Assembly: GCA_020027215.1 (NCBI GenBank)
Contig: JAHRAO010000017.1
Location: 1 to 41,178 of the forward strand
Direction of reading: 5' to 3'
DNA from: Gammaproteobacteria bacterium
Lineage (GTDB): Bacteria; Pseudomonadota; Gammaproteobacteria; JABABF01; JAHRAO01
Length of the DNA: 41,178 bases
Shown here: positions 1-41,178 of the stretch, piece after piece
Layout of the letters: each line of letters begins with the position of its first letter
How positions within the stretch are numbered: the stretch's first letter is position 1
Made by a program: the position numbers and the translations under genes
The notes under the pieces: generated by a model
Seen by the model: only the letters and a program-made list of their open reading frames with translations
The model's database searches: none
What the model was told of the DNA's origin: nothing

Positions 1-2
1 CC

Positions 3-986
3 ACGTCGGGAAGTCTCAGCACCGATACGGTGCGTATCAATTTCCAACCAGTGCGCCCACTCACTCAGGTCATTGCCTATGGTGCAACTTCACAAGTCAC
101 CGTCCGCTGGACTACTCCGAGTTTCACTGGCTACCAAGGTGCCACTGTCGCTTATGTGCAAGGGAGCACGCCTGCAGCGACCTGTCCTGAAATGAGTGGT
201 GGGGGTGTCTCCGTGATGAGCACAAATGATGCTAACGACGTAGACCTGGTGATTACCGGATTGACGGGGACTCAGACATACAGTTTCCGCGCTTGTGCCG
301 ACTATACTAATGGCTTGCAAGCCCCTGGCGTGGTGTTGACACAACAAGCAGGATTGGTGGATGGGACGGTGTTTGATAATGCTACCGATGCTAAGTGGTC
401 AGTGAAAGTAGGGGCTTTTGATCGAGCGATAGGCTTTAATTCCTGTGTGGATGATAATGGCGCCGCATGTCCCTCTGTGAGTTGGCAAATTACCACCACT
501 ACCGAGACGACTCGAGGTTATGTCATTCGGGCAGAATATAGTACTTCTGCGATGTTTAACGGGCTTTTTGTGGGGCAAACGCCGAACCCGAATGGGACAA
601 ATGGTTTTGGGCATGATTTTACCCACTACATTAACAATAGTTCTACCCTGCAGTTTGACCTACGTATCGTCACGCGGACCCTTACGACAGCTTTCACAGT
701 AAAACTGGACTGTTCGCAAAGAACAGGCACTCAAAATAGTGCTGGTGATTGCCCAACAGACATGGGACAGCGTGAGCAGTCTGTCCCAAATTCTGGTGTG
801 GGGCAATCGGGGTGGATATCGGTGAGTATTCCAATAGGCAACTTTGTCAATGCGAATGGTGGCTCCAGTGCTGGTGGATTACTCTTAGATAGAGTGACAA
901 CAGGCTTAGTGATTTGGACCGGTGCGTTTAGTACTCCCGATCCAAGAGCTATCTTTGAAGTAGATAATGTGCGCTGGGTGCCGTAA
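3..986 (+). CDS. Secreted modular protein, 3' part only (carbohydrate-binding-like module)
   Basis: The reading frame is open from the left edge, so the true start lies upstream of the window. The visible part begins with a fibronectin-III-like stretch (roughly the first 100 residues). It is followed by a module of about 200 residues with two cysteine pairs and the closing motif DNVRW. That module is clearly homologous to two modules at the C-terminus of the next gene, the laminarinase: both have a C-x7-C pair followed by PS, then NANGGS, a run of GL plus D-R/K-V, and DNVRW. No catalytic domain is visible here; one may lie upstream. I infer a surface or secreted polysaccharide-binding or -degrading protein of the same beta-glucan locus. 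The module type (galactose-binding-like beta-sandwich) is a guess. Confidence 0.75.
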   Translation, partial: TSGSLSTDTVRINFQPVRPLTQVIAYGATSQVTVRWTTPSFTGYQGATVAYVQGSTPAATCPEMSGGGVSVMSTNDANDVDLVITGLTGTQTYSFRACADYTNGLQAPGVVLTQQAGLVDGTVFDNATDAKWSVKVGAFDRAIGFNSCVDDNGAACPSVSWQITTTTETTRGYVIRAEYSTSAMFNGLFVGQTPNPNGTNGFGHDFTHYINNSSTLQFDLRIVTRTLTTAFTVKLDCSQRTGTQNSAGDCPTDMGQREQSVPNSGVGQSGWISVSIPIGNFVNANGGSSAGGLLLDRVTTGLVIWTGAFSTPDPRAIFEVDNVRWVP

Positions 987-1009
987 GAAGGATATAGAAA
1001 AATAGTGTT

Positions 1010-1039
1010 TGTGGCAGGCCGCAATGCGCACCTGCCACA
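1010..1039 (+). terminator. Strong hairpin after the first gene
   Basis: Arms TGTGGCAGG and CCTGCCACA pair perfectly over 9 bp, and an inner CGC/GCG extends the stem. No T-run follows, so this may be an RNA-end-stabilising hairpin or a non-canonical terminator. It sits 24 bases after the stop of the first gene and before the laminarinase start. Confidence 0.5.
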
Positions 1040-1113
1040 CGCACTGCACAAATATCTGATGGTACAGTTCTCTAAGCCCCCCTGCGATTTTATATTCTAG
1101 CCGAGTAATAATT

Positions 1114-4100
1114 GTGCCTAGTGAATACAGAGGGGAGTATTCAAAAAAAGGATGGAAAATACTTCTCTGTGTGCGTTTATTTGCCTACATTTTTTTTGCT
1201 ACACATCTTTTAGCGGCATGCGGGGGAGAAACGGGTGGCAATTTGCCGGGAAATAGTGCCGCTGGCGTACCGAGAATCACTTCTTTAACCATTGCCTCAA
1301 ATAATAGCGACAGAAGCATTGCCCATGTCGGCGATATGGTCTCCGTGCGTTTGACTACTAACGAGAGCATATTTGCTCCTGTCGTTATCATTGGAGGCTC
1401 TTTAGCGCATACCGTCAATGGAAGTGGTAGTATTTGGTTGGCAAGCCGTCCCGCTTTACTCAGCGATACTTCGGGCAATCTTGCCATTACAGTGCGCTAT
1501 AGTGATTTTCAAGCGAATATTAATGCGACATCCGCCACTACAGATGGCAGTGCTGTTCGCTATATTCCACCGAGGTGGGAAATGATCTGGGCGGAAGAAT
1601 TCAATGGCACGGCACTCAATATGGACAATTGGAATATTCAAGCGGGTGATGGTTGCCCGAACTTGTGCGGCTGGGGTAACAGAGAACAACAGTATTATTC
1701 TACTGATAATATTTCGGTAGCGAACGGCATGCTGACGATTACCGCTAGAGAAGAAAGCAAGGGAGGCAGATCATTCACTTCTGCGCGGATCAATACCAAG
1801 AATAAGTTTGATTTTACCTATGGTCGGGTAGAAGTGCGCGCCCAATTGCCGGCAGGATTAGGCACTTGGCCTGCGGCGTGGATGTTGCCGACTTCTAATA
1901 CTTATGGAATATGGCCTTTGTCGGGTGAAATAGATATAGTGGAGTCGACTAATTTGGGAGTCAATAATAAAAAAACGATTACGGGAACTTCCCACTATGG
2001 GATGTTGTCCCCACTCAATAGTTTCACATCCAATAATCATGAGCCATCAGCAAACCCCCAAGACGCTATGCATACCTACGCGATGGAATGGAGTCGTGAC
2101 CACATTCGCTACTTTTTTGATGATACGCACTATGCGACACAAACTTCGGCAAATTGGTATACCACCAGAGAAGACGGACGCGGCGGTTACGAGCAAGTGC
2201 CGGCAATGGGGGCTATGGTTTCACCGCCTTTTGACCAATCTTTTCACATATTGCTCAATTTAGCGGTTGGGGGCAATCTCACAGGCAACCCTGATGCGAA
2301 TGCACTCAGTGCCACTTTTGGTGGTAGCGGTCAAACTTATGATGTAGATTATGTGCGCGTTTTTCGTTGTGTGGATAATGACAGAATTGGACACGGAGTC
2401 GGTTGCCGCGCTAATGCCAGTTCTTCCGTGCGCGCAATTTCTTCAGCACATTCCCCGACTTTCAAACGCTTGGCTGTGTATCCTGCCAATGGCGGAGGCT
2501 TGCATCACCAAGAATTAGTGAGCGGTGCCATTGCCACCAATACTCTCCAAGTGGCGCGGTTTGCGAGTGGAACAGCAACCGTCAGCAATGATGTCCAAGC
2601 CACCGACAGCGGCGAAACGGTATGGAATGTGCAAATCAGCGGCAATGTGGGTAATGTCTCTCTGTTATCGGCCACCACCCCTTCGGCAGCATTAAGGCCC
2701 AATTTTGATCTATCAGGCACGCAGCATTTAGGGAACCTTGTTTTTAATATGAAAGTGAATGCCATTGGTGATAATACCACCTTGACGGTCAAGTTAGGCA
2801 ATGGTTTCCCTAACTCAGGGGAAAAGGATCTTGTTGTGGGTACAGTCGGGGAATGGACGACCTATACCATCAAAATAGCCGATCTGACACCTATTCCGGG
2901 CGGTACTTTAGATTTAACCAATGTGCGTGATTTATTTGTGATAGAAGCTACCGATACAGTAAATATGTCCAATACGCGCGCCGATGTCAATATTGATAAT
3001 ATTGTTTTGACCGCCGCATGTCGCAGCGCAGATTGCAGGCTTAACGCCATTCCCTTCTTTAACTTAGGTCCCGTTTTTGTGAATAGCACCATTGCGAATA
3101 CTTGGAGTGAAGGGTTCGCGGGTTTTGATGCCGCTAATAGCTTCACAACCGATTGTATTGACGATGGCGGTGCCGCTTGTCCGAGTCTGATGTGGCAGTT
3201 AGTGGATGATGCACAAAGACTGGGACGCAAAGTGATAGAAGTCACCCATCCCAATGCTTCAGCGACAATGTTTAGTGGCTTGACTATAGGACGCAACAGC
3301 CTTGGGGTGGATTTTACCGGCTTTGAAATGGGGCAGGTATTATTTGATCTGAAAGTCGTTGAAAATCCTATGAATGCGCAGTTTGTGATGAAAGTAGATT
3401 GTGTGGGATGCCCAACCACGGCTGCGGGTGAAAGGGAACAAAATTTAGGGATGATAGCGACTGGTGAATGGACTTCACAAAGTGTCAACATCTCCGCTTT
3501 GATTGCTGCTAATGGCGGTTCAACCGCCGGCGGGCTAAAAATTGATAAGGTCCTCAATGGGATGGTTATTTTTCCGGCGAGTGAAGGAAACAAATTTCGT
3601 GGGGTACGATATCGCGTTGATAATGTGCGCTGGGTGCGTACTGGCGGAACTACCACCGCACCGACCCCTACACCCGCCCGCCCGCTTGGACAAGCAGGTG
3701 TGTTTGCCGATGCCATTCATGCACAATGGAGCGATTCTAGCTTGACTGCTTGGGATGGGGCGATTAACAATATTTGCAGTAGTAGCGCTGCTTGCCCAAC
3801 TTTGGATTGGGAAATCACCACGGCAACTGCAGAAGCGACCACGCGCAATCAGGTGGTGAGAGTCGTACACAGTGCAGAAGCACCAACGGTTGCCGTTCTT
3901 ATTATGGGACAAAGAGGAAGCGGGCTTGATTTTACCGCTTTCTCTGCAGGCCAAATTAAGTTTGATGTCTATTACATTACTGCCAATGTGACCACCCAAG
4001 TTTTTGTCGTCAAAGCGGATTGTGCGGGGTGTTCATTTGACAATGCCCCACGTGAAATAGATTCAAATGTTGTGATGCCTTCTAATCATTGGCAAGAGAT

Positions 4101-4257
4101 TTCTATACAGGTACAAGATATCATTAACGCCAATGGCGGCCCAGATGAAGGACAAGGGTTAAAGATTGATCGCGTCACTACTGGTATGGTGATTAGAGTG
4201 AAAGATTCATCGGGAACTTTCACTTATGAACTGGATAATGTGCGGTGGGAACAATAA
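1114..4257 (+). CDS. GH16 laminarinase-type endo-beta-1,3-glucanase lipoprotein with C-terminal repeat modules
   Basis: Hydrolyses internal beta-1,3 (or mixed beta-1,3/1,4) glucan bonds, most likely in laminarin. The N-terminus is a lipoprotein signal with lipobox LAAC near residue 35, so the enzyme should be anchored in the outer membrane. A short Ig-like region follows. The GH16 domain spans about residues 155-420 and has the family motif GEIDIVES, with presumed nucleophile E272, D274 and acid/base E277, then TSHYG. The C-terminal half carries three related sandwich modules (about 455-635, 655-850, 870-1047). The last two share cysteine pairs and end in DNVRW, as in the preceding gene. The 1047 residues are far more than a bare GH16 enzyme needs. 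The start is a GTG with a poor ribosome site and is uncertain. The gene lies 52 bases before the TonB-dependent receptor, probably in one transcript. Confidence 0.9.
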   Translation: MPSEYRGEYSKKGWKILLCVRLFAYIFFATHLLAACGGETGGNLPGNSAAGVPRITSLTIASNNSDRSIAHVGDMVSVRLTTNESIFAPVVIIGGSLAHTVNGSGSIWLASRPALLSDTSGNLAITVRYSDFQANINATSATTDGSAVRYIPPRWEMIWAEEFNGTALNMDNWNIQAGDGCPNLCGWGNREQQYYSTDNISVANGMLTITAREESKGGRSFTSARINTKNKFDFTYGRVEVRAQLPAGLGTWPAAWMLPTSNTYGIWPLSGEIDIVESTNLGVNNKKTITGTSHYGMLSPLNSFTSNNHEPSANPQDAMHTYAMEWSRDHIRYFFDDTHYATQTSANWYTTREDGRGGYEQVPAMGAMVSPPFDQSFHILLNLAVGGNLTGNPDANALSATFGGSGQTYDVDYVRVFRCVDNDRIGHGVGCRANASSSVRAISSAHSPTFKRLAVYPANGGGLHHQELVSGAIATNTLQVARFASGTATVSNDVQATDSGETVWNVQISGNVGNVSLLSATTPSAALRPNFDLSGTQHLGNLVFNMKVNAIGDNTTLTVKLGNGFPNSGEKDLVVGTVGEWTTYTIKIADLTPIPGGTLDLTNVRDLFVIEATDTVNMSNTRADVNIDNIVLTAACRSADCRLNAIPFFNLGPVFVNSTIANTWSEGFAGFDAANSFTTDCIDDGGAACPSLMWQLVDDAQRLGRKVIEVTHPNASATMFSGLTIGRNSLGVDFTGFEMGQVLFDLKVVENPMNAQFVMKVDCVGCPTTAAGEREQNLGMIATGEWTSQSVNISALIAANGGSTAGGLKIDKVLNGMVIFPASEGNKFRGVRYRVDNVRWVRTGGTTTAPTPTPARPLGQAGVFADAIHAQWSDSSLTAWDGAINNICSSSAACPTLDWEITTATAEATTRNQVVRVVHSAEAPTVAVLIMGQRGSGLDFTAFSAGQIKFDVYYITANVTTQVFVVKADCAGCSFDNAPREIDSNVVMPSNHWQEISIQVQDIINANGGPDEGQGLKIDRVTTGMVIRVKDSSGTFTYELDNVRWEQ

Positions 4258-4309
4258 TCGCGTGAGTGCTTTTCCGTATGATACCACCGCCGCAAAAGGA
4301 GATAATCTA

Positions 4310-7141
4310 ATGCATCAATGGGGGAAAATAAGTATATTGGTGATGAGCTGTATTATTTACAGCACTGTGCAGGCACAACCCGATGGTGAAATAGATGCAA
4401 TAAATGAAGAACAAGTCGCCGCCGATGAAAGCGCAGTGGTGGTAGATAACGATGAGCAGGATGCGGTTGATGAAACGGCTTTAGAAGAAGTTGTTGTGAC
4501 GGCAACGAAGCGCGAGACATCTTTAATGGAAACCGCTTTGTCGGTGTCGGCATTTTCACAAGACAAATTGGATGAAACGGGCACGGCCAATGCCTTAGAT
4601 TTAGATGGGTTAGTGCCCAATTTGCAGGTAGGGTTTTCGCCCACCGATTCGGGAGTACAGGTGGCGATTCGCGGAATGACTTCCAATAATTTTACCGAAC
4701 TCGGTGATCCGACTGTGGCGTTTCATTTTGATGGTCTGTATTCGCCGCGCCCTCAAGGGGGATTGGCATTGATGCACGATGTGCAACGGGTGGAGATCAA
4801 TCGCGGACCGCAGGGTACCTTGTTTGGGCGCAATAGCACTGCCGGCAGTATTAATGTGATCAGTGCCCGCCCTGATTTTGATGGTTTTGGTGGCAATGTG
4901 GCAATTGATTATGGAAGCTTTAATCACCGTACCGTGAAAGGCTGGGCAAATATCCCAGTTACCGATTCTATTGGATTGCGCGTCTCACTATTTGTAGATC
5001 AAGGCGAGAGTTGGCTCAACCAAGTGCAGGATCGCTTTGATTTGCAGTGGGATACCAACCGTGATGGCGACTTTGGTGATCCATTTGATGTGCGCGCCGA
5101 TGGTATTCCCAATGTGGATCAACGGCGCAATCGTCCACTCGGTAAGGATGAATTTTATGGCGCTATCAATCGCTATGGCTTCCGTATCAGTAGTCGTTTC
5201 TTGTTAAGCGAAGCGGTGGAGTGGAATATTATTTACGACCACTTTCAAGATAACAGCCCCGGTGCAGTGCAAATAAAAGATTGCGAAAAAGCAAGGGGTA
5301 CTTTCTTTGCCTGTAGCGGATCGCAGTGGGATGAACCAGTGCCGGTCAATGTCCCCGGTGAATTGGATATGAGCATTGCTACGCTGCGCTCGGTGTTAGC
5401 ATGGGATATCACCGATTCTATGGTATTAGAGCACCGCATTGCTTTTGCGCAACAAAAAAGAAGCCAAATTAACGATAGTAATGTTTCGTATCCCGATCCG
5501 CGTCATCCGGCATATGGGTTGGGCGGCACGGGACCTAATGCACCGCTCACCAATCCAGATATTGTCACTTCATTAGGCTTTGCAGGCAATGTGGTGCCGA
5601 TTTTTACTGATACATCATTAATCACCAATCATTCCAACTATGATTCTTTAGTCACCGAACTACAATTGAAATCTACGTGGAACCGTCCTTTGCAATATAT
5701 AGTTGGCCTGACTTACTTAGAAGAAAATAACGACATCCGCTTTGATGTGGACTTCCCGTTTTGCTGTGGAGAAACTCCAAACGGCCCTCATCCGGGGGCA
5801 CAAACCTTTCTGCAGCCCGATCGTGGCGTGGAATCGGCGGCGATATTTGCGCAGATAGATTACGCTTTTAACGAGCGACTCAATATGACCTTGGGCTATC
5901 GTTTTACCACTGACCGCAAGTTTGATGTTGGGGGTAGAAATTTTGCGTGGACGGCACAGGGGGAATATTTTGCTCCAAGTAACGGGGGCAATTATAGTCC
6001 TTACTCGTCTATTGGCCGAGTATCATCCGCGACTTTTTATCAAGACGATGACTTGACTAACGACGATGGTCCTCGTGGCAGCAGTTGGCTCGGGCGTATC
6101 CGCACCCAAAGTGTCAATACATTTGAGCGTAGTTGGAATCAAGGAACATGGAAGGTGGGTATGGATTATGTCGTTACTTCCAACCTCTTTTTGTACGGGT
6201 ATGTTGCCACTGGCTTTAAATCAGGCGGATTTCAAGATAGGATCAATTTATGCACTGCAGACAATTGTAATGTGGAGATTTTCCCTACTTATGAACCAGA
6301 GCATGTCACTACGCTGGAAGTAGGGCTCAAAGCGAGCCCGCGCGATAACCTCAATATTATCGGTAATTTTTTTATTAATCAATTTGACGATATGCAGCAA
6401 ACGCTATTTGGCACTTTTGCCACGCCACCATTGGGTAATGAAGGTCCGCGTGTGGTGCCTCCCGATGCAATTGTATCGTCCGGCACGCAACTCATCCCCT
6501 GTTTAGACGGCACCATTAACTGCTTTACGGTGGAGCGCACTATTGGGAATTTGGTGACTAATAATGTTGCCGAAGCGCGCATAATGGGTATAGAGATTGA
6601 GATTGACTGGAAGCCTTACGCCAATGGACGGGTTACCGGTTGGGCGAGCTGGCTCAATGCCGAAATTACTTCTTTACCGAGTGCGGGTGATGGGGTATTT
6701 TGTTTTGAACGCGCCTATTTTGGTTTGCGCAACTGTCCTCCTGAAGACCCTGAGCGCGGTAATAACCGTTTATTTGAAGGTGGCGGCAATACCTTACCCT
6801 GGTCCCCTGAATGGTCATTTACAATTAGCTATGATCATAGCTGGTGGATGGCTGATTATCGTTTGAGCCCTTATGTATCAGTACATTGGCAAAGCGAAAT
6901 GTTTTTTACCAATGCTAATTTTGACCAAGACCCCTTCCACGACGGTCAAGAAGCCTATACGACCGCGGACATCGCACTACGCGTCATCAACGAAGCACAA
7001 GGATGGGGAGGCGAAGTATTCATTCGCAATGTGACCAATGAAGTGGTGCGTGAAAATTCAGCCCCGGGACCGGGATACATGCGCTCAACCTTTTATTCGC
7101 CGCGCACCTTTGGTCTCAAGTTTAACTATACTTTTGAGTAA
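4310..7141 (+). CDS. TonB-dependent outer-membrane receptor, probably for beta-glucan oligosaccharides
   Basis: A 943-residue outer-membrane transporter that would import ligands using TonB-ExbB-ExbD energy. I chose ATG 4310 because AAAGGAG sits 9 bases upstream and a clean signal peptide (cleaved near VQA/QPD) follows. After a short acidic linker comes the TonB box (EEVVVTATKR). The plug domain follows, with the typical segments LDGLVPNLQV, IRGM, RGPQGTLFGRNSTAG and GSINVIS. The beta-barrel runs to the last residues and ends in an aromatic-rich strand (FGLKFNYTF). The length is normal for this class. Its position directly behind a secreted laminarinase suggests that it takes up the released laminari-oligosaccharides. 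There is no SusD partner, as expected outside Bacteroidetes. Siderophore uptake is the alternative, but no siderophore genes are near. Confidence 0.92.
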   Translation: MHQWGKISILVMSCIIYSTVQAQPDGEIDAINEEQVAADESAVVVDNDEQDAVDETALEEVVVTATKRETSLMETALSVSAFSQDKLDETGTANALDLDGLVPNLQVGFSPTDSGVQVAIRGMTSNNFTELGDPTVAFHFDGLYSPRPQGGLALMHDVQRVEINRGPQGTLFGRNSTAGSINVISARPDFDGFGGNVAIDYGSFNHRTVKGWANIPVTDSIGLRVSLFVDQGESWLNQVQDRFDLQWDTNRDGDFGDPFDVRADGIPNVDQRRNRPLGKDEFYGAINRYGFRISSRFLLSEAVEWNIIYDHFQDNSPGAVQIKDCEKARGTFFACSGSQWDEPVPVNVPGELDMSIATLRSVLAWDITDSMVLEHRIAFAQQKRSQINDSNVSYPDPRHPAYGLGGTGPNAPLTNPDIVTSLGFAGNVVPIFTDTSLITNHSNYDSLVTELQLKSTWNRPLQYIVGLTYLEENNDIRFDVDFPFCCGETPNGPHPGAQTFLQPDRGVESAAIFAQIDYAFNERLNMTLGYRFTTDRKFDVGGRNFAWTAQGEYFAPSNGGNYSPYSSIGRVSSATFYQDDDLTNDDGPRGSSWLGRIRTQSVNTFERSWNQGTWKVGMDYVVTSNLFLYGYVATGFKSGGFQDRINLCTADNCNVEIFPTYEPEHVTTLEVGLKASPRDNLNIIGNFFINQFDDMQQTLFGTFATPPLGNEGPRVVPPDAIVSSGTQLIPCLDGTINCFTVERTIGNLVTNNVAEARIMGIEIEIDWKPYANGRVTGWASWLNAEITSLPSAGDGVFCFERAYFGLRNCPPEDPERGNNRLFEGGGNTLPWSPEWSFTISYDHSWWMADYRLSPYVSVHWQSEMFFTNANFDQDPFHDGQEAYTTADIALRVINEAQGWGGEVFIRNVTNEVVRENSAPGPGYMRSTFYSPRTFGLKFNYTFE

Positions 7142-7157
7142 TTGCGGGCGGAAATCG

Positions 7158-7179
7158 GCGGCGCATTAATAAGCGCCGC
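7158..7179. terminator. Hairpin between convergent TonB receptor gene and yidC
   Basis: A perfect 7-bp stem (GCGGCGC / GCGCCGC) with an 8-base AT-rich loop lies between the convergent receptor and yidC genes. There is no clear T-run on either strand, so it may act as a bidirectional, possibly Rho-assisted, end signal. Confidence 0.45.
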
Positions 7180-7234
7180 GCACTGTGTTCATCTGCTTTA
7201 ATCCTATCTTTTACTACCAATATGATAGGGCACG

Positions 7235-8920
7235 CTATGAACCTTGTTTCTCAATCTTTTGGATGATATACCATTGCTGGGCAATGGAGAGAACATTATT
7301 CACTAGCCAATACAGTACTAATCCGGCGGGGAAGAATAAAAAGAAAAAGGTAAACACCAGCGGGAGCCACTGCATCACTTTGGCTTGAATAGGATCGGGT
7401 GGCGGTGGGTTAAGTTTTTGTTGCACCCACATGGTGGCGCCCATTAGGATGGGTAAAACAAAGTAGGGATCTAATACCGATAAATCCTTAATCCACAGAA
7501 AAAATGGCGCGTGGCGTAGCTCAACTTCCTCTAACAACACCCAATACAAAGCGATAAAAACTGGCATTTGAAGGAGTAAGGGCAGGCATCCTCCTAGCGG
7601 ATTGACTTTCTCGGTGCGATACAATGCCATCATCTCTTGTGATTGCCGAGCGCGATCCTCCTTGAAGCGTTCGCGAATATCTACCATTTTCGGCTGCACT
7701 TTGCGCATTTTCGCCATAGATTTGTAACTGGTGGCGGATAAATGAAAAAAGACCAATTTAATGACGATAGTCAAGCCGATGATTGCCAATCCCCAGTTCA
7801 ATACATATTTTTGTATTTGGTGCAAAAGCCAGAATAAAGGCTGGGCAATCCACCACAGAAACCCGTAGTCAATAGTGAGATCTAACCCGTTGGCAATGTC
7901 GCGCAGGCGGTATTGATCTTTAGGCCCTATATAGAGCGCGCTTCCGACTACGGCGCTCTGTCCCGCAGGAATAATCGTGGTCGGGGCAGTGAAGCCGATA
8001 ATGTTATCGCCGTTTTGCGTGACACGGGTCGTGTATAGATAAGGGCGGTTGTCCTGTGGTATCCATGCACTGATGAAATAGTGTTGCACCATTGCCAGCC
8101 ATCCACCGTGCACACTTTTTTTGAAATCCTTTTCCGCCATATCATCAAAGCCAATTTTGTGGTAGTTTTGGTCATCTAATCGCAAAGCAGCCCCTAAATA
8201 AGAGGCAAGCCCGAGTCCGGGTCTTTCGGCACTAGGGTCCGAACTACTATCGCGTTTTAATTGGGCAAAAAAGACCCCGCGCCAAGCGGAAGACAATTTA
8301 TTATCAATGAGGTAATCTACCTGAAGTAAATGATCCCCGCGCGTCAAGGTGAGGCGTTTGACGATATGCACCCCATTGTCAGCAGTATGCGATAAATGGA
8401 CGACTAATTGATCTTGGCCATCATCTAAGCGGTAGTGTTGTTGTTCTGCGGTAAAAAGAGGGCGCGGGGACTGCGGACGATCAATGCCGTCGCGTCCAAT
8501 TAACCCGCTTTGAGCGATATAAGTGCGGTGTTCATTTTTTTCCAACAAGGATAAAGGTGTCTTGTTTTCCAGCGAGACCTTGTATTGAGGGAGAGCCGCA
8601 TGCACAATATCGCCGCCCCTCAAATCGACGTGTAAAAGTAATTTGTCGGTGTAAATATAGATAAGGCGCTGTGCAGGCGCCTCGTTGAGGGAGATGATGT
8701 CGTCTTCTACTTGTGGCTCAATGATGATGGTCGGCACATCAGAATTATCTGATGATGGTGCGGGGATATCTACGACATTGGGCGTATCTGGTGGCTGGGA
8801 TATGTCTAATGATGTGACTGGAGTCCGAATATTGCGCTGCTCAAAGGCAATCCATTCGCTCATCAGCATAAAGCCGAGGAGGACGATGGCGGCAATCAGA
8901 GCGGTGCGCGGTAAATCCAT
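7235..8920 (-). CDS. yidC: Membrane protein insertase YidC
   Basis: Inserts and folds inner-membrane proteins, with or without SecYEG; subunits a and c of the ATP synthase further along are classic clients. The protein has about 561 residues, as in Gammaproteobacteria. It has an N-terminal membrane anchor, then a long periplasmic domain with a low-complexity Pro/Asp/Ser linker (about residues 30-75). The conserved C-terminal insertase core (about 350-550) contains the stretch NPLGGCLPLLLQMPVFIALY. I chose ATG 8920 because it begins MDLPRTALIAAIVLL, like other YidC proteins, and lies one base after the yidD stop. A longer in-frame start at 8962 would overlap yidD. It ends the rpmH-rnpA-yidD-yidC cluster; the usual next gene, mnmE, is absent. 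Confidence 0.97.
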   Translation of the reverse strand: MDLPRTALIAAIVLLGFMLMSEWIAFEQRNIRTPVTSLDISQPPDTPNVVDIPAPSSDNSDVPTIIIEPQVEDDIISLNEAPAQRLIYIYTDKLLLHVDLRGGDIVHAALPQYKVSLENKTPLSLLEKNEHRTYIAQSGLIGRDGIDRPQSPRPLFTAEQQHYRLDDGQDQLVVHLSHTADNGVHIVKRLTLTRGDHLLQVDYLIDNKLSSAWRGVFFAQLKRDSSSDPSAERPGLGLASYLGAALRLDDQNYHKIGFDDMAEKDFKKSVHGGWLAMVQHYFISAWIPQDNRPYLYTTRVTQNGDNIIGFTAPTTIIPAGQSAVVGSALYIGPKDQYRLRDIANGLDLTIDYGFLWWIAQPLFWLLHQIQKYVLNWGLAIIGLTIVIKLVFFHLSATSYKSMAKMRKVQPKMVDIRERFKEDRARQSQEMMALYRTEKVNPLGGCLPLLLQMPVFIALYWVLLEEVELRHAPFFLWIKDLSVLDPYFVLPILMGATMWVQQKLNPPPPDPIQAKVMQWLPLVFTFFFLFFPAGLVLYWLVNNVLSIAQQWYIIQKIEKQGS

Positions 8921-8921
8921 C

Positions 8922-9185
8922 TTAGCGGGGAGGGGGAGGTAACGGGTCGTCTCCGCCCACATGAAATGGGTGACAACGCGCTAAACGGCACATTGCCATC
9001 CACGAACCCTTGAACACGCCGTAGTTTTTGAGTGCCTGCTCGGTGTATACCGAACAAGAAGGGTGAAAACGGCAATGGTTACCCAATATGGGAGAAATAA
9101 ACCAACGATATGCGGTTATCAGCACACACAATCCTTTAATAAAATAAAAATGAACCTTATTGATTATGGACGATATAGGTTTCAT
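8922..9185 (-). CDS. yidD: Membrane protein insertion efficiency factor YidD
   Basis: A small membrane-associated protein (87 aa) that helps YidC-dependent insertion. It has the family pattern: a hydrophobic amphipathic N-terminal segment, YRWFISP, then C-R-F-x-P-S-C-S-x-Y and the Cys/His-rich end (RLARCHPFHVGGDDP). Its ATG overlaps the rnpA stop by four bases (ATGA) and its stop lies one base before yidC, so translation of the three genes is coupled. The proline-rich tail (PLPPPPR) is typical. Confidence 0.95.
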   Translation of the reverse strand: MKPISSIINKVHFYFIKGLCVLITAYRWFISPILGNHCRFHPSCSVYTEQALKNYGVFKGSWMAMCRLARCHPFHVGGDDPLPPPPR

Positions 9186-9553
9186 GTGCCTCGTGTCTTG
9201 TGTATCAAAAGCGTCATTGCGGCGGTGATAGCTTTATGTTGGGCATCTCGTGGTAAAACGGGTGCTGGGCGGCGGGTGATGGCGACTATATCTATATGGG
9301 GTAACATATCGTAATGGTCGCGAAAGCTGGAGCGCAACTGGCGTTTTATTCGGTTGCGTAAGGTGGCGTGACGGACGCTCTTGCTACTGATAATAAATCC
9401 TAAACGGGCATGTGTATATTGATTGCGCCGCGCAAGGATAATCAATTGTGGGGTATGAACTTTGTAGTGCGGGTCTTGCATTATGGTGTTGTAATCATTT
9501 TTATTATGCAATGCATGCATCCGCATACCGAATGTGCGCCGCTGCGGTAGCAC
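9182..9553 (-). CDS. rnpA: Ribonuclease P protein component
   Basis: The protein cofactor of RNase P, which binds the catalytic RNA and matures the 5' ends of tRNAs. The family signature RNRIKRQLRSSFR is present in the middle of the protein, together with LGFIISSKSVRHA before it. The frame is open from a GTG five bases after the rpmH stop, giving 123 aa; an internal ATG at residue 10 (MRMHALHNKNDY) would give a more usual N-terminus. The gene is co-transcribed with rpmH upstream and yidD downstream. Sequence outside the RNR motif is divergent, which is normal for this family. Confidence 0.93.
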   Translation of the reverse strand: MLPQRRTFGMRMHALHNKNDYNTIMQDPHYKVHTPQLIILARRNQYTHARLGFIISSKSVRHATLRNRIKRQLRSSFRDHYDMLPHIDIVAITRRPAPVLPRDAQHKAITAAMTLLIHKTRGT

Positions 9554-9558
9554 TTCGC

Positions 9559-9693
9559 TCAGCAGGCTAATCGTTTTCTTCCTTTAGCACGCCGCCGATT
9601 GAGAATCTGTCGCCCAGATTTAGTGGCCATACGGACACGAAACCCGTGCCGCCGCTTGCGTTTGAGATTACTCGGTTGAAATGTTCTTTTCAT
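9559..9693 (-). CDS. rpmH: 50S ribosomal protein L34
   Basis: A 44-residue protein of the large ribosomal subunit, starting [18 protein letters not shown] and rich in Arg and Lys, matching L34 over its whole length. The ATG is at 9691-9693 and the TGA at 9559-9561. In most Gammaproteobacteria rpmH sits next to dnaA and the replication origin. Here the upstream neighbour is a divergent glycosyltransferase gene and no DnaA-box cluster was seen. Confidence 0.97.
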
Positions 9694-9871
9694 TGCTCTG
9701 ACTCAATATTCTGTAGGATGTCGTATCCAATCTATGTTATTGTATAGGAAGTTGCTATTGTTGCGCTTTTTTCCCGCCAATAGTATCGGCTATTTTAACC
9801 TATGCCTCCCCCAACTCGGTAAAAAAACTGGGCGGGCAATTTGATTGCTTTTATGATACATTGGTAAAATT
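9694..9871. other. Divergent intergenic region rpmH / glycosyltransferase
   Basis: This AT-rich 178 bases must hold the rpmH promoter (minus strand) and the glycosyltransferase promoter (plus strand). I see no clear DnaA boxes (TTATCCACA-like) and no convincing -35/-10 pair. Confidence 0.5.
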
Positions 9872-10663
9872 ATGAATGTCGCTTTTTCTCCCGATAGCGA
9901 GGTCACCCTCGTGCTGACGAGCTGTAATCGTTTTGATTTGCTCCGTCATACTTTACAAAGTTTTTTTGCCCATAACACTTACCCGCTCAAAGAAATAATT
10001 TTAATTGAGGATTCCCCACGGAAAGAAGTGGTGGAGTGCATCCCAGAGCATGCGCACACCCATACGCGTATTTTAACCAATGATCCTCCGATAGGGCAAA
10101 ATGCGGCAATTGATCGGGCGTATCGCTACGTGAGCACCCCTTATATTTTTCATTGCGAAGATGATTGGCTGTTTTATCGCGCCCAATTTATTGAGCAGTC
10201 ATTGGCAATTTTGCAAGCGAATGCCAAGATTTTGAGCGTTTGGTTGCGCGATTACGCGAATGATCTATACTATCAAACGCAGGGCAAGATGTATCTTGGA
10301 GAAAAGCAGACCATTGGCGATAGTGATTTTTTTGAGATTAAACACCATACATCACACAATCATTGCGTCTCATTTAATCCCGGTTTGCGCCGCCGTAGCG
10401 ATTATCCGCCGGAGGGCTATGTTCATTTGGTGAATCAGCGCTGGTGGTGGCCTCATAGGTCGGTGGAAACTTTTGCCAGCCATTATTATATGCAGCGAGG
10501 TTACTATTCGGTCGTCTTGCAAGATCCCGCAGCCATACATATTGGTTGGGATCGCCGTATTCGCACAACGGCGTTTCGCCGCCTCAAAAACCGTGACCGC
10601 TGGGCGAGCATAGTCATTATTGTCTTAGTTTTTCTGTTCGGCTATTGGTTGGGAACGCGTTAA
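9872..10663 (+). CDS. Family 2 (GT-A fold) glycosyltransferase with C-terminal membrane segment
   Basis: Predicted to move a sugar from a nucleotide-sugar donor to an unknown acceptor. The N-terminal region has the GT-A start (VTLVLTSCNRFDLL, residues 11-24), then an Asp-containing EIILIEDS strand and an acidic EDD motif at residues 96-98, in the place of the metal-binding DxD. The C-terminus ends in one hydrophobic helix (about 243-260) after a basic stretch, so it is probably membrane-bound. It stands alone, with no polysaccharide cluster around it, and lies between the ribosomal-protein cluster and a restriction-modification patch, so it may be acquired. The acceptor and sugar cannot be told. 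Confidence 0.8.
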   Translation: MNVAFSPDSEVTLVLTSCNRFDLLRHTLQSFFAHNTYPLKEIILIEDSPRKEVVECIPEHAHTHTRILTNDPPIGQNAAIDRAYRYVSTPYIFHCEDDWLFYRAQFIEQSLAILQANAKILSVWLRDYANDLYYQTQGKMYLGEKQTIGDSDFFEIKHHTSHNHCVSFNPGLRRRSDYPPEGYVHLVNQRWWWPHRSVETFASHYYMQRGYYSVVLQDPAAIHIGWDRRIRTTAFRRLKNRDRWASIVIIVLVFLFGYWLGTR

Positions 10664-10668
10664 AGTAT

Positions 10669-10758
10669 AATAATCCCCAAGGCAAATTAGATAATATTGC
10701 GGAAATTGATGAAGCTTATTTTGGCGGTTTTGCGGGGCGCACCCATAGCCGTCAGGCG
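10669..10758 (+). pseudogene. Scrap of an IS1595/ISXO2-like transposase
   Basis: About 30 codons encode a segment with the core EIDEAYFGG followed by a basic stretch. This resembles the start of the DDE domain in IS1595-family transposases (usual form: E-V-D-E-T-Y-x-G-G). Nothing else of a transposase and no inverted repeats could be found; the glycosyltransferase stop lies a few bases upstream and the restriction gene follows at 10793. I read it as the leftover of an insertion event at the edge of the accessory patch. The match is short, so this is tentative. Confidence 0.4.
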
Positions 10759-10792
10759 GACACAATAGAGCAAATGCGGGCGATATTTAGAA

Positions 10793-11398
10793 ATGTGGCA
10801 GACCACAAATTACGACACAGTGATTAATCAATTAGGGGAAAAAGTGTTTGAGAAATTATTTGAAAGCCCTTATAAAGAGCGCATAATTAAGGTGTTGCCG
10901 ACTCTGTTTAATATGGTTGAATTGGAGAATCGGCGGGGAAAAAAACTTGGAATGGAAGTCGGCACGGCGCGGGAGCGGGTGCTTATTGCGCTACTTATGT
11001 ATGTTTATGGAAGCGATTTGGTTGAATTTCCCGAATCAACTGCCCCCGAATTAGATGTATGGGTCAACCATATTCCTCTATCAATAAAGACAAAAATGAA
11101 TAGTGTTTTTTCGGGGGTGAAACTTGCTTGGACGGTTGATTGGCACGCTGTGAATAAATTTCACAGCACCTATTCGCCACAAAGCGATATGCTTTTTGTT
11201 AGCATTAATTGGGGTACCGATAAGGGCGGTTTTTTTCTATTCCCGAAAAGCACACAACAACAGGTATTCAATGATTTAGGGCGTAGCAGTTATATAAAAT
11301 TACCGAAACGCGGCACGAATCCTCGCGGGGTAGAATTGTCCGCTGACGCTATGCGAGCATTACAGGCGCATAACGGCTACGCAACACTTACAAATTGA
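10793..11398 (+). CDS. Type II restriction endonuclease, probably ThaI-like, frameshifted near its 3' end
   Basis: The predicted DNA-cutting half of a restriction-modification pair (201 aa as it stands). A nuclease active site of the PD-(D/E)xK type is suggested by PELD (D88) and SIK (S97, K99) about ten residues later. The segments FSGVKLAWTVDW, INWGTDKGG and GTNPRGVELS remind me of ThaI-family (CGCG-cutting) enzymes; this is from memory and not checked. The frame stops at 11398. A different frame remains open from about 11331 to 11474 and encodes a protein-like tail (IDWRRDKSLL, then GRWIDLWNTL) whose stop overlaps the methylase ATG in an ATGA. An indel between about 11331 and 11390 has therefore probably removed the natural C-terminus. 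The DNA is visibly more AT-rich than the neighbouring housekeeping genes. Confidence 0.7.
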   Translation: MWQTTNYDTVINQLGEKVFEKLFESPYKERIIKVLPTLFNMVELENRRGKKLGMEVGTARERVLIALLMYVYGSDLVEFPESTAPELDVWVNHIPLSIKTKMNSVFSGVKLAWTVDWHAVNKFHSTYSPQSDMLFVSINWGTDKGGFFLFPKSTQQQVFNDLGRSSYIKLPKRGTNPRGVELSADAMRALQAHNGYATLTN

Positions 11399-11470
11399 TT
11401 GGCGTAGAGATAAGAGTTTGTTAGTTGAACGCACACTTTATGGCAGGTGGATTGACTTGTGGAATACGCT

Positions 11471-12346
11471 ATGAGTTTGAATAAAGGAAGCAAAACAAAA
11501 TCTTTCGGCACGCCAACAAGGCGGGGACACGACTCCTCATCTTTCTATAACCGCAAGATATATAAAGGGGAAGTAGCAAAGAATGGTGGCGATTATTCAC
11601 ACAAAACGCTAACAAAGCCAGATATAATTTATTGCCACGATAGCCGAAATATGAAGCATTTACCTGATAATTCTATTCATCTTATGATAACTTCACCTCC
11701 GTATAATGTCGGCAAAGATTATGATGATGATTTGACACTTGCGGAATATAAAGAGTTGTTAGAGAGCGTATTACAAGAAACATATAGGGTATTAGTAGAG
11801 GGCGGGCGCGCTTGTGTCAATATAGCGAATGTAGGGCGCAAACCGTATATCCCCTTACACGCTTATTTGATTGAAATAGCAGAAAATATCGGGTTTTTTA
11901 TGCGGGGCGAAATAATATGGGACAAGCAAACAACCGGCAATTCTTGTGCTTGGGGCAGCTTCCAATCAGCAAGCAATCCTGTTTTGCGCGATATGCACGA
12001 ATATATCCTTGTATTTTGTAAAGGCACTTTCGCAAGGCGACCAATAAAGCAAAATAGCATAGGGCGAGATGATTTTATTGAAAGCACAAAAAGTATATGG
12101 CGTATGGCACCATCGAGCGCAAAAAAAGTGGGGCATCCAGCTCCTTTTCCTATTGTATTACCAAAGCGCTTGATAAACCTTTATTCCTATGTTGGCGATA
12201 TTGTGTTAGACCCGTTTTTGGGTAGTGGCACGACAGCCCTCGCAGCGAAACAAACGGAGAGACATTATATAGGTTATGACATTAACAGGGATTATGTGAA
12301 AATGGCACGCGAAAACTTGAATGAGATAAAAATAAAGCAAGGGTGA
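11471..12346 (+). CDS. DNA methyltransferase of the restriction-modification pair (N4-cytosine or N6-adenine)
   Basis: Methylates the target of the adjacent nuclease to protect host DNA. It has the catalytic motif TSPPYN (residues 74-79) before the S-adenosylmethionine-binding motif DPFLGSGTT (247-255), so it is of the beta-type motif order. S/T-SPPY suits N4-cytosine enzymes, but N6-adenine cannot be excluded. The 291 residues appear intact. I chose ATG 11471 because it overlaps the stop of the alternative restriction-gene frame by ATGA; a GTG at 11459 is possible. AT-rich composition, and a transposase scrap on the far side of the nuclease gene, point to horizontal transfer. Confidence 0.85.
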   Translation: MSLNKGSKTKSFGTPTRRGHDSSSFYNRKIYKGEVAKNGGDYSHKTLTKPDIIYCHDSRNMKHLPDNSIHLMITSPPYNVGKDYDDDLTLAEYKELLESVLQETYRVLVEGGRACVNIANVGRKPYIPLHAYLIEIAENIGFFMRGEIIWDKQTTGNSCAWGSFQSASNPVLRDMHEYILVFCKGTFARRPIKQNSIGRDDFIESTKSIWRMAPSSAKKVGHPAPFPIVLPKRLINLYSYVGDIVLDPFLGSGTTALAAKQTERHYIGYDINRDYVKMARENLNEIKIKQG

Positions 12347-12379
12347 TGATAGAGGGAATTGATGATACACCACAGAATG

Positions 12380-12393
12380 TAGGGAAAGCCCTA
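12380..12393 (+). terminator. Weak hairpin downstream of the methyltransferase
   Basis: TAGGG-aaag-CCCTA followed by TTTAA. The stem is only 5 bp with a short T-run, so this is a weak candidate for the end of the restriction-modification transcript. Confidence 0.3.
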
Positions 12394-12507
12394 TTTAACT
12401 AATAAAAGCGGAAATGAGCGTTATCAAAAACAAACAAAAGAATGTGGTAAATTGTATATAGCCCTCAAATTATTGAATGAAAAATATAAACTTTTACATT
12501 TAACCTA

Positions 12508-12537
12508 TTGACTAATATGATAATATTGTTATATAAT
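12508..12537 (+). promoter_or_regulatory. Sigma-70-like promoter before the barrel-SPOR gene
   Basis: TTGACT at 12508-12513 and a perfect TATAAT at 12532-12537 are separated by 18 bases in AT-rich DNA. The -10 box lies only 9 bases before the ATG at 12547, which would give a nearly leaderless transcript or imply a start slightly downstream. No Shine-Dalgarno sequence is visible. Confidence 0.5.
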
Positions 12538-12546
12538 TGATTTAGA

Positions 12547-13812
12547 ATGTTATCTCTCGCCAAAGCGTTTTTTTTATTGGGTTGTCGCCGTTATTTCACA
12601 CAACTTGTCGTTGTATTATCATTAGTGTGTCTCAGCGCATCTGTCGGCGCACAAAAGTTATATACGAGCGTTGTCGGTGGGGCGAGTGTTATTAACCCCA
12701 ATACCTCCCAATCAAGATTTTTTTCTATCTCCAACACACTTTCCTCGGGGGCAAAATTTAATCTGGGCTATCAAGCATTTAACCGTGTGGGGATGGAGTT
12801 GTTTTATACCAACTTAGGGGCAGTCACTGTTTCTCCCGATAACTCTCAATTTGCTGCAACCCAAGCGGGAGCCGCACTCACTTATATAATCCCGTTTAGC
12901 AATCGCTGGGATCTCACTATGCGCGGCGGCGCAGCGGCGATTGACATTGATTGGGTGCATACCGGAGAGTATGCCGAATACAATTTTATGGGTGGCATTG
13001 CACTGCGGCGACGTATGGGTAATTGGGTTATGGCTTTTGAAGCCGAGCAATACGGCACTAGTTTTACTTTTAGTGGCTTAAGTCTCACTAAGCATTGGGG
13101 CGGTGGGCGCAAAAGAGTTTTTATTGTGGATGAGTCGGAGATAGTGAACGGACACATACAAGTGGACCCTACCAGCACGCCGCTGAAAACTATTGCCATC
13201 GCTCAAACAGAGCAGGCGGAAGAGGCCATGCCCAGTCGTATTGTGGAAACATCAATATCCCCTGCGGTAAAAAGGCAAAAAAGTAGTCCTACCCTCACAT
13301 CTTCACCCATTGATTTTTCCGACATCAAAACCCAATACGATATCCAATGGGGGCCTTTTTACGACGAAAAAGCGGCTATTATTGCTCAACAGCGGATTAT
13401 TCGTTCTACCGGACGCACACCAGCTATTGTGAAGCAAGGCGGTTCTTTTGTAATTTCTTTGGTGGTTTATGATAAAACACAAGCACAGGTCATCCGCACT
13501 CGCGCGCGGCACAACTTAGCGCGTCGCACTTATGCGCTACATCATCGTTATAATCCACCGAACTGGCTGTCGTATAACCGTCAATGGCGGGTGCAATTAG
13601 GCGTGTTTGTTTCGCGCCAACGTGCCGATGCTTTGCGCAAAAAAACTCAAGAAGCGGGCTTTTCTAATGCGGTCGTCAATAAAATACGCCGCTCTGGCAA
13701 AGAAATGTATCCGGTGCAAGTGATCGCCTATTCCCCAGATGAGGCACAAAGAATGAAACATCGGGTGGATAGGCGTTTAAAATTGCAGAGCTTCGTTTTA
13801 TCGCCCCGATAA
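12547..13812 (+). CDS. Outer-membrane beta-barrel protein with two C-terminal SPOR domains
   Basis: 421 residues. The N-terminal signal peptide has a likely cut at VGA/QKL near residue 36. Residues about 37-185 alternate polar and hydrophobic residues in repeated short strands (FNLGYQAFNRVGMELFYT, AGAALTYIIPF, WDLTMRGGAAAI), as in eight-stranded OmpA-like barrels. A linker (about 190-255) leads to two SPOR-like repeats, at about 264-323 and 346-417 (the second begins WRVQLGVFVSRQRADAL). SPOR domains bind peptidoglycan stripped of stem peptides at division sites. I infer a barrel tethered to septal cell wall, with SPOR in the position that the OmpA C-terminal domain holds in OmpA. The gene is monocistronic, with its own promoter and terminator. 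The barrel part is inferred from pattern only; the SPOR part is firmer. Confidence 0.78.
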   Translation: MLSLAKAFFLLGCRRYFTQLVVVLSLVCLSASVGAQKLYTSVVGGASVINPNTSQSRFFSISNTLSSGAKFNLGYQAFNRVGMELFYTNLGAVTVSPDNSQFAATQAGAALTYIIPFSNRWDLTMRGGAAAIDIDWVHTGEYAEYNFMGGIALRRRMGNWVMAFEAEQYGTSFTFSGLSLTKHWGGGRKRVFIVDESEIVNGHIQVDPTSTPLKTIAIAQTEQAEEAMPSRIVETSISPAVKRQKSSPTLTSSPIDFSDIKTQYDIQWGPFYDEKAAIIAQQRIIRSTGRTPAIVKQGGSFVISLVVYDKTQAQVIRTRARHNLARRTYALHHRYNPPNWLSYNRQWRVQLGVFVSRQRADALRKKTQEAGFSNAVVNKIRRSGKEMYPVQVIAYSPDEAQRMKHRVDRRLKLQSFVLSPR

Positions 13813-13819
13813 CCAAGGG

Positions 13820-13846
13820 AATGCCTGTTTTTTCGGCATTTTGTTT
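13820..13846 (+). terminator. Rho-independent-like terminator after the barrel-SPOR gene
   Basis: AATGCC and GGCATT arms with a 9-base loop are followed by TTGTTT. The stem is short but the order stem then T-rich tract is right. It begins 8 bases after the stop codon. Confidence 0.5.
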
Positions 13847-13876
13847 GGCTGCCGTTATGCCATTTATAATTGAAGT

Positions 13877-15529
13877 ATGTATCAATATAACCGAGACGAC
13901 CAAAGTTTGATAGATGCGCGGGTAGAGCAATTTCGCGATCAAACACAGCGCTACCTCGCCGGTCAATTGTCAGAGAGTGAATTCCTGCCCCTGCGTTTGC
14001 AAAATGGACTTTATATTCAGCGGTTAGCACCGATGTTACGTATTGCCATCCCCTACGGAATGCTTTCATCCCGCCAACTGCGCAAACTTGCCCACATTAT
14101 GCGCTATTACGACAAGGGTTACGGACATATCAGCACGCGACAAAATATCCAACTGAATTGGTCGCATTTAGAAGAAGTGCCGGATATTCTCGCCGAACTC
14201 GCCGAAGTCCAGATGCACGCCATCCAAACGAGCGGTAATTGTGTGCGCAATATCACCACCGATCAGTTTGCTGGCGTTGCGCGGGATGAGATTGTTGATC
14301 CGCGCCCGTGGTGTGAATTAGTGCGCCAGTGGTCTACTTTTCACCCAGAGTTTGCTTTTTTACCGCGCAAATTTAAGATTGCGGTCAGTGCTTCAAAAGA
14401 AGACCGCACCGCTGTATATTTACATGATATTGGTTTATTGCTCCGCCATAATGCAGCTGGCGAAATAGGTTTTAAGGTTTTAGTCGGCGGCGGTTTAGGC
14501 CGCACTCCGGTGATCGGCAGTGTCGTGCGCGAGTTCCTTCCTTACCCCCATCTGTTGAATTATTTGGATGCTATTTTGCGTGTTTATAACCAGTTTGGTC
14601 GGCGCGATAATCGTTACAAGGCGCGGATTAAAATTTTAGTGCGCTCTATGGGCACCGAAAAATTTACCGCCGCGGTGGAAAAAGAATGGCAACACATTAA
14701 CGCACCGCTTGTCGATGAGGCGACAGTGGCGAAATTGCAAAAGCATTTCCCCCTCCCCGCATATGACCGCTCCCTCTCAGATGATCTGTTGAATAATGAT
14801 AATACTATCGCCCAAGATAATAGTGCTTTTGCCCAGTGGATGACCCACAATGTCATGCCTCATCGTCAGGCGGGTTATGCGATAGTCAATTTATCACTTA
14901 AACGCACCGGCATGGCACCGGGGGATATTACCGATGATCAAATGGATGCCATTGCCGATTTAGCCGATGAATATAGCTATGGCGAAGCGCGCACGACCCA
15001 CGAACAAAATTTAGTTTTAGCGGATATACGGCAAAGTGACTTGCCCGCCTTGTGGAAACGGCTCACCCAATTGCACTTGGCAACTGCCAACATTGGCACC
15101 TTACACGATATTATTTGTTGCCCCGGCGGCGATTTTTGTTCTTTAGCCAATGCCAAATCCATCCCCATTGCCGAATCCATACAGCGCCAGATTGCCGATA
15201 TGCAGAAATTATATGATTTAGGCGATATTGATCTCAATATATCAGGTTGTATGAACGCTTGTGGGCACCACCACATTGGTCATATCGGCATTCTCGGAGT
15301 GGATAAAAAAGGCGCAGAATTTTATCAAGTTTCTTTAGGGGGTAATGCGGGTTTCCCGCCCTCTGTGGGCACTATCCTCGGTCCATCTTTCGCACAAGAA
15401 CGGGTGCCGCAGGTGATTGAGAGCATTGTGCGTTTGTATGTGGATCAACGTCAAGCGGGCGAACGTTTTATTGAAACCTATCGACGGATAGGAATTGAAC
15501 CATTTCGCACACACATTTATCCGCAATGA
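13877..15529 (+). CDS. cysI: Siroheme/[4Fe-4S] sulfite or nitrite reductase (CysI-type)
   Basis: Reduces sulfite to sulfide (assimilatory sulfur) or nitrite to ammonia by six-electron transfer. The 550 residues show the duplicated reductase fold and, in the C-terminal part, the cofactor-binding cysteines CCPGGDFC and CMNACGHH (C-x5-C and C-x3-C). N-terminal active-site elements such as HISTRQNIQLNW and SGNCVRNI are present. The stop overlaps the next gene, a DUF934 protein, by four bases; this pairing is the common beta/gammaproteobacterial arrangement assigned to sulfite reduction. No CysJ flavoprotein or ferredoxin gene is next to it, so the electron donor is unknown. Sulfite reductase is favoured over nitrite reductase by the DUF934 partner. 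Confidence 0.88.
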   Translation: MYQYNRDDQSLIDARVEQFRDQTQRYLAGQLSESEFLPLRLQNGLYIQRLAPMLRIAIPYGMLSSRQLRKLAHIMRYYDKGYGHISTRQNIQLNWSHLEEVPDILAELAEVQMHAIQTSGNCVRNITTDQFAGVARDEIVDPRPWCELVRQWSTFHPEFAFLPRKFKIAVSASKEDRTAVYLHDIGLLLRHNAAGEIGFKVLVGGGLGRTPVIGSVVREFLPYPHLLNYLDAILRVYNQFGRRDNRYKARIKILVRSMGTEKFTAAVEKEWQHINAPLVDEATVAKLQKHFPLPAYDRSLSDDLLNNDNTIAQDNSAFAQWMTHNVMPHRQAGYAIVNLSLKRTGMAPGDITDDQMDAIADLADEYSYGEARTTHEQNLVLADIRQSDLPALWKRLTQLHLATANIGTLHDIICCPGGDFCSLANAKSIPIAESIQRQIADMQKLYDLGDIDLNISGCMNACGHHHIGHIGILGVDKKGAEFYQVSLGGNAGFPPSVGTILGPSFAQERVPQVIESIVRLYVDQRQAGERFIETYRRIGIEPFRTHIYPQ

Positions 15530-16017
15530 CTCAGCGCATTATTAAAGGACGAACCCTCATTCCCGATGAATGGCGGGTCGTGGAAAAGGATAGTGCACTC
15601 ATTCCGGCAGGTGAACGCATCATTTTACCCCTTGCGCTGTGGAGTACCACAAAATCCCGCGAGCAATACGGCGTATGGTTGGATAGCGAGCAAACAGCGG
15701 ATGATTTGACCGCTACCCATAGTGCGGATTTGCTCAATGACATTGCGCTTATTGCCATCAATTTTCCCACCCATACGGATGGACGCGGTTTTTCCACTGC
15801 CCGCTTGTTGCGCGAACGACACGGTTACAAAGGGGAGTTGCGTGCCATAGGGGCTTTTCTGCGCGATCAGTTATACTATTTAGAACGTTGCGGATTTGAC
15901 GCTTTTGCGCTCACCGATAAAGGCACTTTAGAGGATGCCTTGCGTTATTTCTCTATTTTTCCCACCCACTATCAAAATACAGCCGACCAACCACTGTTCA
16001 AAAGGCAAGGATATTAG
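15526..16017 (+). CDS. DUF934 family protein, putative sulfite reductase partner
   Basis: 163 residues with typical family segments: RVVEKDSALIPAGERIILPLALW, then IALIAINFPTHTDGRGFSTARLLRE and LGALG-like YKGELRAIGAFLRDQLYYLERCGFDAF. The biochemical role is unknown. It is nearly always coupled to cysI-type reductase genes and is thought to help sulfite reduction. The ATG overlaps the reductase stop by four bases, so the two are translated together. It appears complete. Confidence 0.88.
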   Translation: MTQRIIKGRTLIPDEWRVVEKDSALIPAGERIILPLALWSTTKSREQYGVWLDSEQTADDLTATHSADLLNDIALIAINFPTHTDGRGFSTARLLRERHGYKGELRAIGAFLRDQLYYLERCGFDAFALTDKGTLEDALRYFSIFPTHYQNTADQPLFKRQGY

Positions 16018-16047
16018 ACGCTGTCCCGTGCGCAGGCAGCATCTAAT
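16013..16047. other. Inverted repeat spanning the DUF934 stop codon
   Basis: ATTAGACGCTG and CAGCATCTAAT are reverse complements apart from one mismatch, with a 13-base loop. The hairpin includes the stop codon and lies 30 bases before recN. There is no T-run. It could protect the 3' end of the cysI transcript or be a weak terminator. Confidence 0.45.
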
Positions 16048-16076
16048 GCCGCAGGGGATGGAATAAAATAAAGCCT

Positions 16077-17750
16077 ATGCTTCAACTGCTCACCATCCAC
16101 AATTTCGTAACCATTGAGAGAGTTGAAATCGCCTTTGCGCAAGGGTTGACCGTATTAACTGGCGAGACGGGAGCGGGTAAATCTATCCTTTTGGATGCTT
16201 TAGGTTTAATTATCGGTGGACGAGCAGAAAATCGCTTTATTCGGGCAGGGGCATCCCAAGCAGACATACACGCTGTTTTTAATGTCTCGGCGTGGGAAGA
16301 AGTGCAAGCATGGCTCAGTGAACGAGAATGGGGTAACGGTCAAGAGTGTTTAGTGCGCCGAGTATTGCCCGCCGATGCTCCGAGTCGTGCTTACATCAAT
16401 GGCAATCCATGTATGGTGCACGACCTCAAATCGTTGGGCGCCCTGTTGGTTGATATTTATGGTCAAAACGAACACCAATCGCTATTGCAACGAGAAAAAC
16501 AATACGCATTTTTGGATGCGGCAATCGGCATCACCGCATTGGCTGAAGAGGTCAAAACTTTGGCGCACAAAGGGCGAGATGTGCAAAAAGAACTCGCTAC
16601 TTTGTCCGCACAACAAAACGGGAGCACCGCCAACCAAGAGTTAATGCGTTATCAGTTAGAGGAGTTGGAATCTCTTGCATTGGAACAATGCGATATCGCC
16701 GCTTTAGAAGATGAGCAAAAGCAATTGGAGCAAGCCGAGTGCTGTATTCAAGCGGCGCAGATGTGTTTGGATGCTCTCGATAACGAAAACGGCGGCGCAC
16801 AGCAACGTGTGCAGGACGGTATTACCCAGCTGAAAAATGCGGCAAGCCATACTGTGCAGCCCATGCTCGAGTTATTGACCGAAACGAGCGAGCAAATAGA
16901 AGAAGCCATCACCAGCATTCGCCGCTATTGTGAACGCTTGTCTCCCGACCCCGAGAGGTTAGAGCAATTAAATCAACGATTAGATACGATTTATCGCGTG
17001 GCACATAAACACCGTTTAGCCACCGATGAATTGCCGGCATTGCAAGAGCGTTTAATAAAAGATCTGGATGCATTGCAACAGGTTGATGACAAGGTGAGCG
17101 ATATGCAGCACCAACTTGACGAACTCAACGCGTTATATGGTCAAAAAGCACAGCAATTATCTACCACCCGCCAAGGACAAGCGCCGGCAATCGCCCAAAA
17201 AATTACCGATATTCTCGCCTCTTTATTTATGGCACATTGCACCTTTACCATTGCTTTGTCTGCGCGCAATGATGCAGATACCCTGCCATTACATGGTTTG
17301 GAACGCATAGACTACGCGGTGGCGACTGCACCCAATCAACCGCCTCATCCTTTAGCAAAAATTGCCTCTGGCGGCGAATTGTCGCGCATTGGCTTAGCAA
17401 TACAAATTGTCGGATCGGTTGCCAACTGTCCGACAATTATTTTTGATGAAGTAGACGCCGGCATTGGTGGAGGAGTGGCGGAAATTGTAGGCACCATGCT
17501 CCGCACGCTGAGTGAGCACGGACAAGTGTTGTGCGTGACACATTTAGCACAAGTTGCCGGCAAAGCCCACCATCATATCGCAGTCAGCAAGAAAATTACC
17601 GATAATGAGGTGAGCACCCACACCACTGCCCTAGATGAAGACCAGCGCATTGAAGAACTTGCCCGTATGTCGGGCGGGGTAGAATTGACTGCGCAAACCC
17701 GCGCACACGCCAAAGATTTATTAGGTCTGCCCGCAAAAAAAGGCAAATAG
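16077..17750 (+). CDS. recN: DNA repair protein RecN (SMC-like ATPase)
   Basis: Acts early in recombinational repair of double-strand breaks, holding DNA ends together. 557 residues, close to the usual length. The Walker A motif GETGAGKS is at residues 29-36, followed by the family stretch YGQNEHQSLL. A central coiled-coil region (about 170-360) is rich in Glu, Gln and Leu. The C-terminal head has the ABC signature SGGELSRIGLAIQ and Walker B FDEVDAGIGG. In many Gammaproteobacteria recN is SOS-induced, but I found no good LexA box (CTG-N10-CAG) in the short upstream region. Confidence 0.96.
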   Translation: MLQLLTIHNFVTIERVEIAFAQGLTVLTGETGAGKSILLDALGLIIGGRAENRFIRAGASQADIHAVFNVSAWEEVQAWLSEREWGNGQECLVRRVLPADAPSRAYINGNPCMVHDLKSLGALLVDIYGQNEHQSLLQREKQYAFLDAAIGITALAEEVKTLAHKGRDVQKELATLSAQQNGSTANQELMRYQLEELESLALEQCDIAALEDEQKQLEQAECCIQAAQMCLDALDNENGGAQQRVQDGITQLKNAASHTVQPMLELLTETSEQIEEAITSIRRYCERLSPDPERLEQLNQRLDTIYRVAHKHRLATDELPALQERLIKDLDALQQVDDKVSDMQHQLDELNALYGQKAQQLSTTRQGQAPAIAQKITDILASLFMAHCTFTIALSARNDADTLPLHGLERIDYAVATAPNQPPHPLAKIASGGELSRIGLAIQIVGSVANCPTIIFDEVDAGIGGGVAEIVGTMLRTLSEHGQVLCVTHLAQVAGKAHHHIAVSKKITDNEVSTHTTALDEDQRIEELARMSGGVELTAQTRAHAKDLLGLPAKKGK

Positions 17751-17768
17751 TGGTGGGAAGCTTTTTGT

Positions 17769-17797
17769 CGGTGCTTTGTGCGCCGGTTTTTATTTTT
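17769..17797. terminator. Rho-independent terminator shared by recN and yggX
   Basis: CGGTGC and GCGCCG arms (one G-T pair) with a 5-base loop are followed by GTTTTTATTTTT on the plus strand. On the minus strand the stem lies just after the yggX stop codon (17790-17792 is inside the T-run), and is followed by an A-rich stretch rather than T's. It is a good terminator for recN and a possible one for yggX. Confidence 0.75.
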
Positions 17798-18059
17798 GTG
17801 GCACAAAACCTGCGGCGTGCGCATGGTCTTTTCCCGCAAAAAACTTTTTCATTTCTTGTTGTAAAAATTGACGTGTGTGCGGATCACGGGTATCCAACTT
17901 GCGCTCATTGATCAGCATGGTTTGATGGTTTTGCCATTCCCCCCACGCTTGTTGCGAGATATTGTTGTAGATATGCTCGCCTTGCGGTCCGGGAAAGGGC
18001 GGTTGAGATAAACCGGGAAGGCGTTTATCGTATTTGTGACAGTGGACAAATCGGGTCAT
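17790..18059 (-). CDS. yggX: Probable Fe(2+)-trafficking protein YggX
   Basis: A small cytosolic protein (89 aa) that helps protect and repair iron-sulfur clusters during oxidative stress. It matches the family along its length: an N-terminal single Cys (VHCHKY), then LPGLSQPPFPGPQGEHIYNNIS-like sequence, AWGEWQNHQTMLINE and a QEMKKFFAGK end. Its ATG shares a base with the orn stop, so the two genes are cotranscribed. In E. coli yggX follows mutY; here the partner is orn. Confidence 0.93.
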   Translation of the reverse strand: MTRFVHCHKYDKRLPGLSQPPFPGPQGEHIYNNISQQAWGEWQNHQTMLINERKLDTRDPHTRQFLQQEMKKFFAGKDHAHAAGFVPQK

Positions 18060-18628
18060 TAATCGATACCGTTGGCAGAGGAGTTATTGTGGTGCGTAAA
18101 AGTGTTTTCTTTATAGTAGGCTAATTCCGCAATAGATTCGCGAATATCGCTCAGTGCGCGGTGTGCCAATCTTTTTTTGACGCGATGGACAGTCGGCAGT
18201 GACCAATAATAAGCGAGCTGCTTGATGGTGCTCACATCAATCACGCGGTAGTGAAAAAAATCTTCTAATTGTGGCATATACTTGGATAAAAAACGTCTAT
18301 CTTGCCACACCGTATTACCGCACATAGGGGCAGTATTGCTCTCGACATGTTCGCGCAAAAATGCTAAAGTCATTTTTTCCGCTGCGGCAAGCGAAGTCGT
18401 GCTCTTGTTCACTGCATTAAGCAAACCGGATGAGGTGTGTTGCTTGCTATTCCATTCATCCATCCCGTCTAATAATTTTCTAGGCTGAGAGATGACACAA
18501 TTAGGCCCTTCGGCAATGATATTTAAGGCGTTGTCGGTGATAATCGTGGCAATTTCAATAATTCCTTCCACCTCTGGATTCAACCCCGTCATCTCTAAGT
18601 CAATCCATATCAATTTATCACCGACCAT
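18059..18628 (-). CDS. orn: Oligoribonuclease
   Basis: A 3'-5' exonuclease that finishes RNA decay by cutting di- and very short oligoribonucleotides, including pGpG from cyclic-di-GMP breakdown. It is a DEDDh-type enzyme: WIDLEMTGL gives the first Asp and Glu (residues 10 and 12), with later Asp/His residues in WQDRRFLSKYMPQLE and HRALSDIRESI. It has 189 residues. ATG 18628 is chosen because GAGGAGA lies just upstream and the protein then begins MVGDKLIWIDLE; an upstream frame extension is not needed. First gene of orn-yggX. Confidence 0.96.
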   Translation of the reverse strand: MVGDKLIWIDLEMTGLNPEVEGIIEIATIITDNALNIIAEGPNCVISQPRKLLDGMDEWNSKQHTSSGLLNAVNKSTTSLAAAEKMTLAFLREHVESNTAPMCGNTVWQDRRFLSKYMPQLEDFFHYRVIDVSTIKQLAYYWSLPTVHRVKKRLAHRALSDIRESIAELAYYKENTFTHHNNSSANGID

Positions 18629-18924
18629 AATTTCTCCTCTTAAATGTGTTGCAAGGAGCATTATAGCAAATCTGCCCGACTCGCATTGCTAAAAACTGTG
18701 CTTGAAGATAATATCAGATAAAAATACGCAAACTTTTTGCATGATGCTTCACGCTGAAGAATAAACTATGGGCGCGACAAATTAGAAAGTTGTGGTGATA
18801 AAACTTTGTTGTTGTAGACCGTAGAAATATTTAATTATCGCGATCCCACCGCATATTCTATATATGTTATATTTAAAATACGCACAGATTCATCAGACTA
18901 TATTTAATATTAGGAGGAATTGCG
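18629..18924. other. Intergenic region between orn and the norB remnant
   Basis: 296 AT-rich bases with no coding potential that I can support. They should contain the orn promoter (minus strand) and the old norB promoter (plus strand). A strong ribosome-binding site (TAGGAGGAATT) survives just before the GTG at 18925. Confidence 0.5.
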
Positions 18925-19582
18925 GTGCATTATTCAATTGTATTCACTATTAGGCGTTTATGGATAATTTTGGCGGCATCTATGGCCGTCATGTTCACAG
19001 TATTACTGTATTTTGGTGGAGAGATATATCAAAAAGCTCCTCCTATTCCCGAAAAAGTAGTTGTTGAAGGAATAGATGGCGCTGAGGGTCTCCCGCAAGT
19101 AACTGTTTACGAGCGACAACACATACAGCGTGGTCAAAATATTTGGCAAGTAATAGGCGGCATGCAACGCGGTTCTGTATGGGGGCATGGTAGTTATCTC
19201 GCTCCCGATTGGAGTGCGGATTGGTTGCACCGTGAGGCAAAAGCTTTACTCAATATTTACTCGCACAGACAGCATAACAAGGGGTTTGATGACATCTCTC
19301 AAACTGAACAAGAGGTGTTGATCGCACAGAAAAAAATGGGAACTATATACTTGGCACCACAAGAAAAACCGTTAAAATATAGGGCATAAACAGAAAAATA
19401 CTTATATATAGGCAGTTTTACAATGGGTGGCAAGAGAGTAGCAAAGACGCTATCAGCATTTGAATAGTTCCCAATTTTTAGTATGGATGCGTTCGCCAGG
19501 CGATGCACTTTTTGCATTCGGCGCACTCACTTTAGTCATTTTTGTCGCAAAACTTTATTGGCCATCCCAGAACAAAACATAA
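18925..19582 (+). pseudogene. norB: Quinol-type nitric oxide reductase remnant, both ends kept, middle deleted
   Basis: The 5' piece (18925-19389) encodes 154 residues typical of the qNOR N-terminus: a membrane helix, APPIPEKVV, IWQVIGGMQRGSVWGHGSY and PDWSADWLHREA. It stops where roughly 560 more residues should follow. About 70 bases later, in another frame (about 19460-19582), comes LVWMRSPGDALFAFGALTLVIFVAKLYW and a stop, which fits the last helix of qNOR. Traces before it (NGW, ARE) are split by stop codons. All heme-ligand helices are gone, so no activity is possible. The ribosome-binding site TAGGAGG and GTG start still look healthy, which suggests recent loss. The family identity rests on motif memory. 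Confidence 0.8.
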
Positions 19583-19684
19583 GGTGCAATAACATTGTTA
19601 CGATTGACACAGGTTTTCTTTTTTATTATGTTGGTTTCTTCTTTGGTTTAGAGAGGTCTTAGTCCGTTAGAGCCATTCAACAAC

Positions 19685-19773
19685 TGGCGGTGAGGGAGGG
19701 ATTCGAACCCTCGAAGGGGGTTGCCCTTACACACTTTCCAGGCGTGCTCCTTCAACCACTCGGACACCTCACC
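19685..19773 (-). tRNA. tRNA-Ser (anticodon GGA)
   Basis: Read on the minus strand the 89 bases start GGTGAGGTGTCCGAGTGG and end CCTCACCGCCA, giving a 7-bp acceptor stem (GGTGAGG/CCTCACC), discriminator G and an encoded CCA. The T arm contains GGTTCGAATCC, the anticodon loop reads CTGGAAA (anticodon GGA) and there is a long variable arm, as for serine tRNAs. Its first five bases overlap the last five bases of tyrS, including the stop codon. Confidence 0.96.
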
Positions 19774-21061
19774 GCCGCGTCATAATTAATAAATGATACT
19801 GTTTTTTACCGCGTTGCAGTAAATGGTAGCACCCGTGCATTGCATTATTGTAGGTAAGAGTGTGTTGCGGGTCGGCAACTTTGGTGCCGTTTACCGTTAT
19901 CGCGTTGCTGCAAATAAATTTGCGGGCTTGCCCCGCTGTGGCTACGCCGCGCGGAGTCAATGCTAACTGGGTATGCACTAAAGCATCGGCAAGGCTAATC
20001 TGCGGTTGCCCCCATTGGCTACTCGGCACACCATCTAGTGCTAACTGTTCCCACTGCTGTGTATCCAAGTCCCCGACTGACCCATCAAATAGAGCAGTGC
20101 TGATGGCTTGTGCCGACTGCATTGCCTCTTCACCATGCACTAAACGCGTCACCTCGCGCGCCAAAATGTGTTGCCCTTCACGGCGTGCTGGTGCGTTCAG
20201 ATCACTGCGCTCTATTTCATCAATTTTATCGCCCGAAAGAAAAGTAAACAAACGCAGATAGCGATAAACATCGGTATCGGGCGTATTAATCCAAAATTGA
20301 TAAAACCGATAAGGCGATGTGATCCCTGCGTTAAGCCAGACAGTGCCGTATTCTGTTTTGCCAAACTTTGTTCCATCGGTGCGCACCAATAAAGGTGTGG
20401 TTAAACCATATGCCGTTCCCTGTTCTAAACGGCGAATGAGATTGATCCCTTCTGTAATATTGCCCCATTGATCGCTCCCGCCAATCTGCACACTACACCC
20501 ATATTGGCGGTAAAGGTGTAAGAAATCATACGCTTGTAACAACATATAGCTGAATTCGGTAAAAGAGATCCCTTCATCATCGCGTTCAATCCGCCCTCGG
20601 ACGGATTCTTTATTCACCATTGCCTTGACCGAAAAATGTTTGCCAATATCGCGCAGAAAAGTCAGCAATCTGCTGTCTTCGAGCCAATCTAAATTGTTAA
20701 TGATTGCGGCACCGTTTTTGTTTGTGGAGTCAAAGTCTAAAAAACGAGTAAATTGCGGGTGCAATGCTTCGCCTAACGCCTGGATTTCTTGCCGAGTGCG
20801 CAACGGACGTTCGGTGCTTTTGAGGCTAGGGTCACCAATGAGTCCTGTTCCGCCACCCAAAATAATTAAAGGGCGATGCCCCGCAAGTTGAAAACGCCGC
20901 AAAGTCAGTAGCGGAATGAGGCTCCCAACATGCAGGCTATCAGCAGTCGGATCAAAGCCACAATAGAGCGTGCGGTGCCCAATGGTTAGATGGTCGGTGA
21001 GATCTTCCCCTGCAATCTGCGCAATTAACTCCCTCCGCTGTAAATCTTTTAATATATCCAT
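19769..21061 (-). CDS. tyrS: Tyrosyl-tRNA synthetase
   Basis: Attaches tyrosine to tRNA-Tyr for translation. 430 residues, class I synthetase: YCGFDPTADSLHVGS holds the HIGH-type motif (HVGS, residues 44-47), GGSDQWGNI forms part of the tyrosine site and KFGKT (232-236) is the KMSKS-type loop. A C-terminal S4-like RNA-binding domain ends in RRGKKQYHLLI. ATG 21061 begins MDILKDLQRRELIAQI; a longer frame start at 21100 adds residues unlike the family. No good Shine-Dalgarno sequence is seen. The TGA stop lies inside the 5' end of the tRNA-Ser gene, so both are probably made as one transcript and separated by RNase P. Confidence 0.96.
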   Translation of the reverse strand: MDILKDLQRRELIAQIAGEDLTDHLTIGHRTLYCGFDPTADSLHVGSLIPLLTLRRFQLAGHRPLIILGGGTGLIGDPSLKSTERPLRTRQEIQALGEALHPQFTRFLDFDSTNKNGAAIINNLDWLEDSRLLTFLRDIGKHFSVKAMVNKESVRGRIERDDEGISFTEFSYMLLQAYDFLHLYRQYGCSVQIGGSDQWGNITEGINLIRRLEQGTAYGLTTPLLVRTDGTKFGKTEYGTVWLNAGITSPYRFYQFWINTPDTDVYRYLRLFTFLSGDKIDEIERSDLNAPARREGQHILAREVTRLVHGEEAMQSAQAISTALFDGSVGDLDTQQWEQLALDGVPSSQWGQPQISLADALVHTQLALTPRGVATAGQARKFICSNAITVNGTKVADPQHTLTYNNAMHGCYHLLQRGKKQYHLLIMTRR

Positions 21062-21145
21062 TGTGCATTCATTGTATAAGAAAGTAATCGCTTCAGGCAA
21101 TACACAATATGTTGTTGCGAAACCGGTCGGTAGAGAAAAAAAGCA

Positions 21146-21175
21146 GCGACAAAAGTGAAAAAATTACTCTATAAT
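21146..21175 (+). promoter_or_regulatory. Promoter-like pair before the truncated TonB receptor
   Basis: GCGACA (four of six -35 bases) and a perfect TATAAT, 18 bases apart, lie 40 bases before the ATG at 21215. A Shine-Dalgarno-like AAGGGGGAA precedes the ATG. The expression signals of the broken gene therefore remain. Confidence 0.45.
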
Positions 21176-21214
21176 GCTCTCCGATGTCTTAATTGCATAA
21201 TCTAAGGGGGAATA

Positions 21215-22606
21215 ATGCGTAAACATATCAGTTTTCTATATATTGGGGTTCTTCTTTTTGGAAGTACGGTTCTGTGTGCACAAACCGATACAGACACTGT
21301 GGACGAAGACGATATTGAAGAGGTTGTCGTTGTCGGGGTTAAAGCCAGTTTACAACAATCGCTAGATCGTAAGCGTGAATCTAACCAAATCATTGAAGTG
21401 ATTACCGCCGAAGATGTCGGCAAATTGCCTGATCAAAATGTTGCCGAGGCGTTGCAACGAGTGAGCGGAGTAAGCATTACGCGCGGCGAGAATATCAGTG
21501 TAGGCGATAGCGATGGTGCTGGCGAAGGTAGTTTAGTGAGCATTCGCGGTACCGCTCCCGCTCAGAGCCGCGCCACTATCAATGGTCAAACCATCGGGAA
21601 CACTTCCTCGCAAGGCGGTGGAAGAGCGTTTAATTTTAATACCATTTCTCCTGAAATGGTCGAAGCACTGGAAGTATTCAAAACGCCTTCTGCCCATCAA
21701 GATGAAGGTTCATTGGGTGGATCGGTCAATTTAGTCACGCGTTCGCCGCTGAAGTTCAAAAAACGCACCGTGACATTGGGGGCAAAACTATCGTCCAATA
21801 TTTTGGCCGATGACGGCGGTTCGGATTTATCTTTTTTGTATGCCGAACCCCTTTTAGAAGGGCGCCTTGGTTTTTTAGTCAATTACAATTCTTCGGCGCA
21901 ACCTTTTCGGCGCGATAGTATTGAGTCATTTGGCTGGCAACCGATTGGCTGGAACGAAACAGATAAAACAATCATCAATTCGTCGGCTGTCTTGGCGGGC
22001 ACGACTACTAATAATCGTGTACACGGGTTTATCCCTAGAGATTTTCGGCAAAACATTCGCCAAGAAGATCGCGACCGTTTTGGACTGAATTTTGTGTTGC
22101 AATATCGCCCGTCCGATAATCTAGATCTCAAATTGGATTTCTTTCAGACCGGGTTAGAACGCCATGATCTGTCTTCTAACAATGTGTTCCGTTTCCCCCA
22201 AGCTCCCGGAGGCCTTGGCGCCACTCGTATTGAGACACTCGCTTTACAAGGTAATACTTTTGTGCAAGCGGAGGGTGCGCGGGGCGGTGCAACGCATTAT
22301 CGGAATTTTTGGGCGGTGTTTGACCGCACCTTTAACCGTGAAACGGATGCCTTAACCTTATCGCTGGATTGGCAAATGAATGCGCAGTGGAATTTGGTGG
22401 CAAAAGTTGGGCAATCGGAAGGCAAGGGTACACAAGACCCGTCTTTATTTGCCAACTATCGCCTTTATGCAACGACTCAGTTTTATACTGTCTCAGGTGG
22501 AGAGGTGACCCGTTTGGGTTCTGGCAATCCAACGGATTATGCTTCCTCAGCGGTGCAAGCAGATGGTCGTTGGTTGAACTCGCTCGCTCGCCCGCATGCT
22601 GTATGA
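21215..22606 (+). pseudogene. TonB-dependent receptor, truncated in mid-barrel
   Basis: It has a signal peptide, an acidic linker, a TonB box (EEVVVVGVKASLQQSLDRKR) and a full plug with EDVGKLPDQNVAEALQRVSGVSITR. This is the Xanthomonas/Caulobacter-type receptor used for sugar oligomers in polysaccharide loci, normally 900-1000 residues. Only 463 residues remain; the barrel is cut after about half its strands at SLARPHAV and a stop. From about 22590 another frame encodes the end of a sulfatase, so a deletion has fused the two genes out of frame. The half barrel cannot form a working pore. Promoter and ribosome site look intact, so a product could still be made and degraded. Confidence 0.85.
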
Positions 22607-22718
22607 CCATCGCACCGATCGAGATGAGACGGAGAATGTTGCCGAACTCCCAGAATATAAAACAATTGTTCGCGATCTCCATAAGCGCCTGCGCACGCAC
22701 ATCAATAACATTCAATAA
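22596..22718 (+). pseudogene. 3' remnant of a sulfatase gene
   Basis: This frame reads MLYDHRTDRDETENVAE followed by PEYKTIVRDLHKRL and a stop. This is the usual last segment of arylsulfatase or iduronate-sulfatase-like enzymes (LYD-x-x-x-D-x-x-E-x-x-N-x-A). The catalytic N-terminal domain, with the Cys/Ser that becomes formylglycine, is missing. It follows directly from the truncated receptor, in another frame. Together they indicate that a receptor-sulfatase locus for a sulfated polysaccharide once stood here. Confidence 0.7.
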
Positions 22719-22749
22719 TCATCCCTTGTGAATGGTTGCGAGGAACGTC

Positions 22750-22836
22750 ATGCACTCTTTGTCTAAAAAACGGTGCACTACGCCCTTGTTGGTGCGCATT
22801 TCATTGATGTTTTTTTGCGCCAATGCAGCGTATTGA
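22750..22836 (+). pseudogene. Stub encoding only a signal peptide
   Basis: Preceded by GAGGAA at good distance, the ATG opens 28 codons reading MHSLSKKRC, then a hydrophobic stretch (LLVRISLMFFCANAAY), then TGA. It looks like the export signal of a secreted protein whose body has been deleted or frameshifted. The following 200 bases contain no recognisable continuation. It could also be a chance open frame. Confidence 0.35.
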
Positions 22837-23902
<1,066 letters not shown>

Positions 23903-23920
23903 AAATACTGAATATGATAA

Positions 23921-24184
<264 letters not shown>

Positions 24185-24197
24185 CCACGCCTAAACA

Positions 24198-24668
24198 ATG
24201 AATATTAATTTGACACTGATAGGGCAATCATTTGCCTTCATTCTCTTTGTGTGGTTTTGCATGCGTTTTGTCTGGCCACCGATTATGGGGTCTCTAACCG
24301 AACGGCGCGAGAAGATTGCTTCGGGACTCAAGGCTGCTCAGGAAGCCGAGCGACAGTTGGAATTAGCGCGCAAACAGATAAAAAAAATGCTGACCAGCGC
24401 ACGTGAAGATGCGCGCCAGTTGGCTGAAGAAGCAGATATGCGTGCGGTGCAAATCATTGAAGACGCCAAGAAAAAAGCACACGAAGAATCTGAACGCATG
24501 CTCCGCCTTGCCCAAGCTGAAATTGACCTCAACATAGTGCGGGCCCGTGAAGAATTGCGCGATAAATTGGGCGTTATTGTTTTCTCGGGAGTCAAAAAAA
24601 TCGTTGAGAAAGAAGTTGACCAAAAGACACATCAACAGTTTATTAAAGAACTGACGGCAAAATTATGA
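24198..24668 (+). CDS. atpF: ATP synthase subunit b (peripheral stalk)
   Basis: 156 residues, the same length as in E. coli. One N-terminal membrane helix ([19 protein letters not shown]) is followed by a long charged coiled coil that dimerises and holds F1 against rotation. Its stop overlaps the atpH start by four bases (ATGA). Confidence 0.97.
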
Positions 24669-25219
24669 GTGGAGCGCTGGATACCATAGCCCGCCCTTAC
24701 GCCAAAGCGATTTTTGTCTTAGGGCATAAAAATGGCACGCTGGAGCATTGGCGCGATATGCTTGATTTTCTGGGGCACGTGCTTTCGCATAACGAGATCT
24801 ACCGCCGCATCGTTTCGGCATGGCTGAGCAAACAGCAAAAAATAGATATCATCTTGCAAGTGTGTGGCGATAAATTAGATGACGATGGCAAACGGTTGGT
24901 GCATTTATTAGCGCTCAAAAAACGCTTACTACTTCTGCCTCACATTGCTCCTTTATTTCATAAACTCTTCATCATGCACTACAATATAGAGCGAGTGGAG
25001 GCATATACGGCTTTCCCACTGACCACAGAAGAAAAAGATGAAATGACCACGGCTCTCGGTGCCTTTTTTTCATCAGAGGTGCAATTATTAGAGCAGAAAG
25101 CACCCCAAGCAATCTGTGGGTTGGGTATAAAAAAAGGGAATTGGGTTATCAATCACTCGGTATATCACCACTTGAATAATTTAGCGGAGGCATTAAATAT
25201 TCCGCATTCGTTACATTGA
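24665..25219 (+). CDS. atpH: ATP synthase subunit delta
   Basis: 184 residues; links the b stalk to the top of F1. The N-terminal helical domain begins [12 protein letters not shown] and the C-terminal part contains [22 protein letters not shown], a divergent form of the family's final motif. Translationally coupled to atpF. Confidence 0.94.
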
Positions 25220-25251
25220 GTCATTTATGATGACAATAAGTTAAAGAGACT

Positions 25252-26796
25252 ATGGAACAATTAAGCGCAACAGAAATTAGTGATATCATTATGCAACGCA
25301 TCCAATCATTGGATGTGATGCCCAAAGAACAGCACGAAGGGGTCGTGGTCAATTCCGCAGACGGCATTGTACGTATTCATGGGATTAACCAAGTGATGTC
25401 GGGTGAAATGATCGCCTTTGAAAGTGGGCAGTACGGATTAGCGCTGAATTTAGAGCGCGATTCGGTCGGTGCGGTCGTCTTGGGCGATCACCTTGGGGTT
25501 CGTGAAGGGCAGGTATGTCATAGCACAGGGCGTATATTAGAAGTCCCAGTCGGATCGGAATTGTTGGGACGAGTGGTGGATGCTTTGGGCAATCCCATAG
25601 ACGGCAAAGGTCCGATTACGACTACACAAACTTCGCCCATTGAAAAAGTTGCCCCCGGTGTGATTACTCGCCAATCGGTCAGCGAGCCGGTGCATACGGG
25701 CTTAAAATCTATTGATTCCATGATCCCTATTGGACGGGGGCAGCGTGAATTGATTATCGGTGATCGCCAATTAGGCAAAACAGCAATTGCCATTGATACG
25801 ATCATTAACCAGAAAAAAGGTGATCTGGTGTGCATTTATGTTGCCATTGGGCAGAAACTATCTTCAGTGGCGAATGTGGTGCATAAATTAGAAGAGTATG
25901 GCGCTATGGATCATACCATTGTGGTGGTGGCAGGAGCATCCGATTCGGCACCTATGCAATATATCGCACCATTTAGCGGGTGCACAATGGGTGAATATTA
26001 TCGCGACCGCGGTGAAGACGCCCTCATTATCTACGATGATTTAACAAAACAGGCGTGGGCGTATCGTCAGATATCTTTATTGTTACGCCGCCCCCCCGGA
26101 CGCGAAGCCTATCCCGGCGATGTCTTTTATTTGCATTCACGCCTTTTAGAACGTGCAGCGCGAGTCAATAAAGAATATGTGACGACCATGACCGATGGCG
26201 AAGTCACCGATCGCACCGGTTCGCTCACCGCATTACCGATCATCGAAACGCAGGCGGGGGATGTTTCGGCATTTGTTCCGACCAATGTTATTTCCATTAC
26301 CGATGGACAGATATTTTTAGAGAATAATTTATTTAACTCAGGGGTGCGCCCAGCAATGAATGCCGGATTATCGGTTTCGCGGGTGGGCGGATCGGCGCAA
26401 ACTTCAATTATTCGGCGCTTGTGTGGGGGTATTCGTCTTGCTTTAGCGCAATACCGTGAACTGGCAGCTTTTGCGCAGTTTGCTTCCGATTTAGATGAAG
26501 CCACCCGCGATCAACTCAATCAAGGTGAGCGAGTGACCGAATTGATGAAACAAAGCCAGTATTCACCGATGAATATTGCTGAAATTGCCATTGTGCTCTT
26601 TGCCGCCAATGAGGGATTTTTGAAAGATATCGCCGTGCAAGATGTAAAATCGTTTGAAAAGGAGTTGCTTTCTTTTATGGCGGAAAAATATAGCACGACT
26701 ATGGAAGAAATTAATGCCGATGGCCAATTTGATAAATCCCGCCAAGAAATTTTCCAAGAAGCCTTAGAACAATTTAAGAAAAAACGCACTTGGTAA
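25252..26796 (+). CDS. atpA: ATP synthase subunit alpha
   Basis: A non-catalytic nucleotide-binding F1 subunit, 514 residues. The P-loop is GDRQLGKT (170-177) where most bacteria have GDRQTGKT; the lysine and threonine that bind phosphate are kept. Other family motifs are [10 protein letters not shown], the arginine-finger region that follows, and GEIDGKGPI-like [10 protein letters not shown]. Downstream, an unrelated exported-protein gene stands where atpG would normally follow. Confidence 0.98.
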
Positions 26797-26812
26797 TTAT
26801 GAGGTAGCAGTG

Positions 26813-27577
26813 GTGAAAGACGGAATAAATAAAATAAAGTGGATTGCCTTTTTACTCGCCTTCAGCAGCACAACTATAGCAGAAATTGATCCAATGCGTG
26901 TCAAGGCGGCTGTCTATACCGGTTGGGGAATAGGTGTAGGGGCTGGCAGTTGGGGTTACACTGTTGAAGCAAACTATGCTTTCTCTTTCGGTTGGCGCGC
27001 ACGATTCATTTACAGCGGTTTGGATAAATTAGAGTATCAGGATGACCTCTATGAAGCATCAATAGATCATAGTAATGCGGGTGTTTTAATCAATTGGCAT
27101 CCATTTTGGGGGAGTTTCCATTTTTCGGTTGGTGCGTTGAGTAATCGTACGGATATGCTCGTTTCGGTGAATGGGAGTGCGGCAAACCAATTTCTTGTCG
27201 GGGATTCACGTTATGGCGGACGGTTGAGTTTGGCAACCGATTTCCCAGAGTTTGCATCTTATGCCGGTATCGGCTGGAGCACTGCATCGAGACCCGGATT
27301 AGGTTATAGCATTGATATAGGCGCTTTGTATCAGGGTGACCCTAATGTGGTGCTGAGTGGAACTATTACTGAGAGCAGAATGGGTATAGAGTGTGCCTAC
27401 ATTGTGAGCAGTGGCAACCCCTTTACTGTTTCTACCGTTGGGAACAATAGTATCTGTACCCAATCATCCAATTTCGCAGAAACTTCTTTGCTAACGGAAT
27501 ATAACCAACGGTTGGACGATTTCAAATTACTGCGTTTTTACCCCGTATTGTCTTTCGCCTTAACCTACCGTTTTTAG
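26813..27577 (+). CDS. Exported barrel-like protein inserted in the atp operon
   Basis: 254 residues of unknown function. The N-terminus is a Sec signal (KIKWIAFLLAFSSTTIA, likely cut before EID). The rest shows alternating short strands rich in Gly, Tyr, Phe and Trp (VYTGWGIGVGAGSWGYTVEA, YAGIGWSTASRPGLGYSIDIGALYQG) and ends in FALTYRF, the terminal aromatic signature of outer-membrane barrels. Two adjacent GTG codons (26810, 26813) follow GAGG; the second has better spacing. It lies 16 bases after atpA and 70 before atpG on the same strand, so it is probably transcribed with the ATP synthase. I do not recognise a family with a known function. The two cysteines (near IECAY and SICTQ) could form a disulfide. 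Confidence 0.8.
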   Translation: MKDGINKIKWIAFLLAFSSTTIAEIDPMRVKAAVYTGWGIGVGAGSWGYTVEANYAFSFGWRARFIYSGLDKLEYQDDLYEASIDHSNAGVLINWHPFWGSFHFSVGALSNRTDMLVSVNGSAANQFLVGDSRYGGRLSLATDFPEFASYAGIGWSTASRPGLGYSIDIGALYQGDPNVVLSGTITESRMGIECAYIVSSGNPFTVSTVGNNSICTQSSNFAETSLLTEYNQRLDDFKLLRFYPVLSFALTYRF

Positions 27578-27647
27578 TATTGACCTGTAGAGTAGAGAAA
27601 ATAAGTGCCCTTCAGTACCCAGCCTTTTTTCGCAGATAAACCTTAAA

Positions 27648-28511
27648 ATGGCGGCAAGCAAAGAAATACGCACCCAAATTACGAGCGTCCAGAATACGCA
27701 CAAAATTACCTGCGCTATGCAAATGGTAGCGGCGAGTAAAATGCGCCAAGCGCATAAACGTATGGAATGCGGTAAATCGTATTCGCAACGTATTCGCACA
27801 GTCATTGGACATATCGCCAGTTCACATTCCGAATACCATCATCGCTATATGGTTGATAGACCAGTGAAGCGATTGGGGTGTGTCATTGTTTCTTCGGATC
27901 GCGGATTATGCGGCGGGTTGAACATCAATTTATTCAAAGCGGCTTTAGCGTATTGTCAAGGAGAAAAATTACCGAGTACCGAAATTGATTTTTGCTTGTT
28001 GGGTGCTAAAGCCATAGATTTCTTTAGGAGTGTTGGCGGTAAAGTGGTTGCGACGCATCGCGATATGGGCGACAACCCCAGTGTCAGTGATTTAATCGGT
28101 GCAATTAACATTATGCTGACCGCATTTAACGATGATACGATTGATCGTTTAGTCATTGCCAGCAATGAATTTGTGAGTACAATGCGCCAGTTGCCGCGCA
28201 TAGAGCAATTATTACCTTTACCGAAACTGCCCGAAGACGAAGCGGATAACTATTGGGATTACATTTATGAACCCGACGATGCGCGCACCCTGTTGGGCGG
28301 GTTATTAACCCGTTATATTGAGTCCCAAGTGTATCAATATGTAGTGGAAAATATTGCTTGTGAGCAGGCAGCACGCATGATCGCAATGAAAAATGCGAGC
28401 GACAATGCTTTAGAATTAATTGATCAATTAAAGTTGGTGTATAACAAAGAACGCCAAGCTTTGATTACCCAAGAACTATCGGAAATTGCTGCGGGAACGG
28501 CAGCAGTGTAG
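27648..28511 (+). CDS. atpG: ATP synthase subunit gamma
   Basis: The central rotor shaft of F1, 287 residues as in E. coli. The N-terminal helix contains [26 protein letters not shown]-type sequence and the C-terminal helix [26 protein letters not shown] is the conserved mid-protein motif. The Shine-Dalgarno sequence is weak and the gap before it is unusually long because of the inserted upstream gene. Confidence 0.97.
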
Positions 28512-28515
28512 ATAA

Positions 28516-29930
<1,415 letters not shown>

Positions 29931-29931
<1 letters not shown>

Positions 29932-30341
29932 TGCGCTGCGATATTGTTAGTGCTGAAAAAGATATTTTTTCTGGTGAAGCAGAGATGGTGGCTGCGACAG
30001 GTGAATTGGGAGAATTGGGCATTTTCCCCGGACATGCGCCGCTTATTTCTGCTCTCGTGCCGGGTACGGTGACCATAAAGATTGACGACAATGAGGAGAA
30101 AGTATTTTATATTTCGGGCGGCTACATAGAAGTGCAGCCGAGCTGGGTGACGATTCTTGCCGATGTTGTAATGCGCGCAGAGGATATAGACGAAAAATTG
30201 GCTACACAGACGCGCCGAAAAGCGGAAAAATCACTTGCCGAGCAACAAAGTAAATTGGATTATACCCTTGCTGCGTCCCGCCTTGCTGAATCGGCGGCAC
30301 AGTTGCGCACTTTACGACGTTTACGCAAACGGCTCCCCTAA
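29931..30341 (+). CDS. atpC: ATP synthase subunit epsilon
   Basis: 136 residues; F1 rotor subunit and inhibitor of ATP hydrolysis. The beta-sandwich N-terminal domain has DIVSAEKDIFSGEAEMV and GELGILPGHAPL-like GELGIFPGHAPLIS. The C-terminal two-helix domain is rich in Ala, Arg and Glu. I chose ATG 29931, which overlaps the atpD stop; a TTG one codon earlier is possible. Confidence 0.96.
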
Positions 30342-30361
30342 CCCCCATCGTATTGTGGGGG
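30342..30361. terminator. Hairpin ending the atp operon
   Basis: CCCCCA and TGGGGG arms with an 8-base loop start directly after the atpC stop, between convergent atpC and the phosphodiesterase gene. No T-run follows on either strand, so its termination role is uncertain. Confidence 0.45.
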
Positions 30362-30388
30362 ACCTGTGTGCCCACAAATTACTTTTCT

Positions 30389-31306
30389 TCAGGATGGGTT
30401 TTTAGGGTCGGGACACGCATTGATGGGAGGCGGTACGGCAAGTCCAATATTGTGGAGCACCGTATGCAACAGGTCTGGGCGATCGGTCACAATGCCATCG
30501 GCTCCTGCGGCAATGAGCTTGACCATATCTTCACGCTGATTGATTGTCCAGTAATGCGCCGCCATTGTGCGTGCGTGTAGTCGCTGCACCACATTGGCAT
30601 TCCCTAAAGGAATGCCAAAAGATGTCTGTGGTAATTGGAGTGCGCGTGCCGGCGGCGAATCATACAACCATCCTAAATAAAGCATATCCAATAAGACAAT
30701 AGTGGTTGCTTCAACCATAGGTGCCGAAGTGATCCATTGTGTGCTGTGCCGCCGTACTTGATGGATTGGTTTGCTGTAAAAACTAGCGATCATAACCCTA
30801 TCGTGTAGAGAAAAATGATCGATCAGCTGAATTAATCTATGCACTGCAACTTCAGCACGCCAAGCGCTATCTTTGATTTCAATCAAAAAGCGTATATCGG
30901 TCTCAGCAAATTGCTGCAATACATCGCGTAATTTGGGGATCGCGACAAAGTCATGGGGCGTGCTGGTGAAATGTGCGGCAGCGTTCATAGTGGCTAAGTC
31001 TGACGCGTTGTAATCGTAAAATACCCCATCTTTTCCAGTGATGCGCTGGATTTCATTGTCGTGAAAAAGAAAAAGTATATTGTCGGCAGATAAACGCGCA
31101 TCCATTTCTAATACATCCACTCCTAATGCGGCTGCACCGCACATCGCGACCATTGTATTTTCGGGAAAAAGGTGTGACCCGCCGCGGTGTGCAATGACTA
31201 ATGGACGCTGATATGCCTCGCGACTCCACCGATTGATCGTGTCTGCCTGCGTATAAAATATCGGGCACAGCGTTATGGCGACGGCGAGAATGTAAAAAAA
31301 TCTCAT
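30389..31306 (-). CDS. Exported glycerophosphodiester phosphodiesterase
   Basis: Cuts glycerophosphodiesters from phospholipid breakdown to glycerol-3-phosphate plus an alcohol, likely in the periplasm. 305 residues with an N-terminal signal peptide (cut near TQA/DTI). The catalytic HRGG (40-43), PENT (49-52) and the metal-binding E67 and D69 are present, with LIEIKD and DGIVTDRPDLL later, as in the PI-PLC-like barrel family. Its ATG overlaps the queE stop by four bases (ATGA), so it is the last gene of the tol-pal-cpoB-queE run, in the place where queC often stands. Confidence 0.93.
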   Translation of the reverse strand: MRFFYILAVAITLCPIFYTQADTINRWSREAYQRPLVIAHRGGSHLFPENTMVAMCGAAALGVDVLEMDARLSADNILFLFHDNEIQRITGKDGVFYDYNASDLATMNAAAHFTSTPHDFVAIPKLRDVLQQFAETDIRFLIEIKDSAWRAEVAVHRLIQLIDHFSLHDRVMIASFYSKPIHQVRRHSTQWITSAPMVEATTIVLLDMLYLGWLYDSPPARALQLPQTSFGIPLGNANVVQRLHARTMAAHYWTINQREDMVKLIAAGADGIVTDRPDLLHTVLHNIGLAVPPPINACPDPKNPS

Positions 31307-31971
31307 CGCCCCGGTGTTTCACCCCATAATTGTTTGTGGAGCGGTAACTGCATGCGGACAGGCAACCGATCGTGCAAAATCCACTCCGCCAGCGCTGTAG
31401 GGGAAAGGACTTGGTGGACGGGCGATAATAATATCTCGCTGACCCGCTCGGTTAAATGAAAATGGTGCATTTGTTTTTTTGCCCATTCATAGTCATGCTG
31501 ATTGGATAAGACAAATTTGATGCGATCATGCTCACGCAACTTTTCAATGTTTTCATAGCAGTTACGGGCACTTTCGCCCGATGCTGGTGTCTTAATATCC
31601 ATCACAATCACCACGCGCGCGTCAATATTGTCCAATGGTATCGCCCCGCTCGTTTCTAATGAGACGCGGTATTGCGCTTGGCATAACTGCACGAGGAGTA
31701 GGCGACAATTGTGTTGTGCTAAGGGTTCGCCCCCAGTGACGGTAACATAACGTGGCGTAAATTGGGCGACTTCGCTGAGAATATCGGCAATGGCCCACTT
31801 TGTGCCGCCATAAAAAGCGTAAGCAGTATCACAATAACCACAGCGGAGCGGACAGCCGGTGAGACGAATAAATACTGTGGGTAAGCCGACCCGATCGGTT
31901 TCTCCTTGCAGTGAATAAAAAATTTCCGTGAGACGTAAAGAGGGTTGAGTGGCTTTTTTAAGCGGTGCCAT
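31303..31971 (-). CDS. queE: 7-carboxy-7-deazaguanine synthase (radical SAM)
   Basis: Makes 7-carboxy-7-deazaguanine from 6-carboxytetrahydropterin in the queuosine pathway. 222 residues. The radical-SAM cluster cysteines are C40, C44 and C47 in CPLRCGYC, preceded by IFYSLQGE and IRLTGC; TVTGGEPL follows for S-adenosylmethionine binding. It sits three bases after cpoB, the common gammaproteobacterial order. QueC, QueD and QueF are not in the window. Confidence 0.95.
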   Translation of the reverse strand: MAPLKKATQPSLRLTEIFYSLQGETDRVGLPTVFIRLTGCPLRCGYCDTAYAFYGGTKWAIADILSEVAQFTPRYVTVTGGEPLAQHNCRLLLVQLCQAQYRVSLETSGAIPLDNIDARVVIVMDIKTPASGESARNCYENIEKLREHDRIKFVLSNQHDYEWAKKQMHHFHLTERVSEILLSPVHQVLSPTALAEWILHDRLPVRMQLPLHKQLWGETPGR

Positions 31972-31974
31972 TCG

Positions 31975-32670
31975 CTAAAAGTATTTTTCTAAATAATCTT
32001 TGGAGAGTTTGACTGAAGAACTATTACTGTGTGCATATTCTTTGATGATGCTTTGCAATAATAATTTTGCCTCTTCGTTTTTATTCTGTTGGTGTAAAAT
32101 TTTGGCATTTTTATACATGGCATCGGGCGCTTTGGGGTGGTTGGGAAATTGTGTGCGCACCATATTAAATTCACTCAATGCGCGATCTATATCTTTTGGC
32201 GTAACGACCATAAATAACTCGCCTAACCAATAGTGGGCATTGGGCACATATTTTCCATCTGCATACATTGACAGATAATGCTCAAAAGCGTCAATTGCTC
32301 GCGTGTATTCGAGATTGTCGAGTAATTTCTTTGCATTGTAATACAACGATTTGTCATTGCTCTCGCTACTTTGTTTTGTGTTATTGGCAATATGGGTGGA
32401 GATATCATTCAGCCTGCGGTCAAAATCTTCGCTGTAATTTTGATGACGCCTTTTTAACTGGTCAATTTCGCGTTGTTGGATTTCAATGAGTCCTTGTAAA
32501 ATGCGTAGTTGCTTTTCGAGTGCTTGTATGCGGCGAAATAACCCTGATACCTGCTTGTTGTTGTTGTATTCAACGTTGGGCTCGGCGATAATGGTGCGCG
32601 GAGGAGGCCTTTGTGCCAAGGCTTCACTGCCGATGGTCGCTATCAGCAACGACAATAGGAGGCTCCGCAT
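31975..32670 (-). CDS. cpoB: Cell division coordinator CpoB (YbgF)
   Basis: A periplasmic protein that couples Tol-Pal-driven outer-membrane constriction to septal peptidoglycan synthesis. 231 residues: signal peptide (EALA/QRP), an N-terminal coiled coil for trimerisation (about 40-90, LFRRIQALEKQLRILQGL), then TPR repeats (about 108-230) with the usual AFEHYLSMYADGKYVPNAHYWLGE. It lies downstream of pal, but a large hairpin separates them. Confidence 0.94.
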   Translation of the reverse strand: MRSLLLSLLIATIGSEALAQRPPPRTIIAEPNVEYNNNKQVSGLFRRIQALEKQLRILQGLIEIQQREIDQLKRRHQNYSEDFDRRLNDISTHIANNTKQSSESNDKSLYYNAKKLLDNLEYTRAIDAFEHYLSMYADGKYVPNAHYWLGELFMVVTPKDIDRALSEFNMVRTQFPNHPKAPDAMYKNAKILHQQNKNEEAKLLLQSIIKEYAHSNSSSVKLSKDYLEKYF

Positions 32671-32702
32671 AAACCTGTTTTTATATACGATTGAGGTGGA
32701 AC

Positions 32703-32753
32703 AGCACTCTGTTTGTCCCTTCTTGACAGAGAAGAAGACACAAACAAAGTGCT
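32703..32753 (-). other. Large imperfect hairpin between pal and cpoB
   Basis: Arms at 32703-32724 and 32732-32753 pair over 22 positions with one mismatch and two G-T pairs, around a 7-base loop. In the minus-strand transcript this is a very stable stem after the pal stop codon. No T-run follows, so it may stabilise the tol-pal RNA or lower cpoB-queE expression rather than stop transcription. Confidence 0.65.
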
Positions 32754-32764
32754 CATTGGTGGTT

Positions 32765-33316
32765 TTATTTTATTTCAACGCGGCGGTTTTGTGCCCAAGC
32801 GGCCTCGTTGTTGCCGAATGCGACAGGGCTTTCTTCCCCGTAGCTCACTGGTTCAATGCGATCGCGTGGGACGCCATTGAATACAAGATAGTCGGCAACA
32901 GACATTGCACGCCGTTCCCCTAAAGCAAGGTTATACTCGCGTGTCCCGCGTGCATCGGCATGCCCTTCAAGGCGGATGACGCGATCACTATCTAACATGA
33001 CTTGAACGACTGTATCTAAAGTGTTCACGGCTTCGGCAGTTAAATCGGATTTGTCAAAATCGAAATAAACAATAGTGGCATAATCCCCTACTTCTTCGGT
33101 TATTTCCTCGACATCGGCGGATAATATTTCGGCTCCAGCAATACCTTCATCTGGATCGGATAAGACATCTTCGTCGGGTAACGCTGCTTCGGATTCATCC
33201 GCTATAGATATAGGGTCATCACCCTCATCACTAGGAGGTGGTGCCACATCGGGTGAGCCACAGCCAGCGACAATAGCGAATAAAAAAGCAGTCAAATAAA
33301 TCATTCTTATATTCAT
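32765..33316 (-). CDS. pal: Peptidoglycan-associated lipoprotein Pal
   Basis: An outer-membrane lipoprotein that binds peptidoglycan and TolB. 183 residues. The lipobox is VAGC (Cys19); a long, very acidic linker (about 25-75, many Asp and Glu) leads to an OmpA-like domain with VYFDFDKSDL, LEGHADARGTREYNLALGERRA and the C-terminal NRRVEIK. AAGGATT precedes the ATG. The acidic linker is longer and more charged than in E. coli Pal. Confidence 0.97.
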   Translation of the reverse strand: MNIRMIYLTAFLFAIVAGCGSPDVAPPPSDEGDDPISIADESEAALPDEDVLSDPDEGIAGAEILSADVEEITEEVGDYATIVYFDFDKSDLTAEAVNTLDTVVQVMLDSDRVIRLEGHADARGTREYNLALGERRAMSVADYLVFNGVPRDRIEPVSYGEESPVAFGNNEAAWAQNRRVEIK

Positions 33317-33386
33317 TACTTAATCCTTCATTGTTTTATTGAGTTGATAAAAAATTCCACATAATATTATATGTCAAAAACTGTCA

Positions 33387-34691
33387 TTAGCGGAGAAAAG
33401 GCGACCAGCGTGGTTCGCGTACATCACCCTTTAGCGACACGAGCTTCGTGCTTTTACCGCCATTGACGGGTATAGAAACTAGTATACCACGATTTCCACG
33501 TTGAGTAGCGTAAAGCAGCATATTGCCGTTGGGGGATATGCTCGGCGATTCATCCATAACCGTATCGGTTAAGACAAGCATATTTTTCGGGCGCCAATTC
33601 ATCATGGCAATGTGAAAGCGTTTTTGTGCACGATGAACAAATACTATGCCACTATTATCTGGAAAAATTGTTGCCCGCGCGTTATACCGCCCTTTATACG
33701 TGAGGCGGGTAATTTTACGGCTGCGTAGGTTGACTCTATATAATTGCGGTGTCCCGCCGCGATCCGAAGTGAATATGATATTTTCGCCGTCTGGCGTCCA
33801 TGCGGGTTCGGTATCAATGGAAAAATGAGGAGCCACCCGAAGTAATTCACCAGAAACTAAATTCATAATATAAATATCGGGATTGTCCCCTTTGGATAAA
33901 ACCAACGCCATACGTCGCCCTTCTGGCGACCAAGCAGGGGCACTATTGAGACCGGCAAAAGAAGGCAAACGATGGCGGTTCCCTGTGGCTAACTCTTGAA
34001 TGTATATCTCTGGTCTTCGTCTTTCAAAAGAAACGTAAGCGACTTTTTTGCCATCGGGCGCCCAGTTGGGAGATACGATCGGCTGAGTTGATTCTAATAC
34101 GGTTTTGGCGTTGGCGCCATCCACATCGGCGAGCACAAGGCGATAACCCCAATCGGGGCAGCGAGATTTCGCACAGTGCAAAATATATAGTAAATGCGTA
34201 GAAAATACGCCCCGATCGCCAGTTAATACTTCATACACATGATCGCTGACCGCGTGCGCCACTTGGCGCATGGCATTGGGGTGGCGAATTTCGCGCCGCC
34301 GCTTAAAAAGAGCGCGTTGGTTAGTAATATCGTACAAAATATAGGTGATGTGTGTTTTATCTTTTTTGCGCACTTGACCGACTAACAAATACTCCACGCC
34401 GAGCTTGCGCCATTCAAAATACGAAATCTCGCTTTCCACAGTGGGCAAACTGAGCATTTGTGTTGCAGGGTAAACATCAAATTGTCCGCTACGAGTAAGG
34501 TCTTTGCGCACTATGTCGCTCAATGGCTCACTACGCGCCAATCCAGCCCATGAAAAAGGCGATACGGCAATGCGTCGCGGCTTATCGGCTCCGCGGGTAA
34601 TGTCGATGGTCAATTGGGCAGAAGCGGTTGCGGTATAACAAACAGCCCACAAAATTACACAATACCTTATTATCAGTAAGAATGAAATCAT
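33387..34691 (-). CDS. tolB: Tol-Pal system protein TolB
   Basis: A periplasmic beta-propeller that works with Pal and TolA in outer-membrane constriction. About 434 residues: signal peptide (cut near ASA/QLT), an N-terminal domain with IAVSPFSWAG and the propeller repeats (GKKVAYVSFE, PAWSPEGRRMALVLS, PAWTPDGENIIFTSDRGG). I chose ATG 34691, one base after the tolA stop; a longer frame start at 34763 would sit inside tolA. Confidence 0.96.
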   Translation of the reverse strand: MISFLLIIRYCVILWAVCYTATASAQLTIDITRGADKPRRIAVSPFSWAGLARSEPLSDIVRKDLTRSGQFDVYPATQMLSLPTVESEISYFEWRKLGVEYLLVGQVRKKDKTHITYILYDITNQRALFKRRREIRHPNAMRQVAHAVSDHVYEVLTGDRGVFSTHLLYILHCAKSRCPDWGYRLVLADVDGANAKTVLESTQPIVSPNWAPDGKKVAYVSFERRRPEIYIQELATGNRHRLPSFAGLNSAPAWSPEGRRMALVLSKGDNPDIYIMNLVSGELLRVAPHFSIDTEPAWTPDGENIIFTSDRGGTPQLYRVNLRSRKITRLTYKGRYNARATIFPDNSGIVFVHRAQKRFHIAMMNWRPKNMLVLTDTVMDESPSISPNGNMLLYATQRGNRGILVSIPVNGGKSTKLVSLKGDVREPRWSPFLR

Positions 34692-34692
34692 A

Positions 34693-35412
34693 TTACCAAA
34701 ATATATCACTGGGCTTAAACTTAAACCGTAATTGGCGAAAATGTTTATCAAATAGCACCGCATCCATTGATGCTAATCCTACAATTGTACCAGTTTTTTT
34801 GACCGCTTGATATGCCGATTGATCAAAGGCGGTATTGCCGCTCCCTTTTTCAATGGTAATTCCAGTAATGGTGCCAGAAGGGCGGATATTGACCAGCAAG
34901 GTGACTTCCATCCCCCGCCGAGCGCTATTCGGTCGCCGCCAATGCCGCTGCACCGAACGAGCGATAAGGGCAATATAGCGGTTGATAATATCTTCTTCTT
35001 CGTCTTTATCGGCGGAGACCCATACCGATTCATCGGGAAAAGGGATATATTGCCTCGGCTGAGTAATGCTACTAATCCAATCGGGTGGCGATAGCGGGGC
35101 AGATGATTCTTCTTGTTCTACAGTGTCGTCTGTGTCAATGCCCTCTGTGGCTTTCGGTGCAAGGGATTCTGTGCCCGCGTTGGGTGAGGCTTTTTGTGCG
35201 GGGCGCTTTATGGGCGCTTTTTTAGTCAACGGCATTTGTATTAAATGCGCTTGAATGGTTTTGCGATTATCCATGACGTAATGTCTTTCTTGGTGGAGGA
35301 TATCGGTTTGGGTCACGAGCAGAACAAAGAGTGCGATATGCAATAACGCACTTACGACCACGGTGTGCCAAAACATTTTCTTGGGGCTTATTTTTACGAT
35401 ATGCGCCAACAT
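34693..35412 (-). CDS. tolA: TolA, short form
   Basis: An inner-membrane protein that reaches across the periplasm to TolB/Pal and is powered by TolQR. 239 residues against about 420 in E. coli. One N-terminal membrane helix (about 13-35) is followed by a short linker rich in Lys, Pro, Glu and Thr in place of the long Ala/Lys/Glu helix. The C-terminal domain (about 140-239) has the TonB/TolA-like IARSVQRHWRRPNSARRGMEV, NIRPSGTI and GNTAFDQSAYQAVKK. Identity rests on position and the C-terminal domain. Confidence 0.9.
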   Translation of the reverse strand: MLAHIVKISPKKMFWHTVVVSALLHIALFVLLVTQTDILHQERHYVMDNRKTIQAHLIQMPLTKKAPIKRPAQKASPNAGTESLAPKATEGIDTDDTVEQEESSAPLSPPDWISSITQPRQYIPFPDESVWVSADKDEEEDIINRYIALIARSVQRHWRRPNSARRGMEVTLLVNIRPSGTITGITIEKGSGNTAFDQSAYQAVKKTGTIVGLASMDAVLFDKHFRQLRFKFKPSDIFW

Positions 35413-35427
35413 TGTGGGTGAGAAAAT

Positions 35428-35862
35428 TTATGAAGAATCTTCTTCCTCGGTGACCAGCCCGACATTGGGCACGCCCGCTTCTTGTAAAACTCCCATCAAT
35501 TCAACGACCTTGCCGTAAGCCACATTTTTATCTCCCCACACCAATACGGGAATTGTGGGGTCGTTTTCTACTATACGGGCAACCGCTTTTTGTAGTGAGG
35601 AAAGAGGCATTGCTTTATCTGGGTCGCTGTGCACATTGAGAAAATATTCCCCGTTCGCTTTTATGGAAGCGATCACCGGCTCTTTGCTTTGCTCATCAAT
35701 GGCTTGTGCATACGATTCGGGTAAATCTACTTCTACTCCCTGCATCAATAATGGTGCAGCGACCACGAAAACAACTAAAAGCACTAACATCACATCTATG
35801 TAGGGGACGACATTGATTTCTGCCATTAACCGCCGCTTAAATGAACTGTTGAACGTGCTCAT
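35428..35862 (-). CDS. tolR: Tol-Pal system protein TolR
   Basis: 144 residues; ExbD-like proton-motor subunit. One membrane helix (about 17-40, VVPYIDVMLVLLVVFVVAAPLL) carries the essential Asp23. The periplasmic domain follows (PVIASIKANGEYFLNVHSDP, PVLVWGDKNVAYGKVVELMGVLQEAG). The ATG overlaps the tolQ stop by four bases. Confidence 0.97.
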   Translation of the reverse strand: MSTFNSSFKRRLMAEINVVPYIDVMLVLLVVFVVAAPLLMQGVEVDLPESYAQAIDEQSKEPVIASIKANGEYFLNVHSDPDKAMPLSSLQKAVARIVENDPTIPVLVWGDKNVAYGKVVELMGVLQEAGVPNVGLVTEEEDSS

Positions 35863-36533
35863 GTCTTGGTGGAAGACCAGCGGTATAAAATGCTAGAAAA
35901 TTCATCGGCAAATGTTTGGTAGCGCGTATATAATTCATTTGCACGGGTGGTAAAGCGGTTATAGGCAACCACAGCCGGAATGGCAGCAAAGAGCCCCATT
36001 GCCGTGGCGATCAATGCTTCGGATATTCCCGGCGCAACAACCGCAAGGGATGCATGGTGCAAATCCGCCAGCCCGCGAAAAGCGTTCATAATACCCCATA
36101 CGGTGCCAAATAACCCTAAATAAGGGCTCGTTGAGCCGACAGTGGCAAGAAAATTGAGTGACGAATCGAGTTTTTCACCCTCGCGAGCGAGTGCGATACG
36201 CATCCCCCGTTGCACGCTGGCCATCATAGTATCGGCGTCCGCTCCTTTTCTATCGCGCAAGCGCTTAAACTCGCGATACCCCGAGCGAAAAATTAACCCC
36301 ACCCCTTGCACGGTGTCATCTTCCATTCCAGAATAGAGCGAGTTGAGGTCAATGCCCGACCAAAATTCTTCCTCAAACGATATTAAAACACGGCGCGCAC
36401 TGCCGTAAAAAATCATGCGTTCTAACATCACCGCCCACGAAATAATGGACAATAAAAACAAAATGATCATCACCGCTTGCACAGTCGGTGTTGCACTGCT
36501 GATTAAATTCCAATACGATAGTAAATCACCCAT
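35859..36533 (-). CDS. tolQ: Tol-Pal system protein TolQ
   Basis: 224 residues; MotA/ExbB-like proton channel with three membrane helices. Family motifs are VGSTSPYLGLFGTVWGIMNAF and ISEALIATAMGLFAAIPAVVAYNRF. I chose ATG 36533 (MGDLLSYWNLIS); the frame extends four codons to a TTG at 36545. First gene of the tol operon, with no ybgC upstream; instead a repeat-rich 86-base gap and the divergent galE. Confidence 0.96.
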   Translation of the reverse strand: MGDLLSYWNLISSATPTVQAVMIILFLLSIISWAVMLERMIFYGSARRVLISFEEEFWSGIDLNSLYSGMEDDTVQGVGLIFRSGYREFKRLRDRKGADADTMMASVQRGMRIALAREGEKLDSSLNFLATVGSTSPYLGLFGTVWGIMNAFRGLADLHHASLAVVAPGISEALIATAMGLFAAIPAVVAYNRFTTRANELYTRYQTFADEFSSILYRWSSTKT

Positions 36534-36546
36534 AAATTGACACAAT

Positions 36547-36568
36547 ATATTTGTATATTTGTATATTT
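36547..36568. repeat. 8-bp tandem repeat between tolQ and galE
   Basis: ATATTTGT occurs twice in tandem and is followed by a partial third copy (ATATTT). It lies 14 bases before the tolQ ATG on the minus strand, so it would be in the tolQ leader or promoter. Confidence 0.7.
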
Positions 36569-36592
36569 TGCTATTATATTATGCCTTATTCT

Positions 36593-36625
36593 TGTAGATG
36601 AATTGTAGATGAATTGTAGATGAAT
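36593..36625 (+). repeat. 11-bp tandem repeat containing the galE start codon
   Basis: Three perfect copies of TGTAGATGAAT. Each copy contains an ATG; the galE start is the ATG in the third copy (36620). Because 11 is not a multiple of 3, gain or loss of copies would change which upstream ATGs are in frame and the leader length. Confidence 0.85.
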
Positions 36626-37648
36626 AATTGTCGCCCTCACAAAACGATATTAGTCACCGGTGGGGCGGGCTACATTGGTTCCCACTGCTGTGTGGCTCTC
36701 GATCAAGCGGGCTATCGCACGGTCATAGTGGATAATTTGACGAATAGCCGTGCCGATGTGTTCAATCGTTTAGCACGCTTGTGTGACACCCCACCCATAT
36801 TTGTGCAAGGCGATTGCAGAGACACGGGGTTGGTGCAGAAAGCGATAGCGGATCACGGCGTTGATGCGGTCATGCATTTAGCAGGGCTCAAAGCGGTTGC
36901 CGAATCGTTGCAACAGCCAGTGGCATACTACGACAATAACCTTTATTCTCTGTTGAGCGTAGTGCAGGCAATGCAACAAGAAGGCGTGGATGATTTGATT
37001 TTTTCTTCCACAGCAACCGTTTATTCATCGTCTGCGCCGCACCCATTCAGCGAAGATTCACCGATTGCTCCCGAGCAACCCTATGCGCGGAGTAAATGGA
37101 TGATGGAACAAATTTTAAGCGACCTCCATCACGCCTCTCCGCAATGGCGCATCGGTATTCTGCGCTACTTTAACCCAGTTGGAAGTCATTCCAGCCATTT
37201 AATAGGGGAATATCCGATCGGCATACCCAATAATTTAATGCCGCGTATCTGTTTTGCCGTGACGCAAAAAAATGCCCCCCTCACGCTATTTGGCAACGAT
37301 TATCCCACCGATGATGGCACTTGTGTGCGTGACTACATCCATATTATGGACTTAGCGGATGGTCATGTCGCAGCGTTACAACACTTACGCACCCAATCGG
37401 GGATGATGGCTTTTAATTTAGGGACTGGTCATGGCGTATCAGTTTTGACGCTGGTGAAAACTTTTGCCGCGGTCAATCAATGCCAAGTGCCTTATATTGT
37501 GGGAGAAAGGCGTGCGGGAGATATGAGTGCTTTTTGGGCGGATGTGCGCCGCGCACAAGAGGTGCTCAAATGGAGTGCACAACGGGACTTGACGCAAATG
37601 TGCCGCGATGCTTGGCAATGGCAACAACAATTGCAATCGGAAGATTAA
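36620..37648 (+). CDS. galE: UDP-glucose 4-epimerase
   Basis: Interconverts UDP-glucose and UDP-galactose for envelope sugars or galactose use. 342 residues. The NAD-binding motif is GGAGYIGSH (14-22). The catalytic residues are the Ser/Thr in FSSTATVY and Y155/K159 in YARSK; LRYFNPVG and GTCVRDYIH are conserved. Its TAA overlaps the convergent trmB stop by three to four bases. The start lies in the third 11-bp repeat and there is no Shine-Dalgarno sequence. Confidence 0.95.
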   Translation: MNNCRPHKTILVTGGAGYIGSHCCVALDQAGYRTVIVDNLTNSRADVFNRLARLCDTPPIFVQGDCRDTGLVQKAIADHGVDAVMHLAGLKAVAESLQQPVAYYDNNLYSLLSVVQAMQQEGVDDLIFSSTATVYSSSAPHPFSEDSPIAPEQPYARSKWMMEQILSDLHHASPQWRIGILRYFNPVGSHSSHLIGEYPIGIPNNLMPRICFAVTQKNAPLTLFGNDYPTDDGTCVRDYIHIMDLADGHVAALQHLRTQSGMMAFNLGTGHGVSVLTLVKTFAAVNQCQVPYIVGERRAGDMSAFWADVRRAQEVLKWSAQRDLTQMCRDAWQWQQQLQSED

Positions 37649-38346
37649 GCAATTTTTTCAAAACAAAGGTCAAAAATTGTACGTCCCTCCCGTTGAGCGC
37701 GTTCCTCAAATGCAGTGAGTGGGCGCCACTGCGGACGCTTTGTGTAAGCACCTTCCCCCGCTGTATTTTGAAAGAGAGGGGAAGCGCTGATCGTTTTCAT
37801 AATATGCTGCACATAATCGTGCCAATCGCTCGCGATATACAAACGACTCCGTGGCGCTAAAATTTCTGCAATGGTGGCAATAAAATGAGGTTGAATCAGC
37901 CGCCGTTTGTGGTGACGCTTTTTGTGCCATGGATCGGGAAAAAAAATCTGCACCGCAAAAATACTTTCTGGGGGAATGGTGCGACTGGCGAGAAGATGGC
38001 GAACATCGCCGCGATAAATGCGAATGTTGGGTATTTTTTTGTGGTGGATAGAGTGGAGTAAACGTCCAATGCCCGGTGCATAAATGTCTATTCCGATAAA
38101 ATTGACTTGCGGTTGAGCGAGGGCTTGTGCTTCAAGCCCTTGCCCATTGCCAAAACCAATATCTAATACCCACGGGAGCGCACGGATCTGTTCATCAAGC
38201 AGTCCCCGATCGAAAGTGTAGATGTCGGCGAACGTATGGAGCGCTTTTTTTTGCGCAGCGGTGATGCGCCCTGAGCGCTGCCCATAACTGCGGATAAAAG
38301 GGTGTGCTGAATGACGCGCCGCGTCTTGCGAACAATTTTGGTTAAT
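37645..38346 (-). CDS. trmB: tRNA (guanine-N7-)-methyltransferase, non-standard start
   Basis: Methylates G46 in tRNA variable loops. The frame encodes about 233 residues with IRSYGQRSGRITAAQ near the start, VLDIGFGNGQGLE as the S-adenosylmethionine site, VNFIGIDIYAPGIGRLL, and the family motif VQIFFPDPWHKKRHHKRRL. It has no ATG, GTG or TTG between the frame-opening stop (inside rpoH) and the conserved region. The best initiator is ATT at 38344-38346, which overlaps the rpoH stop TAA. Starting at the first ATG (37953) would remove the cofactor site. A frameshift or sequencing error near 38340 is the other explanation. Confidence 0.85.
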   Translation of the reverse strand: MNQNCSQDAARHSAHPFIRSYGQRSGRITAAQKKALHTFADIYTFDRGLLDEQIRALPWVLDIGFGNGQGLEAQALAQPQVNFIGIDIYAPGIGRLLHSIHHKKIPNIRIYRGDVRHLLASRTIPPESIFAVQIFFPDPWHKKRHHKRRLIQPHFIATIAEILAPRSRLYIASDWHDYVQHIMKTISASPLFQNTAGEGAYTKRPQWRPLTAFEERAQREGRTIFDLCFEKIA

Positions 38347-39205
38347 TGGATAGAGAAGCCTGTAATTTTTTGATGGCGTTTTTCTCTAACTGGCGAACTC
38401 TTTCGGTTGAAATACCATAAATCACCCCCAAATCATGGAGGGTGCATTTTCCAGTTGTTGCCAACCACCGGCGCTGTAATATATCTTTTGACCGTGCATC
38501 CAGTTGGTTAATCGCAACATACATCCGATCACGCATATTGTTTTCCCAGTCGTCATTTTCTGCCAAAACGGCGGGATCGGAATTTTTATCTTCTAAGTAG
38601 TTGGCAGGTGCTTTCCAGCTCTCATCTTCATCCATGCTCGGTGCGGTGTCGTATTGAGTATCCCTTGTGCTGATTCGCTGTTCCATTGTGCGCACTTCTT
38701 TAGGGGACACCCCGAGATCGGCGGCGACCTGATTGGTTTCTTGATCGTTGAGCCAAGTCAATTTACTTTTGGTTTTCCGTAAATTGAAAAATAACTTGCG
38801 TTGCGCTTTAGTGGTGGCAATCTTGACAATGCGCCAATTGCGTAAAATATACTCATGTATTTCGGAACGAATCCAATACACGGCAAAAGAAATGAGCCGC
38901 ACGCCACGCTGCGGGTCAAATTCTTTGACTGCTTTCATTAAGCCGATATTGCCTTCTTGAATTAAATCATTCAGCGGCAGGCCATAACCGGCGTAACCGC
39001 GTGCAATATAAACGACAAAGCGCAAATGCGATAAAATCATTTTTTTAGCCGCTTCTAAATCGTTATTGTCGCGATGGGCTATGGCACACTGCTTTTCTTC
39101 TTCAGCAGATAAAATAGGAACAGTGCCTATAGTTGCCATATAACGCGCCAAATTATTTTCTGGGGATAGATCTTTAGCAGTAATATTTGTTAAGGCGGTA
39201 CTCAT
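38342..39205 (-). CDS. rpoH: RNA polymerase sigma-32 factor
   Basis: The heat-shock sigma factor, 287 residues. It begins LTNITAKDLSPENNLARYMATIGTVP-like; region 2 has DLIQEGNIGLMKAVKEFDP and YWIRSEIHEYILRNWRIVKIATTKAQ. The diagnostic RpoH box QRKLFFNLRKTK is at 135-146 and region 4 ends with GISTERVRQLEKNAIKKL. ATG 39205 follows GGAGAAGTGGAG; an upstream ATG at 39232 is less likely. The gene stands alone without ftsEX, which precede it in E. coli. Confidence 0.97.
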   Translation of the reverse strand: MSTALTNITAKDLSPENNLARYMATIGTVPILSAEEEKQCAIAHRDNNDLEAAKKMILSHLRFVVYIARGYAGYGLPLNDLIQEGNIGLMKAVKEFDPQRGVRLISFAVYWIRSEIHEYILRNWRIVKIATTKAQRKLFFNLRKTKSKLTWLNDQETNQVAADLGVSPKEVRTMEQRISTRDTQYDTAPSMDEDESWKAPANYLEDKNSDPAVLAENDDWENNMRDRMYVAINQLDARSKDILQRRWLATTGKCTLHDLGVIYGISTERVRQLEKNAIKKLQASLSN

Positions 39206-39243
39206 CTCCACTTCTCCGCAAGTTAATTCCACAAATTTATCAT

Positions 39244-39249
39244 ATTATA
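39244..39249 (-). promoter_or_regulatory. Possible -10 box of rpoH
   Basis: A perfect TATAAT on the minus strand lies 39 bases before the rpoH ATG. No good -35 match is 16-18 bases upstream, so this is a weak call. Confidence 0.3.
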
Positions 39250-39418
39250 CGAGTTCAATATCGTATACTCTACTCCCAAGAATGTACCATACTTTCTGCT
39301 TAAAGTCAAGAGTATAAGAAGGGGAATGAATAAATTGTGGCTGTATTTACCCATATTTGAGGGTGAAATAACGGAATGTGTATTTTTCCCACACTATTGA
39401 TCTGCCTTGAACGATAAA

Positions 39419-40975
39419 ATGTTATCTTTTGAGGAAGGTTTATCCTTGTTGGCGTCTGCCAATGTGCGCGGTGAATTAGCACATATTGGTCGGGGAATTG
39501 AAAAAGAAGGATTGCGCGTGAGTGCAGACGGACATCTTTCCGCACAGCCTCATCCGTTGGCGTTAGGTTCGGCTTTAACGCATCCGATGATTACCACCGA
39601 TTTTTCGGAATCTTTGATGGAATTTATTACTGGGGTTCACCAGAGCCCACAGGCGACCCTTTCAGAATTACAGGATATTCAGCAGTTTTGTGCCCGCGAA
39701 ATTGCAGAAGAGTATATTTGGGCGAGCAGTATGCCCTGTGCTATCCCAGATAGTGCGGCTATTCCTATCGCCCGCTACGGCACTTCCCATCTTGCACAAA
39801 TGAAGCATAACTATCGTTGCGGTCTCAGCTATCGTTACGGTAGCATGATGCAATGTATCACCGGTATTCATTACAACTTTTCTTTTTCGGATTCATTTTG
39901 GGAGCATTACCAACTCTTGTTAGGCGATTCGCTCCCTCGCCAACAGTTTATCACCCAGCACTACTTTAATCTTATCCGCAATTTTCATCGTTGGGTGTGG
40001 TTGATTACTTATTTATTCGGAGCCTCACCTGTCGTCGATGCGAGTTTTCTCCGTGCAAGGCAACACAATTTGCACCCCATAGGGCGCGATACTTATGGGC
40101 TCCCTGAGGCGACCGCTTTGCGTTTAGGCAGATTAGGTTATCGTAGCCAACACCAAAACGATTTTTATGTTTCCACCAATTGTCTCAGCGAATATATTGA
40201 TAGCCTCCACAACGCCATACTCACCCCCTTCGCTCCCTACAAAGACATTCCTGTCGGGCGCAACGGACAACTCAACGATGGTCTCTTACAAATTGAGAAC
40301 GAATTTTACAGCACTATTCGCCCCAAACAAATTGCCCACCCCAGCGAACCATCGCTTTGTGCATTGCAACGGCGGGGTATCGCTTATGTTGAACTGCGCT
40401 GCGTGGATATTAATCCGTATCGTCCCTTCGGTATTGATGCTGAACAAATCTATTTTATGGATGCTTTTTTATGTTATTGTTTATTGGCGCCGAGTTCATA
40501 CAGCACTATAGACGATGAACGCATCAACTTCAATAATTTAGAGCACACCGTGCATTACGGGCGCAAGCCCCATTTATTACTGCAACGCAACGACCAATCC
40601 ATTACTCTCCCCGAATGGGGAGAAATACTCCTCGGCGAAGTGATGGCGGTTGCCGAGTGTTTAGATGGTGCTATTGGTGGCACTGCCCACCGCGATAGTT
40701 GCCGTGCACAGTGCAAAAAAATTGCCCACGCAGCACAGACCCCATCGGCACGAATAGTGGAACAAGCGAGCACTTCTTCTTATGTGGAACTCATAACTGA
40801 TATATCACAAGGTTATGCACAAACGCAAAGCACACGCACCGCTCATAACGAAGCGATTGCAACGCTGAGCCGCCAGTCACTACGTGACCAACACGCACTG
40901 GAAATTGCCGATACCCTCTCTTACGAAGAATATGTGCGCGCTTACTACGATCAATACCATTGTTGCCGTTCGTGA
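39419..40975 (+). CDS. gshA: Glutamate-cysteine ligase
   Basis: The first step of glutathione synthesis: joins glutamate and cysteine using ATP. About 518 residues, class I (E. coli-type). The motifs GRGIEKEGLRVSADGHL, LGSALTHPMITTDFSESLMEFITG and MQCITGIHYNFSFS match well, and IENEFYSTIRPK plus YVELRCVDINP continue the active site. I chose ATG 39419 (MLSFEEGLSLL); a TTG at 39407 is also open. No gshB is present in the window. Confidence 0.96.
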   Translation: MLSFEEGLSLLASANVRGELAHIGRGIEKEGLRVSADGHLSAQPHPLALGSALTHPMITTDFSESLMEFITGVHQSPQATLSELQDIQQFCAREIAEEYIWASSMPCAIPDSAAIPIARYGTSHLAQMKHNYRCGLSYRYGSMMQCITGIHYNFSFSDSFWEHYQLLLGDSLPRQQFITQHYFNLIRNFHRWVWLITYLFGASPVVDASFLRARQHNLHPIGRDTYGLPEATALRLGRLGYRSQHQNDFYVSTNCLSEYIDSLHNAILTPFAPYKDIPVGRNGQLNDGLLQIENEFYSTIRPKQIAHPSEPSLCALQRRGIAYVELRCVDINPYRPFGIDAEQIYFMDAFLCYCLLAPSSYSTIDDERINFNNLEHTVHYGRKPHLLLQRNDQSITLPEWGEILLGEVMAVAECLDGAIGGTAHRDSCRAQCKKIAHAAQTPSARIVEQASTSSYVELITDISQGYAQTQSTRTAHNEAIATLSRQSLRDQHALEIADTLSYEEYVRAYYDQYHCCRS

Positions 40976-41067
40976 CAAAACGAGCATACTCTTCGCCAAA
41001 AAAAAGCAATTTTTCTGCGGTTGTTTTTTGATGATGGAAAGCATTTAACCAGGCTTATAATAATTTT

Positions 41068-41178
41068 ATGGTGACCATTCGGTATTTTGGCAAACTACAG
41101 GATAATTTTCCCCGTGCGTGTGAAGAAATTGCTTTACCGCGTGCGGTGAAAACGGCTTCCGATTTGCGCCACTTTATC
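41068..41178 (+). CDS. moaD: MoaD/ThiS-like sulfur-carrier protein, 5' part
   Basis: The gene runs off the right edge; 37 codons are visible. The start MVTIRYFGKLQD followed by EEIALPRAV and ASDLRHF resembles the small molybdopterin synthase subunit (R-Y-F-x-x-L-R-E, then a T-x-x-D-L-R helix). The C-terminal GG that carries sulfur is outside the window. TATAAT lies six bases before the ATG, so the promoter or start needs care. ThiS or another ubiquitin-like carrier is possible. Confidence 0.6.
   Translation, partial: MVTIRYFGKLQDNFPRACEEIALPRAVKTASDLRHFI

Follow-up and report, generated by a model that had tools for sequence, protein, structure and literature searches.

A barrel-SPOR gene and its surroundings

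The window, a 41,178-nucleotide stretch of a Gammaproteobacteria bacterium genome, carries on its forward strand an unbroken ORF (12547..13812; 421 aa) whose product joins a predicted OmpA-type barrel to SPOR domains and whose GC content (47%) is window-like. Ahead of it on the same strand lies a promoter-like site (12508..12537; TTGACT-18-TATAAT, 11 of 12 consensus positions), recognized by consensus match alone in a region whose total of such sites does not exceed that of shuffled sequence, and this site suggests that the gene has a transcript of its own. The start codon is uncertain: because the end of the -10 box lies so near the ATG (9 nt), the TTG at 12577 could be an alternative start with a shorter signal peptide, a choice that leaves the domains of the protein unaffected.

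Directly upstream, at 10793-12346, a ThaI-like restriction endonuclease gene stands beside one for an N6/N4 DNA methylase; GC content there is 41.6% against 46% for the window, and the pair was probably acquired. Genes for sulfite reductase, DUF934 and RecN follow downstream. We considered the restriction-modification and sulfite-reductase neighbours as functional clues and judged them unrelated. Division genes linked to the barrel-SPOR gene were not found; the tol-pal cluster, which a sequence-only reading of this DNA had placed in the same window, is indeed there, about 19 kb away. At 1114-7141, a GH16 family protein (1047 aa) adjoins a TonB-dependent receptor, an arrangement like that of a polysaccharide-utilisation cluster.

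An OmpA-type barrel behind a signal peptide

By inspection, residues 1-35 (12547..12651) form a signal peptide with probable cleavage between VGA and QK. Pfam profiles bracket the barrel that follows: OMP_b-brl matched with an E-value of 4.6e-5, under its family cut-off, and OmpA_membrane scored 21.6 bits, marginally over its cut-off of 21. Given an alignment of 29 related barrels as input, AlphaFold2 (AF2) built residues 37-184 (12655..13098) as eight long strands (pLDDT 89, pTM 0.81), and the top PDB fold match of this model was the transmembrane domain of E. coli OmpA (E 2.3e-8); OmpX, Ail and NspA ranked next. When AF2 folded the full-length protein from its sequence alone, it left the barrel region unmodelled (pLDDT about 22); we did not hold this failure against the barrel and let the alignment-based prediction decide. 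Residues 185-260 (13099..13326) form a periplasmic linker of about 75 aa to which AF2 assigned no confident structure. The protein thus matches OmpA-type proteins in having a signal peptide followed by a barrel of eight strands with the OmpA fold, and Pfam found no match to OmpA_C (PF00691) in the protein.

These results bear out the signal peptide, the barrel of about 150 residues and the linker proposed from sequence alone. Structure prediction of the N-terminal part had been set beforehand as a test of that proposal, and it returned a closed eight-stranded barrel. The OMP_b-brl match that had been anticipated from HMM searching did appear, with a score short of its cut-off; OmpA_membrane passed its own.

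One canonical and one probable degenerate SPOR fold

The C-terminal repeat, SPOR2 (residues 346-418; 13582..13800), is canonical. Pfam matched residues 346-417 at 39.6 bits against a cut-off of 21 (E 6.7e-10), hhalign aligned it with 28 SPOR domains at 96% probability, and AF2 agreed; its first strand carries VQLGVF, with Q350 and F354. SPOR1 (residues ~261-333; 13327..13545), with IQWGPF and the corresponding Q267 and F271, had no Pfam match. Several other measures favour the same fold for it. Single-sequence AF2 predicted a beta-alpha-beta-beta-alpha order at 262-331, with pLDDT mostly 70-90 as far as residue 310; hhalign gave a local profile match of 34 columns (P 1.9e-4); and its score on the SPOR profile was equalled by 4 of about 4,800 reported shuffles. 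Global alignment of the two repeats stood at z 5.8 over shuffles, 0.1% of which equalled it, and paired Q267/G269/F271 with Q350/G352/F354. From these alignments and models we conclude that the protein probably has two SPOR folds, of which the second is canonical and the first degenerate. The two SPOR-like repeats of the earlier reading therefore stand; its expectation that an HMM search would find SPOR twice was borne out for SPOR2 and failed for SPOR1, which Pfam missed.

A Foldseek search with the full low-confidence AF2 model gave weak matches only, SPOR domains from RlpA, DedD and FtsN included, and was not used by itself. We also tried and rejected an identity as FtsN: against the NCBIfam ftsN equivalog cut-off of 107.65 bits the protein reached 22 to 23.5, in its SPOR region only, and it does not combine an equivalog score with the inner-membrane helix by which FtsN is recognized.

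SPOR in the place of OmpA_C

Relatives of the barrel were detected in 22 of 369 genomes of the class, the window's own included. Wherever a C-terminus was readable, reading of the sequences showed nearly all of them to be of OmpA_C type, and a family search (NCBIfam) confirmed OmpA_C in one homologue. The exceptions were partial loci, one barrel-only ORF that a stop codon interrupts, and two paralogues in the window's own genome, C37 (260 aa) and C28 (the end of a 2572-aa ORF), which have no wall-binding domain. On this comparison the barrel belongs to a Gammaproteobacterial family and SPOR sits where OmpA_C does elsewhere, since the homologues almost always continue into OmpA_C. This suggests that one wall-binding module can stand in for another in OmpA-type proteins.

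The same architecture, sought in other genomes as the earlier reading had advised, was found once more. The order is represented in our set by two genomes of different families, and the second (G001; MAG JABABF010000106.1, 'Gammaproteobacteria bacterium isolate bin4o') encodes a 2043-aa ORF at whose C-terminal end a barrel from this family (scoring 40 bits on the barrel profile) is joined by a basic linker to a single SPOR domain (30.9 bits in Pfam; 30% identity to SPOR2 over 79 residues). With a profile of both proteins, barrel and SPOR occurred within one ORF in these two genomes only among loci from the 369 class genomes, and no further such ORF was among the loci retrieved from 399 genomes of the phylum; the profile reaches relatives of this barrel, SPOR domains on unrelated barrels lying outside its scope. 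A scan of a genome-contig database returned no relatives of the window protein, and with the G001 protein its sole match was that genome's own MAG. The sequence-only reading knew of no described barrel-SPOR protein, and we found none in the open-access literature, most subscription journals being outside that search.

The window protein is the single one of its form in its genome, and the lower-GC restriction-modification pair lies directly upstream, as might be expected if an assembly error or recent recombination had fused a barrel gene to a SPOR gene by chance, leaving no functional unit. We find this scarcely credible. The frame is unbroken, GC is even along the gene (barrel 48%, SPOR 47%), and the identical domain order in an independent MAG of another family makes an assembly accident unlikely and largely refutes such a fusion.

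The putative glycan-binding site

In the RlpA-SPOR complex, denuded glycan is touched by the side chains of Q270, R302, R309 and R311 and by the ring of F274, the remaining contacts being mostly main-chain; basic-patch residues vary among SPOR domains, and the RlpA domain binds stripped glycan only, stem peptides abolishing binding (PMC6895207). By alignment, both repeats of the window protein keep the beta1 Gln and Phe that match Q270 and F274. The beta3 arginines R309 and R311 align with P389 and Q391 in SPOR2 and with V301 and S303 in SPOR1, and the equivalent of S254 (FtsN numbering) is V353 in SPOR2 and P270 in SPOR1. Loss of the arginines may mean a weak or altered affinity; it is not decisive, because basic residues (R381, R382 and K385) lie near the beta3 site of SPOR2 and other SPOR domains use different patch residues. 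DedD, the genome's other SPOR protein (folC-dedD-cvpA-purF), likewise seems to be without these arginines, a sign that the lineage has diverged rather than that the barrel-SPOR protein alone has decayed.

The SPOR pair might instead have lost glycan binding and mediate protein-protein docking, or act as a spacer, below the barrel. Such a role would accord with the absence of the beta3 arginines from both repeats, the changes at the S254 position and the high divergence of SPOR1, and we hold it improbable: both repeats have the beta1 Gln and Phe, glycan contacts in RlpA-SPOR are largely made by the main chain, and the SPOR of the G001 homologue retains the Gln and one arginine. As judged from these residues, glycan binding by the pair is plausible, not assured.

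A proposed tether with a preference for denuded glycan

OmpA has its barrel in the membrane and its C-terminal domain on peptidoglycan, and ordinary OmpA binds the stem-peptide-bearing wall around the whole cell. SPOR domains bind denuded glycan, which is enriched at septa and is made by amidases while the septum splits. Because SPOR replaces OmpA_C in the window protein, a tether from outer membrane to wall is the natural reading, and established knowledge of OmpA and SPOR makes a tether that prefers septum or poles the simplest account. We thus consider it somewhat probable that the protein is an OmpA-like outer-membrane-to-wall tether with tandem SPOR instead of OmpA_C, preferring denuded glycan at the septum and young poles. 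BAM would insert the barrel into the outer membrane in the normal way, the C-terminal linker would extend into the periplasm, and the SPOR pair, chiefly SPOR2, would hold glycan strands that lack stem peptides. Since the pair would grip denuded glycan made by amidases, the tether would gather, unlike ordinary OmpA, at division sites and young poles. An Amidase_3 enzyme encoded in the genome is a possible source of such glycan. We infer glycan binding, septal enrichment and a putative role in constriction; the reading has its limits in the lost beta3 arginines, the sub-Pfam SPOR1, the lack of linkage to division genes and an architecture seen in two genomes.

The protein resembles E. coli OmpA and other OMP_b-brl plus OmpA_C proteins in its overall plan: the signal peptide is followed by eight strands in the same barrel fold, a linker and a C-terminal peptidoglycan-binding module. 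It differs in having tandem SPOR for OmpA_C, with denuded glycan as the expected ligand where OmpA takes diaminopimelate stem peptides. Like RlpA, it places SPOR in the periplasm under an outer-membrane anchor and has the glycan-site Gln and Phe of beta1, whereas RlpA is held by a lipid and is a lytic transglycosylase containing a DPBB domain and one SPOR, and here there are a barrel, two SPORs and no enzyme domain. FtsN, DamX and DedD also end a long periplasmic linker in SPOR, but theirs starts from a single inner-membrane helix instead of an outer-membrane barrel, and the gene for DedD is separate in this genome. Pal, too, links outer membrane and wall, and Tol-Pal genes share the window; yet Pal is an OmpA_C lipoprotein placed by TolA and TolB, its domains are unrelated, and no operon is shared.

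Both genomes of the order encode exactly one OmpA_C domain, that of Pal in the tol-pal cluster, which leaves each without a barrel tether of OmpA_C type; the number is 2 to 18 in most other families of the class and one or none in several others, mostly with small genomes. A replacement for OmpA would therefore be useful, and the SPOR module could act as a general tether, binding the wall loosely or at sparse denuded sites on the side wall, in place of OmpA cell-wide and with no septal role. Loss of the glycan-site arginines would fit such loose binding. We nevertheless regard it as unlikely, as the conserved Gln and Phe are retained and the RlpA SPOR takes stripped glycan only, with binding abolished by stem peptides (PMC6895207).

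Returning to the tether with a preference for denuded glycan, a narrower version would make it a septum-specific anchor. The outer membrane's following of the constricting wall is usually credited to Tol-Pal and OmpA_C-type tethers. In an order without OmpA_C-type barrel tethers, the protein might tie the outer membrane to denuded septal wall and aid constriction partly independently of Tol-Pal, a possibility that we hold only tentatively. Anchoring of the outer membrane to septal wall by a barrel, in parallel with Tol-Pal, was the central proposal of the earlier reading. The barrel-SPOR architecture is supported and recurs in a second family, and the exchange of OmpA_C for SPOR favours a tether; septal targeting and action alongside Tol-Pal are possibilities only, given the lost beta3 arginines (a patch that other SPOR domains build differently), the degenerate SPOR1 and the absence of division-gene linkage. 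If true, a SPOR-bearing barrel would link the outer membrane directly to the wall under splitting, and barrel-SPOR proteins would be a natural way to ask whether a tether's place of action depends on its type of peptidoglycan-binding domain.

Other SPOR and barrel genes in the two genomes

The window's own assembly has two SPOR genes against four in G001, of which one is FtsN-like. The family model found no FtsN in the window's genome (a 97%-complete assembly), its sole match being the SPOR region of the barrel-SPOR protein, far under the cut-off. A 354-aa lipoprotein-like ORF of G001 (L077:1399-2460, minus strand; 733-1794 of the reverse complement) includes a stretch similar to a secretin/TonB short domain, then SPOR, a further uncommon pairing for SPOR in this genome.

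Giant surface-like proteins with a GlyGly-CTERM-like tail precede OmpA-type barrels at C28, C37 and G001 L078:1673-7801; no sorting-signal model scored above its cut-off here. The two parts are fused in C28 (L111, ORF from 869 on the plus strand, 2572 aa) and in G001 (2043 aa), and are two adjoining ORFs in C37 (L110, minus strand). Because a second signal-peptide-like segment separates tail and barrel, the giant protein-barrel product may be made as a polyprotein and then cleaved into two parts.
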